Part shown: one piece after another, positions 1-25,506 of the stretch | Position numbering within the stretch: position 1 is the first letter of the stretch | Layout of the letters: every line of letters starts with the position of its first letter | Virus record (IMG/VR): IMGVR_UViG_3300045257_000103 | Location: 1-25,506 of that record | Length of the DNA: 25,506 nt | Reading direction: 5' to 3' (one strand) | DNA from: a virus | Program-made: the position numbers and the translations under genes | Notes under the pieces: generated by a model | The model's database searches: none | The model's input: the letters and a program-made list of their open reading frames with translations, nothing else | Told to the model about the DNA's origin: nothing

Positions 1-50
1 TGCCCGCAATATTGAGATTGTTGGGCTGATCTTTGAAAATTAAGATATAT

Positions 51-138
51 GTAGGGTTGGCAGAGTGGCCAATTGCTCCGCGCTGTAAACGCGGCGACCG
101 AAAGGTCTGCGGTGGTTCGAATCCACCACCCTGCACCA
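51..138 (+). tRNA. tRNA-Tyr (GTA)
   Basis: The 7-bp acceptor helix GTAGGGT/ACCCTGC is followed by discriminator A and encoded CCA. Anticodon stem CCGCG/CGCGG encloses loop CTGTAAA, so the anticodon is GTA. A long variable arm (GACCGAAAGGTC region) makes it class II, as expected of bacterial Tyr. The T-arm has the standard TTCGAAT loop. Confidence 0.93.
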
Positions 139-192
139 AATTTAGGGTCTCCGACAATTGGGTCGGAGACCCTGAACAAGAGAGTTTTGTGT

Positions 193-266
193 CTGAGCGT
201 GGGCCAATTTGGTCGGCCACACCGTTCGGGGCGGTGCCTATGCTGGTTCAAGTCCAGTCGCTCAGA
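193..266 (+). tRNA. tRNA-Pro (CGG), no encoded CCA, extended stem
   Basis: Acceptor CTGAGCG/CGCTCAG has the C1-G72 pair typical of Pro. Anticodon stem CACCG/CGGTG encloses TTCGGGG, giving CGG. The bases after discriminator A266 are CACA, not CCA. The helix continues beyond the acceptor: 183-199 pairs perfectly with 259-275 (17 bp), which is unusual for a tRNA precursor. Confidence 0.82.
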
Positions 267-279
267 CACAAAACTTTTT

Positions 280-354
280 CAGTCGTTGGTTCATGGGTTG
301 ATCCGCTGGTCTGGAGCCAGATGCAAGGGAGTTCGATTCTCTCACGACTGACCA
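280..354 (+). tRNA. tRNA-Pro (TGG)
   Basis: Acceptor CAGTCGT/ACGACTG with C1-G72, then A and CCA. The anticodon stem CTGG/CCAG encloses TCTGGAG, so the anticodon reads TGG. Position 33 would be C rather than the near-universal T, and one anticodon-stem pair is mismatched. Pro identity is supported by C1-G72 and the neighbouring Pro gene. Confidence 0.75.
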
Positions 355-368
355 ATTTAAGTTACAAA

Positions 369-445
369 CGAGTATGGGTCTGCTAGGTGAAAATTCTACG
401 TTGTCAGCGTGGAGATGACGGGTTCGAATCCCGTATACTCGTCCA
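369..445 (+). tRNA. tRNA-Asp (GTC)
   Basis: Acceptor CGAGTAT/ATACTCG with discriminator T and CCA. Anticodon stem CTACG/CGTGG encloses TTGTCAG, anticodon GTC. T-arm ACGGG-TTCGAAT-CCCGT is standard. C1-G72 and T73 are atypical of bacterial Asp (usually G1 and G73), so charging specificity is less certain than the anticodon. Confidence 0.85.
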
Positions 446-453
446 AATTCAAA

Positions 454-527
454 GGGTCGCTGGTGTAAGCAACGCGTCTAGGCTCCAAACTTAGAAGTTA
501 TGGGTTCAAATCCTATACGGCCCGCCA
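454..527 (+). tRNA. tRNA-Trp (CCA), atypical copy
   Basis: Acceptor GGGTCGC/ACGGCCC has one mismatch at the inner pair, then G73 and CCA. Anticodon stem CTAGG/CTTAG encloses CTCCAAA, anticodon CCA. The D-arm is short and unusual and G1 replaces the A1 of the next gene. A second, more canonical tRNA-Trp follows 11 bp downstream. Confidence 0.82.
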
Positions 528-538
528 AATTAGTTTAT

Positions 539-614
539 AGGGATGTAGTACAATGGCAGTACGGCGGTCTCCAAAACCGCGTCAATGGGGGTTCGAGTCC
601 TCTCATCCCTGCCA
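539..614 (+). tRNA. tRNA-Trp (CCA), canonical copy
   Basis: Acceptor AGGGATG/CATCCCT, G73 and CCA match bacterial Trp identity. Anticodon stem GCGGT/ACCGC encloses CTCCAAA (CCA). D-stem GTAC/GTAC and T-arm GGTTCGAGTCC are regular. Confidence 0.93.
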
Positions 615-623
615 CGTTTCAAT

Positions 624-724
624 AGGTGTGTAGCCCGCGATACCTTCGAAGGCCGGGAATGATTCAATAGGCGCTGAAAACAACGTGATGAGAACAGTTG
701 GCGAAATCCCAACCACGCCTGCCA
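624..724 (+). ncRNA. tRNA-like RNA, 101 nt, isotype unresolved
   Basis: The ends are tRNA-like: acceptor AGGTGTG/CACGCCT (one G-U pair), G73, CCA, and a T-arm stem GTTGG/CCAAC with loop CGAAATC. The middle is about 25 nt too long and gives no clean D-arm or 5-bp/7-nt anticodon arm; it includes the self-complementary CCTTCGAAGG. It could be a degenerate tRNA, one carrying an insertion, or a tRNA mimic. Confidence 0.5.
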
Positions 725-740
725 AGATTTATAAGAGTTG

Positions 741-855
741 TGACCAATGAGAATATCGTAGGAAAGGTTTAATAGACCAGACCTCAATTGTACAGTATCT
801 ATGAAACGGTACTGTGGACTGTAGATAGCCTTTCTAATTTGAAAGCGTTCGGTCA
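741..855 (+). ncRNA. structured RNA between tRNA genes
   Basis: No plausible coding frame is seen. Helices nest: TGACC 741-745 with GGTCA 851-855; GAAAGG 762-767 with CCTTTC 829-834; ACAGTATC 792-799 with GGTACTGT 808-815 around an 8-nt loop. No T-arm or CCA end is present, so it is not a recognisable tRNA. Its position suggests transcription with the tRNA array. Confidence 0.35.
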
Positions 856-862
856 AGTTGCA

Positions 863-930
863 AATTTGATTGCGGAGAGTGACAGAAATGTCATCCCTGC
901 GTGCCGTAGCATCAGGCGAGCAATCAAATT
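863..930 (+). ncRNA. three-way-junction RNA upstream of tRNA-Phe
   Basis: An 11-bp perfect helix pairs 863-873 with 920-930. Inside it are TGACA-GAAA-TGTCA (880-893, a GAAA tetraloop hairpin) and CCTG/CAGG (896-899 with 913-916). It ends six bases before tRNA-Phe. I do not recognise the family. Confidence 0.4.
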
Positions 931-936
931 GAATTT

Positions 937-1010
937 GGGGGTGTAGCTGAGGGGTTTAGCGACGGTGTGAAATACCGTAGACGTAGTATCGACCACTATC
1001 ACCCCCACCA
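937..1010 (+). tRNA. tRNA-Phe (GAA)
   Basis: Acceptor GGGGGTG/CACCCCC, A73, CCA. Perfect anticodon stem ACGGT/ACCGT encloses GTGAAAT, anticodon GAA. The T-loop ATCGACC lacks T54. A second tRNA-Phe lies at 7378-7453. Confidence 0.85.
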
Positions 1011-1021
1011 AATTGTACAAT

Positions 1022-1107
1022 GAGTTCGTGACCGAGAGGCCGATGGTGGCAGGTTGTAACCCTGCATCTTAACCGACACGTAGGTTCGAATCCTACCGAA
1101 CTCACCA
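1022..1107 (+). tRNA. tRNA-Tyr (GTA), second copy
   Basis: Acceptor GAGTTCG/CGAACTC, A73, CCA. Anticodon stem GCAGG/CCTGC encloses TTGTAAC, anticodon GTA. The D-arm (ACCGAGAGGCCGATGGT) and 15-nt variable region are of class II type. It is preceded directly by the ACAAT leader seen at many tRNAs here. Confidence 0.85.
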
Positions 1108-1113
1108 AACAAC

Positions 1114-1188
1114 GCTAGGTTAGCTCAAATGTCAGAGTATCCGTTTTGTACGCGGGTTTATGGGGGCAGCAATCCTCACCTAGCACCA
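1114..1188 (+). tRNA. tRNA-Thr (TGT), aberrant T-arm
   Basis: Acceptor GCTAGGT/ACCTAGC, A73, CCA. Anticodon arm TCCGT-TTTGTAC-GCGGG gives TGT. The T-arm is weak (GGGG/TCCT) and its loop GCAGCAA lacks the TTC signature, so function is less certain. Confidence 0.75.
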
Positions 1189-1195
1189 ACACAAT

Positions 1196-1279
1196 GGTGT
1201 CATCGTCTAAGAAAGGATACCGGCCTATCGCGCCGGAGATGTGAGAAGCTGGTACCGGCTAACTCATTAGACACCGCCA
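1196..1279 (+). tRNA. Asp-like tRNA (ATC) with T-arm hairpin
   Basis: Ends GGTGTC/GACACC, G73 and CCA. Perfect anticodon stem CCGGC/GCCGG encloses CTATCGC, anticodon ATC, otherwise resembling the Asp loop CTGTCAC. The T-stem GTGAG/CTCAT encloses 17 nt dominated by a self-complementary AGCTGGTACCGGCT in place of a T-loop. It may be a remodelled or decayed tRNA-Asp. Confidence 0.55.
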
Positions 1280-1283
1280 ACAT

Positions 1284-1359
1284 GCAGTAGTAGTTCAATT
1301 GGTAGAATACGACCTTGCCAAGGTTGAGGTTACGGGTTCGAGTCCCGTCTACTGCTCCA
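1284..1359 (+). tRNA. tRNA-Gly (GCC)
   Basis: Acceptor GCAGTAG/CTACTGC with T73 (the Gly identity base) and CCA. Anticodon stem CGACC/GGTTG encloses TTGCCAA, anticodon GCC. T-arm is standard. Confidence 0.93.
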
Positions 1360-1367
1360 ATTACAAT

Positions 1368-1443
1368 GTCCCTATAGCTCAGTGGATAGAGCGTCTGGCT
1401 ACGAACCAGAAGGTCGGGAGTTCGAATCTCTCTAGGGATGCCA
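1368..1443 (+). tRNA. tRNA-Arg (ACG)
   Basis: Acceptor GTCCCTA/TAGGGAT (G1-U72), G73, CCA. Anticodon stem TCTGG/CCAGA encloses CTACGAA, anticodon ACG. Preceded by ACAAT at its 5' end. D-stem GCTC/GAGC is canonical. Confidence 0.92.
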
Positions 1444-1450
1444 AACAATC

Positions 1451-1525
1451 GATTCGTTAGCTCAGCGGCAGAGCGGCAGGTTGTTAACCTGCGGGTCATG
1501 GGTTCGATCCCCATACGAATCGCCA
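1451..1525 (+). tRNA. tRNA-Asn (GTT)
   Basis: Acceptor GATTCGT/ACGAATC, G73, CCA. Anticodon stem GCAGG/CCTGC encloses TTGTTAA, anticodon GTT. All arms are canonical. Confidence 0.94.
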
Positions 1526-1578
1526 CTTTAGTTGTTGCTTCACAAGATGTAAAAGCGTAAGATACAAGATCAATAAAC

Positions 1579-1719
1579 GGGCGCGTGGCCGAGTGGACTA
1601 TGGCATCGGACTGTGGGCGAAGCGACTAACGGCGCTAATCGAGTTCAAATCTCGTAAGCCAAGAGTAATCCGACGTGGGGAAACCCCAATCACTGGTTCG
1701 AATCCAGTCGTTCCCGCCA
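1579..1719 (+). tRNA. class II tRNA interrupted in the anticodon loop
   Basis: Near-complementary ends GGGCGCG/CGTTCCC (one mismatch, one G-U), G73 and CCA, a class II D-arm (GGCCGAGTGGACTATGGC), variable arm TGGGGAAACCCCA and perfect T-arm ACTGG-TTCGAAT-CCAGT are all present. Anticodon stem TCGGA (1606-1610) pairs with TCCGA (1668-1672), but 57-58 nt lie between instead of 7. The insert contains hairpins AGCG/CGCT and CGAG-TTCAAAT-CTCG, the latter a T-arm look-alike. G73 with class II form suggests Ser, but the anticodon cannot be read. It may be spliced, chimeric or dead. Confidence 0.55.
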
Positions 1720-1733
1720 ATTAAGGAATAGTA

Positions 1734-2069
1734 ATGGAACCGAAAACGATGTCTCTTCACGATATACAGGGTGGAACGATCACGGTGAGAACGACTCATA
1801 AATCCATGGCAACATCCATAGGATACATGGAGCGCATCATTGAAACTCTTCTGAAAGAGGGCGTCGATGAATTGTACACCAGTGTGCAAGCTATATCGGT
1901 TTTGCAATGTGGAAGCGGTTCATCCTTTCATCCTGCGCTAGAAGATGAGGTTGGTAATACAGATACCACCAAAGGCCCTGTGTTGTGTGGCCATGTGACA
2001 CTTCCCGGTTATACCGGAATGGTCAAGGTTTACGCTGTATTGGCGCTGTCAACCGGTGAAAACGTTTAA
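1734..2069 (+). CDS. hypothetical protein, 111 aa
   Basis: I do not recognise this 111-residue protein. The ATG at 1734 follows an AAGGAA ribosome-binding site and lies 14 bases after the interrupted tRNA. The sequence looks globular: an N-terminal strand-rich stretch (GGTITVRTTHKS), a helix around residues 25-45 and a hydrophobic C-terminal strand (VKVYAVLAL). There is no signal peptide or membrane segment. It is followed after one base by the next gene, so the two probably share a transcript. Confidence 0.75.
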   Translation: MEPKTMSLHDIQGGTITVRTTHKSMATSIGYMERIIETLLKEGVDELYTSVQAISVLQCGSGSSFHPALEDEVGNTDTTKGPVLCGHVTLPGYTGMVKVYAVLALSTGENV

Positions 2070-2070
2070 C

Positions 2071-2604
2071 ATGATCACCGAAAAAGAACGCGAAGTTTCT
2101 ATCATTCTTTTCAGTCGATACTACAGTATCATTCTGAATGCGCAGTACATGTATTTGCGGGAGATGCCTCCAAAATGTGGGTTTTATGACCTCAGAAAAC
2201 TCTGCTTGGAAGGTATGACCAATACAGCCGCTTACCCGTTCGATAAGTTGTGCCGATGGATTGGTTTTGTGCAAGGCGTATTAGCATCGGTGGGAGCGAT
2301 TGATGTAGATGTAGAGCGCGATCAAACGCGACCATTTCTTCACATGCTTCACCCTGAAAAGATTCCATCCTTTGATTCTGAAAAGCCAAAGAAAGTCTGG
2401 CGTCCTCTCGATGACTCACCATCCGACGCATGTGACGTTTGGTTGCTGCAACGGTGCGGTATAGAAGAAAGGGGATTCTATCGTCAAATCTGGCGAAAGG
2501 ATGGAATGCAGTTTGTTTTCTTGGGTTCCAATTCTTGGATGGCAGCATGGCGCGAAGGTGATGACGCTTGTGTCTCGTGGTGTCCAAGAGAAGCTGGAGA
2601 TTGA
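2071..2604 (+). CDS. hypothetical phage protein, 177 aa
   Basis: The ATG at 2071 immediately follows the upstream TAA, implying coupled translation. The N-terminal half is helical and contains LCRWIGFVQGVLASVG followed by an ERDQTRP segment. That arrangement resembles a common uncharacterised phage family that I know only as hypothetical. The C-terminal half is tryptophan-rich (KDGMQFVFLGSNSWMAAW). No catalytic motif, signal peptide or membrane span is visible. It is the last gene before about 295 bases without a coding gene. Confidence 0.78.
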   Translation: MITEKEREVSIILFSRYYSIILNAQYMYLREMPPKCGFYDLRKLCLEGMTNTAAYPFDKLCRWIGFVQGVLASVGAIDVDVERDQTRPFLHMLHPEKIPSFDSEKPKKVWRPLDDSPSDACDVWLLQRCGIEERGFYRQIWRKDGMQFVFLGSNSWMAAWREGDDACVSWCPREAGD

Positions 2605-2609
2605 GGTAG

Positions 2610-2694
2610 TATTCGTCCGTATCAGGTTTGCATATCGATGAAGCGGGTCTGCCCCGTGGAGATAACTGCAAGATGGGTCGGGTGCGGACGAATA
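2610..2694 (+). ncRNA. structured RNA closed by a 10-bp helix
   Basis: TATTCGTCCG at 2610-2619 pairs perfectly with CGGACGAATA at 2685-2694. Inside, TTGCA 2628-2632 pairs with TGCAA 2667-2671 and GCGGG 2643-2647 with CCCGT 2653-2657 around TCTGC. No T-arm or CCA is present and no gene overlaps it beyond the upstream stop codon. The family is unrecognised. Confidence 0.4.
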
Positions 2695-2696
2695 AA

Positions 2697-2899
2697 ACTT
2701 TTGTCTGAAATGTGAAAGTCGCAGGAGTAGCCTCTTAACGTTTGCTTGGTGCGTCCCACCTCTTGTAGGCATGCCGGGACTAGGGTTCGATTCCCTTAGA
2801 ACGCCGCTAGGTTGAGACGAAAGGACTACATCGCGAAGCATCGAAAGCCAACCATGGAACGGTGGACGGTGTTAACGGTCGGTTTCAGACAATTTATTT
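2697..2899 (+). other. non-coding stretch with degenerate tRNA fragment
   Basis: No credible gene is seen. A T-arm-like hairpin AGGG-TTCGATT-CCCT occurs at 2782-2796 and is followed by AGAACGC, as a tRNA 3' end would be, but no matching 5' half or CCA was found. The remainder up to tRNA-Ala has short weak helices only. I read it as tRNA remnant or unknown RNA. Confidence 0.3.
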
Positions 2900-2979
2900 G
2901 GGGGTTGGGTCTGCTAGGCGTGGACACCGCACTTGCAATGCGGCTAATCAGGTGAGTTCGATGCTCACAACCTCCACCA
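2900..2979 (+). tRNA. tRNA-Ala (TGC)
   Basis: Acceptor GGGGGTT/AACCTCC, A73, CCA. Perfect anticodon stem CCGCA/TGCGG encloses CTTGCAA, anticodon TGC. T-arm GTGAG-TTCGATG-CTCAC. Confidence 0.92.
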
Positions 2980-2982
2980 AAT

Positions 2983-3067
2983 TTGTTAGATGCGGTAGAA
3001 AGCCAGCTTTCGTAATACCGTACACCTGAAAGACCTTCGGTACTGTGAGTCGAGTCTCACCTAACAA
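2983..3067 (+). ncRNA. tRNA-like RNA lacking CCA
   Basis: TTGTTAG pairs perfectly with CTAACAA (7 bp) at the ends of an 85-nt unit. Inside are CGGTA/TACCG enclosing GAAAG-CCAG-CTTTC, a hairpin ACC...GGT of variable-arm type, and GTGAG-TCGAGT-CTCAC in the T-arm position. There is no 5-bp/7-nt anticodon arm and the 3' end reads TGTA, not CCA. It lies between two tRNA-Ala genes. Confidence 0.45.
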
Positions 3068-3076
3068 TGTAATTAC

Positions 3077-3154
3077 GGGGACGTAGTTTAATCTGGATAA
3101 AACACTTGGCTGGCAGCTAAGTAGAATTCGGTTCAAGGCCGAACGTCTCCACCA
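3077..3154 (+). tRNA. tRNA-Ala (GGC)
   Basis: Acceptor GGGGACG/CGTCTCC, A73, CCA. Anticodon stem CTTGG/CTAAG encloses CTGGCAG, anticodon GGC. With the TGC gene nearby this covers Ala codons. Confidence 0.9.
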
Positions 3155-3165
3155 ATAGAATAATT

Positions 3166-3180
3166 TAGGTTCGAAACCTA
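3166..3180 (+). pseudogene. orphan T-arm hairpin (tRNA remnant)
   Basis: TAGG-TTCGAAA-CCTA is a textbook T-arm with no acceptor or anticodon arm attached. It sits 12 bases after tRNA-Ala(GGC) and just before the endonuclease gene, as expected of a tRNA fragment left by rearrangement. Confidence 0.4.
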
Positions 3181-3188
3181 GTGCCTCA

Positions 3189-3196
3189 TATAAATA
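3189..3196 (+). promoter_or_regulatory. T4-like late promoter motif
   Basis: TATAAATA is an exact match to the T4 late-promoter element read by the phage gp55 sigma factor. It ends 20 bases before the endonuclease ATG. Confidence 0.55.
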
Positions 3197-3216
3197 CATG
3201 AAGAGAGGGATTCTTC

Positions 3217-3816
3217 ATGTATTCAGTATACAAAACCGTAAATCTGACCAATGGTAAGTATTACATTGGTGTTCATAAAACGGATGATCCAAATGATCGG
3301 TATTTGGGGTCTGGAAAATTACTTCAGACCGCCGTTAAGAAATATGGTATCGCCGGATTTGTTAAGCATGTTTTAGCCATATTCGATGATCCAGAGTCGG
3401 CCTTTGCTATGGAGGCAAATCTTGTGACCAAAGAAGTGGTAGCAAGTGGAAAATGCTACAATATGAAAATCGGCGGGTATGGAGGATTTGATCTAGTAAA
3501 TCAAACTAAGGATTGTAGTGATCCGATCTATTTACAGAAGCTTTCTGATTCGGCAAAAGCGCATCATAAACGCGGACACCCCGCAAGTTTCAAATATCGT
3601 CATGACAATAGATGCATGGGAAAATCGATCCCCGGATGGAAGCAAACTCAAGATGCAAAAGATCGAATGTCGGAAACTAAGCGTAAAAACAAAGTAGGAG
3701 TTGGTGAAAAGAACTCACAAGCTGGTACAATGTGGATAACCAATGAACTTTCCAATAGAAAGATCAATAAGTGCGACCCCTTACCAGAAGGGTGGCGCAA
3801 GGGTAGAAATATGTGA
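3217..3816 (+). CDS. GIY-YIG homing endonuclease
   Basis: A free-standing homing endonuclease that would nick or cut DNA to spread its own gene. The N-terminal GIY-YIG nuclease shows the first strand (YSVYKT, residues 2-7), KYYIG (14-18), the catalytic Arg in DRYLGSG (R28) and the metal-binding Glu in AMEANLV (E66). The C-terminal part has NUMOD-type DNA-binding segments (MGKSIPGW; KDRMSETKR) and ends with a MWITNE...LPEGWRKGR module typical of phage Seg-like enzymes. The start has a GAGAGGG ribosome-binding site and a late-promoter motif upstream. Its position inside a tRNA array, next to an orphan T-arm, fits invasion of a tRNA locus. The 199-residue length is normal for the family. Confidence 0.88.
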   Translation: MYSVYKTVNLTNGKYYIGVHKTDDPNDRYLGSGKLLQTAVKKYGIAGFVKHVLAIFDDPESAFAMEANLVTKEVVASGKCYNMKIGGYGGFDLVNQTKDCSDPIYLQKLSDSAKAHHKRGHPASFKYRHDNRCMGKSIPGWKQTQDAKDRMSETKRKNKVGVGEKNSQAGTMWITNELSNRKINKCDPLPEGWRKGRNM

Positions 3817-3823
3817 TATATTT

Positions 3824-3908
3824 GGAACGCTGACATAGTGGCCGTGTACCTGACTCTTAATCAGTGAGAGAAATCTCTAGCTCAGTTCGATTCTGAGGCG
3901 TTCCACCA
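3824..3908 (+). tRNA. tRNA-Lys (CTT) with class II variable arm
   Basis: Acceptor GGAACGC/GCGTTCC, A73, CCA. Anticodon stem CTGA/TCAG encloses CTCTTAA, anticodon CTT. The variable region is 16 nt with hairpin AGAGA/TCTCT, although Lys tRNAs are normally class I. The T-arm CTCAG-TTCGATT-CTGAG is perfect, so decay is not obvious. An ordinary Lys(CTT) lies at 3968. Confidence 0.82.
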
Positions 3909-3914
3909 AACAAT

Positions 3915-3963
3915 GTCGGGTAAGGGAAACTCCGGAGCGAGTAACTCCGCCCTCCCGGCTCCA
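3915..3963 (+). ncRNA. 49-nt tRNA-minihelix-like element ending in CCA
   Basis: GTCGGG pairs with CCCGGC, followed by T and CCA, like an acceptor end with discriminator T73. Further in, GGG/CCC and CGGAG-CGAGTAA-CTCCG continue the helix to a 7-nt loop lacking T33. It carries the same ACAAT leader immediately 5' that many tRNAs here have. It could be a processed minihelix or a tRNA deleted of two arms. Confidence 0.45.
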
Positions 3964-3967
3964 CTTC

Positions 3968-4043
3968 GGGTTTGTAGCTTAACTGGTAGAGCCTCTGACT
4001 CTTAATCAGATTGATGTCGGTTCGAAGCCGACCAAACCCACCA
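3968..4043 (+). tRNA. tRNA-Lys (CTT), canonical
   Basis: Acceptor GGGTTTG/CAAACCC, A73, CCA. Perfect anticodon stem TCTGA/TCAGA encloses CTCTTAA, anticodon CTT. Short class I variable loop, as normal for Lys. Confidence 0.94.
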
Positions 4044-4059
4044 AATTTCGGAGAGACGA

Positions 4060-4269
4060 ATGAGCAACGATAACGAATCGAAGGCACTTGACATATTACG
4101 TTTTACCCCTGAAGAAATTGCCGGGGTTGAACGAACATATAACGTTAAGTGGGACGAGATGTCAGAGTTGAGCAAAGTTTTCAAGGGAGTGATTTATCGA
4201 TCCTGCTTTTCTCCGGAAGCAATCGCGAACTACGTCATGTACGGGGATGAGGTTCCAAAGAAAGAATAA
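4060..4269 (+). CDS. hypothetical protein, 69 aa
   Basis: A small acidic, soluble protein with no recognised domain. The start ATG follows a GGAGAGACGA ribosome-binding site, 16 bases after the tRNA CCA. The sequence looks mostly helical (TPEEIAGVERTYNVKWDEMSE). It lies between two tRNA-Lys genes. Confidence 0.7.
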   Translation: MSNDNESKALDILRFTPEEIAGVERTYNVKWDEMSELSKVFKGVIYRSCFSPEAIANYVMYGDEVPKKE

Positions 4270-4339
4270 TCCTACCCGGCTCCACAACACAGTGAAGAGT
4301 GCTGTCTGAGATTTCCGGGGTGGAATAATGTGATACAAT

Positions 4340-4427
4340 GGGTCGTTGGCAGAATGGTTATGCATCGGACTTTTAATCCGGGAAGCGGAAATCTTCAATC
4401 TCGGTTCGATCCCGAGGCGACCCACCA
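4340..4427 (+). tRNA. tRNA-Lys (TTT) with class II variable arm
   Basis: Acceptor GGGTCGT/GCGACCC, A73, CCA. Anticodon stem TCGGA/TCCGG encloses CTTTTAA, anticodon TTT. The variable region forms GAAG-CGGAAAT-CTTC, a long class II arm. T-arm CTCGG-TTCGATC-CCGAG is perfect. A class I Lys(TTT) with nearly the same acceptor lies at 4905. The ACAAT leader abuts its 5' end. Confidence 0.85.
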
Positions 4428-4441
4428 ATTCAGGAACAGAT

Positions 4442-4900
4442 ATGCCTTTCATCGAAAACGTTCCACTCATGGACATTGTGAAAGGCCATCATCGTGATGC
4501 CGGAGAAAACAGTGTGCTTATCCAAATCGTGGATAACGATATGGACTTTCCGAAACCGGCAGCATCGTTCAAAGAGACCCACAAATTCAAGTTCTTGGAT
4601 GTTGAGGGTGGACAAATCGTTCTAGAACCAGAGTTCCGCATCAGCGACTTCCAAGCCGGTTGTCTAGTGGAAATTCTGAAATCTGCTTTGGCCAAGGACA
4701 TGAACGTCATTGTACATTGTCATGCAGGCGTGTGCCGGTCTGGCGCAGTCTGTGAAGTCGGTGTCATGATGGGATTCAATGACTGCAAGCGGTATCGCCA
4801 GCCGAACCTTCTGGTGAAACACAAGATGATACAGGTATTAGGCTGGACATATGACCCAGATGAAGGACATAATCTGGTAGACGGTACAGGATTTGATTAA
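4442..4900 (+). CDS. tyrosine/dual-specificity-type phosphatase
   Basis: A cysteine-based phosphatase that would hydrolyse phosphotyrosine or another phosphoester through a cysteinyl-phosphate intermediate. The P-loop signature HCx5R is visible as VHCHAGVCRS, with catalytic Cys at residue 93 and Arg at 99, after a hydrophobic strand (NVIVH). A plausible general acid is Asp in the DNDMDFPKP loop or DVEGG region, but I cannot assign it. The 152-residue length fits a minimal phosphatase domain. The start follows AGGAACAGAT 13 bases after the tRNA-Lys CCA. The substrate is unknown; targets in the host or RNA 5' phosphates are possibilities only. Confidence 0.82.
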   Translation: MPFIENVPLMDIVKGHHRDAGENSVLIQIVDNDMDFPKPAASFKETHKFKFLDVEGGQIVLEPEFRISDFQAGCLVEILKSALAKDMNVIVHCHAGVCRSGAVCEVGVMMGFNDCKRYRQPNLLVKHKMIQVLGWTYDPDEGHNLVDGTGFD

Positions 4901-4904
4901 TCAC

Positions 4905-4979
4905 GGGTCGCTAGCTCAATGGTAGAGCATCGGACTTTTAATCCGGTGGTTGTGGGTTCGAGTCCCACGCGACCCACCA
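4905..4979 (+). tRNA. tRNA-Lys (TTT), canonical
   Basis: Acceptor GGGTCGC/GCGACCC, A73, CCA. Anticodon stem TCGGA/TCCGG encloses CTTTTAA, anticodon TTT. Class I with normal D-arm (GCTCAATGGTAGAGC). Its acceptor and anticodon arms are almost identical to those of the class II gene at 4340. Confidence 0.94.
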
Positions 4980-4992
4980 AATTGACACGATC

Positions 4993-5247
4993 ATGAAAAC
5001 GAATCAACGGCGTAATACGCCCAAAAATCAAAGCTTTGACTATGGTTACGCCATGTTCCAAAGCAGGAACAACCATGGTCTGGGCTTCTCTGACCATGAT
5101 GGCGGTCGCCGTGGGAGTGCCAAGGATGTAAAGGAACAGAAGAAAATCCAATCTCGCAAGCGTCGCTTCAAACAAAAGCGTATAATGGTCATAGATATAG
5201 AGACAGACTTCGGAAACGGCGTCGGTCTCCTTTACCGGAGAATGTAA
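4993..5247 (+). CDS. basic hypothetical protein, 84 aa
   Basis: A small protein rich in Arg, Lys, Gln and Gly, with a strongly basic central part (KEQKKIQSRKRRFKQKR, about residues 47-63). Such composition suggests nucleic-acid binding, but no fold is recognised. The ATG at 4993 has only a poor ribosome-binding site (ACACGATC). The stop overlaps the next start as TAATG. Confidence 0.55.
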   Translation: MKTNQRRNTPKNQSFDYGYAMFQSRNNHGLGFSDHDGGRRGSAKDVKEQKKIQSRKRRFKQKRIMVIDIETDFGNGVGLLYRRM

Positions 5248-5444
5248 TGAATCGTAGAGAAGTCTATGAACAAGGCCAAGCGGCAAAACAGGAAGGTAAG
5301 CTTCGTGTTAGCCCCTACTCAAAGCTTGAGTTGAACGCTTTGTGGTACGGTGGCTACGATGGAGTCAACATTCATATCCTGAAAAGGGATAGCTTGGAAC
5401 GAGAAAAGCGAGATTTCGCAAGGATTGGGTTGAACAATGTTTAG
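5247..5444 (+). CDS. ribosome modulation factor-like protein
   Basis: The 65-residue protein has the spacing of ribosome modulation factor: VYEQGQAAKQEGK, then SPYSKLELNALWYGGYDG, matching the Gly-Ala-Gly helix and the PY...LN..W..G core. In bacteria RMF binds 70S ribosomes near the 16S 3' end and promotes inactive 100S dimers. The start overlaps the upstream stop (TAATG) and the end overlaps the next gene by 8 bases, so the three are likely translated together. A role in reprogramming host ribosomes would suit the surrounding translation genes, but this rests on short motif similarity only. Confidence 0.55.
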   Translation: MNRREVYEQGQAAKQEGKLRVSPYSKLELNALWYGGYDGVNIHILKRDSLEREKRDFARIGLNNV

Positions 5445-5625
5445 CATCACTTTCTGTCCGTATTGTGGTAAAAATGACGATACGGCACCCGAAACAACTG
5501 ACGATGACGGGAAACCACTGGATATCTTTGTGGCCGAAATCATCGATGGTGAAGATGATTGGCACGATCACGCATATAAGTGGTCATGTGGTCATTGTAG
5601 TAGATATTACTACGTGACAGAATAA
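5437..5625 (+). CDS. small zinc-ribbon protein
   Basis: Two Cys pairs, FCPYCGK (residues 6-12) and SCGHCSR (near residues 51-57), form a CxxC...CxxC zinc ribbon around an acidic linker (TTDDDGKPLD; DGEDDWHDHAY). At 62 residues it holds only that domain. It overlaps the preceding gene by 8 bases. Small zinc ribbons often bind nucleic acid or act as protein adaptors; no specific role is evident. Confidence 0.75.
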   Translation: MFSITFCPYCGKNDDTAPETTDDDGKPLDIFVAEIIDGEDDWHDHAYKWSCGHCSRYYYVTE

Positions 5626-5631
5626 ACAAAT

Positions 5632-5707
5632 GCTCTGTTCGTCTAGGGGTCTAGGACACTACGTTCTCAGCGTGGGAACACCGGTTCGAATCCGGTACGG
5701 AGTACCA
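5632..5707 (+). tRNA. tRNA-Glu (CTC)
   Basis: Acceptor GCTCTGT/ACGGAGT (G1-U72), A73, CCA. Anticodon stem CTACG/CGTGG encloses TTCTCAG, anticodon CTC. T-arm ACCGG-TTCGAAT-CCGGT is perfect. Confidence 0.9.
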
Positions 5708-5724
5708 AACGAAGAAGGTTGCAC

Positions 5725-5886
5725 ATGATACCGGAACGCTTCACTAAATCTGAAGAAATTCTTCTTGATTATTGGCACGGTCTTCTGAAAGACGCGTGGA
5801 ACAAAAAACAAGACGACATCAAGGTGCGACTCGGAGAAGACAATGAACACTATTTGCGATATGACACCCAAACATTCAAGAACTAA
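5725..5886 (+). CDS. small hypothetical protein, 53 aa
   Basis: The ATG at 5725 follows GAAGAAGG with good spacing and reads MIPERFTKSEEILLDYWHGL and onward to TAA at 5884. It is charged, probably helical, and without a recognised domain. Its 3' end overlaps the next gene by 44 bases in another frame. That gene's ribosome-binding site lies inside this one, suggesting coupling. Confidence 0.6.
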   Translation: MIPERFTKSEEILLDYWHGLLKDAWNKKQDDIKVRLGEDNEHYLRYDTQTFKN

Positions 5887-6073
5887 GGAACAGTTACGGG
5901 CATTGATCGAAATCTCTCTGGAAGATGTGAAAACAGCGACCAAGAAAGTCACCGCCTTCAAAATCTATTCTCGCGAAGAAGCCGTAGCCTTGGCCGCCAT
6001 CGCGAAAGAAGAACTGGAAAAGATTGGAAAGCTTTGGGATGAAGCGATAGCAAGGTGTGAAAAGCTGGAATAA
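5843..6073 (+). CDS. hypothetical helical protein, 76 aa
   Basis: A charged, all-helical small protein with likely coiled-coil character (EEAVALAAIAKEELEKIG). The ATG at 5843 has a CGGAGAAG ribosome-binding site inside the preceding gene; ATG 5861 is an alternative start. No function is recognised. It ends just before the tRNA-His unit. Confidence 0.65.
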   Translation: MNTICDMTPKHSRTKEQLRALIEISLEDVKTATKKVTAFKIYSREEAVALAAIAKEELEKIGKLWDEAIARCEKLE

Positions 6074-6092
6074 TAGAATGAGGATGTTCGGG

Positions 6093-6167
6093 GGTAGGTG
6101 TGGTGGAATTGGTAGACACGCCTGACTGTGAATCAGGTTTTTGCGAGTTCGAGTCTCGTCATCTACC
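6093..6167 (+). tRNA. tRNA-His (GTG), no encoded CCA, extended stem
   Basis: Acceptor GTAGGTG/CATCTAC with G-1 opposite C73, the His identity pair. Perfect anticodon stem CCTGA/TCAGG encloses CTGTGAA, anticodon GTG. After C73 the DNA reads CCCG, not CCA. The helix extends well past the acceptor: 6085-6100 pairs with 6160-6175 (16 bp including one G-U). The D-arm resembles Leu tRNAs (GGTGGAATTGGTAGAC). Confidence 0.85.
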
Positions 6168-6200
6168 CCCGAACAGCTTAGATAACATAGAGAACAAGGT

Positions 6201-6506
6201 ATGTCACTTGACCAATTCACCTTCGGTAAGTCCGCGTCATCCGTAAGACTGGCGGCGATGGTCTCTTTGGAGAAGCCGACCGTTCTTCGAGCCGTTCAAC
6301 AGCTTTTGACTCAAAGTAACCGCGTGAGTAAAGAAATCATGTCGGTTGGAACCCATACAAGTCGAGCGCACTTGATGCGTCTTCATCGAAGGGATGTCTT
6401 GGAAAGAGCTTTAGGAAATCCGGTCATCCCGGAACATATCAAAACCTATGTGGCCAATGTAGCTATCGGTCACATGAAAGAAGCAATGCGATACTCGACT
6501 GATTAA
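6201..6506 (+). CDS. hypothetical protein, 101 aa
   Basis: A basic, helix-rich protein with no recognised domain. The segments MVSLEKPTVLRAVQQLLTQ and SRAHLMRLHRRDVLERAL could be helices of a small DNA- or RNA-binding fold, but no helix-turn-helix is convincing. ATG 6201 follows GAACAAGGT. It lies between tRNA-His and tRNA-Leu. Confidence 0.68.
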   Translation: MSLDQFTFGKSASSVRLAAMVSLEKPTVLRAVQQLLTQSNRVSKEIMSVGTHTSRAHLMRLHRRDVLERALGNPVIPEHIKTYVANVAIGHMKEAMRYSTD

Positions 6507-6546
6507 CGTCGATGGACAGTCATCGAGGATTGCTGTAGAATATTTT

Positions 6547-6623
6547 GCCCTCGTGATGAAATTGGTAGCCATACTACATTCAGATTGTAGGTTCTGGGAG
6601 TTCGACTCTCCCCGAGGGCACCA
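6547..6623 (+). tRNA. tRNA-Leu (CAG) with class I variable loop
   Basis: Acceptor GCCCTCG/CGAGGGC, A73, CCA. Perfect anticodon stem CTACA/TGTAG encloses TTCAGAT, anticodon CAG. The variable loop is only five bases (GTTCT), whereas bacterial Leu tRNAs are class II with a long arm. T-arm GGGAG-TTCGACT-CTCCC is perfect. Confidence 0.85.
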
Positions 6624-6642
6624 CTCAATTAAGGATTCGATC

Positions 6643-7128
6643 ATGTTAAAACATTGCCCGGATTGTAACAAGTTTGCGATCTTTCAATCGCTCCACACCT
6701 GTCCACCTGTCAAGAAATCTATTGAATACGTTCCACCATCGATAAAGGATATCGCTGAGGCCAGTCCGGTAGCTGCAAGGCGTCCAAGTCCATTGTACCG
6801 TGGTGGCTCCATACGAGCCGCACAGGAAGCACAGAGCCGTCGTTTGTCACGCGGCTATGGCAGTCCCAGCTACGCCCCAGCGGCTTCTACGGTGGTCGTA
6901 CAGGATTCCTCCGGCGACATCATCGACACTGCTATCGATTTGATGATTCTAGAGTCGGTACTGGAATCGTCAGGTTCGAATTTGTCACCTGATACATCGT
7001 CCTACAGTTCTTCAAGCGATTCGTCTTACGACTCAAGCAGCGATTCCTCATCGTGCGACAGTTCATCGTCATCCGATTCATCGAGTAGCAGTTGTGATTC
7101 TGGATCATCCAGCAGCGATTATTGGTGA
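6643..7128 (+). CDS. zinc-knuckle protein with Ser/Asp-rich tail
   Basis: The 161-residue protein starts with a possible zinc site (CPDCNKF, residues 5-11, and TC near 24), continues through an Arg/Ser-rich linker, and has a hydrophobic segment (DIIDTAIDLMILESVLES, about 96-113). It ends in roughly 45 residues almost entirely Ser, Asp, Tyr and Cys. The tail is low-complexity and strongly acidic. The ATG at 6643 follows AAGGATTCG. Many phages have similar small proteins with repetitive acidic tails; function is unknown. Repeat-length variation is likely. Confidence 0.7.
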   Translation: MLKHCPDCNKFAIFQSLHTCPPVKKSIEYVPPSIKDIAEASPVAARRPSPLYRGGSIRAAQEAQSRRLSRGYGSPSYAPAASTVVVQDSSGDIIDTAIDLMILESVLESSGSNLSPDTSSYSSSSDSSYDSSSDSSSCDSSSSSDSSSSSCDSGSSSSDYW

Positions 7129-7132
7129 GACT

Positions 7133-7387
7133 ATGACCACGATCAAAGAAATGGTGAAGGATGGGAAAACGGTAAAGTTCAGTCATTATCGTCACAACCA
7201 ACTCTGGTACAAAACAGACTGCGGTTTTCAATTCGCCGTCCCTGTCTCCGATATTGGAGATGCCAGCTTCCACGCCGAAGAGCGTGCCATCACGCTGATG
7301 CGATATATTCGCAAGCAGATGGACGTGAACAAGGAAGGGTTGGCAGATTCTTCGTTAGACTCTTTTGCAGAAACAACGCAGCCGTAG
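7133..7387 (+). CDS. hypothetical phage protein, 84 aa
   Basis: The protein (MTTIKEMVKDGKTVKFSHYR, then LWYKTDCGFQFAVPVSD and a helix ERAITLMRYIRKQM) resembles a widespread short phage family of unknown function. It is probably a small alpha/beta fold. The start at 7133 has GGTGAG and lies 4 bases after the preceding stop. The last 10 bases, including the stop codon, overlap the start of tRNA-Phe. Confidence 0.75.
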   Translation: MTTIKEMVKDGKTVKFSHYRHNQLWYKTDCGFQFAVPVSDIGDASFHAEERAITLMRYIRKQMDVNKEGLADSSLDSFAETTQP

Positions 7388-7453
7388 CTCAGATGGTAGA
7401 GCAGTGGACTGAAAATCCGCGTGTCGTCAGTTCGATTCTGACCGGTTGTACCA
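7378..7453 (+). tRNA. tRNA-Phe (GAA), canonical
   Basis: Acceptor GCAGCCG/CGGTTGT with G-U pairs, A73, CCA. Anticodon stem GTGGA/TCCGC encloses CTGAAAA, anticodon GAA. D-stem GCTC/GAGC. It overlaps the stop codon of the preceding gene. Confidence 0.92.
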
Positions 7454-7459
7454 AACAAT

Positions 7460-7538
7460 GCCCCTGTACGCAAATTGGCAAAGCGGCTCGCCTCAAAAGT
7501 GAGTGATAGTGTGAGTTCGAGTCTCACGAGGGGCACCA
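7460..7538 (+). tRNA. tRNA-Leu (CAA) with class I variable loop
   Basis: Acceptor GCCCCTG/GAGGGGC (inner pair mismatched), A73, CCA. Anticodon stem CTCGC/GTGAG encloses CTCAAAA, anticodon CAA. The variable loop is seven bases, not the long arm expected of Leu. The ACAAT leader abuts the 5' end. Confidence 0.84.
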
Positions 7539-7553
7539 ACGAGGGTATGATTC

Positions 7554-7802
7554 ATGGGTGATATAATCTATCTGGTAACGTTACTCACGTTATTATCTAT
7601 CCAATCGCTAATCATCAAGCGAATCAACCCGACTCGCGGGATGACGATTCTCTGGTTGGTCATAGCATTCATCCCTGTGTTCAATACCGTCTTTTTGATT
7701 TTCGTCTTGATTTACCTTCTGGCCGATTTCTTGAACGGTAAACGCCGAAGTATTCAGCAATGGCTGGACACTCCTACGGTGAACCGGGTCAAAAAGGAAT
7801 AA
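7554..7802 (+). CDS. small membrane protein, 82 aa
   Basis: Two hydrophobic segments are evident: residues 3-22 (DIIYLVTLLTLLSIQSLIIK) and about 31-58 (ILWLVIAFIPVFNTVFLIFV and on), followed by a basic tail. An inner-membrane location is likely. ATG 7554 follows GAGGGTATG. Function is unknown; phage two-span proteins near the host membrane can serve in lysis control or superinfection exclusion, but nothing specific points there. Confidence 0.72.
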   Translation: MGDIIYLVTLLTLLSIQSLIIKRINPTRGMTILWLVIAFIPVFNTVFLIFVLIYLLADFLNGKRRSIQQWLDTPTVNRVKKE

Positions 7803-7805
7803 ATA
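7798..7805 (+). promoter_or_regulatory. late-promoter-like motif
   Basis: AATAAATA differs from TATAAATA at one position. It overlaps the stop of the membrane-protein gene and precedes tRNA-Arg(TCG) by about 40 bases. Confidence 0.3.
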
Positions 7806-7844
7806 CAAGATGTATGTACAATCAAAACATAATACGATACAATG

Positions 7845-7918
7845 CCCCTGTAGCTCAATGGACGAGCGCCAGAATTCGACTCTGGAGGATGCAGGTTCGA
7901 GTCCTGTTAGGGGTTCCA
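7845..7918 (+). tRNA. tRNA-Arg (TCG)
   Basis: Acceptor GCCCCTG/TAGGGGT with T73 and CCA. Anticodon stem CCAGA/TCTGG encloses ATTCGAC, anticodon TCG. The ACAAT leader abuts the 5' end. Confidence 0.9.
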
Positions 7919-7924
7919 AATAAC

Positions 7925-8001
7925 ACGGTTGTAGCTCAATTGGATGTAGCACTAGCTTGCGAAGCTAGAGGATGTGAGTTCGAGTCTCACCAATCGTACC
8001 A
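7925..8001 (+). tRNA. tRNA-Arg (GCG)
   Basis: Acceptor ACGGTTG/CAATCGT, A73, CCA. Perfect anticodon stem CTAGC/GCTAG encloses TTGCGAA, anticodon GCG. With TCG and ACG genes this covers CGN codons heavily. Confidence 0.91.
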
Positions 8002-8009
8002 CTTACGCC

Positions 8010-8084
8010 CGGACTATAGCTCAGTGGCAGAGCAATTGGCTGATAACCGATAGGTCGATGGTTCAAATCCATCTAGTCCGACCA
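8010..8084 (+). tRNA. tRNA-Ile (GAT)
   Basis: Perfect acceptor CGGACTA/TAGTCCG, A73, CCA. Anticodon stem ATTGG/CCGAT encloses CTGATAA, anticodon GAT. Class I. A class II Ile(GAT) lies at 15904. Confidence 0.92.
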
Positions 8085-8101
8085 ACATAAAGAGAAAATT
8101 T

Positions 8102-8419
8102 ATGGACAGCACCCTTCGGGAAAAATTCCTCACCAAGACAGAAGATTCTGGGCGTTTCATCGTAACCTCAGTCCGCACCGGACGCGAATATGCGGTTGAA
8201 CCTATCCTTGGCAATCGCGTCAAGTGGGGCGACCTCGACCCAGCCACCAAGAAGCTTCAGGGCAATTACGGCCAGAAGTACAAGGGTGGTGTGGAACCGG
8301 GTGAGTCCATGGTCACCAAAGAGAACTTTGCAAAGGTTCATGACCTTGAACCCGGCATCAGTCCTCATGCTTACATCGAACAACTCGATGCACAATATCC
8401 AGACAAAACCCCACAGTGA
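8102..8419 (+). CDS. hypothetical phage protein, 105 aa
   Basis: The protein opens with a strand-rich stretch (SGRFIVTSVRTGREYAVEPI) followed by KWGDLDPATKKLQGNYG and a helix near the end (SPHAYIEQLDAQYP). I recognise the pattern only from uncharacterised proteins of large phages. ATG 8102 follows AAAGAGAAAAT, 17 bases after the tRNA-Ile CCA. The stop codon lies in the loop of an intrinsic terminator, so this is the last gene of the first block. Confidence 0.78.
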   Translation: MDSTLREKFLTKTEDSGRFIVTSVRTGREYAVEPILGNRVKWGDLDPATKKLQGNYGQKYKGGVEPGESMVTKENFAKVHDLEPGISPHAYIEQLDAQYPDKTPQ

Positions 8420-8432
8420 TGTGGGGTTTTTT
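8409..8432 (+). terminator. intrinsic terminator
   Basis: CCCCACA-GTGA-TGTGGGG is a 7-bp perfect hairpin followed by TTTTTT. It overlaps the stop codon of the preceding gene. Confidence 0.88.
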
Positions 8433-8433
8433 A

Positions 8434-8462
8434 TTGACTTCGATTTCTCACAATGATATGCT
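8434..8462 (+). promoter_or_regulatory. sigma70-like promoter
   Basis: TTGACT, 17 bases, TATGCT, starting directly after the terminator and about 25 bases before the next ATG. Confidence 0.65.
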
Positions 8463-8486
8463 CAATACCATTGTCCGGAGAAATAC

Positions 8487-8795
8487 ATGATCACAGTCAA
8501 TCGTAAGAAATTCGTCGTGGATGAAGCCACATTTCAGCCGAAACTTTTGGCAAATGTCTCGTTAGAGCTATCCTTGGAAACACTCTTGGATGCTGCCTCC
8601 TTGGGAACTCGTGACGCATTACACGCCAAGATTGGTGCCGATTTACTGGATAAGATTCAGTTGGCATATTCTACAACTGAACAAATGGAAGAAATTCGGC
8701 ATATTCACGAAGACGGCTTTACCGAAGCGGATTTGATCGCTGACGGCTTCCAGCCGGTCACCGACTACCGCCAACTATGGTACCGTCTTAAGTAA
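8487..8795 (+). CDS. hypothetical protein, 102 aa
   Basis: A soluble 102-residue protein. It starts with MITVNRKKFVVDEATFQ, a beta strand resembling phage 'ITVN' openings, then a long helical region (LETLLDAASLGTRDALHAKI) and an acidic C-terminal third. No family is recognised. The ATG has a CCGGAGAAATAC ribosome-binding site. It opens an early-promoter unit and its stop overlaps the next start (TAATG). Confidence 0.75.
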   Translation: MITVNRKKFVVDEATFQPKLLANVSLELSLETLLDAASLGTRDALHAKIGADLLDKIQLAYSTTEQMEEIRHIHEDGFTEADLIADGFQPVTDYRQLWYRLK

Positions 8796-9316
8796 TGATG
8801 AAAATCGCCGTCAGGCCCGTGTACGCGGGTGTCACCGGTTTACCAGCAGCCGGTGAACCGGGAGCCTTTGGTGCTGTCAGGAAGCATGACATCCACACAG
8901 GCGTCGATATCTACTGTGACCCTTGGGCGACAGTAAGGACGGTCGAAGAAGGCACTGTAGTGGCCGTGGAAGCGTTTACCGGCAAGATAGCCGACTCCCC
9001 ATGGTGGAATGATACGTGGGCCGTCCTAATCGAAGGGGCGAGCGGCGTCATATGTTATGGCGAAATCAGTCCTAATGCCGATTTCAAACCCGGTACCACC
9101 TTACCATGGGGGTTCATCGTGGGAAACGTTCTCACCGTTCTCAAGGAAGACAAGGGTGTCACCCCGACTTCCATGCTCCATTTCGAACTGTATCGCCATG
9201 GAACCAAGAAAACGGTTTGGTGGCACCATGGCGAAGAGAAACCTGAAGAACTGCTAGACCCTACCGAACTTCTACAATCCATTTACGGTTCAGAAAACAC
9301 GTTGATAAGGAACTAA
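8795..9316 (+). CDS. M23-like peptidase fold, probably altered
   Basis: Resembles the lysostaphin/M23 zinc metallopeptidase fold, which cleaves peptidoglycan peptide bridges. HTGVDIYC gives the HxxxD zinc motif (H34, D38). Strands with GTVVAVEA and CYGEI follow, and MLHFELY supplies the distal His (H129). The usual HxH motif at that point reads M-L-H, so the first His of the pair is Met127. That could impair catalysis or mark a specialised subfamily. No signal peptide is seen, so it would act from the cytoplasm through a holin or on other substrates. It follows the upstream gene with a 1-base overlap and is followed closely by the phosphoesterase. Confidence 0.72.
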   Translation: MMKIAVRPVYAGVTGLPAAGEPGAFGAVRKHDIHTGVDIYCDPWATVRTVEEGTVVAVEAFTGKIADSPWWNDTWAVLIEGASGVICYGEISPNADFKPGTTLPWGFIVGNVLTVLKEDKGVTPTSMLHFELYRHGTKKTVWWHHGEEKPEELLDPTELLQSIYGSENTLIRN

Positions 9317-9317
9317 C

Positions 9318-9962
9318 TTGAGGCTCGTAGCGACCAGTGACACACATCACGTTGTAGACATCTCCAGAATTCCGGACGGTGATGTATTCGTTCATGCCGG
9401 AGACTTGATGCGAACAGGTTATCCTGACGATTGGAAACGTCAGTTGGAATGGTTAGCGGCCCTTCCCCACAAGGTCAAGCTGTATGTGCCGGGAAACCAC
9501 GATTTCCATCTTCAGGTCTATCCGGGGCCTGCCCTGCAAGAGATGCGTAACATTGGAGTGACAGTTGTCGGCTTGCCCGGTAACGATCACTATGCCGCGT
9601 ACACACTTCCCAACGCCATGTCGTTACTTGGGCTTCCATACGTGGTGAACCTGCCACGTTGGGCGTTCAACATCGAAGAAGAAAAGCTGGAAGCGATTCT
9701 CAAACGTATTCAGTACCATCACATCATCGTGAGCCACGCCCCGCCCATGAACTGTCTGGACGAAATCAAGGGCAAGCATGTCGGTATCAGTGCATACTGG
9801 GAACATGCCTTACAAAGGAAACCGAAACATTGGATTTTCGGTCATATTCATGAAGGGTACGGAACCCTTAACAGTGACTATCTAGGAATGCAATTCCATA
9901 ACGTCGCAATGTGCAATCGCGCATATGAACACGTTAACGCTCCATTGGTGTTGGATTTGTAA
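9318..9962 (+). CDS. calcineurin-like metallophosphoesterase
   Basis: A binuclear-metal phosphoesterase. The motifs occur in order: SDTHH (residues 7-11, DxH), HAGDLM (27-32, GD), PGNHDF (GNHD, near 58-63), VSHAPP (His), and GHIHEGYG (GHxH). All core ligands are present, so it should be active. Overall it resembles MPPED-type single-domain enzymes hydrolysing phosphodiesters or nucleotides. The start is a TTG at 9318, one base after the upstream TAA; no better ATG is available. The substrate is not evident. Confidence 0.85.
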   Translation: MRLVATSDTHHVVDISRIPDGDVFVHAGDLMRTGYPDDWKRQLEWLAALPHKVKLYVPGNHDFHLQVYPGPALQEMRNIGVTVVGLPGNDHYAAYTLPNAMSLLGLPYVVNLPRWAFNIEEEKLEAILKRIQYHHIIVSHAPPMNCLDEIKGKHVGISAYWEHALQRKPKHWIFGHIHEGYGTLNSDYLGMQFHNVAMCNRAYEHVNAPLVLDL

Positions 9963-9968
9963 TTTGGG

Positions 9969-9976
9969 GATAAATA
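9969..9976 (+). promoter_or_regulatory. late-promoter-like motif
   Basis: GATAAATA, one mismatch from TATAAATA, 24 bases before the next ATG and 13 bases before its AAAGGAG ribosome-binding site. Confidence 0.45.
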
Positions 9977-10000
9977 GTAATAACTCAAAGGAGAATTACT

Positions 10001-10180
10001 ATGTTCCATGATATCTGTTATTTGGCCGTTGGTGCGTTGATCGGATGGCATGTTCCAAAGCCTAATTGGGCTGCTTTGTTCGCCAAAGTAAAGGCTTGGT
10101 TCGTGAAGGAAGTTCCTGTAGTCGTTGCAGATGTAACCAATCCACCAGTACCACCAGCAACAACCCCACCAGCAGTATAA
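10001..10180 (+). CDS. small protein with hydrophobic N-terminus and Pro-rich tail
   Basis: A 59-residue protein reading MFHDICYLAVGALIGWHVPK, then NWAALFAKVKAWFVKE and a tail of Pro, Ala, Thr and Val. The N-terminus could be a single membrane anchor, with the amphipathic helix and Pro-rich tail exposed. It has a strong AAAGGAG ribosome-binding site and a late-promoter-like motif, and ends before an intrinsic terminator, so it is a single-gene late unit. Function is unknown. Confidence 0.72.
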   Translation: MFHDICYLAVGALIGWHVPKPNWAALFAKVKAWFVKEVPVVVADVTNPPVPPATTPPAV

Positions 10181-10188
10181 AACAAACA

Positions 10189-10218
10189 CCCGCATTCTAT
10201 CAAGGATGCGGGTTTTTT
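10189..10218 (+). terminator. intrinsic terminator
   Basis: CCCGCAT pairs with ATGCGGG around a 10-nt loop, followed by TTTTTT. Confidence 0.88.
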
Positions 10219-10219
10219 G

Positions 10220-10248
10220 TTGACGCAATGTGGTGATCGGTGTATCCT
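10220..10248 (+). promoter_or_regulatory. sigma70-like promoter
   Basis: TTGACG, 17 bases, TATCCT, directly after the terminator; the next ATG lies 27 bases downstream. Confidence 0.65.
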
Positions 10249-10274
10249 TGTTCTCCCATCCTCGGAGAACACAA

Positions 10275-10619
10275 ATGGATATCAAACAAACCCTCACTGA
10301 TCAGTTGGCTGGTGCCTCTGAAGCCCTCAAAGAAAGAGTCGTCCAGATTCAGTTCGAGAAGGAACTGGAAAAACGTGCGGCAGCCGTGATCGCAGGGCTT
10401 GCGAATCTGGATACACTGAACAAGAATCTCAAGCAACTTACCGACAAGCCAGATGTCAAGAATTTTGACGTTAATGGTACAAAGGTGATCGAAGCGTATT
10501 CTGAAGCTGCGGTCAAATCGATCAAGCAAGCCAAGGAGGCCGTTGACAAGCAACAACTCGCCTTGGCGGATGCTCTGGAACGGAACGATTTCAAGAAATT
10601 GTTCGAATCGCAGAATTAA
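10275..10619 (+). CDS. hypothetical coiled-coil protein, 114 aa
   Basis: An almost fully helical, charged protein with likely coiled coils at residues 10-45 (EALKERVVQIQFEKELEKR) and 68-105 (EAAVKSIKQAKEAVDKQQL). The start at 10275 has a CGGAGAACACAA ribosome-binding site; an upstream in-frame ATG at 10230 would lie inside the promoter and is rejected. It ends 4 bases before the capsid-like gene. That suggests a partner of it, for example an assembly or scaffolding factor, but this is inference from position. Confidence 0.7.
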   Translation: MDIKQTLTDQLAGASEALKERVVQIQFEKELEKRAAAVIAGLANLDTLNKNLKQLTDKPDVKNFDVNGTKVIEAYSEAAVKSIKQAKEAVDKQQLALADALERNDFKKLFESQN

Positions 10620-10623
10620 CTAA

Positions 10624-11835
10624 ATGCTTCTGGAACGATCAGAGACGATAGAGCATCCATTTGATGTGGAAGCTTATCTCTCAGAAATCAAAGAGTCCCT
10701 AGACAAACCGGTATCATTTGAACAAAGCATCAAAGATGCTGTCGAAGCTCGGCTGCGCGATGAGTTCATGCCGCGTCTGTGGACACTGGTTGATCAATAC
10801 AAACCACCAGTACCGGTTGATGTCCGTAATAAGATTCGTCGCGGTGATGGTGTATGGGTTGATGCGTTTACTTGCAACGAAGATTACACTCTTGGGACTG
10901 GAACCCATGCCAATGCGTTCTACTCCCCGTATATTCCGCTGTCAGGCCAACCAACAGGCAACGATTCGACCAAGAGCATTTGTGTCAAGCTAGCTAACAC
11001 CTATGCACAATCTGTAAAAGATCAGAAAGGTTATAGTCATCAACAAATAACCTCTCCACAAATACTTGAATTTATCGACACACAGGTATGTGAAAGAGTC
11101 ATATCTCAGTTGAATCCACTGATATCCATCATTCCGATGCAAGCGCCGGTCGCCGTCGCGTATCATTTAGACGCTAAAAATGAGATGTTGCAGTTGTGTT
11201 CCACCGCCGTCTCTGCACAGGTTCGAAAGGTGTTTTCCTTTTCACTGGAAAGTTTCTACGATAGAAACACAAGAGAACTTCTCACAGAGAATATTGGACT
11301 CATCATCAATGATATAGCACGTTCGATTATCTTCGAGAACGTGTCCTCACTATCTAAAGCATGTGAAACTATCGAAATTGAATCTTCGACGTTTGTCATG
11401 GATAGTTTGCGATCAGCCGTTTTGCGTGGCATGAACGAAATATCCAGTCGTAGCAGACGCGGAAAAGGTAATTGGGTATTGTGTGATCCATCTTCCGCGA
11501 ATGCACTTTGTGGAACGGGGCCGCTAGATCATAAAGCGAATATCGATAAAGATGCCGCCATAGCATATGTTGGGACATTGTATGGAACTATAGATGTCTA
11601 TTCTACGTTGGCGCTCCCGGCTGGTGAGATTTTGTGTGGATACCGATCCAAAACTCCACATGAAATCGGATTCCTTTATTCTCCGTATCAGATGACCGCA
11701 TCGAGCGGTATTCTTGTAAACCCTTCTACTTTTCAATCGTGTGTGTCATTCATGACACGTGGCGCATCGACGATGCTCAATGAATCCTACTATTACAAAA
11801 TGAAGTTGACCTATAATGCACCTGTTTTTTCATGA
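10624..11835 (+). CDS. divergent T4 gp23-like capsid protein paralogue
   Basis: The C-terminal 150 residues follow the T4 gp23/gp24 pattern: RGKGNWVLCDPSSANAL, then AIAYVGTLYGTIDVYSTLA, then ILCGYRSKTPHEIGFLYSPY, and FQSCVSFMTRGAS. In gp23 these are the conserved RGKGN, GKL..R..VY, VGYKG..DAG..Y.PY and FQP..GFKTR blocks. The middle (SAQVRKVFSFSLE) fits the gp23 region containing SAEYT. The N-terminal third is divergent and helical. At 403 residues it is shorter than gp23 (about 520) and nearer gp24 (about 430). It has no neighbouring head genes (portal, protease), so it is probably a vertex-type or minor capsid paralogue rather than the main shell protein. Confidence 0.75.
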   Translation: MLLERSETIEHPFDVEAYLSEIKESLDKPVSFEQSIKDAVEARLRDEFMPRLWTLVDQYKPPVPVDVRNKIRRGDGVWVDAFTCNEDYTLGTGTHANAFYSPYIPLSGQPTGNDSTKSICVKLANTYAQSVKDQKGYSHQQITSPQILEFIDTQVCERVISQLNPLISIIPMQAPVAVAYHLDAKNEMLQLCSTAVSAQVRKVFSFSLESFYDRNTRELLTENIGLIINDIARSIIFENVSSLSKACETIEIESSTFVMDSLRSAVLRGMNEISSRSRRGKGNWVLCDPSSANALCGTGPLDHKANIDKDAAIAYVGTLYGTIDVYSTLALPAGEILCGYRSKTPHEIGFLYSPYQMTASSGILVNPSTFQSCVSFMTRGASTMLNESYYYKMKLTYNAPVFS

Positions 11836-11843
11836 TCTAAATA
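11836..11843 (+). promoter_or_regulatory. late-promoter-like motif
   Basis: TCTAAATA, one mismatch from TATAAATA, just after the capsid-like gene and 22 bases before the next ATG. Confidence 0.35.
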
Positions 11844-11864
11844 TTGGATCAATGGAGAAAAGGT

Positions 11865-12053
11865 ATGAGAACTGATGGGTCAAACGAAATAGACGATGGC
11901 GATGTTATCGTAGTGTCATATGATGCGGGCAATATGCCGCCACAACACAGAAAACGTTATGCTAATTCTATTCGACGTGCAGTGAAGAAGACATTTCCAA
12001 AGAATCGTATCTTTGTGCATGATAAATCTATAACGATTTCAATTCTTCGGTAA
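11865..12053 (+). CDS. hypothetical protein, 62 aa
   Basis: Starts at ATG 11865 behind GGAGAAAAGGT; a TTG 21 bases upstream is less likely. The sequence DVIVVSYDAGNMPPQHRKRY followed by a basic helix and a C-terminal strand (FVHDKSITISIL) looks like a small alpha/beta domain found in T4-like phages, with unknown role. It follows the capsid-like gene behind its own late-type motif. Confidence 0.7.
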   Translation: MRTDGSNEIDDGDVIVVSYDAGNMPPQHRKRYANSIRRAVKKTFPKNRIFVHDKSITISILR

Positions 12054-12140
12054 CGAACTCTGGGGAGAGTAAAGCAAACGGAGGATGGGCAGGAATCCCT
12101 TGCAGGGAAATCATTCCAGATACCCCACCGACCCCAGCCA

Positions 12141-12172
12141 GAAGGGCCAGTCATGACTGGCCCTTCGTATTT
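12141..12172 (+). terminator. probable terminator or perfect palindrome
   Basis: GAAGGGCCAGTCA pairs perfectly with TGACTGGCCCTTC (13-bp self-complementary arms, minimal loop), followed by GTATTTCT. The U-tract is weak, and being symmetric it may act on both strands. Confidence 0.65.
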
Positions 12173-12192
12173 CTAGTGTAATCGTGTATACT
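12164..12192 (+). promoter_or_regulatory. possible sigma70-like promoter
   Basis: TATACT at 12187 is a strong -10; the hexamer 17 bases upstream is TTCGTA, a weak -35 lying at the terminator base. It would serve the gene at 12223. Confidence 0.4.
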
Positions 12193-12222
12193 AGGCGGCT
12201 GAAACTTGTTAAGGTACGCACA

Positions 12223-12633
12223 ATGACCAACATACAAAAGCCGAACGTGCAAAAACTCACCCCGGAACAGATTGACAATGTCAATAAGGGGAAGTTTTCA
12301 CGTGGCAAAATTCCAGCAAACAACAAACTCTGGTACCCGTATAAGGGGCCATGGGAACAAATCGTCACGCCTTTGATTGAGCGTTGCAATACTCTCGGCC
12401 TGACCATTTGGGAAATCAAAGAGAAGTGGGGTAGTCTGCGTTTCACGACTGGAAGCGTGGATGAATCATTCACAACCCCCGACTTTGAGGCCATCCATGT
12501 CCTACAGAACGATATCGAGAATGCCTGCTCTGCATCCTATACCCTGTGCGAAATCTGCTGTCAGCCGGGGAAAGGCCGTAACAATGGACATCACGTCTTT
12601 GTGGCGTGCGACGAACATGCGATAAAACGATGA
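12223..12633 (+). CDS. hypothetical protein with C-terminal zinc site, 136 aa
   Basis: The middle contains KLWYPYKGPWEQIVTPLIER and IWEIKEKWGSLRFTTGSVD. The C-terminus has CEICCQPGKGRNN (near residue 107) and FVACDEHA, together CxxC...CxxH, a probable zinc-binding knuckle. I recognise this architecture from uncharacterised phage proteins. ATG 12223 is preceded by TAAGG. The stop overlaps the RNA ligase start (ATGA), so translation is coupled. Confidence 0.75.
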   Translation: MTNIQKPNVQKLTPEQIDNVNKGKFSRGKIPANNKLWYPYKGPWEQIVTPLIERCNTLGLTIWEIKEKWGSLRFTTGSVDESFTTPDFEAIHVLQNDIENACSASYTLCEICCQPGKGRNNGHHVFVACDEHAIKR

Positions 12634-13253
12634 AAGCCTATCCATCCATCACCACCAAGATTGACTTTACGAAACCTGCCGTCGTGTTTGACAAACTCGA
12701 CGGTTCGAATATCCGTGCGGAATGGAGTCCCAAACAGGGATTCTATAAATTCGGGTCAAGAACACAACTTCTGACTCCAGACCAGACTCAGTTGTACCCC
12801 GCAATCGATAAGATTCTTGCTGATTTCGGCGAGGAACTGTCAGTCCGATTCCGTCAAAAGAAAATGGAGCGTGCGGTTGCTTTCTTCGAATACGGTGGCC
12901 CAAACTCTTTTGCTGGGTCGCATCCTGACCCCGTGGAAGACCTTACAGCCACCATCATCGACGTGTCTGTGTACAAGAAAGGCTTTATGGCTCCTGACGC
13001 GTTCATTCAGTTTACAGATGGTTTGAGGACGCCACGAGTCTTGTTCAGGGGGCGAATGGATGAGGATTTCTTTCAATCCGTGCGCCATTCGACCCTTCCG
13101 GGCATGACATTCGAGGGTGTGGTGGGAAAGAGCTTAGAAACTGTTCATAGTGAAGGTGGCCCCATCATGTTCAAAATCAAGTCGAATGCTTGGCTTGACA
13201 AGTTGAAGACGTTCTGTAATAATGATGAACAGATGTTTAACCGATTGAAGTGA
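12630..13253 (+). CDS. RNA ligase (nucleotidyltransferase domain)
   Basis: ATP-dependent ligase-family enzyme that seals RNA (or nicked nucleic acid) through a lysine-adenylate. Motif I is DKLDGSN with catalytic Lys22; motif III is FFEYGG (Glu87); motif IV is FEGVVG (162-167); motif V is MFKIKS with Lys182 and Lys184. These fit the Rnl2-like core. At 207 residues it is little more than the adenylyltransferase domain. The start overlaps the upstream stop by 4 bases. In T4, RNA ligase repairs host tRNA-Lys cut by the PrrC defence. Here four tRNA-Lys genes are encoded nearby, so tRNA repair is the likely role (inference). Confidence 0.82.
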   Translation: MKAYPSITTKIDFTKPAVVFDKLDGSNIRAEWSPKQGFYKFGSRTQLLTPDQTQLYPAIDKILADFGEELSVRFRQKKMERAVAFFEYGGPNSFAGSHPDPVEDLTATIIDVSVYKKGFMAPDAFIQFTDGLRTPRVLFRGRMDEDFFQSVRHSTLPGMTFEGVVGKSLETVHSEGGPIMFKIKSNAWLDKLKTFCNNDEQMFNRLK

Positions 13254-13277
13254 TTCATTCGGATAGTATCACCGGCC

Positions 13278-13285
13278 ACTAAATA
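13278..13285 (+). promoter_or_regulatory. late-promoter-like motif
   Basis: ACTAAATA, two mismatches from TATAAATA but identical to several other sites in this window; 61 bases before the next ATG. Confidence 0.3.
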
Positions 13286-13346
13286 GAAAACAGTCAAATC
13301 GTTCTTCTTGGGAAAGCTTGCATGCTAACCAAAAAGGAGAACGACC

Positions 13347-13685
13347 ATGCTGCAAAATGTATATTTGGGTGACTGGGGATGCCTCGAAGATGTTCTGGAT
13401 GCTTTCAGAATCGACAAGGCAGAGGTGAAGGGTTACAAAGTAATTGTCGCGTCCTACGACAACGGCGGGTATGATGGTGATGCCTTTGTCCTGTTGAAGA
13501 AGGGCCGCAACTATTACGAGGTAAACGCTAGCCACTGTTCGTGTTATGGTTTGGAAGACATGTGGTCTCTAGAGGACACAACGCCTGCCGCGTTGAAGCA
13601 TCGTGTGGAGAAGGGAGTGTCCTACGGGGCATTTAAATCTGCTCACGATACTTTGAAAAAGCACTTCAGATGGGAAACCATCTGA
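13347..13685 (+). CDS. hypothetical phage protein, 112 aa
   Basis: Strand-rich protein with VIVASYDNGGYDGDAFVLLK, then NYYEVNASHCSCYGLEDMWS, and a helical end (KSAHDTLKKHFRWE). The GDAFVL / HCSCYGLE blocks match an uncharacterised phage family I have seen without a known function; the Cys pair may bind metal. A strong AAAAAGGAG ribosome-binding site precedes the ATG. Confidence 0.78.
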   Translation: MLQNVYLGDWGCLEDVLDAFRIDKAEVKGYKVIVASYDNGGYDGDAFVLLKKGRNYYEVNASHCSCYGLEDMWSLEDTTPAALKHRVEKGVSYGAFKSAHDTLKKHFRWETI

Positions 13686-13728
13686 AACTATTCTAACGTT
13701 GAGCCACAGGCTCCGTTGTGTTAAACTG

Positions 13729-13816
13729 TGTGGGTATGAGTGGCGCACTTCTGGTGCGTCCGGTACTTCGGTTTTCATGAGACCGATGCGTGGTTCGATT
13801 CCACAGCCCACAACCA
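13729..13816 (+). tRNA. tRNA-Met/Ile2-type (CAT) with D-loop hairpin
   Basis: Acceptor TGTGGGT/GCCCACA, A73, CCA. Anticodon stem CGGTT/GACCG encloses TTCATGA, anticodon CAT. It could be elongator Met or lysidine-modified Ile; initiator features are absent. D-stem GAGT/ACTT encloses 23 nt containing GCGCA-CTTCTGG-TGCGT, itself a 5-bp/7-nt arm reading TCT. T-arm GTGG-TTCGATT-CCAC is normal. Confidence 0.75.
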
Positions 13817-13833
13817 ACTAGAGAAGGGATTAC

Positions 13834-14052
13834 ATGAAACACCACAATCTTTCTCATGCAGAACAAATTACCATTTTGCGAAAAACATTAGCGCAAAAGA
13901 ATGTTTGGAACGAAGCGGCACGAAACGAAATGAAGATCAAGCTGGTCAGGTTGTTCGGTATCTCTGGTATACCTGATGATGCTGTGATAGCCGATGCTCA
14001 GATGGCAGCCTTCGAAGCGGCCTATGACGCATTCAAGATGAATCCCCCTTGA
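13834..14052 (+). CDS. hypothetical helical protein, 72 aa
   Basis: Small, helix-rich protein (HAEQITILRKTLAQKNVWNE; DAQMAAFEAAYDAFK). The ATG follows GAGAAGGGATTAC, 17 bases after the tRNA CCA. No domain is recognised. It ends at a TTGACA that may start a promoter for the next gene. Confidence 0.65.
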   Translation: MKHHNLSHAEQITILRKTLAQKNVWNEAARNEMKIKLVRLFGISGIPDDAVIADAQMAAFEAAYDAFKMNPP

Positions 14053-14076
14053 CAGTTGCTTTTTGAGTCTAATCCT
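14049..14076 (+). promoter_or_regulatory. possible sigma70-like promoter
   Basis: Consensus TTGACA at 14049 is followed by AATCCT 16 bases later (14071-14076), comparable to TATCCT at 10243. A TATATT further on is spaced too far (23). Confidence 0.4.
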
Positions 14077-14107
14077 GTATATTGAGTCTCTATTTGGAGA
14101 CTTTTTT

Positions 14108-14491
14108 ATGCGTCTTGTGGTTGAATTCACGACTGGCGACGGTTGTAACGAATCGTGGGATCATGTGGTTCCATTCGAGTATGAGTCGGCTGAAAAGCTG
14201 CTCGTTGACCTTGAAGACGGCTGGAAGACGTGGACTAATGAGACCGCGATAGCACAGGCCAAGATTCAGGCGCATCCGGTTCATGCTCAGATAGGTGGCA
14301 AAAAGCGTGTGAGCTTCACTGACAAAGATATGGAAGAATGGCGAGCGTTGTTTGCTTACCGTAGCACCATTCCGTACAAGTTAACATCCGGAACATCTGA
14401 GTTGAGTTTCGGACATTTTGAAGAGGGTGGTAAATTCTACGCCCCGCGAATTTATACCGTAGACGAATGGTTCGGGGTTTACGGAATGTAA
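14108..14491 (+). CDS. hypothetical protein, 127 aa
   Basis: A mixed alpha/beta protein starting MRLVVEFTTGDGC, with a helical middle (SAEKLLVDLEDGWKTW) and aromatic C-terminus (YAPRIYTVDEWFGVYG). I recognise no family with certainty. ATG 14108 follows TTGGAGAC with a T-rich spacer. An upstream GTG/TTG extension would cross the promoter and is not supported. Confidence 0.72.
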   Translation: MRLVVEFTTGDGCNESWDHVVPFEYESAEKLLVDLEDGWKTWTNETAIAQAKIQAHPVHAQIGGKKRVSFTDKDMEEWRALFAYRSTIPYKLTSGTSELSFGHFEEGGKFYAPRIYTVDEWFGVYGM

Positions 14492-14511
14492 TGGGTGAAA
14501 AGCACCACTCT

Positions 14512-14627
14512 TTGGAGGGTGGCGGCGAAGTAACCAAGTCGAGACCGACAGCGTGACGCCCCTCCAACGTGTGAGGGTCTACGAAGCGAATGAGGAACAT
14601 GTGCCTCTTGTCTCGGCGGCGCTTTTT
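14512..14627 (+). ncRNA. structured RNA ending in a U-tract
   Basis: TTGGAGGG 14512-14519 pairs with CCCTCCAA 14560-14567, continued by GCG/CGC, around GTCG-AGAC-CGAC (14538-14549). A second domain has AAGCG/CGCTT closing GAGG/CCTC, followed by TTT. No ORF is plausible. The ending resembles an intrinsic terminator, so this may be a discrete small RNA or a leader of the tRNAs that follow. Confidence 0.4.
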
Positions 14628-14628
14628 C

Positions 14629-14651
14629 ATTTAGTGACAATATCACTAAAT
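14629..14651 (+). promoter_or_regulatory. operator-like 9-bp inverted repeat
   Basis: ATTTAGTGA and TCACTAAAT are perfect inverted repeats separated by CAATA. The right arm contains ACTAAATA, the late-promoter-like form used elsewhere here. It lies 9 bases before tRNA-Val. Confidence 0.4.
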
Positions 14652-14660
14652 ATGATTTAT

Positions 14661-14735
14661 GCACCCTTAGAACAGCGGTAGTTCGCTTCCTTGACATGGA
14701 AGAGGTCAGTGGTTCGATCCCACTAGGGTGTACCA
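14661..14735 (+). tRNA. tRNA-Val (GAC)
   Basis: Acceptor GCACCCT/AGGGTGT, A73, CCA. Perfect anticodon stem CTTCC/GGAAG encloses TTGACAT, anticodon GAC. T-arm AGTGG-TTCGATC-CCACT. Confidence 0.92.
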
Positions 14736-14777
14736 ATTTGTTTGTAATGGTGTACAATGCCCATTACGTTGTTTCAT

Positions 14778-14854
14778 GCCAGTGTAGCTTAATTTGGTAG
14801 AGCGTCTCATTCGTAACGAGGCAGGCGTGGGTTCGATTCCGACCGCTGGCACCA
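14778..14854 (+). tRNA. tRNA-Thr (CGT)
   Basis: Acceptor GCCAGTG/CGCTGGC, A73, CCA. Anticodon arm TCTCA-TTCGTAA-CGAGG gives CGT, with one A-C mismatch next to the loop. The T-stem also has one mismatch. Confidence 0.83.
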
Positions 14855-14861
14855 ATTCATT

Positions 14862-14935
14862 GCTGATGTAGTTTAATGTAGAACCCCTTCTTGGTATGAA
14901 GGATAGCGCAGACTCAACCCCTGTCATCAGCACCA
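14862..14935 (+). tRNA. tRNA-Thr (GGT)
   Basis: Perfect acceptor GCTGATG/CATCAGC, A73, CCA. Anticodon stem CCTTC/GAAGG encloses TTGGTAT, anticodon GGT. The T-loop (ACTCAACC) lacks the TTC signature. Confidence 0.85.
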
Positions 14936-14951
14936 ATCATAGAGATGTGTC

Positions 14952-15509
14952 ATGTATACCGCACCGGTTGTTTACGATGCCAAGGCATTTGCTAATGCAA
15001 ATTTCGATATCAGGTCGGACTTCGACAGATATTGGAATGATTTGCCGTGGACAGAGAGAGGCGCACCGAGAAGGGAAGCATTCGTCGCTACGAAGCCGGT
15101 GGATTATACCTACGGTAAGAGCGAGTATGCCAGAACCTATTCTTCTTCTCCGATTCCGGAATTCATGAAGGAATTCTGGGCTTTGGCTGAAGAATTTTCG
15201 AATGCCAAATTCGAGTTGTGCTTCTGCAACGGATACATTGATGAGAAGAACCACTTGGGGTGGCACGCCGATGACAGCGATTCCGTGGATGATGTCAGAC
15301 CGATTTTGGTCGTGAGTATCGGTGCTGAAAGGGAAATCTGGTTCAGGGACAAGGCAAGAACGTTCGTGGACAAGTTGAAGTTGGGTAACGGTTCCGGTTT
15401 GTTGATGATGGCCGGAATGCAGGACACCCACGAACACAGGATTCCGAAGCACAGTGCAAAGTGCGGCCCGAGAATCAGTTTCACGTTCAGAGGGTTGGTA
15501 GAAGCTTGA
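14952..15509 (+). CDS. alkB: AlkB-like 2-oxoglutarate/Fe(II) dioxygenase
   Basis: Would oxidatively remove alkyl lesions from DNA or RNA bases using 2-oxoglutarate, Fe(II) and O2. The iron site is WHADD (His105, Asp107) with distal His162 in EHRIPK. The 2-oxoglutarate site is RISFTFR (Arg174 and Arg180, the RxxxxxR motif). The NGYIDEKNHLGWHAD context is typical of AlkB proteins. 185 residues is a compact, complete domain. It starts 16 bases after tRNA-Thr(GGT), so RNA repair in the translation island is as plausible as DNA repair. Confidence 0.87.
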   Translation: MYTAPVVYDAKAFANANFDIRSDFDRYWNDLPWTERGAPRREAFVATKPVDYTYGKSEYARTYSSSPIPEFMKEFWALAEEFSNAKFELCFCNGYIDEKNHLGWHADDSDSVDDVRPILVVSIGAEREIWFRDKARTFVDKLKLGNGSGLLMMAGMQDTHEHRIPKHSAKCGPRISFTFRGLVEA

Positions 15510-15544
15510 ATGGAGTCCCGTTGGGGTGTATACTCAACGGGACT
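15506..15544 (+). promoter_or_regulatory. sigma70-like promoter with flanking operator-like repeat
   Basis: TTGAAT, 17 bases, TATACT (15529-15534) overlaps the alkB stop codon. AGTCCCGTT (15514-15522) and AACGGGACT (15536-15544) are 9-bp inverted repeats flanking the -10. The repeat could be an operator or the alkB terminator (followed by TTATAC, a weak U-tract). Confidence 0.5.
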
Positions 15545-15562
15545 TTATACTTGGCGATCTAC

Positions 15563-15889
15563 ATGGAATTCAAAGAAGAAGACTACACCCCTCAACAGGC
15601 TCAAAACGAGTATCTTGAACTGTTGGTCAAGGCTGCTAGACGGTGTGCTTATGATCTTGCACATGCTGCCGACTCCATACCAAGGCACGACGAATTTCAT
15701 AAGGTGTTTACCGAACGTGCCTACATGTGGCAAAAAGTGTTTACACCCGGAGATGACGGCAAAAATTACCGCCATCGCCTACATGGAGTAATTGGCGACT
15801 TAGAAAGAAAAATCGAAAAGTTGAGAAAACGATGTGAAGATAATAACATCGATATCTCCGACCTACGTCTTGACAATGATTGGTTTTGA
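15563..15889 (+). CDS. hypothetical helical protein, 108 aa
   Basis: Highly charged, helix-rich protein (YLELLVKAARRCAYDLAHAA; a coiled coil in VIGDLERKIEKLRKRCEDNN). ATG 15563 follows the promoter at 15506 by about 22 bases of leader with only a weak ribosome-binding site. No domain is recognised. Confidence 0.68.
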   Translation: MEFKEEDYTPQQAQNEYLELLVKAARRCAYDLAHAADSIPRHDEFHKVFTERAYMWQKVFTPGDDGKNYRHRLHGVIGDLERKIEKLRKRCEDNNIDISDLRLDNDWF

Positions 15890-15897
15890 CTAAATAG
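15890..15897 (+). promoter_or_regulatory. late-promoter-like motif
   Basis: ACTAAATA, seven bases before tRNA-Ile and close behind the preceding stop codon. It is too near the tRNA 5' end to be its promoter alone unless transcription starts inside the tRNA, so its role may be for the release-factor gene. Confidence 0.25.
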
Positions 15898-15903
15898 TTT
15901 TAC

Positions 15904-15989
15904 GGTAGGTGACCAATATGGCAAATGGAACGGCCCGATAAGCCGGGAGAGCAATCTCATCGCTGGTTCGACTCCAGCACCTACCACCA
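15904..15989 (+). tRNA. tRNA-Ile-like (GAT) with class II variable arm
   Basis: Perfect acceptor GGTAGGT/ACCTACC, A73, CCA. Anticodon stem CGGC/GCCG encloses CCGATAA, anticodon GAT, with C instead of T at 33. The variable region forms GAGA-GCAA-TCTC, a class II arm not expected of Ile. T-arm GCTGG-TTCGACT-CCAGC is perfect. Confidence 0.7.
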
Positions 15990-16003
15990 ACAAGGAAAGT
16001 GTT

Positions 16004-16672
16004 ATGAAGCGTATCATCGAAATCAAGGGTGCCGAAGGCGGAGCAGACGCCAGCCTATTCGTGCGAGACCTATCCAAGGCGTACCAGAAGTTGTTCATTC
16101 GCTTCGGTTGAAAGCATCACGTCCTACGCGACGTGTATGGCGAAGTGACTCTGGAAGTAGCAGGCGACGATCTAACAGGTCTGGACGCCGAAGCAGGGGG
16201 CCATCGCATCCAACGGATTCCACCGACTGAAAGAAAGGGTCGAATCCACACAAGCACCGTAACAGTAGCCGTCATGTCTCCCAATAACGTGAAGACCGTT
16301 GTCCGGGATTCAGATTTGAAGGTCGAATGGTATTCAGGTTCTGGAGCCGGTGGTCAGCATCGGAATAAAGTCCAATGTTGCTGTAGGTTGACCCACATCC
16401 CTACCGGAACAATGGCCACAGCACAGACCAGAAGTCGCCAGAACTCCTACAAACTCGCCAGAGAGACGATAGTCGAACGAGTGGAGTCTGCCGCAGCTTC
16501 GAAGCACAAACACGAGACATCCATGGATAGGAAGCAACAGATGGGGTCTGGGATGCGTGGCGACAAACGTAGAACCTATCGATTCCAAGATGATATGTTG
16601 AAAGACCATGAAACAGGACGCTCTGCTTCTTGTGAACAGGTTCTTGCTGGTTTCTTCGAGCTATTGTGGTAA
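16004..16672 (+). CDS. RF1-type peptide chain release factor with in-frame UGA
   Basis: A class I release factor without the N-terminal domain 1, about 222 residues. It starts MKRIIEIKGAEGGADASLF, the beginning of RF domain 2. It contains GGHRIQRIPPTERKGRIHTS, in which PPT corresponds to the RF1 PxT stop-codon reader (UAA/UAG), and SGAGGQHRNK with the catalytic GGQ. After 35 codons the frame has a TGA (16109-16111), then continues in the same frame to TAA at 16672. Aligned by eye with RF1, the UGA falls where RF1 has Trp in ARRWRVE. Readthrough as Trp, a pseudogene or a sequencing error are the options. The ATG follows AAGGAAAGTG. A start at ATG 16133 has no ribosome-binding site. Confidence 0.78.
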
Positions 16673-16680
16673 GCTAAATA
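16673..16680 (+). promoter_or_regulatory. late-promoter-like motif
   Basis: GCTAAATA, two mismatches from TATAAATA, starting at the end of the release-factor gene and 13 bases before a strong GGAGG ribosome-binding site at 16693. Confidence 0.35.
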
Positions 16681-16705
16681 CTTAACTAACCCGGAGGATA
16701 ACGAA

Positions 16706-16744
16706 ATGACTCAGCGCCAAGCAACAAGGGGCAACCGAAACTAA
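16706..16744 (+). CDS. 12-codon ORF, probable 5' end of the next gene
   Basis: ATG 16706 has the strongest ribosome-binding site nearby (CCCGGAGGATAACGAA) but reads only MTQRQATRGNRN before TAA. In the -1 frame the same DNA continues without a stop into the next gene (QPKLTVNGLSNKF, then MSEIYKIF). Either a frameshift near GGGG (16728-16731) joins them or this is a leader peptide. Confidence 0.4.
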   Translation: MTQRQATRGNRN

Positions 16745-16776
16745 CGGTCAACGGCCTCTCAAACAAATTTAAGAAG

Positions 16777-17061
16777 ATGTCGGAGATATACAAAATCTTC
16801 TTCAGAGATGAACGCTACGATTTCGGAGACCAATCCCTGATTGACATGTACAATCAAGAGAGTTACGGGACGGATGTATCTCCCCTCAACGGATATTATT
16901 GGGGGAAGAAATGGATGAACATCACCATAAAATCTTGGAAAGAAGATATCAAACTCGGTATTCTTTTAGAAACAGAACTGTACAATGACCCAACGTTTCC
17001 GCATTGGTGGTTAGATAAAGTATTCCCTCAAGGGAAAAATTCTATTGACAAGCATGGATAG
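16777..17061 (+). CDS. hypothetical protein, 94 aa, possibly frameshifted at 5' end
   Basis: The protein (MSEIYKIFFRDERYDFGDQS, then NGYYWGKKWMNITIKSWKED) is aromatic-rich and soluble, with no recognised domain. Its ATG has only AAGAAG upstream, whereas the frame is open further 5' to the strong ribosome-binding site at 16693 if one base shift is allowed. The true product may therefore be about 25 residues longer. It ends 37 bases before the likely protease start. Confidence 0.65.
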   Translation: MSEIYKIFFRDERYDFGDQSLIDMYNQESYGTDVSPLNGYYWGKKWMNITIKSWKEDIKLGILLETELYNDPTFPHWWLDKVFPQGKNSIDKHG

Positions 17062-17098
17062 GTCAATTAGAATACAACCTAACCCAAGAGGAAAATCC

Positions 17099-19012
17099 AT
17101 GGAAATTGCGGGAATCCACGAACGCCTTGCCGCAAAACGGATTGAATTGGATAATATTCGTGCCGAACTGAAGGCCCAATTCTATGGTATCGATGCTCAA
17201 ATCGACAAAATAGTCGAGTCGATCAAAACGTGGGTTATGCTGCCTGAAATCATCATGCAGCCATTGATCATCAATCTCTGGGGTCTGACAGGTGTTGGCA
17301 AAACATCATTGATCCGTGCCCTCGTGTCAAAACTGCGTTTCACCAACAAATACGTTGAAATCCAGATGGGAGACGATTCGTCTTTCGGATTCAGCCGCAA
17401 CAACCTCTGCACCATCCTTAAACAGTCTGCCATTGGTGAAGGTGAGCCGGGTATCATTCTGTTGGACGAGTTCCAACGTTTTCGTACCAAGGCTCGCGAC
17501 GGTGACGACCTCAAGGATTTGAAGTTCCAAGATATCTGGATGCTTCTGTCTGATGGTCGATTCGCCAAGGACTACGCTCTTTACGAAGAGCTAATGAGCT
17601 TCACTGAATACGCACTCATGTCCGCTTCAGATCGTGATGACGATGACGATGACGATGATGACAACGAACGAGCGGCAAAGCGCAAGAAAAAGCAGGCTCC
17701 CAAGAAGCCGTTCCGTTTGAACCGTTGGCAGGTTTCCAACCTGCGAGGCTTGCTCGGTAAGAGCTATTCCAGTGAACTCTTGGCTACCAAGAGCATCGAT
17801 GAACTAAAAGAAATCATCGATGACTACCTCAACAAGGAAGCCGGTGGTTCCATCGACTATTCCAAATGCTTGATCTTCATCAGTGGCAATCTCGATGAAG
17901 CGTACTCCATGTCCGAAGATACAGATGACTGCGATACCGATGCCGATATCTTCCACGAGTTTTCCAAGAAGATAAACATCATCGACATCAAAGCGGCCTT
18001 GAGCATGCGTTTCAAACCGGAACAGATTGCTCGCTTGGGCAACAACCATATCATCTACCCATCGTTGGCACGTTCATCGTATGAAAGCATCATCGATTCT
18101 ACCTGTCGCGGATATTTGACACGAGCCGAAGATATCTCCGGCATCCGCTGTTCCATGGGGTCTTCCGTGGTTTCGGAAATCTACGACAATTCAGTATATC
18201 CTACACAGGGAACACGTCCGGTGTTCTCCAGCATCCACAAGATGTTCGGAAGTCCACTGTCAGATGGTATCTTCTGGGCCATTTCAGAGAATATAGATTC
18301 CATGAGTGTGGACATTTCTTCGGAGAAGTCTGCCATTGTCTTCAGTTCGGGAGATAAATCTAAAGAAGTAGCGGTCGATTTTGATATTCGCAATCGTCGG
18401 TCGGGATATTCGGAAGATTTTCTTGCGTTGGTGTCCACACATGAAGTGGGCCATGCAATTATCTTATCGCACCTGTTCCGACAACCACCCATGGAAATCA
18501 TGGTCAATCCGGCTTCCTTCGAGGGTGGTTACACTCTGTTGGAGTACAAGTCCGACAATCGCCAAACGTATCTGGATCGCATCTGCGTATCGTTCGGCGG
18601 CACGGTTGCCGAGGAAATCATATTCGGCGAATATAAAATATCTGCCGGTAACGCCTCGGATATCAAGAATGCAACCGCTATTGCAGGTAAGATGGTTCGC
18701 TGGTCGTCAATGACCAAGGAACAGATAGGAGCGGTCAATCCAGATGAACCGTTGATGTATCGTAACTCGGATAAAAGCGATTTATTGATCGAAGAGATAC
18801 TTCGTGACCAGCGTCAGCGGGCCACGGAAATCCTCACCGAAAAACGGGAGTTCTTGATCAAATGCGCCAAACACCTGATGACACGTAAAAAGATGACCGC
18901 AGAAGAGTTCATGAGCTATGCGGAAAACCAGTTCATCTTTGACGGTTACAGCAAAGAGAAAAAGATGGTTGACATTCGCGAAAAATACGCAGATATTCTT
19001 AACAAAGCCTGA
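17099..19012 (+). CDS. AAA+ / FtsH-like M41 metalloprotease, soluble
   Basis: An ATP-driven zinc protease fused in one chain. Walker A is GLTGVGKT (62-69) and Walker B IILLDEFQ (119-126). An insert carries nine consecutive Asp residues (180-188) followed by RAAKRKKKQAPKK. A SGNLDE segment marks sensor 1. The C-terminal half has HEVGHA (448-453), the HExxH zinc site with FtsH spacing. VSFGGTVAEEIIFG and ISAGNASDIKNAT follow, where Asp521 is the probable third zinc ligand. Unlike bacterial FtsH it has no N-terminal membrane segments. The start at 17099 has AAGAGGA with good spacing; ATG 17054 and TTG 17045 lie upstream in frame with poorer sites. Targets may be host or phage proteins. Confidence 0.87.
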   Translation: MEIAGIHERLAAKRIELDNIRAELKAQFYGIDAQIDKIVESIKTWVMLPEIIMQPLIINLWGLTGVGKTSLIRALVSKLRFTNKYVEIQMGDDSSFGFSRNNLCTILKQSAIGEGEPGIILLDEFQRFRTKARDGDDLKDLKFQDIWMLLSDGRFAKDYALYEELMSFTEYALMSASDRDDDDDDDDDNERAAKRKKKQAPKKPFRLNRWQVSNLRGLLGKSYSSELLATKSIDELKEIIDDYLNKEAGGSIDYSKCLIFISGNLDEAYSMSEDTDDCDTDADIFHEFSKKINIIDIKAALSMRFKPEQIARLGNNHIIYPSLARSSYESIIDSTCRGYLTRAEDISGIRCSMGSSVVSEIYDNSVYPTQGTRPVFSSIHKMFGSPLSDGIFWAISENIDSMSVDISSEKSAIVFSSGDKSKEVAVDFDIRNRRSGYSEDFLALVSTHEVGHAIILSHLFRQPPMEIMVNPASFEGGYTLLEYKSDNRQTYLDRICVSFGGTVAEEIIFGEYKISAGNASDIKNATAIAGKMVRWSSMTKEQIGAVNPDEPLMYRNSDKSDLLIEEILRDQRQRATEILTEKREFLIKCAKHLMTRKKMTAEEFMSYAENQFIFDGYSKEKKMVDIREKYADILNKA

Positions 19013-19043
19013 GCTTTATTTTACGTTATCTTTGGTGTGCCGG

Positions 19044-19051
19044 TATAAATA
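19044..19051 (+). promoter_or_regulatory. T4-like late promoter motif
   Basis: Exact TATAAATA, 29 bases before the glycosyltransferase ATG. Confidence 0.6.
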
Positions 19052-19080
19052 CTTGCATTCCAAAGAGGTAAAAGAGGCCC

Positions 19081-20178
19081 ATGCGCAAGAAAGCATTATT
19101 CATCTGTAAGCAGACAAATGATAACATCCCTAGCTCGTATGGATACTTCAGAACGTTCTCCGGCTTATTCAATAGCGCCAAGTTTGTATCTGAAATGCTC
19201 CATGAAGAAGGGTTCTACTCTCACATAGAGATTGCGCACGACAACAACGATATTGACAAGCTTGTAACCAAGCATCGACCCGACGTGGTTTTCATCGAAG
19301 CTCTGTGGGTTGTGCCAGAGAAGTTCGTTGTTCTTCATCGCCTGCATCCTAACGTGAAATGGGTAGTACGTTTACATAGTGCATTGCCATTTTTGGCGAT
19401 GGAAAGCTTGGCCGTCGATTGGTGTGTACGCTATTTGATCAACCATGATAATGTCATGGTTGCTCCAAATATGCCAAGCTTGGTTGATGACATTGGTTTG
19501 ATGGTTTCATCTTTGGGTATTGATTTGCGCAAAATCGTATATTTGCCGAACTACTATCCTATCGAAAAACATACTCCGAATTATGAGCGACATCATACTA
19601 AATGTGACGGTGAAGATTTCATCGTAAATATAGGTTGTTTCGGAGCGATCAGGCCCTTCAAGAACCAGCTAATACAAGCGGTGGCTGCCATCAAGTTCGC
19701 AAATACGATTGGTGCCAAACTACGCTTTCATATTAATGGAAACAGAATCGAGCAACAGGGAAATAGCAATCTGAATAATATCAGAAGTTTATTTCAGTAT
19801 CAGCAGAAACATGAATTAGTAGAACATGCATGGCAGCCGCATAAAGGGTTCATCAAACTACTTGAAACCATGGATATGGGTATGCAAGTGAGTTTCACCG
19901 AAACCTTCAATATCGTGACCGCAGACATGGTTAGCCTTGGGATACCAGTGGTCACTTCTTCGGTAATTGATTGGGTAAATCCAGACTTCTATGCCGATCC
20001 CAACAGTACACAAGATATTTTCGAAACACTTCTAAGGACGTGGGAAAGTAGTAAATACCACACACAGTATACAAATCGAGAAGGTTTGGCAGAATACGAC
20101 AAAATCGCCAAACATCTTTGGACTTCGTTCTTAGATGGGACACACCACCATCACAAGGCACATCATGAGCAACCGTGA
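19081..20178 (+). CDS. GT-B family glycosyltransferase
   Basis: A 365-residue protein with the two-domain GT-B layout. The N-terminal Rossmann domain includes RPDVVFIEALWVVPEKF. A linker follows, then NIGCFGAIRPFKNQLIQAV, the start of the nucleotide-sugar domain. Near the C-terminus, MDMGMQVSFTETFNIVTADM and GIPVVTSS form the region containing the acidic donor-binding motif of GT4-like enzymes. It could modify phage DNA, a virion protein or host surface glycan. The C-terminus has a His cluster (HHHHKAHH). It is preceded by an exact late-promoter motif and an AAAGAGG-type ribosome-binding site, and the next gene starts inside its 3' end, 14 bases before the stop. Confidence 0.78.
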   Translation: MRKKALFICKQTNDNIPSSYGYFRTFSGLFNSAKFVSEMLHEEGFYSHIEIAHDNNDIDKLVTKHRPDVVFIEALWVVPEKFVVLHRLHPNVKWVVRLHSALPFLAMESLAVDWCVRYLINHDNVMVAPNMPSLVDDIGLMVSSLGIDLRKIVYLPNYYPIEKHTPNYERHHTKCDGEDFIVNIGCFGAIRPFKNQLIQAVAAIKFANTIGAKLRFHINGNRIEQQGNSNLNNIRSLFQYQQKHELVEHAWQPHKGFIKLLETMDMGMQVSFTETFNIVTADMVSLGIPVVTSSVIDWVNPDFYADPNSTQDIFETLLRTWESSKYHTQYTNREGLAEYDKIAKHLWTSFLDGTHHHHKAHHEQP

Positions 20179-20362
20179 CAACTTTGATTTCTTGATAGAA
20201 ATGCATGAATCCGTAGCTTGGGAAACTATTCAAGAGTATGGATTTATACCAAGAGTCATTCGACGTAACAACATTCCTATCGTTTGCACTCGTGATAACG
20301 TTCCTAACCGTATCAATCTTAGAATTTCCTCCAATATCGTTGAATCATACGATCTGGGATAA
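20165..20362 (+). CDS. I78-like peptidase inhibitor
   Basis: A 65-residue protein whose second half, GFIPRVIRRNNIPIVCTRDN followed by VPNRINLRIS and IVESYDLG, matches the inhibitor I78 pattern (VIR, T.D..P.R.N....D..I....G). I78 proteins block serine proteases with an exposed loop. No signal peptide is present, so the target would be cytoplasmic. It overlaps the end of the glycosyltransferase gene by 14 bases. The encoded FtsH-like protease is a metalloenzyme and not an expected target. Confidence 0.55.
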   Translation: MSNRDNFDFLIEMHESVAWETIQEYGFIPRVIRRNNIPIVCTRDNVPNRINLRISSNIVESYDLG

Positions 20363-20377
20363 CCCCAAAAAGAGCCT

Positions 20378-20725
20378 ATGTATACCATATCACTTGATCC
20401 ACAAGGTGGAATTGTCATCGTGTGCGATGACCATACCTTCCCGCTTTACCGCCGATTACATCTGACAGTCCGTTCCGGCATAGAAACCGATGACACCCTT
20501 CTAATGGCCTTGGAAGACGATGTATATGCCGAAGTCGTTTCCTATCTTGAAACGACATTTGGAATAGCCTCGGGTCTTCAAGATACCAACAACCCACTGA
20601 TTCATAAGATGAAACTTGAGATACTCAATTCCTTTCTTGATAAAATTCAGAACGGAATTATCAATAGGCTCAAGCCGCGTGGTGTTGTCTCATTTTCGAT
20701 AGAGAGATTGACTCCTGAACTCTAA
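20378..20725 (+). CDS. hypothetical protein, 115 aa
   Basis: Begins with strands (YTISLDPQGGIVIVCDDHTF) and continues with helices (DDTLLMALEDDVYAEVVSYL; KMKLEILNSFLDKIQNGII). No family is recognised. ATG 20378 follows AAAGAGCCT. The promoter for the next gene overlaps its 3' end. Confidence 0.7.
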   Translation: MYTISLDPQGGIVIVCDDHTFPLYRRLHLTVRSGIETDDTLLMALEDDVYAEVVSYLETTFGIASGLQDTNNPLIHKMKLEILNSFLDKIQNGIINRLKPRGVVSFSIERLTPEL

Positions 20726-20734
20726 TGATGGACA
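20706..20734 (+). promoter_or_regulatory. sigma70-like promoter
   Basis: TTGACT, 17 bases, GACAAT, overlapping the end of the upstream gene and 28 bases before the ATG at 20763. Confidence 0.5.
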
Positions 20735-20762
20735 ATGTATCCATCTTCAAAAGGGGTTCCGT

Positions 20763-21125
20763 ATGCTTACCAGAGACAACATCGAAGCCATCGTGGCCGA
20801 TTGTACGTTCAATGATTGGACGTTCCGAGTCGGCGAAAGCGACGGTGCGTTGTTTGTCCAAGTTCTATTTCGAGACAAGGATAGAATTACTGGCATTGAA
20901 GAATGGCAGCATTGCCGAAAGTGGATGATATCGAAGCACTCCACGAAGTCCGAAGTGGTGCGTACCGCGTTCAAGGCCGTTGAGGCTGCGGTGATACATG
21001 AAGCACAGGAAGCTTTCAAGTACAAGGGATGTCGCGTGTACAATCCGCATTTTGACATTGACCTTCTCGTTGAGTTCACCCAAGGAAAGCATCTTTCGTT
21101 GCGCCCGGAACCCCCGACATCATGA
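20763..21125 (+). CDS. hypothetical phage protein, 120 aa
   Basis: A mixed alpha/beta protein: DWTFRVGESDGALFVQVLFR, then EEWQHCRKWMISKHSTKSEV, then TAFKAVEAAVIHEAQEAFKY and NPHFDIDLLVEF. The TAFKAVEAAV..HE...F.Y.G...... .HFD block resembles a common uncharacterised phage family. The ribosome-binding site is AAAAGGGG. The stop overlaps the next start by 4 bases (ATGA). Confidence 0.77.
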   Translation: MLTRDNIEAIVADCTFNDWTFRVGESDGALFVQVLFRDKDRITGIEEWQHCRKWMISKHSTKSEVVRTAFKAVEAAVIHEAQEAFKYKGCRVYNPHFDIDLLVEFTQGKHLSLRPEPPTS

Positions 21126-21802
21126 GGTATAAGCTAGCAGGCCCTTATCCTCACGAAATTCATATTACCGTAGACCCAACTTCCGATCCTTCACGATTTG
21201 AACAGACGTGCAAGGATTTGCATTTGAAGCCGGTTTTGGTGAAGAACATCGCCAAAAACAAACAGGTCTATACTGATCTACTCACGTCACAAACGCTGAT
21301 GTCAAACAGTGCCGTGGCCATGCAAACCATGGCAAAAACGGCTCTTGCATTAGAAAGCCGTGGCTATAAGATCGTTCGAAAGAAGATTGAGACGGCACCG
21401 ACGCATATAACGGTACCGACCATAGACAACGGGTTCCCGGCAACCGAAGCATCTGTTACCTATTTTGAATCGCATATCAAAGTGGTGGAATTGATCGATG
21501 GGGAGTTCCCAGAGGATAGGATCGAAGTGAGCGCCGCATTGGGGCATATTATGCGAGCTAACCCCAAGATTCATCTATCAGTAACATATGCAGAAGCGTT
21601 TGCCAAGATCAAATCCTTTATCTTTACCATACGAGACCGTAATACTGTACTGGAAGTATTCAAGAATCAGGTCGAAACCTTCAGTAGAACTCTAAGCGGT
21701 TGCGGGTTCCACACTCGTTCCCCGGAAATAGAGTTCGCCATCTACGATTCCAACATCAACCATGACCTTGAGTGGATGAAACCCCTTGCGTCCAAGTTGT
21801 AA
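21122..21802 (+). CDS. hypothetical protein, 226 aa, HxT motifs
   Basis: I do not recognise this 226-residue protein with confidence. It contains HEIHITVDPTSDP near the start, PTHITVPTIDNGF near residue 97 and ESHIKVVELIDGEF near 118. The repeated H-I-T and strand-like contexts recall the paired HxT/S motifs of 2H phosphoesterases, but spacing and overall fold cannot be confirmed by reading. The start overlaps the upstream stop, so both are co-translated. The promoter of the next gene overlaps its end. Confidence 0.7.
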   Translation: MRYKLAGPYPHEIHITVDPTSDPSRFEQTCKDLHLKPVLVKNIAKNKQVYTDLLTSQTLMSNSAVAMQTMAKTALALESRGYKIVRKKIETAPTHITVPTIDNGFPATEASVTYFESHIKVVELIDGEFPEDRIEVSAALGHIMRANPKIHLSVTYAEAFAKIKSFIFTIRDRNTVLEVFKNQVETFSRTLSGCGFHTRSPEIEFAIYDSNINHDLEWMKPLASKL

Positions 21803-21825
21803 TCTTGAGATAATGATGTATCTCA
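21786..21825 (+). promoter_or_regulatory. sigma70-like promoter overlapping an inverted repeat
   Basis: TTGCGT, 17 bases, GATAAT (21809-21814). TGAGATA (21806-21812) and TATCTCA (21819-21825) are inverted repeats covering the -10 and start region, immediately before the AGAGG ribosome-binding site. This suggests operator or RNA-hairpin control of the ADP-ribosyltransferase gene. Confidence 0.5.
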
Positions 21826-21837
21826 GAGGTATAAGTA

Positions 21838-23124
21838 ATGACCAAGAAATTCACGATGCTCCTGATGTCCAATGCGACAGAGAACAACAACAAGTTCTAT
21901 GAAGTCAAGTTGGAAGATGACGACTCGGTAATCGCACGCTATGGCCGCGTCGGCGCTCAGGGTGTAGTGGAAAACAAGGGCTATGGCGAATCTACGTTTG
22001 ATAGTGTGATTGCCAAGAAAAAGAAGAAAGGGTATCGTGAAGTCGATATTCTGACGACCAATAATGTCGCAACTACCTCGACTGCATCGTCGCCTGTCCA
22101 CACAAGTTTGGTGGAAGTTGCCAAGCGTGATATCGCAAAACACAATCCGGAACTGAACCAACTTCTGGAACGACTGGCGAAAATCAACAAATTTCAGCTT
22201 CTGGCTGCATCCGGTGGGCAGATTGACATCGTTGACGGCGTCGTCCGCACACCGCTCGGGCTGGTCACGCTCAATAGCGTGAAAACTGCACAGGACAAGT
22301 TGGTCAGTCTTGAGCATTTCATCAAGACAAGCCACAGTGATGACAAGGGATATATTTCCACTCTGGAAGATTACCTGACCCTCGTTCCGCAAAAAATTCC
22401 GGCCAAGCGTGGCTGGCACACGGCGTTCTTTACGGAGTTCACTTCGTTTCAGAAGCAGAACGAACTGTTGGAACAGTTGGAAAACTCCATCATCAGCAAT
22501 AGCGCCGCTCCGCCAACTCCGGTCACCGATAAAAAGGATGCCGAAGTGAAGCGCGTCTTTGGCTATTCCTTGGACAAGGTCAGCGACAGGGACGTGTTCA
22601 AGCGGGTGGAGAAGTATTACACGTCCAACATCAATCGTGGTCACGCCTGCTCGCATCTGAAGCTGAAGAACCTCTTCGTCATCACCAATGATGATAAGAA
22701 GGCCCGCTATCATCGGATGCTCGGCAAGGTCGGCAACGAGAAGCAACTCTGGCATGGCACCCGCGCCCATAACGTGCTGTCCATCCTGAAGGCTGGCCTG
22801 ATTATCCCAACGTCTTCCGGTGGTTACACCATTACTGGTAGAATGTTCGGTGATGGTGTATACTTTAGCGACCAGTCGAGCAAGAGTCTCAACTACGCCC
22901 ATGGCTATTGGGGCGGTGGCCCACGTGAGAACAACTGCTTCATGTTCTTGGCGAATGTCGCGATGGGCAAGGAATACGTCCCACCGCGTCCCATGCACCG
23001 TCCACCGGCAGGGTATGACTCCATGTTCGCCATTGGTGGTAAGAGTGGCGTGGCCAACAACGAAATGATTGTGTATGACCTTGACCAGACCCATTTGGCC
23101 TATCTGTGCGAGTTCGACGCTTAA
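21838..23124 (+). CDS. WGR-PARP ADP-ribosyltransferase
   Basis: A poly(ADP-ribose) polymerase-type enzyme, using NAD+ to attach ADP-ribose to target molecules. An N-terminal WGR domain (about residues 1-72, with VIARYGRVGAQG at its core) would bind DNA ends. A helical regulatory region follows (GYISTLEDYLTLVPQKIPAK is typical). The C-terminal catalytic domain has LWHGTR (His306), GDGVYFSD (Tyr342) and NNEMIVYD (Glu409), giving the full H-Y-E triad of PARP1. At 428 residues it is complete. GC-rich third positions are stronger than in neighbouring small genes. It lies behind its own early-type promoter. Targets could be host RNA polymerase, DNA or other proteins. Confidence 0.88.
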   Translation: MTKKFTMLLMSNATENNNKFYEVKLEDDDSVIARYGRVGAQGVVENKGYGESTFDSVIAKKKKKGYREVDILTTNNVATTSTASSPVHTSLVEVAKRDIAKHNPELNQLLERLAKINKFQLLAASGGQIDIVDGVVRTPLGLVTLNSVKTAQDKLVSLEHFIKTSHSDDKGYISTLEDYLTLVPQKIPAKRGWHTAFFTEFTSFQKQNELLEQLENSIISNSAAPPTPVTDKKDAEVKRVFGYSLDKVSDRDVFKRVEKYYTSNINRGHACSHLKLKNLFVITNDDKKARYHRMLGKVGNEKQLWHGTRAHNVLSILKAGLIIPTSSGGYTITGRMFGDGVYFSDQSSKSLNYAHGYWGGGPRENNCFMFLANVAMGKEYVPPRPMHRPPAGYDSMFAIGGKSGVANNEMIVYDLDQTHLAYLCEFDA

Positions 23125-23149
23125 CTTCCATCACAAACGAGGAAATTCC

Positions 23150-23560
23150 ATGAAAATGTTTATCCCATCCCTTGATGACAAAAAGACCATCACTGTGGAC
23201 AACGTCACAAAGTCTGAAGCAGAAGCCTTTGCAAGCTTCTGGGACTTTTCGGTTACCCGCAAGCGGAAAATCAACAGGAACGATGATGCCACTCCGGCGA
23301 TGGTACAGTTCTTCACCGGTAACGTGGACTTGACTTCACTGGATGAAGACTTCGACGAACTCGACAATCTCGTTGAGAACCTGATGACTTCACGCGTCCC
23401 ACAGAAGCGTGGTCGCCGTATCGTCATTGTGGACACGGATACCAATGAAGTTGGCGTCGGAACGACCGTGGTATACAACCAGAACTGGGCTATGCGTGGT
23501 GTGGATGACGATACTGTCCCGACCACTCTGGCCGCTGTCGCGACCAAGATGAACGACTGA
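23150..23560 (+). CDS. hypothetical protein, 136 aa
   Basis: An acidic protein with a central DVDLTSLDEDFDELDNL-like Asp/Glu stretch (acidic segment near residues 60-80) and a basic patch (PQKRGRRIVIVDTDTNE). Start at 23150 has an excellent CGAGGAAATTCC ribosome-binding site. It is separated from the ADP-ribosyltransferase by 25 bases and ends before a terminator, so the two likely form a unit. No domain is recognised. Confidence 0.72.
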   Translation: MKMFIPSLDDKKTITVDNVTKSEAEAFASFWDFSVTRKRKINRNDDATPAMVQFFTGNVDLTSLDEDFDELDNLVENLMTSRVPQKRGRRIVIVDTDTNEVGVGTTVVYNQNWAMRGVDDDTVPTTLAAVATKMND

Positions 23561-23585
23561 AAATACCAACCGTTTTCTAGATAGA

Positions 23586-23614
23586 GAAATGGCCCTTCGT
23601 GGGCCATTTCTTTG
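23586..23614 (+). terminator. intrinsic terminator
   Basis: GAAATGGCCC pairs with GGGCCATTTC around TTCGT, followed by TTT. The ATG inside the stem is not a credible gene start. Confidence 0.72.
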
Positions 23615-23621
23615 GAAGCCT

Positions 23622-23852
23622 ATGAATCGATTTACTCGCTCCTATTACGACAATTCGTTTTTCAAATTCGTGCAATGTCACTGGCAGGCATTAGCCTTGT
23701 CAGCACTCGCTCCCGTGTTCAGCGTGTTTTGTTTGTATTCAAATCATGTCTTAACCGTGCGACAGATGATCGTACAGATCATTTGTACCATTGGACTTTT
23801 CGGCTTCATTCTGATATGTTTGATAGTCAAGTGGAGAAGTCTCAATGACTGA
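23622..23852 (+). CDS. small membrane protein, 76 aa
   Basis: Two hydrophobic spans are visible: about residues 24-42 (ALALSALAPVFSVFCLYS) and 48-70 (MIVQIICTIGLFGFILICLI), with a basic loop and tail. An inner-membrane hairpin is likely. ATG 23622 follows TTTGGAAG just after the terminator. Its stop overlaps the next start by 8 bases. Pairing with a SLOG protein is noteworthy because SLOG and two-span proteins co-occur in some nucleotide-signalling systems; here that is only suggestive. Confidence 0.7.
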   Translation: MNRFTRSYYDNSFFKFVQCHWQALALSALAPVFSVFCLYSNHVLTVRQMIVQIICTIGLFGFILICLIVKWRSLND

Positions 23853-24402
23853 ACATTATTACACCGGAGTCGGTAGCCGTCAGACTCCCACAGATGTAGG
23901 CGTCGCAATGACGTGCATAGCCGCTGCGCTTGAGAGGGGCGAATGGGTATTACGTTCTGGGGGTGCCGATGGCGCAGATGCTTTCTTCGAAGCGGGCGTC
24001 ATATCTGATACAATGAAAGAAATCTATCTACCATGGAAGAAGTTCAATAAAAGTACCAGTCAACTCTTTAAATCGTTGCCAGAGGCTACGGAAATAGCCA
24101 AATCAATAATTCCACATTGGGAACATTTGAATCACGCTGGAAGGGCACTTCATACAAGAAATGTGCATCAAGTCTTAGGGCAAGATTTACATACGCCTTC
24201 ATCACTTCTCGTGTGTTGGACAAACGAAGCGCATGAACTGGGAGGTACGGCAACCGCAATAAAACTGGCCAGAAAGAATCACATTCCGATTCTTAATTTT
24301 GGAAAATTCGAAGATCAATCGACTGCAAATCTCCTCGAACAATTTTCGGCATTCTATGAGTTCTCTGGCGATTTTGAGCCTGTCTCGTTAATTTCTAGTT
24401 AA
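23845..24402 (+). CDS. SLOG-domain (DprA/LOG-like Rossmann) protein
   Basis: A 185-residue single-domain protein with the SLOG pattern: YTGVGSRQTP (6-15), VLRSGGADGADAFFEAG (35-51), and late in the chain LLVCWTNEAHELGGTATAIK with NHIPILNFG. SLOG folds bind nucleotides or nucleotide-derived signals such as ADP-ribose species. Some act as sensors in defence (for example ThsA), others are YAcAr-like housekeeping proteins. No effector domain is attached. It overlaps the membrane-protein gene by 8 bases and lies downstream of the ADP-ribosyltransferase. Sponge, sensor or enzyme roles are all open. Confidence 0.75.
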   Translation: MTEHYYTGVGSRQTPTDVGVAMTCIAAALERGEWVLRSGGADGADAFFEAGVISDTMKEIYLPWKKFNKSTSQLFKSLPEATEIAKSIIPHWEHLNHAGRALHTRNVHQVLGQDLHTPSSLLVCWTNEAHELGGTATAIKLARKNHIPILNFGKFEDQSTANLLEQFSAFYEFSGDFEPVSLISS

Positions 24403-24420
24403 TTTTTCGTATGAAAAGTG

Positions 24421-24452
24421 TTGACAACACCGGTTTCCGGGTGCTATAAATA
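24421..24452 (+). promoter_or_regulatory. composite sigma70-like and T4-like late promoter
   Basis: TTGACA, 18 bases, TATAAATA (24445-24452). The -10 region is an exact late-promoter motif and the -35 is consensus, so both host and phage sigma factors could use it. It lies 55 bases before the beta-barrel ATG. Confidence 0.65.
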
Positions 24453-24507
24453 CTGTTCCTACGAGAAACTTCACGTAGCAGACCACTAACCAATGGAGAT
24501 TTACCAC

Positions 24508-25197
24508 ATGATCAAGCAATTTCTTTTGACCGCTGCAATTGCAGCCGCCCTCATCGCCCCAGCAGCTTTTGCTGCGACGAAGGCAGATGCAACTGTCTCT
24601 GTCCAGAGCAACTACGTGTACCGTGGCGAGTCCGCCCAGACCGGTGCAACTGTTGGCCTCGACCTTCGCTTTAACGATGTTGTGCTTCCGGGCCTCTTCG
24701 TGACCAGCGACTTTGATACCACTCAGCTTACCCCGTTCAATGGCAACGTTCGTGTCCGTTCGGATTTCGGCGTGGGCTATGAGTTCACACGTTGGAACAC
24801 CAAGTTCGACGTTTCGGTGAACCATGTGTTCAATCCACTGTTCTACAGTGCCGATTACACGGAACTGCGTGGACGCGTTGGATACGGCCCGGTGTATGCC
24901 GAAGTCGGACAGGGTTTGACCAGCAACGTCAATCGTGACACCTATGTCGCGGTTGGTGCGGAACACAGCTTCCTGACGCCGAAGTTGATTGTCGGCGGCA
25001 AGGTCAGTGCCAAGCATTATAATCTGACCGACTTTGGTCAGGGCACTGAGAACCACTTCAACAATGCCGAAGCTTACGCCAGCTACAATGTATGGCGTGG
25101 TCTCGACCTGACGGCCAATTATTCCTTTGGGGGTACGGCGGCACAGGGACGTAACATCGGCAATTACTTCTGGGGCGGATTGCAGTACCGTTTCTAA
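24508..25197 (+). CDS. exported outer-membrane beta-barrel protein
   Basis: A 229-residue protein starting with a classic signal peptide (MIKQFLLTAAIAAALIAPAA, cleavage probably after FA near residue 22). The rest alternates polar and hydrophobic residues as amphipathic strands (ATVSVQSNYVYRGES; FDVSVNHVFNPLFYS; GLDLTANYSFGG) and ends in YRF, the C-terminal Phe recognised by the BAM machinery. It resembles TorF-type small porins. ATG 24508 has GGAGATTTACCAC; the in-frame ATG 15 bases upstream would place charged residues before the signal. It has its own strong promoter and terminator. Confidence 0.82.
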   Translation: MIKQFLLTAAIAAALIAPAAFAATKADATVSVQSNYVYRGESAQTGATVGLDLRFNDVVLPGLFVTSDFDTTQLTPFNGNVRVRSDFGVGYEFTRWNTKFDVSVNHVFNPLFYSADYTELRGRVGYGPVYAEVGQGLTSNVNRDTYVAVGAEHSFLTPKLIVGGKVSAKHYNLTDFGQGTENHFNNAEAYASYNVWRGLDLTANYSFGGTAAQGRNIGNYFWGGLQYRF

Positions 25198-25214
25198 GTA
25201 GCCTGTGATAGAAT

Positions 25215-25241
25215 GAAAGGGCCGAAAGGCCCTTTCTTTTT
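25215..25241 (+). terminator. intrinsic terminator
   Basis: GAAAGGGCC-GAAA-GGCCCTTTC is a 9-bp perfect hairpin with a GAAA tetraloop, followed by TTTTT. Confidence 0.9.
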
Positions 25242-25251
25242 GGAGAAAATA

Positions 25252-25506
25252 ATGCAATTACAGGAAACCGCTATCGATTATTCGTTGTTGGGTAAAGCTG
25301 TCGAATTTTACAAGGCGTTGGGGTTCACCGAAGTTCAAGTTCCTTGGATTATCGAACCATATTGGTCACGAGTAACCAATCCTCATGCCGGTCTACGCAA
25401 TACCTTCGTGCTTGACGATGGGAATTGTCTCTTGGCTTCAGCGGAGCAGGGACTGATCAGAAACGCGGTCTACGGGCTTCTCAAGCCCGACGTGGATTAC
25501 TTCAGC
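25252..25506 (+). CDS. partial protein, runs off the window
   Basis: ATG 25252 follows TGGAGAAAATA. The first 85 residues read MQLQETAIDYSLLGKAVEFY, then GFTEVQVPWIIEPYWSRVTN and later LLASAEQGLIRNAVYG. The combination of a GF.EV.VPWI.EP segment and an SAEQ-containing strand recalls class II aminoacyl-tRNA synthetase-like folds, but too little is present to be sure. The 3' end is outside the window. Confidence 0.6.
   Translation, partial: MQLQETAIDYSLLGKAVEFYKALGFTEVQVPWIIEPYWSRVTNPHAGLRNTFVLDDGNCLLASAEQGLIRNAVYGLLKPDVDYFS

What the first reader, a model, noticed from the sequence alone, without database searches (positions are those of the whole stretch)
1579..1719. Class II tRNA with about 51 extra bases in the anticodon loop
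Acceptor ends, D-arm, variable arm, T-arm and CCA are all present, and TCGGA/TCCGA can form an anticodon stem, but the loop is 57-58 nt. The insert contains an internal AGCG/CGCT hairpin and a second T-arm-like hairpin (CGAG-TTCAAAT-CTCG). It is too small for a self-splicing intron. A new type of intron, a tandem recombination of two tRNAs, or an anticodon-masking insertion are candidates.
Basis: seen in the sequence. Interest (0 to 1): 0.7.

Follow-up and report, generated by a model that had tools for sequence, protein, structure and literature searches.

The report
Tiny tRNA-like intron in phage tRNA
A large bacterial virus carries an asparagine tRNA gene whose anticodon is split by a 51-base insert folded like a miniature tRNA; the same kind of insert, with the same structure and usually at the same site, occurs in about 20 other virus tRNA genes, including three in cultured viruses, so it is very probably a little-known kind of tRNA intron rather than a broken gene.

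Summary
Window 1579-1719 is a class II tRNA whose anticodon loop is 58 nt. It is neither a pseudogene nor a chance fusion. I found about 20 further phage tRNA genes with a related insert. They are Asn(GUU), Lys(UUU) and Tyr(GUA), in class I and class II bodies. Most sit in large phages, including cultured Agrobacterium phage Atu_ph07 (one Asn, one Lys gene) and Salicola phage SCTP-2. In this family the insert lies between nt 35 and 36, and joining the flanks gives a canonical 7-nt loop (window: CUGUUAA = Asn GUU). Uninterrupted tRNA-Asn genes of both classes match with one clean gap. Insert stems covary strongly: 12 of 15 pairs change on both sides. The insert resembles an acceptor-plus-T-arm minihelix; its 3' strand runs 12 nt past the T-loop in 14 of 21 members, as in tRNA, but 11 nt in the window and the Lys genes. 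Best explanation: an intron cut at its 5' end by host RNase P, at its 3' end by another nuclease, and sealed by a phage RNA ligase. Splicing is inferred, not shown. Phage tRNA introns were reported in Lak megaphages (Devoto 2019) as 'enigmatic'. The family, site, structure, cultured carriers and testable mechanism appear new.

The parts
1579..1719 (+). Interrupted class II tRNA-Asn(GUU) gene, encoded GCCA end
   Evidence: Rfam tRNA 36.8 bits; ARAGORN with intron option; joined flanks called tRNA-Asn(gtt)
1606..1610 (+). anticodon stem 5' strand TCGGA, pairs with 1669-1673
   Evidence: all cells paired in 14 homologues, 4 of 5 pairs with two-sided changes
1611..1614 (+). 5' exon part of the anticodon loop, CTGT (nt 32-35)
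   Evidence: present in all Asn members
1615..1665 (+). 51-nt insert (intron), between U35 and U36
   Evidence: junction gives CTGTTAA; single clean gap at this site against the intron-free class II tRNA-Asn of L262 and L270
1616..1618 (+). P1 5' strand GGC, pairs with 1658-1660 (acceptor-like helix)
   Evidence: position held by GGTG/CACC, GAAG/CTTC, GGCGCT/AGCGCC etc. in relatives
1621..1636 (+). D-arm-like hairpin AGCG-ACTAACGG-CGCT
   Evidence: a 4-bp hairpin of differing sequence in all 10 hairpin-type Asn/Lys members
1640..1654 (+). T-arm-like hairpin CGAG-TTCAAAT-CTCG
   Evidence: helix 3: 4 of 5 pairs with two-sided changes
1658..1665 (+). P1 3' strand GCC, then A (opposite G1) and 4-nt tail AGAG
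   Evidence: tail of 4 nt before exon 2 in all 21 members
1666..1668 (+). 3' exon part of the anticodon loop, TAA (nt 36-38)
1669..1673 (+). anticodon stem 3' strand TCCGA
1451..1525 (+). Separate uninterrupted class I tRNA-Asn(GUU)
   Evidence: ARAGORN; pattern
12606..13253 (+). Candidate RNA ligase (Rnl2-like); proposed sealing enzyme
   Evidence: phrog_548 E 1.2e-14; Pfam PF09414 E 5.8e-5, 23.7 bits, below its cut-off of 27

Best explanation
The insert is an intron of a phage tRNA-Asn(GUU) gene, lying between the second and third anticodon letters. Shown by comparison: conserved site, a canonical 7-nt loop on joining, conserved secondary structure with compensatory changes, intron-free counterparts. 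Inferred: it is removed from the RNA. Proposed mechanism: the intron folds as a tRNA-like minihelix (acceptor-like P1 stacked on a T-arm, with a D-arm-like hairpin or AAAGG linker that may dock on the T-loop). Host RNase P measures from the T-loop and cuts at U35|G1. A second nuclease (a 3' tRNA-end enzyme such as RNase Z is one candidate) cuts after the 4-nt tail. A phage ATP-dependent RNA ligase, of the kind that mends anticodon-nicked tRNAs, joins the 3'-OH and 5'-phosphate ends. My estimates: excised intron 0.75; RNase P makes the 5' cut 0.45; phage ligase seals 0.45; the whole chain about 0.3. The confidence given is for an excised intron with a tRNA-like fold, not for every enzyme.
For: Related inserts were found by routes that did not fix the junction: D-arm/T-arm spacing scans gave L019a and L026 and L072; BLAST gave Atu_ph07 and SCTP-2. 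Covariation; RNAalifold finds the same helices unaided. Joined flanks are called tRNA-Asn, Lys or Tyr in 18 of 21 cases; one failure is truncated. Uninterrupted class I tRNA-Asn genes align with one clean gap at CTGT|TAA to L199, Atu_ph07, L173 and L221; 29 uninterrupted class II tRNA-Asn(GUU) genes with the window's D-arm type exist. Stack geometry: the 3' strand from T-loop to the nt opposite G1 is 12 nt in 14 members and 11 in 7, while the stretch on the 5' side varies from 7 to 38 nt. RNase P is a ruler for this stack and cuts non-tRNA mimics (PMC4919913). In G001, G002, G006, G010, G034, Atu_ph07 and SCTP-2 no uninterrupted CTGTTAA tRNA-Asn was found. RNA ligase-like genes lie in the window and in all eight records over 100 kb that carry the family.
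Against: No transcript data. The window and all six Lys members have an 11-nt, not 12-nt, strand; the window's P1 is only 3 bp; the family lacks a conserved CCA, which RNase P favours. The 3' nuclease is unidentified. Several search patterns presupposed CTNTGG...TAA, so constancy of the site is partly by construction. SCTP-2's junction did not come out of the free alignment to class I genes.
Confidence: 0.7

Rival explanations
1. The insert is never removed. The RNA works unspliced, for instance as a decoy, a carrier of amino acid, or a tRNA whose anticodon is hidden from anticodon nucleases.
For: Phages meet host anticodon nucleases and carry repair enzymes (PMC7824862). The window has a second, intact tRNA-Asn, so this copy need not decode.
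Against: Joining restores an exact canonical 7-nt loop of one isotype, which this reading leaves unexplained. In seven records, five of them metagenomic, no uninterrupted CTGTTAA tRNA-Asn was found.
Confidence: 0.17
2. Self-splicing by a small, undescribed ribozyme in or around the intron.
For: Conserved unpaired nucleotides flank the junctions (CUNU|G ... A|ARAG|UAA).
Against: 43-51 nt (71 in Tyr) is far below group I or II size; no group I family match in the window. No invariant core beyond T-loop and junctions; tails vary (AAAG, ACAG, AGAT, AACC).
Confidence: 0.07
3. Protein splicing of archaeal/eukaryotic bulge-helix-bulge type by a tRNA endonuclease.
For: RNAalifold adds a C32-G, U33-A mini-helix that leaves UAA as a 3-nt bulge at the 3' junction.
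Against: No tRNA_int_endo (PF01974) in 14 records, controls positive; no RtcB either. The named hosts, Agrobacterium and Salicola, are bacteria. The 5' side is an internal loop, not a bulge. Some Lys tails cannot form the mini-helix.
Confidence: 0.03
4. Pseudogene or accidental tandem fusion of two tRNAs.
For: The insert carries a second T-arm; some other phage tRNAs in the scans look like tRNA mosaics.
Against: About 20 homologous inserts with compensatory changes; two copies in one phage (L019) keep the stems with different sequences.
Confidence: 0.03

Closest known systems
Lak megaphage tRNA introns (Devoto et al. 2019, PMC6784885)
   Same: Introns in tRNA genes of very large phages, type unknown ('enigmatic'); one in tRNA-Thr(TGT) 'itself may encode a tRNA'; one in tRNA-Tyr(GTA).
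   Different: No structural family, splice position across isotypes, covariation, cultured carrier or mechanism is given in the passages on introns that I read.
Group I introns in bacterial tRNAs
   Same: They interrupt the anticodon loop, and the 5' exons here end in U as in group I introns (own knowledge).
   Different: Group I introns are about 200 nt or more with a conserved catalytic core; these are 43-71 nt with none.
Archaeal/eukaryotic tRNA introns (bulge-helix-bulge; PMC4090602)
   Same: Short, structured, in the anticodon loop.
   Different: Those are mostly one nucleotide 3' of the anticodon and removed by protein splicing machinery; these lie inside the anticodon, in bacterial viruses in which that endonuclease was not found.
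tRNA-like RNase P substrates (tmRNA and others listed in PMC4919913)
   Same: Acceptor-like helix stacked on a T-arm, the geometry RNase P measures.
   Different: Here the mimic sits inside another tRNA, and cleavage would open its anticodon.
T4-type tRNA repair (polynucleotide kinase and RNA ligase against anticodon nucleases)
   Same: Sealing a break in the anticodon loop; phage RNA ligase present.
   Different: There the break is host damage; here it would be a programmed step of tRNA maturation.

Membership tests
This tRNA-like intron family (model R1) | insert between nt 35 and 36 whose removal leaves a canonical 7-nt loop | tested here: met
   CTGT|...|TAA gives CTGTTAA; joined flanks called Asn(gtt)
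This tRNA-like intron family (model R1) | P1 plus T-arm inside an intact anticodon stem, covarying | tested here: met
   window scores 55.6 bits (it is in the training set)
This tRNA-like intron family (model R1) | majority trait, not defining: 12-nt 3' strand from T-loop to the nt opposite G1 | tested here: not met
   11 nt in the window and in all six Lys members; 12 in 13 Asn and 1 Tyr
Group I intron | about 200 nt or more with a conserved catalytic core | tested here: not met
   43-71 nt; no group I match in the window
Archaeal-type BHB intron | tRNA splicing endonuclease available | tested here: not met
   PF01974 absent in 14 records, controls positive; named hosts are bacteria
Archaeal-type BHB intron | two 3-nt bulges separated by 4 bp | tested here: not met
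   one 3-nt bulge, 2 bp, then a 3x3 internal loop
Lak phage tRNA introns | sequence or structure shared with the published introns | not testable with these tools
   published sequences are in a supplement that could not be opened
RNase P substrate mimic | acceptor/T-arm stack with cleavage at its 5' end | tested here: inconclusive
   geometry fits in 14 of 21 and is one nt short in 7; cleavage not tested
RNase P substrate mimic | 3' RCCA (favoured, not essential) | tested here: not met
   tails ARAG and similar; literal CCA only in two possible distant cases, L087 and L119
tRNA-Asn | GUU anticodon and G73 | tested here: met
   after joining; GCCA end at 1716-1719; 29 intron-free class II phage tRNA-Asn genes of the same type

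The most novel reading that the evidence does not exclude
A distinct class of tRNA intron in bacterial viruses. The intron is a miniature tRNA; the host's own tRNA-end processing cuts it out of the middle of the anticodon, and a phage RNA ligase seals the halves. The tRNA would then mature only where that ligase is present, which might also shield the anticodon from anticodon nucleases until late.
Probability: 0.3. Interest if true: 0.93.

Novelty: new variant of a known kind. Interest (0 to 1): 0.82.

Why it matters
Apart from self-splicing introns, tRNA introns are regarded as an archaeal and eukaryotic trait, and the phage tRNA introns reported in 2019 were left unexplained. Here is a defined family with a conserved fold, mostly one site, and cultured carriers (Atu_ph07 in A. 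tumefaciens C58; SCTP-2 in Salicola), so splicing can be tested directly. If the mechanism holds, RNase P and a repair ligase would form a tRNA splicing pathway in bacteria. It also means phage tRNA counts made without an intron option can be too low: ARAGORN's default missed this gene.

Tried and rejected
1) Relatives through the downstream protein or the capsid protein: a few weak or no matches. 2) BLAST of the window gene and of L026: only generic tRNA matches. 3) Bacterial genomes: the only two matches in genome contigs look like chance, with no tRNA context. 4) Weak model hits L054, L131, L080, G002:117832 and G019:106390 rejected on inspection: no interrupted tRNA seen. 5) ARAGORN isotypes Thr(agt), His(gtg), Tyr(gta, in Atu_ph07) and Lys(ctt) for family members are junction artefacts. 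6) Archaeal endonuclease and RtcB: not found. 8) A finder requiring an all-paired stack gave mostly 11 bp with 9 nt left over, i.e. 12 with 7 only if the G1-A mismatch is counted, so the '12 + 4 leaves 7' rule is a reading, not an independent result. 9) MAFFT on the hairpin type misaligned the D-like hairpin; it was judged sequence by sequence.

Full report
WHAT IS THERE. The window is a whole 25.5-kb IMG/VR viral record with a dense tRNA array. At 1579-1719 lies a class II tRNA with a 58-nt anticodon loop. Rfam's tRNA model finds it at 36.8 bits. ARAGORN finds it only when introns are allowed, with a 51-nt insert. Folded alone, the RNA is no more stable than shuffled sequence, so the case rests on relatives.

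RELATIVES. A scan for Ser-like D-arm and T-arm sequences set too far apart gave 33 viral contigs. Two of them, L019 (315-kb contig) and L026 (130 kb), carry the same kind of insert. A scan for the insert's own features gave the same insert in class I tRNA bodies (L047, L048). Further scans added L072, L173, L174, L177/L178, L179, L214/L222 and L221. ARAGORN on the tRNA clusters added Lys members (L199, L203, L214) and a class II Tyr member (L202), and a covariance model added two more Lys-type genes that ARAGORN had missed (L198, L194). BLAST against annotated phages gave two cultured carriers in which the gene is not annotated: Agrobacterium phage Atu_ph07 and Salicola phage SCTP-2. Atu_ph07 has a second copy, in tRNA-Lys(UUU).

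THE SITE. In the 21 tabulated members the insert lies between nt 35 and 36. Joining the flanks gives CTGTTAA (Asn), CTTTTAA (Lys) or CTGTAAA (Tyr), and ARAGORN then calls an ordinary tRNA of that type in 18; the exceptions are one truncated gene and two with unusual bodies. Some search patterns required this junction, so its constancy is partly built in. It is backed by alignments to uninterrupted genes: phage tRNA-Asn genes of OLIVR5, HRTV-13 and TPWB06 align to four interrupted class I genes with one clean gap at CTGT|TAA, and 29 uninterrupted class II tRNA-Asn(GUU) genes with the window's D-arm type were found in 28 viral loci. So the window gene is a class II tRNA-Asn, a body type that is itself common in large phages.

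THE STRUCTURE. On 14 aligned sequences the named structure (anticodon stem, P1, T-stem) pairs in 94.2% of cells, against 63.5% in shuffles and 30-46% when slid. Twelve of 15 pairs change on both sides, and the covariation score is 0.81 against 0.21 in shuffles. RNAalifold, given no structure, finds the same helices and adds C32-G and U33-A. Ten Asn/Lys members also have a 4-bp D-arm-like hairpin of different sequence; the other Asn members have a short linker, often with AAAGG. The two copies in L019 keep their stems with different sequences. The 3' strand from the T-loop to the nt opposite G1 is 12 nt in 14 members, as in tRNA (5 bp T-stem plus 7 bp acceptor), and 11 nt in the window and the six Lys members; a 4-nt tail follows in all. 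The stretch on the 5' side varies from 7 to 38 nt.

MECHANISM. RNase P measures the acceptor/T-arm stack and cuts other RNAs that present it (PMC4919913). The fold predicts a cut at, or one nt from, U35|G1, and RNase P would leave the 3'-OH that T4-type RNA ligases need (established knowledge). The 3' cut is unassigned. An RNA ligase-like gene is in the window (phrog_548 E 1.2e-14; weak by Pfam), in every carrier record over 100 kb, and in Atu_ph07 within about 1.3 kb of the interrupted tRNA-Lys (PF09414 E 5e-25). Controls have it in 8 of 19 and are smaller on the whole, so this is only consistent. Archaeal-type endonuclease and RtcB were not found. In seven records (G001, G002, G006, G010, G034, Atu_ph07, SCTP-2) no uninterrupted CTGTTAA tRNA-Asn was found; five are metagenomic and may be incomplete, and only this loop and T-arm form was sought. 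The window, G003, G005 and G007-G009 do have an additional intact tRNA-Asn.

POSSIBLE DISTANT KIN. L087 (4219-4339) and L119 (c5276-5402) have inserts that end in literal UCCA and GCCA. Applying the tRNA rule (12-nt stack, N73-N76) to them also leaves 7-nt loops, but at other sites: CTT|ATAA and CTTTT|AA. If right, the insertion site is not always 35/36. These are suggestions; their R1 scores are only 18-19 bits.

WHAT IS KNOWN. Devoto et al. 2019 (PMC6784885) reported introns in Lak megaphage tRNAs, called them enigmatic, and noted that one may itself encode a tRNA. My literature searches (open-access papers only) found no explanation since. The phenomenon of phage tRNA introns is therefore known; the family, fold, site, cultured carriers and mechanism proposal appear new. 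Shown: family, site, structure, empty sites. Inferred: excision. Proposed: the enzymes.

Noticed in passing
window 626-729: Uncalled tRNA-like stretch: 7-bp acceptor AGGTGTG/CACGCCT with GCCA, T-arm-like hairpin with an atypical loop; read by eye only.
   Followed up: no
window 1190-1280: tRNA-like gene not called by ARAGORN or Rfam: GGTGTC/GACACC acceptor, CCGGC/GCCGG anticodon stem, and an AGCTGG-TAC-CGGCT hairpin apparently inside the T-loop.
   Followed up: no
window 2993-3066: tRNA-like stretch with GTTAG/CTAAC ends and a T-loop that seems one base short.
   Followed up: no
window 760-935: Region between tRNA genes with a long inverted repeat (CAAATTTGATTGC/GCAATCAAATTG) and inner hairpins; possible structured RNA.
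   Followed up: no
window 3824-3908, 4340-4427: tRNAs called Lys (CUU, UUU) with long class II variable arms, like the class II tRNA-Asn type.
   Followed up: no
window 3217-3816: Homing endonuclease gene (phrog_314, E 1e-37; also a GIY-YIG family) inside the tRNA array.
   Followed up: no
L128, L257-L283: 28 viral contigs carry uninterrupted class II tRNA-Asn(GUU) genes with Ser-like D-arms: a widespread phage tRNA type that departs from the class I body usual for Asn.
   Followed up: partly
L123 2224-2380, 3871-4023, 5005-5159; also L206 8313-8465: Four tRNAs of one phage with 78-84 nt inserts; at least three contain an internal T-arm hairpin. Possibly a longer kind of the same phenomenon.
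   Followed up: partly
L087 4219-4339 and L119 5276-5402 (minus strand): Minihelix-like inserts ending in UCCA/GCCA whose removal by the tRNA rule leaves 7-nt loops at other positions.
   Followed up: partly
L053, L058, L079, L090, L108, L135, L157, L167, L169: Large group of phage tRNA-like genes with a D-arm and T-arm but a long middle containing motifs such as TTACAGCAA or AAGAGTTACTT; possibly Y-RNA-like, not identified.
   Followed up: no
L012, L016, L018, L023, L025, L044: Recurrent class II tRNA-like RNA (GGAAGGATGGCTGAGTGG...GGAATAA...GCTGAA...CGTAGGACATCGCGGG) with no normal anticodon arm; L034 and L041 look related.
   Followed up: no
L199 6666-6787; L188 664-771: Two other phage tRNAs with 33-36 nt anticodon-loop inserts forming a plain long hairpin without a T-arm.
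   Followed up: no

Follow-up and report, generated by a model that had tools for sequence, protein, structure and literature searches.

Lysine tRNA genes with class II variable arms in a tRNA-rich phage, and class-switched counterparts of other specificities among phages

Four lysine tRNA genes in two structural classes

The window analyzed here is the whole of a 25,506-nucleotide stretch (25.5 kb) of an IMG/VR virus record, representing a large, tRNA-rich, myovirus-like phage. It encodes a T4-type major head protein and 28 tRNA genes identified by ARAGORN, to which Infernal adds further ones. Its PARP-like protein is 51–58% identical to homologues of the Xanthomonas jumbo phage XacN1 and the Stenotrophomonas phages RAS14/CM1. 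Probing IMG/VR with the major head protein of the window retrieved no relatives, and comparison of the whole tRNA region with known phages by DNA similarity matched a class I Lys gene alone. According to textbooks, long variable (V) arms, the mark of class II, are found among bacteria only in tRNAs for Leu, Ser and Tyr. The window nonetheless carries four Lys genes in which each anticodon occurs once with a class I and once with a class II body. These and other relevant features are:

3217..3816, + strand: homing endonuclease ORF, GIY-YIG-like (PHROG 314, E=1e-37; PHROG 5123, GIY-YIG, E=5e-5)
3824..3908, + strand: class II tRNA-Lys(CTT) (ARAGORN; Infernal, 40.9 bits; unconstrained fold)
3968..4043, + strand: class I tRNA-Lys(CTT), V region of 5 nt (ARAGORN; Infernal, 67.5 bits)
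4340..4427, + strand: class II tRNA-Lys(TTT) (ARAGORN; Infernal, 50.3 bits)
4905..4979, + strand: class I tRNA-Lys(TTT), V region of 5 nt (ARAGORN; Infernal, 76.5 bits)
12606..13253, + strand: RNA ligase-like ORF (PHROG 548, E=1e-14; Pfam RNA_ligase, E=6e-5, below the gathering score)
21838-23124: WGR-PARP protein (poly-ADP-ribose polymerase-like), common to XacN1, RAS14 and Klebsiella phages

ARAGORN placed the four Lys genes exactly where an earlier note, made by eye from this DNA, had located them, and the covariance model Rfam RF00005 kept the same anticodon register in all four, each scoring above the gathering score of 29 bits. The V regions of the genes at 3824 and 4340 measure 15 and 18 nt, outside the 4–5 nt usual for tRNA-Lys. 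Both present their anticodons (CUU and UUU) in 7-nt loops, CTCTTAA and CTTTTAA, with U33 and a purine at position 37, and ACCA (A73 and the CCA end) is encoded in all four Lys genes. In 3824 the acceptor stem is GGAACGC/GCGTTCC and the V arm (3866-3880) reads GAGA-GAAA-TCTC-TAG; the V region of 4340 (4382-4399) reads GAAG-CGGAAAT-CTTC-AAT. The stems of these copies had been described as perfect, which holds for the T stems; the acceptor of 4340 contains one U7-G66 wobble, and the anticodon stems contain a C27.U43 mismatch (3824) and a U27-G43 wobble (4340). The accompanying view that the copies are not obviously decayed is borne out by their intact form and by the Lys features of anticodon, A73 and CCA.

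Folded without constraint, 3824 is predicted to form the full class II cloverleaf, including a GAAA-capped 4-bp V arm, as both its minimum-energy and its centroid structure. The prediction for 4340 recovers its acceptor, anticodon and T stems but mispairs the D and V regions. Hairpin scores of the two V arms, each compared singly with shuffled V sequences, gave p=0.03 (3824) and p=0.09 (4340). Among phages, tRNAs for Tyr and Lys gave the only DNA matches to the 4340 gene, all of them partial.

The two Lys(TTT) genes, 4340 and 4905, are identical throughout the anticodon arm (17/17) and at 13/14 positions of the acceptor stem, differ at 6/17 positions of the T arm, and are unlike in their D and V regions. 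Acceptor and anticodon arms as alike as these were found elsewhere in 0/42 same-locus and 0/16,390 different-locus pairs. The pair reflects either an exchange of cores involving two Lys genes or a strong constraint that preserves the parts specifying Lys. No such likeness links the CTT pair, 3824 and 3968, whose acceptors mismatch at 10/14 positions. The homing endonuclease ORF, for which a Pfam search gave no match, stops 7 nt upstream of the class II Lys(CTT) gene, and a small ORF resembling dual-specificity phosphatases, with the motif HCHAGVCRSG, occupies 4442-4900 between the two Lys(TTT) genes.

An isoleucine pair and the reverse switch in leucine tRNAs

A third pair with one anticodon in both classes, absent from the earlier note, is formed by Ile(GAT) genes, and two Leu genes show the opposite departure:

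15904..15989, + strand: class II tRNA-Ile(GAT) (Infernal, 39.3 bits; sequence and fold; missed by ARAGORN)
8010..8084, + strand: class I tRNA-Ile(GAT), partner of the preceding gene (ARAGORN; Infernal, 71.5 bits)
6547..6623, + strand: class I tRNA-Leu(CAG), A15-U48 and A73 kept, 15:48 read from segments (ARAGORN)
7460..7538, + strand: short-arm tRNA-Leu(CAA), V region of 7 nt, A15-U48 and A73 kept (ARAGORN)

The class II Ile gene has the V arm GAGA-GCAA-TCTC-ATC, A73 and an encoded CCA. All three pairs, Lys(CTT), Lys(TTT) and Ile(GAT), read ANN codons. From the two class I Leu tRNAs it follows that shape and identity are uncoupled in both directions, and among the matches listed we found 66 class I Leu tRNAs in phages, 57 of which keep the Leu marks A15-U48/A73.

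Other unusual genes populate the window. A Ser-like class II tRNA (1579-1719; G73, CCA) has an insertion of ~54 nt within its anticodon loop, which holds a T-arm-like hairpin (CGAG-TTCAAAT-CTCG) and looks as though it were a fragment of a different tRNA or an intron of an unusual kind; over-long Infernal tRNA matches occur elsewhere in RAS14 (134 nt), FBKp34 (111 nt) and XacN1 (106 nt). The tRNA-His(GTG) at 6093-6170 combines a Leu-like D arm (GTGGTGGAATTGGTAGACACG) with a class I body and is possibly a further chimera. The segment 615-725 is a tRNA-like remnant whose acceptor-like ends, AGGTGTG...CACGCCTGCCA, flank ~85 nt with no clear cloverleaf, and two degenerate tRNAs were detected by Infernal only: one that is probably Thr-TGT, its T loop being abnormal (1114-1188), and one with a TGG-like anticodon and a mismatched T stem (14862-14935). 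A Gly(tcc) call by ARAGORN (13729-13816), considered as a further class II case, was set aside for want of U33 and of Infernal support; the sequence may instead represent a tRNA resembling Met(CAT), CGGTT-TTCATGA-GACCG, in which the D-arm hairpin is much lengthened. Part of a phage peptide release factor (16133-16672) comprises an RF-1 domain with GGQ and the end of a PCRF domain, its N-terminal part seemingly lying upstream in another frame, near the class II Ile gene. An FtsH-like phage protease (17045-19012) joins an AAA ATPase and an M41 peptidase, with a divergent middle region.

Distribution among phages and cellular genomes

A search pattern for class II Lys(TTT) genes, ACTTTTAATN{22,34}GGTTCRANYCC, matched at least 119 IMG/VR stretches, in which ARAGORN called at least 109 class II Lys genes; the combined viral sets yielded at least 104 usable class II Lys(TTT) genes, forming 84 clusters at 85% identity, most related tRNA genes having been called by ARAGORN alone. 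Related loci are partial contigs, and these and the following counts apply to the sequence present per locus. Pairing of the two classes, prominent in the window, proved not to be a rule, a class I Lys(TTT) gene being present in only 34 of ~100 class II Lys(TTT) loci (partial contigs, among the matches listed). Carriers of class II Lys genes were found on longer contigs (median 68 kb versus 40 kb), 22% of them reaching at least 200 kb, compared with 6% (among the matches listed).

In 397 Pseudomonadota genomes besides the centre genome the pattern was absent; a class I Lys pattern was present in 48/60 Pseudomonadota genomes. Among the first 119 matches listed from the genome collection, 23 were class II Lys calls, many on short MAG contigs, and some of the calls on contigs of this collection are probably viral. 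A Thalassospira genome (L410 / L475) contains adjacent class II Lys genes, CTT and TTT, both with U73, near a dense tRNA array; this pair possibly sits in a prophage or mobile element.

Lys, on which the earlier note had focused, is not a special case: in class-agnostic scans class II genes made up 5/127 Lys and a similar share of Asn, 7/100 (among the matches listed). Class II bodies were identified, too, on tRNAs for Asn, Ile, Met, Thr, Trp and Cys. The highest rate for any anticodon not used for selection was that of Ile(TAT), with 13/35 phage genes (IMG/VR loci L005-L350, among the matches listed), and Thr(TGT) had 10/110 against 0/34 for Thr(GGT), again among the matches listed. Among the matches listed, class II bodies were commoner in Lys, Asn, Trp and Met, and very rare in Ala (0/96 tgc), Arg (0/55 acg) and Val.

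Cultured phages provide further examples. The tRNA-Asn of phiKZ is class II, with a V region of 15 nt and G73; Xanthomonas phage X1 pairs a class I with a class II gene for both Asn and Lys; and the Lys(CTT) genes of CcrColossus and RcXuper are class II. In XacN1 the genes for Lys(CTT), Asn, Thr(TGT), Cys and Gly(TCC) are class II, and each is the sole gene for its anticodon in the tRNA region. Database records, where annotated, label the class II genes of cultured phages plain tRNA-Lys or tRNA-Asn. The XacN1 paper makes no mention of variable arms, and no description of class II bodies on phage tRNAs other than Leu, Ser and Tyr was found in the open-licence literature. Class-switched tRNAs are a widespread feature of phages and, as far as that literature shows, an undescribed one.

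Features bearing on amino acid identity

The discriminator base, N73, of class II tRNAs tracks the anticodon: among the matches listed it is G in Asn (23/24) and Trp (9/9), T in Cys (9/10) and Gly (3/3), C in His (6/6) and A in Ile (14/15). For class II Lys, A73 occurs in 88/108 and T in 18/108 of the matches listed, with no G. The frequency of U73, 18/108 compared with 3/234 in class I Lys (among the matches listed), counts against the explanation that we favor below.

A second regularity concerns the base of the V arm, whose geometry was assigned with a simple hairpin finder. Among the matches listed, three or four unpaired 3' nt are present in 85/108 class II Lys, and at most two in 129/138 Ser and 112/126 Leu; Tyr mostly has three. 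Four unpaired 3' nt distinguish 44/108 class II Lys from 3/138 Ser, 2/126 Leu and 6/65 Tyr (among the matches listed). The arms themselves are paired: hairpin scores of at least 9 were reached by 60% of the 108 class II Lys genes listed and 15% of shuffles, and in class II Lys genes with 15-nt V regions fixed-position V-stem pairing was 0.89 against a median of 0.40. The number of unpaired bases and the 15-48 pair are among the features that distinguish class II tRNAs according to a review (PMC9976931). Among the matches listed, A15-U48 together with A73 is nearly universal in class II Leu (126/128) and rarer in class II Lys (24/108) than in class I Lys (85/234).

Viewed in this light, neither 3824 nor 4340 fits tRNA-Ser, for which G73 and a V-arm base with roughly one unpaired 3' nt would be expected, each having A73 and three unpaired 3' nt (phage Ser tRNAs mostly have 0–2), or tRNA-Tyr, the anticodons being CUU and UUU rather than GUA and only the V-arm base geometry being Tyr-like. 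The Leu combination is lacking in 3824 (G15-G48); in 4340 A15-U48 and A73 are present, yet accompanied by three unpaired 3' nt. That copy may therefore undergo some leucylation, and its assignment is less safe than that of 3824.

Taken together, the N73 and V-arm regularities suggest that class II tRNAs are most likely charged with the amino acid of their anticodon. For Lys, A73 by itself leaves Leu or Tyr possible, and the rule comes from the other isotypes. The simplest reading of these sequence patterns would be that class is uncoupled from identity and that mischarging is selected against.

Comparisons of D arms, V arms and bodies revealed no single donor of the class II Lys core. The D arm is often nearest to Ser (50/108), and the bodies are closest to each other (66% of top-5 neighbors; both among the matches listed). 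A simple origin as Tyr chimeras was rejected, since D arms are nearest Ser, V arms are Tyr-like or of their own type, and bodies are nearest one another. A CAYC ending of the V arm was likewise discarded as the mark of one family: it occurs in 32/108 class II Lys genes (among the matches listed), in few others and in none of those of the window.

A possible role against tRNA-directed defenses, and alternatives

The explanation we favor, with a probability as a whole of roughly 0.45, is that the class II Lys genes specify working, Lys-accepting elongator tRNAs. They would retain the parts that specify Lys (anticodon arm, acceptor end and A73), with D arm, V region and T arm converted to a class II core. 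The V arm would exit this core at an angle not read by SerRS or LeuRS, so that mischarging would mostly be avoided, and the reshaped core would still be usable by LysRS, EF-Tu and the ribosome. The core surface on which tRNA-attacking enzymes of hosts or rivals dock would be altered, and the phage would command a back-up pool of Lys (and Ile) tRNAs for when their ordinary counterparts with matching anticodons are destroyed. From the observed structure, spread and N73 and V-arm regularities we infer Lys charging, use in translation and resistance to core-reading nucleases.

PrrC, as far as is known, reads only the anticodon arm. The identical 17-nt anticodon arms of the TTT pair make resistance of 4340 to nucleases reading that arm alone unlikely, and the evasion of PrrC-type enzymes envisaged in the earlier note is to that extent not supported. 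Its premise is supported: phage defenses have repeatedly been seen to attack Lys tRNA (PrrC and PARIS), and phage Lys tRNAs are proven antidotes to both (PMC11555353, PMC12409363). The PARIS nuclease AriB cuts Lys(UUU), Thr(UGU) and Asn(GUU), and contacts tRNA beyond the anticodon arm too (PMC12409363). The UAAUC/A site at which it cleaves E. coli tRNA-Lys is retained in both genes of the CTT pair. The tRNA-Tyr of phage T5 is reported to withstand retron-Eco7 by virtue of its distinctive variable loop (PMC13096335). Class II bodies were 2.8 times commoner in readers of ANN codons (27/415 versus 14/580, p=0.002, own scan anticodon excluded, among the matches listed), the phages having been chosen by Lys/Asn patterns, the tRNAs being neither independent samples nor phylogenetically independent, and p-values being only indicative. 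All three AriB targets named above belong to the ANN readers, which would count for a protective role. We know of no defense that targets Trp, Cys or Ile-UAU, though class II tRNAs occur there. RNA ligases of T4-type phages mend cleaved tRNA; a setting of tRNA damage would suit the RNA ligase-like ORF of the window as well as the genes for tRNA repair in XacN1.

The main rival is a neutral exchange of cores, in which recombination between closely packed tRNA genes of phages, serving ordinary codon supply, would produce a class II shape without purpose, tolerated by LysRS, AsnRS, MetRS, TrpRS and other synthetases that read mainly the anticodon and N73. We regard this as a serious possibility, with odds clearly below even. 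Switches run both ways, as the class I Leu tRNAs attest (57 of the 66 listed with A15-U48/A73); class II is commoner in Lys, Asn, Trp and Met, whose synthetases are mainly anticodon-reading, and near-absent in Ala and Arg; Lys codons are abundant (AAG 37.5 and AAA 29.3 per 1000); the TTT pair is alike in acceptor and anticodon arms and unlike in core, as a core swap predicts; and tRNA arrays with homing endonucleases, one of which adjoins 3824, give opportunity. However, the V arms are not merely borrowed, the 4-nt linker of 44/108 class II Lys genes being rare in Ser, Leu and Tyr, and the bodies are most alike among themselves (both among the matches listed). CysRS, and IleRS in the case of Ile(UAU), read the tRNA core, yet Cys and Ile(UAU) are among the most-switched isotypes. 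Neutral change would also be expected in cellular genomes, where the count was 0/397.

The earlier note had proposed that the remodeled copies are decoys or cleavage-resistant substitutes, of which the second remains plausible and the first is weak. Decoys, occupying an anticodon nuclease without serving translation, would suit the presence in the window of an ordinary copy for each of the class II Lys and Ile genes, and competition by overexpressed phage tRNA has been raised as a possibility for AriB (PMC12409363). We nevertheless consider them improbable: class II genes are often the sole copy for their anticodon (XacN1; 31 partial-contig loci with class II Lys(TTT) only, among the matches listed), and the N73 and V-arm constraints, which indicate charging and avoidance of mischarging, are needless in a pure decoy. 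Since the XacN1 class II genes are sole for their anticodons, substitutes fit better.

About as improbable, in our judgment, is recoding through charging by SerRS or LeuRS, which would place Ser or Leu at Lys codons. The class II shape, the Ser-like D arms (50/108 listed) and the Leu-type A15-U48 and A73 of 4340 would agree with it, but G73 is found in 0/108 class II Lys genes listed, the three or four unpaired 3' nt are unlike Ser and Leu, and N73 matches the anticodon in each isotype that is sufficiently represented. That these are decaying genes or software artefacts is hardly credible: covariance scores do fall below those of the class I copies, 4340 does not form a full cloverleaf unaided and the Gly(tcc) call by ARAGORN is doubtful, but CCA is encoded, stems are intact, the 84 clusters have paired V stems, and cultured phages (phiKZ, X1, CcrColossus, RcXuper) carry such genes.

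That class II Lys tRNAs are cleavage-resistant substitutes, by means other than the anticodon loop, is thus plausible but unproven. More broadly, and tentatively, at odds somewhat under even, phages may possess a general class-switched repertoire. In it at least the tRNAs for Lys, Asn, Ile, Met, Thr, Trp, Cys and His would take class II cores and those for Leu class I cores, with identity conveyed by anticodon and N73, a V-arm geometry of its own, and selection arising because defenses read the tRNA core. If so, tRNA class would be no fixed part of identity, automatic annotation would conceal the switch, and an escape route from tRNA-cutting immunity, new and open to testing, would exist. The TTT pair, with its identical anticodon arms, offers a natural experiment isolating the effect of the core, and the tRNA-Asn of phiKZ a class-switched case in a model phage.

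Comparison with known systems

The tRNA-Lys of T5, active against PARIS, and that of SP15, active against PrrC170, resemble the window genes as phage Lys tRNAs with A73 from tRNA-rich regions. The T5 tRNA-Lys differs in being class I (V region of 5 nt) and in escaping through anticodon-arm bases 39 and 41, whereas the TTT pair of the window differs in the core. Anticodon-loop variants proposed to evade tRNA nucleases (PMC10264068) share the principle of an altered phage tRNA, with changes in the loop instead of the D, V and T regions; variable arms are not mentioned in that paper. The T5 tRNA-Tyr is comparable in that its resistance to cleavage by retron-Eco7 is ascribed to the variable region (PMC13096335), but as Tyr is naturally class II no change of class is involved.

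The bacterial class II tRNAs, Leu, Ser and Tyr, have in common with the phage genes a long V-arm hairpin and class II-type D arms; the phage genes differ in their Lys or Ile anticodons, the N73 that matches these, and a V-arm base mostly with three or four unpaired 3' nt. Nematode nev-tRNAs, which are class II with Gly or Ile anticodons and reportedly accept Leu in vitro, likewise place a class II body on an anticodon other than that of Leu, Ser or Tyr. They are of animal origin and reportedly Leu-charged, whereas the genes described here belong to bacterial viruses and carry an N73 that indicates the amino acid of the anticodon; the N73 and V-arm statistics argue against a comparable miscoding by phage class II tRNAs.

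Follow-up and report, generated by a model that had tools for sequence, protein, structure and literature searches.

The stretch of DNA analysed here (the window, an entire IMG/VR record of 25,506 bases) carries a gene for a short, RF1-like release factor whose reading frame is interrupted by a UGA at codon 36. It belongs to a family in which recoding is needed in 157 of 160 distinct genes and never at UAA. Judged from comparison of these sequences, the recoding itself appears strongly supported, and we consider it probable that, through programmed recoding, an accessory release factor is produced in response to poor termination. The features of the window to which the text refers are as follows.

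454..527, plus strand: unusual tRNA-Trp(CCA), a speculative candidate UGA reader (ARAGORN list and comparison with relatives)
539..614, plus strand: ordinary-looking tRNA-Trp(CCA), a possible UGA reader, equally speculative (ARAGORN list and comparison with relatives)
15904..15986, plus strand: tRNA gene immediately before the release factor gene, with CCGATAA as its anticodon loop (Rfam RF00005, 39.3 bits; missed by ARAGORN)
15992..15999, plus strand: Shine-Dalgarno-like AAGGAAAG ahead of the start codon (sequence)
16004..16672, plus strand: recoded gene for an RF1-like release factor that lacks domain 1 and, with UGA read as an amino acid, has 222 residues (sequence, Pfam, structure)
16004..16108, plus strand: first half, codons 1-35, first strand and helix of domain 2 (dN/dS 0.105 in relatives)
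16109..16111, plus strand: in-frame UGA, codon 36, followed by A (UGA in 97 of 97 window-type relatives; Trp column in canonical RF1s)
16112..16183, plus strand: codons 37-60, with suppressed synonymous change in relatives; likely RNA element; in the window only a 6-bp hairpin lies here
16112..16669, plus strand: half after the UGA, with the PPT stop-recognition and GGQ catalytic motifs (sequence, Pfam)

The ATG at 16004, the TGA at 16109-16111 and the TAA at 16670-16672 lie in a single frame that is open on both sides of the TGA. When UGA is translated as Trp, the product matches the Pfam RF-1 domain (PF00472, E 4e-20), and a PCRF match (E 5e-21, profile positions 103-194 of 194) spans the UGA. 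Because PCRF is matched from profile position 103 only, and RF1 from residue about 87-112, the window product is a release factor that is missing domain 1. It carries a GAGGQ motif and a PPT flanked by Gln and His, an arrangement found in 106 readthrough genes. The structure predicted with Trp at codon 36 has a mean pLDDT of 91.8 and superimposes on ribosome-bound RF1 with a TM score of 0.92, and the closest solved structures are those of RF1. An earlier, sequence-only reading had proposed that the motifs downstream of the UGA are intact and that reading it as Trp would restore the protein, and both proposals are borne out by these matches. In the model the UGA follows the first long helix of domain 2 and precedes its next strand, so that the 35-residue fragment made by termination there has neither the stop-reading nor the catalytic parts.

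Despite its RF1 fold, PxT recognition motif and GGQ, the window factor differs from RF1 (prfA) in missing domain 1 and in scoring 181.7 bits against the NCBIfam RF1 model, far below the cutoff of 400; moreover, prfA shows no programmed recoding (PMC12421855). Domain 1 is also missing from the release factor homologue PrfH (RF-H; PMC6514570), but the window factor keeps the RF1 stop-reading motif and reaches 51.6 against the PrfH model TIGR03072, below its cutoff of 166.65. As both scores are below cutoff, the window factor, by its sequence RF1-like, would be filed neither as a standard RF1 nor as PrfH. Its best phage family is PHROG 19918, of unknown function.

A scan of viral contigs returned 350 relatives, and each of the best 80 of these has exactly one in-frame stop, a UGA in the column of window codon 36. 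The search was not biased towards stop-bearing genes, since its peptide patterns flank the UGA and the alignment scoring penalises stops. A query with the half after the UGA alone found no relatives, and an alignment query was required. Two further scans enlarged the set and, after removal of near-copies and of five ordinary RF1 genes, left 160 distinct short genes, mostly from IMG/VR and huge-phage contigs. In-frame readthrough would be needed in 126 of them (132 UGA, 4 UAG and no UAA stops) and a +1 frameshift in 31 (shifted stops 26 UGA and 5 UAG), while three (L005, L117 and L180) are stop-free. In the window subfamily the UGA occupies the identical column in all 97 genes, with no further in-frame stop. 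The short gene also occurs in four huge-phage records of Al-Shayeb and colleagues (634-735 kb), interrupted there by one or two in-frame UGAs.

Canonical RF1 genes served as a comparison. A scan of bacterial genomes gave 71 checkable genes, 66 canonical RF1 and five short; none of the 66 canonical genes has an in-frame stop, whereas each of the five short ones is recoded or frame-shifted. One of the five, L259 from a Gammaproteobacteria bin, has an in-frame UGA and a separate later frame change, which may reflect either a second recoding or faulty assembly. Trp occupies the UGA column in 64 of the 66 canonical RF1s, in agreement with the initial assignment of the UGA to a conserved Trp position. 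The Trp codon UGG is one base away from UGA; the comparison of homologues, which had been put forward as a check, shows that relatives retain UGA rather than UGG and that their downstream motifs have not decayed. Matches in 'Listeria', 'Enterococcus', 'Staphylococcus' and 'Acinetobacter' phage records were rejected as full-length ordinary RF1 genes and used as controls only; these records are probably bacterial contigs.

Isolates carry the short gene with an in-frame UGA as well. Plasmid records that contain it come from Rhizobium leguminosarum TP16, Bosea sp. RAC05 and Variovorax sp. SRS16, and three further Variovorax records gave matching hits. In Jiella sp. LLJ827 our reading of the open reading frames places it between rnhA and a peroxiredoxin gene. 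Most of the searched relatives of Jiella and of a Rhodospirillales bin are without the gene, and for this reason the copies in these two look horizontally acquired.

The frameshift relatives connect the family to prfB, the textbook case of a release factor controlled through recoding at its own internal stop. A CUU directly precedes the stop in 31 of 31, and an SD-like sequence lies upstream in 28; a typical cassette is CGGAGGGGTCTT-TGA-C, with UGAC in 18 relatives. In 30 of the 31 the CUU slip codon places a Leu in the UGA column. The autoregulatory cassette of prfB likewise consists of an SD-like sequence and a CUU-stop at which a +1 frameshift occurs (PMC5009743), so that prfB and these relatives share all three elements in a release factor gene whose early in-frame stop needs recoding. 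The window gene departs from prfB in several ways: it would be read through within a single frame, with GGT before the UGA and no slip site, its motif is RF1-like, domain 1 is missing and the stop lies within domain 2. The family departs from it as well, in that five relatives have UAG in the cassette, whereas a survey of prfB in 8,164 genomes found no UAG there and no programmed recoding in prfA (PMC12421855). A quick tree of 108 rows requires at least 12 changes among the readthrough, UGA frameshift, UAG frameshift, stop-free and canonical groups, a provisional number; given its well-supported branches, the UAG cassette requires at least four. The stop appears to be more conserved than the route past it. 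In the frameshift-type factors L171 and L012 (LR745208) the stop-recognition loop is shortened (RVQRTSNGRIHSS, no PxT), and that of L127 is similarly short; their codon specificity may be different.

Both halves of the gene are under purifying selection as protein, with dN/dS in the 97 window-type genes of 0.105 for codons 1-35, 0.26 for codons 37-60 and 0.11-0.12 from codon 61. Downstream of the UGA the sequence is under more constraint than the protein alone would impose. Synonymous divergence in codons 37-60 is about half that elsewhere in these genes and, over 39 independent pairs, synonymous change falls to 0.34 of expected in codons 37-45 (z -7.6), with a second trough of about 0.55 of expected in codons 52-63. 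An RNA element in codons 37-60 is likely. A further synonymous trough of the window-type genes, at codons 157-168, is far from the UGA and unexplained.

Viral readthrough elements of the retroviral gag-pol type consist of a stop, a short spacer and a 3' pseudoknot, and the main subclade (77 relatives) similarly has the stop and a short spacer followed by a predicted RNA structure. A helix CGCC/GGCG is paired in 86% of cells, and a second, between the loop of the first and codons 56-58, in 80.5% (slid controls 25-48%, 38 double-change cells), counts that are inflated by sequence kinship. Together the two helices would form a predicted pseudoknot, to which a plain hairpin extension is the alternative. 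RNAalifold on the 77 sequences predicted no consensus pairs, and folding energy relative to synonymous codon shuffles gave only a modest signal, with a mean z of -1.06 after the UGA in 55 representatives and down to -0.79 in other segments. Unlike the gag-pol elements, the structure here is predicted from covariation and synonymous constraint only, and that form is missing in the window, whose gene has neither main-subclade helix. A 6-bp hairpin (16118-16123/16130-16135) begins six bases after its UGA and is not stronger than in shuffles. The absence of both helices from the window counts against the mechanism that we propose, as does the higher dN/dS of codons 37-60, where synonymous change is suppressed.

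We propose the following mechanism. Ribosomes would start at 16004 and reach the UGA after 35 codons, where host RF2 would usually terminate translation and release a 35-residue fragment. If that termination is slow, the UGA would be decoded by a near-cognate tRNA, for which tRNA-Trp is the likeliest candidate, and readthrough would continue to the 222-residue RF1-like factor. Trp is likely to be the inserted residue; selenocysteine is not, as the scanned stretches have no listed tRNA-Sec and relatives have Trp or Leu in the column rather than Cys. Lower termination capacity would then give higher output, by the same logic as in bacterial prfB, and other lineages would achieve this by means of an additional or displaced in-frame UGA or UAG, or through a Shine-Dalgarno sequence and CUU-stop that direct a +1 frameshift at the same column. 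We infer the direction of the feedback, with output rising when termination fails, and likewise, from the PxT motif, that the factor reads UAA and UAG. Since PxT predicts reading of these two codons, a UGA switch would sense host RF2 and not the factor itself, unless the factor also reads UGA, whereas the UAG cassettes would provide direct self-regulation if the factor is RF1-like. The suggestion that this might be a regulatory readthrough gene, prfB-like in spirit, is supported by the family-wide UGA and by the prfB-like +1 cassette of other clades at the same column, as is the sequence-only reading in general.

The sequence context of the stop bears on how readily it is bypassed. The nucleotide following the 136 readthrough stops is A in 88, G in 26, C in 21 and U in one, and UGA-A is prone to misreading by Trp while a U at +4 reduces readthrough (PMC5289835). 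This leaky context, with A or G after the UGA, also suits the strongest rival explanation, attenuation without sensing, in which the UGA leaks at a fixed rate and keeps down the amount of a release factor that may be toxic; uncontrolled RF2, and less so RF1, indeed harms B. subtilis (PMC12421855). A weak ribosome-binding site would suffice for that purpose, however, and regulation is favoured by the recurrent use of a stop, in some cases within prfB-like cassettes, which are known to serve in sensing, so that we regard simple attenuation as unlikely.

The tRNA genes of these phages raise a second alternative, that an atypical phage tRNA-Trp or another suppressor tRNA increases reading of UGA late in infection and so activates the factor at a set time. 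Two tRNA-Trp(CCA) genes, one of them atypical, had been reported in the window and are found at 454-527 (the unusual one) and 539-614. An unusual and an ordinary tRNA-Trp(CCA) occur together in each of the window, L030 and G001, and variants of tRNA-Trp(CCA) are able to read UGA (PMC13092985). Against such a timed switch, no tRNA-Trp was found in the scanned 400 kb of G004, whose factor has two in-frame UGAs, the plasmid and chromosome copies have no phage cycle, and the frameshift clades need no suppressor tRNA. A switch of this kind is possible in some phages but not general, and as an explanation of the family it seems improbable.

Several further observations concern the tRNA complement. 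The second, unusual class of tRNA-Trp(CCA), a candidate UGA reader accompanied by an ordinary one in three records, recurs at 454-527 of the window and at L030:168-242, L342:8896-8972, L087:447-519 and L090:178-256. The tRNA at 15904-15986 ends 17 bases before the start of the release factor gene, and is context, not a proven part of the mechanism. Genes for tRNAs with a CUA anticodon (Pyl according to ARAGORN) were found at L334:13129-13203, L369:18020-18092 (minus strand), L370:8276-8349 and L370:14278-14351, and are probable UAG suppressors. They sit in two huge-phage records with a recoded release factor, where UAG stops are rare (7 of 206 and 8 of 201 long ORFs). Record L115, whose release factor has two in-frame UGAs, contains a tRNA with an 8-base anticodon loop (ccta) at 1502-1578. 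ARAGORN also reports permuted tmRNA genes in the same phages (L055, L056, L065, L083, L088 and L334:1648-2040), and in L065 and L088 the tmRNA gene adjoins or overlaps the 3' end of the release factor gene.

Existing annotation treats these genes differently. RefSeq splits the Variovorax gene at the internal stop, and a relative in a viral protein database, 164 residues long, aligns to part of the model only; gene callers thus split or truncate short recoded release factor genes. Taken literally, the Variovorax annotation would mean that the gene yields a 35-residue peptide and, separately, a shorter factor restarted past the UGA, for which the window offers a GTG at 16133. An ATG within 40 codons past the UGA is nevertheless present in only 5 of 100 genes, and just 3 of 100 have a start with an SD-like sequence in the first 25 codons, with no conserved restart, and the part after the UGA completes domain 2; we consider this reading very unlikely. 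Sequencing error, a pseudogene or global reassignment of UGA can effectively be dismissed, given that independent assemblies and finished isolate records show the identical UGA, that the sequence after the stop is under purifying selection, and that the window and its relatives use UGA as an ordinary stop.

The last point was anticipated from the sequence, and UGA ends 16 of the 40 listed plus-strand ORFs in the window. It also ends 85 of 206 long ORFs in the scanned part of G001, where a search for other UGA-interrupted genes gave nothing clear besides overlapping open frames, and is an ordinary stop in the 49-kb neighbourhoods of the four huge-phage genes. Alternatively coded phages, in which UGA is read as Trp, resemble the present case in combining a phage RF1 with in-frame UGA (PMC10746230), but the records tested here use UGA as an ordinary stop, and the internal stop lies within the release factor gene itself.

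In the open-access literature searched, which left most subscription papers and all bioRxiv preprints outside, we found no earlier account of release factor recoding in phages. Genes for RF1 and RF2 are mentioned in the huge-phage paper, and the passages retrieved from it by a term search describe no internal stop in them (PMC7162821). The genes analysed here form a large separate release factor family, widespread in huge phages and also found on plasmids, probably under control of the prfB kind through several routes, among them direct readthrough of UGA and cassettes with UAG. For further study they offer a naturally occurring collection of conserved, predicted sites of bacterial UGA readthrough, and the copies in isolates make the recoding directly testable. 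More tentatively, and with somewhat less than even confidence, we suggest that the release factors of mobile elements are a family of termination sensors, in which the internal stop is the conserved regulatory part and the route of bypass has been swapped repeatedly; for the most part an RF1-type factor would be controlled through UGA, the phage gauging host RF2 and answering with a factor of its own. The family suggests repeated evolution of a link between release factor supply and termination failure, whereby a protein that ends translation is seemingly made only when termination fails.
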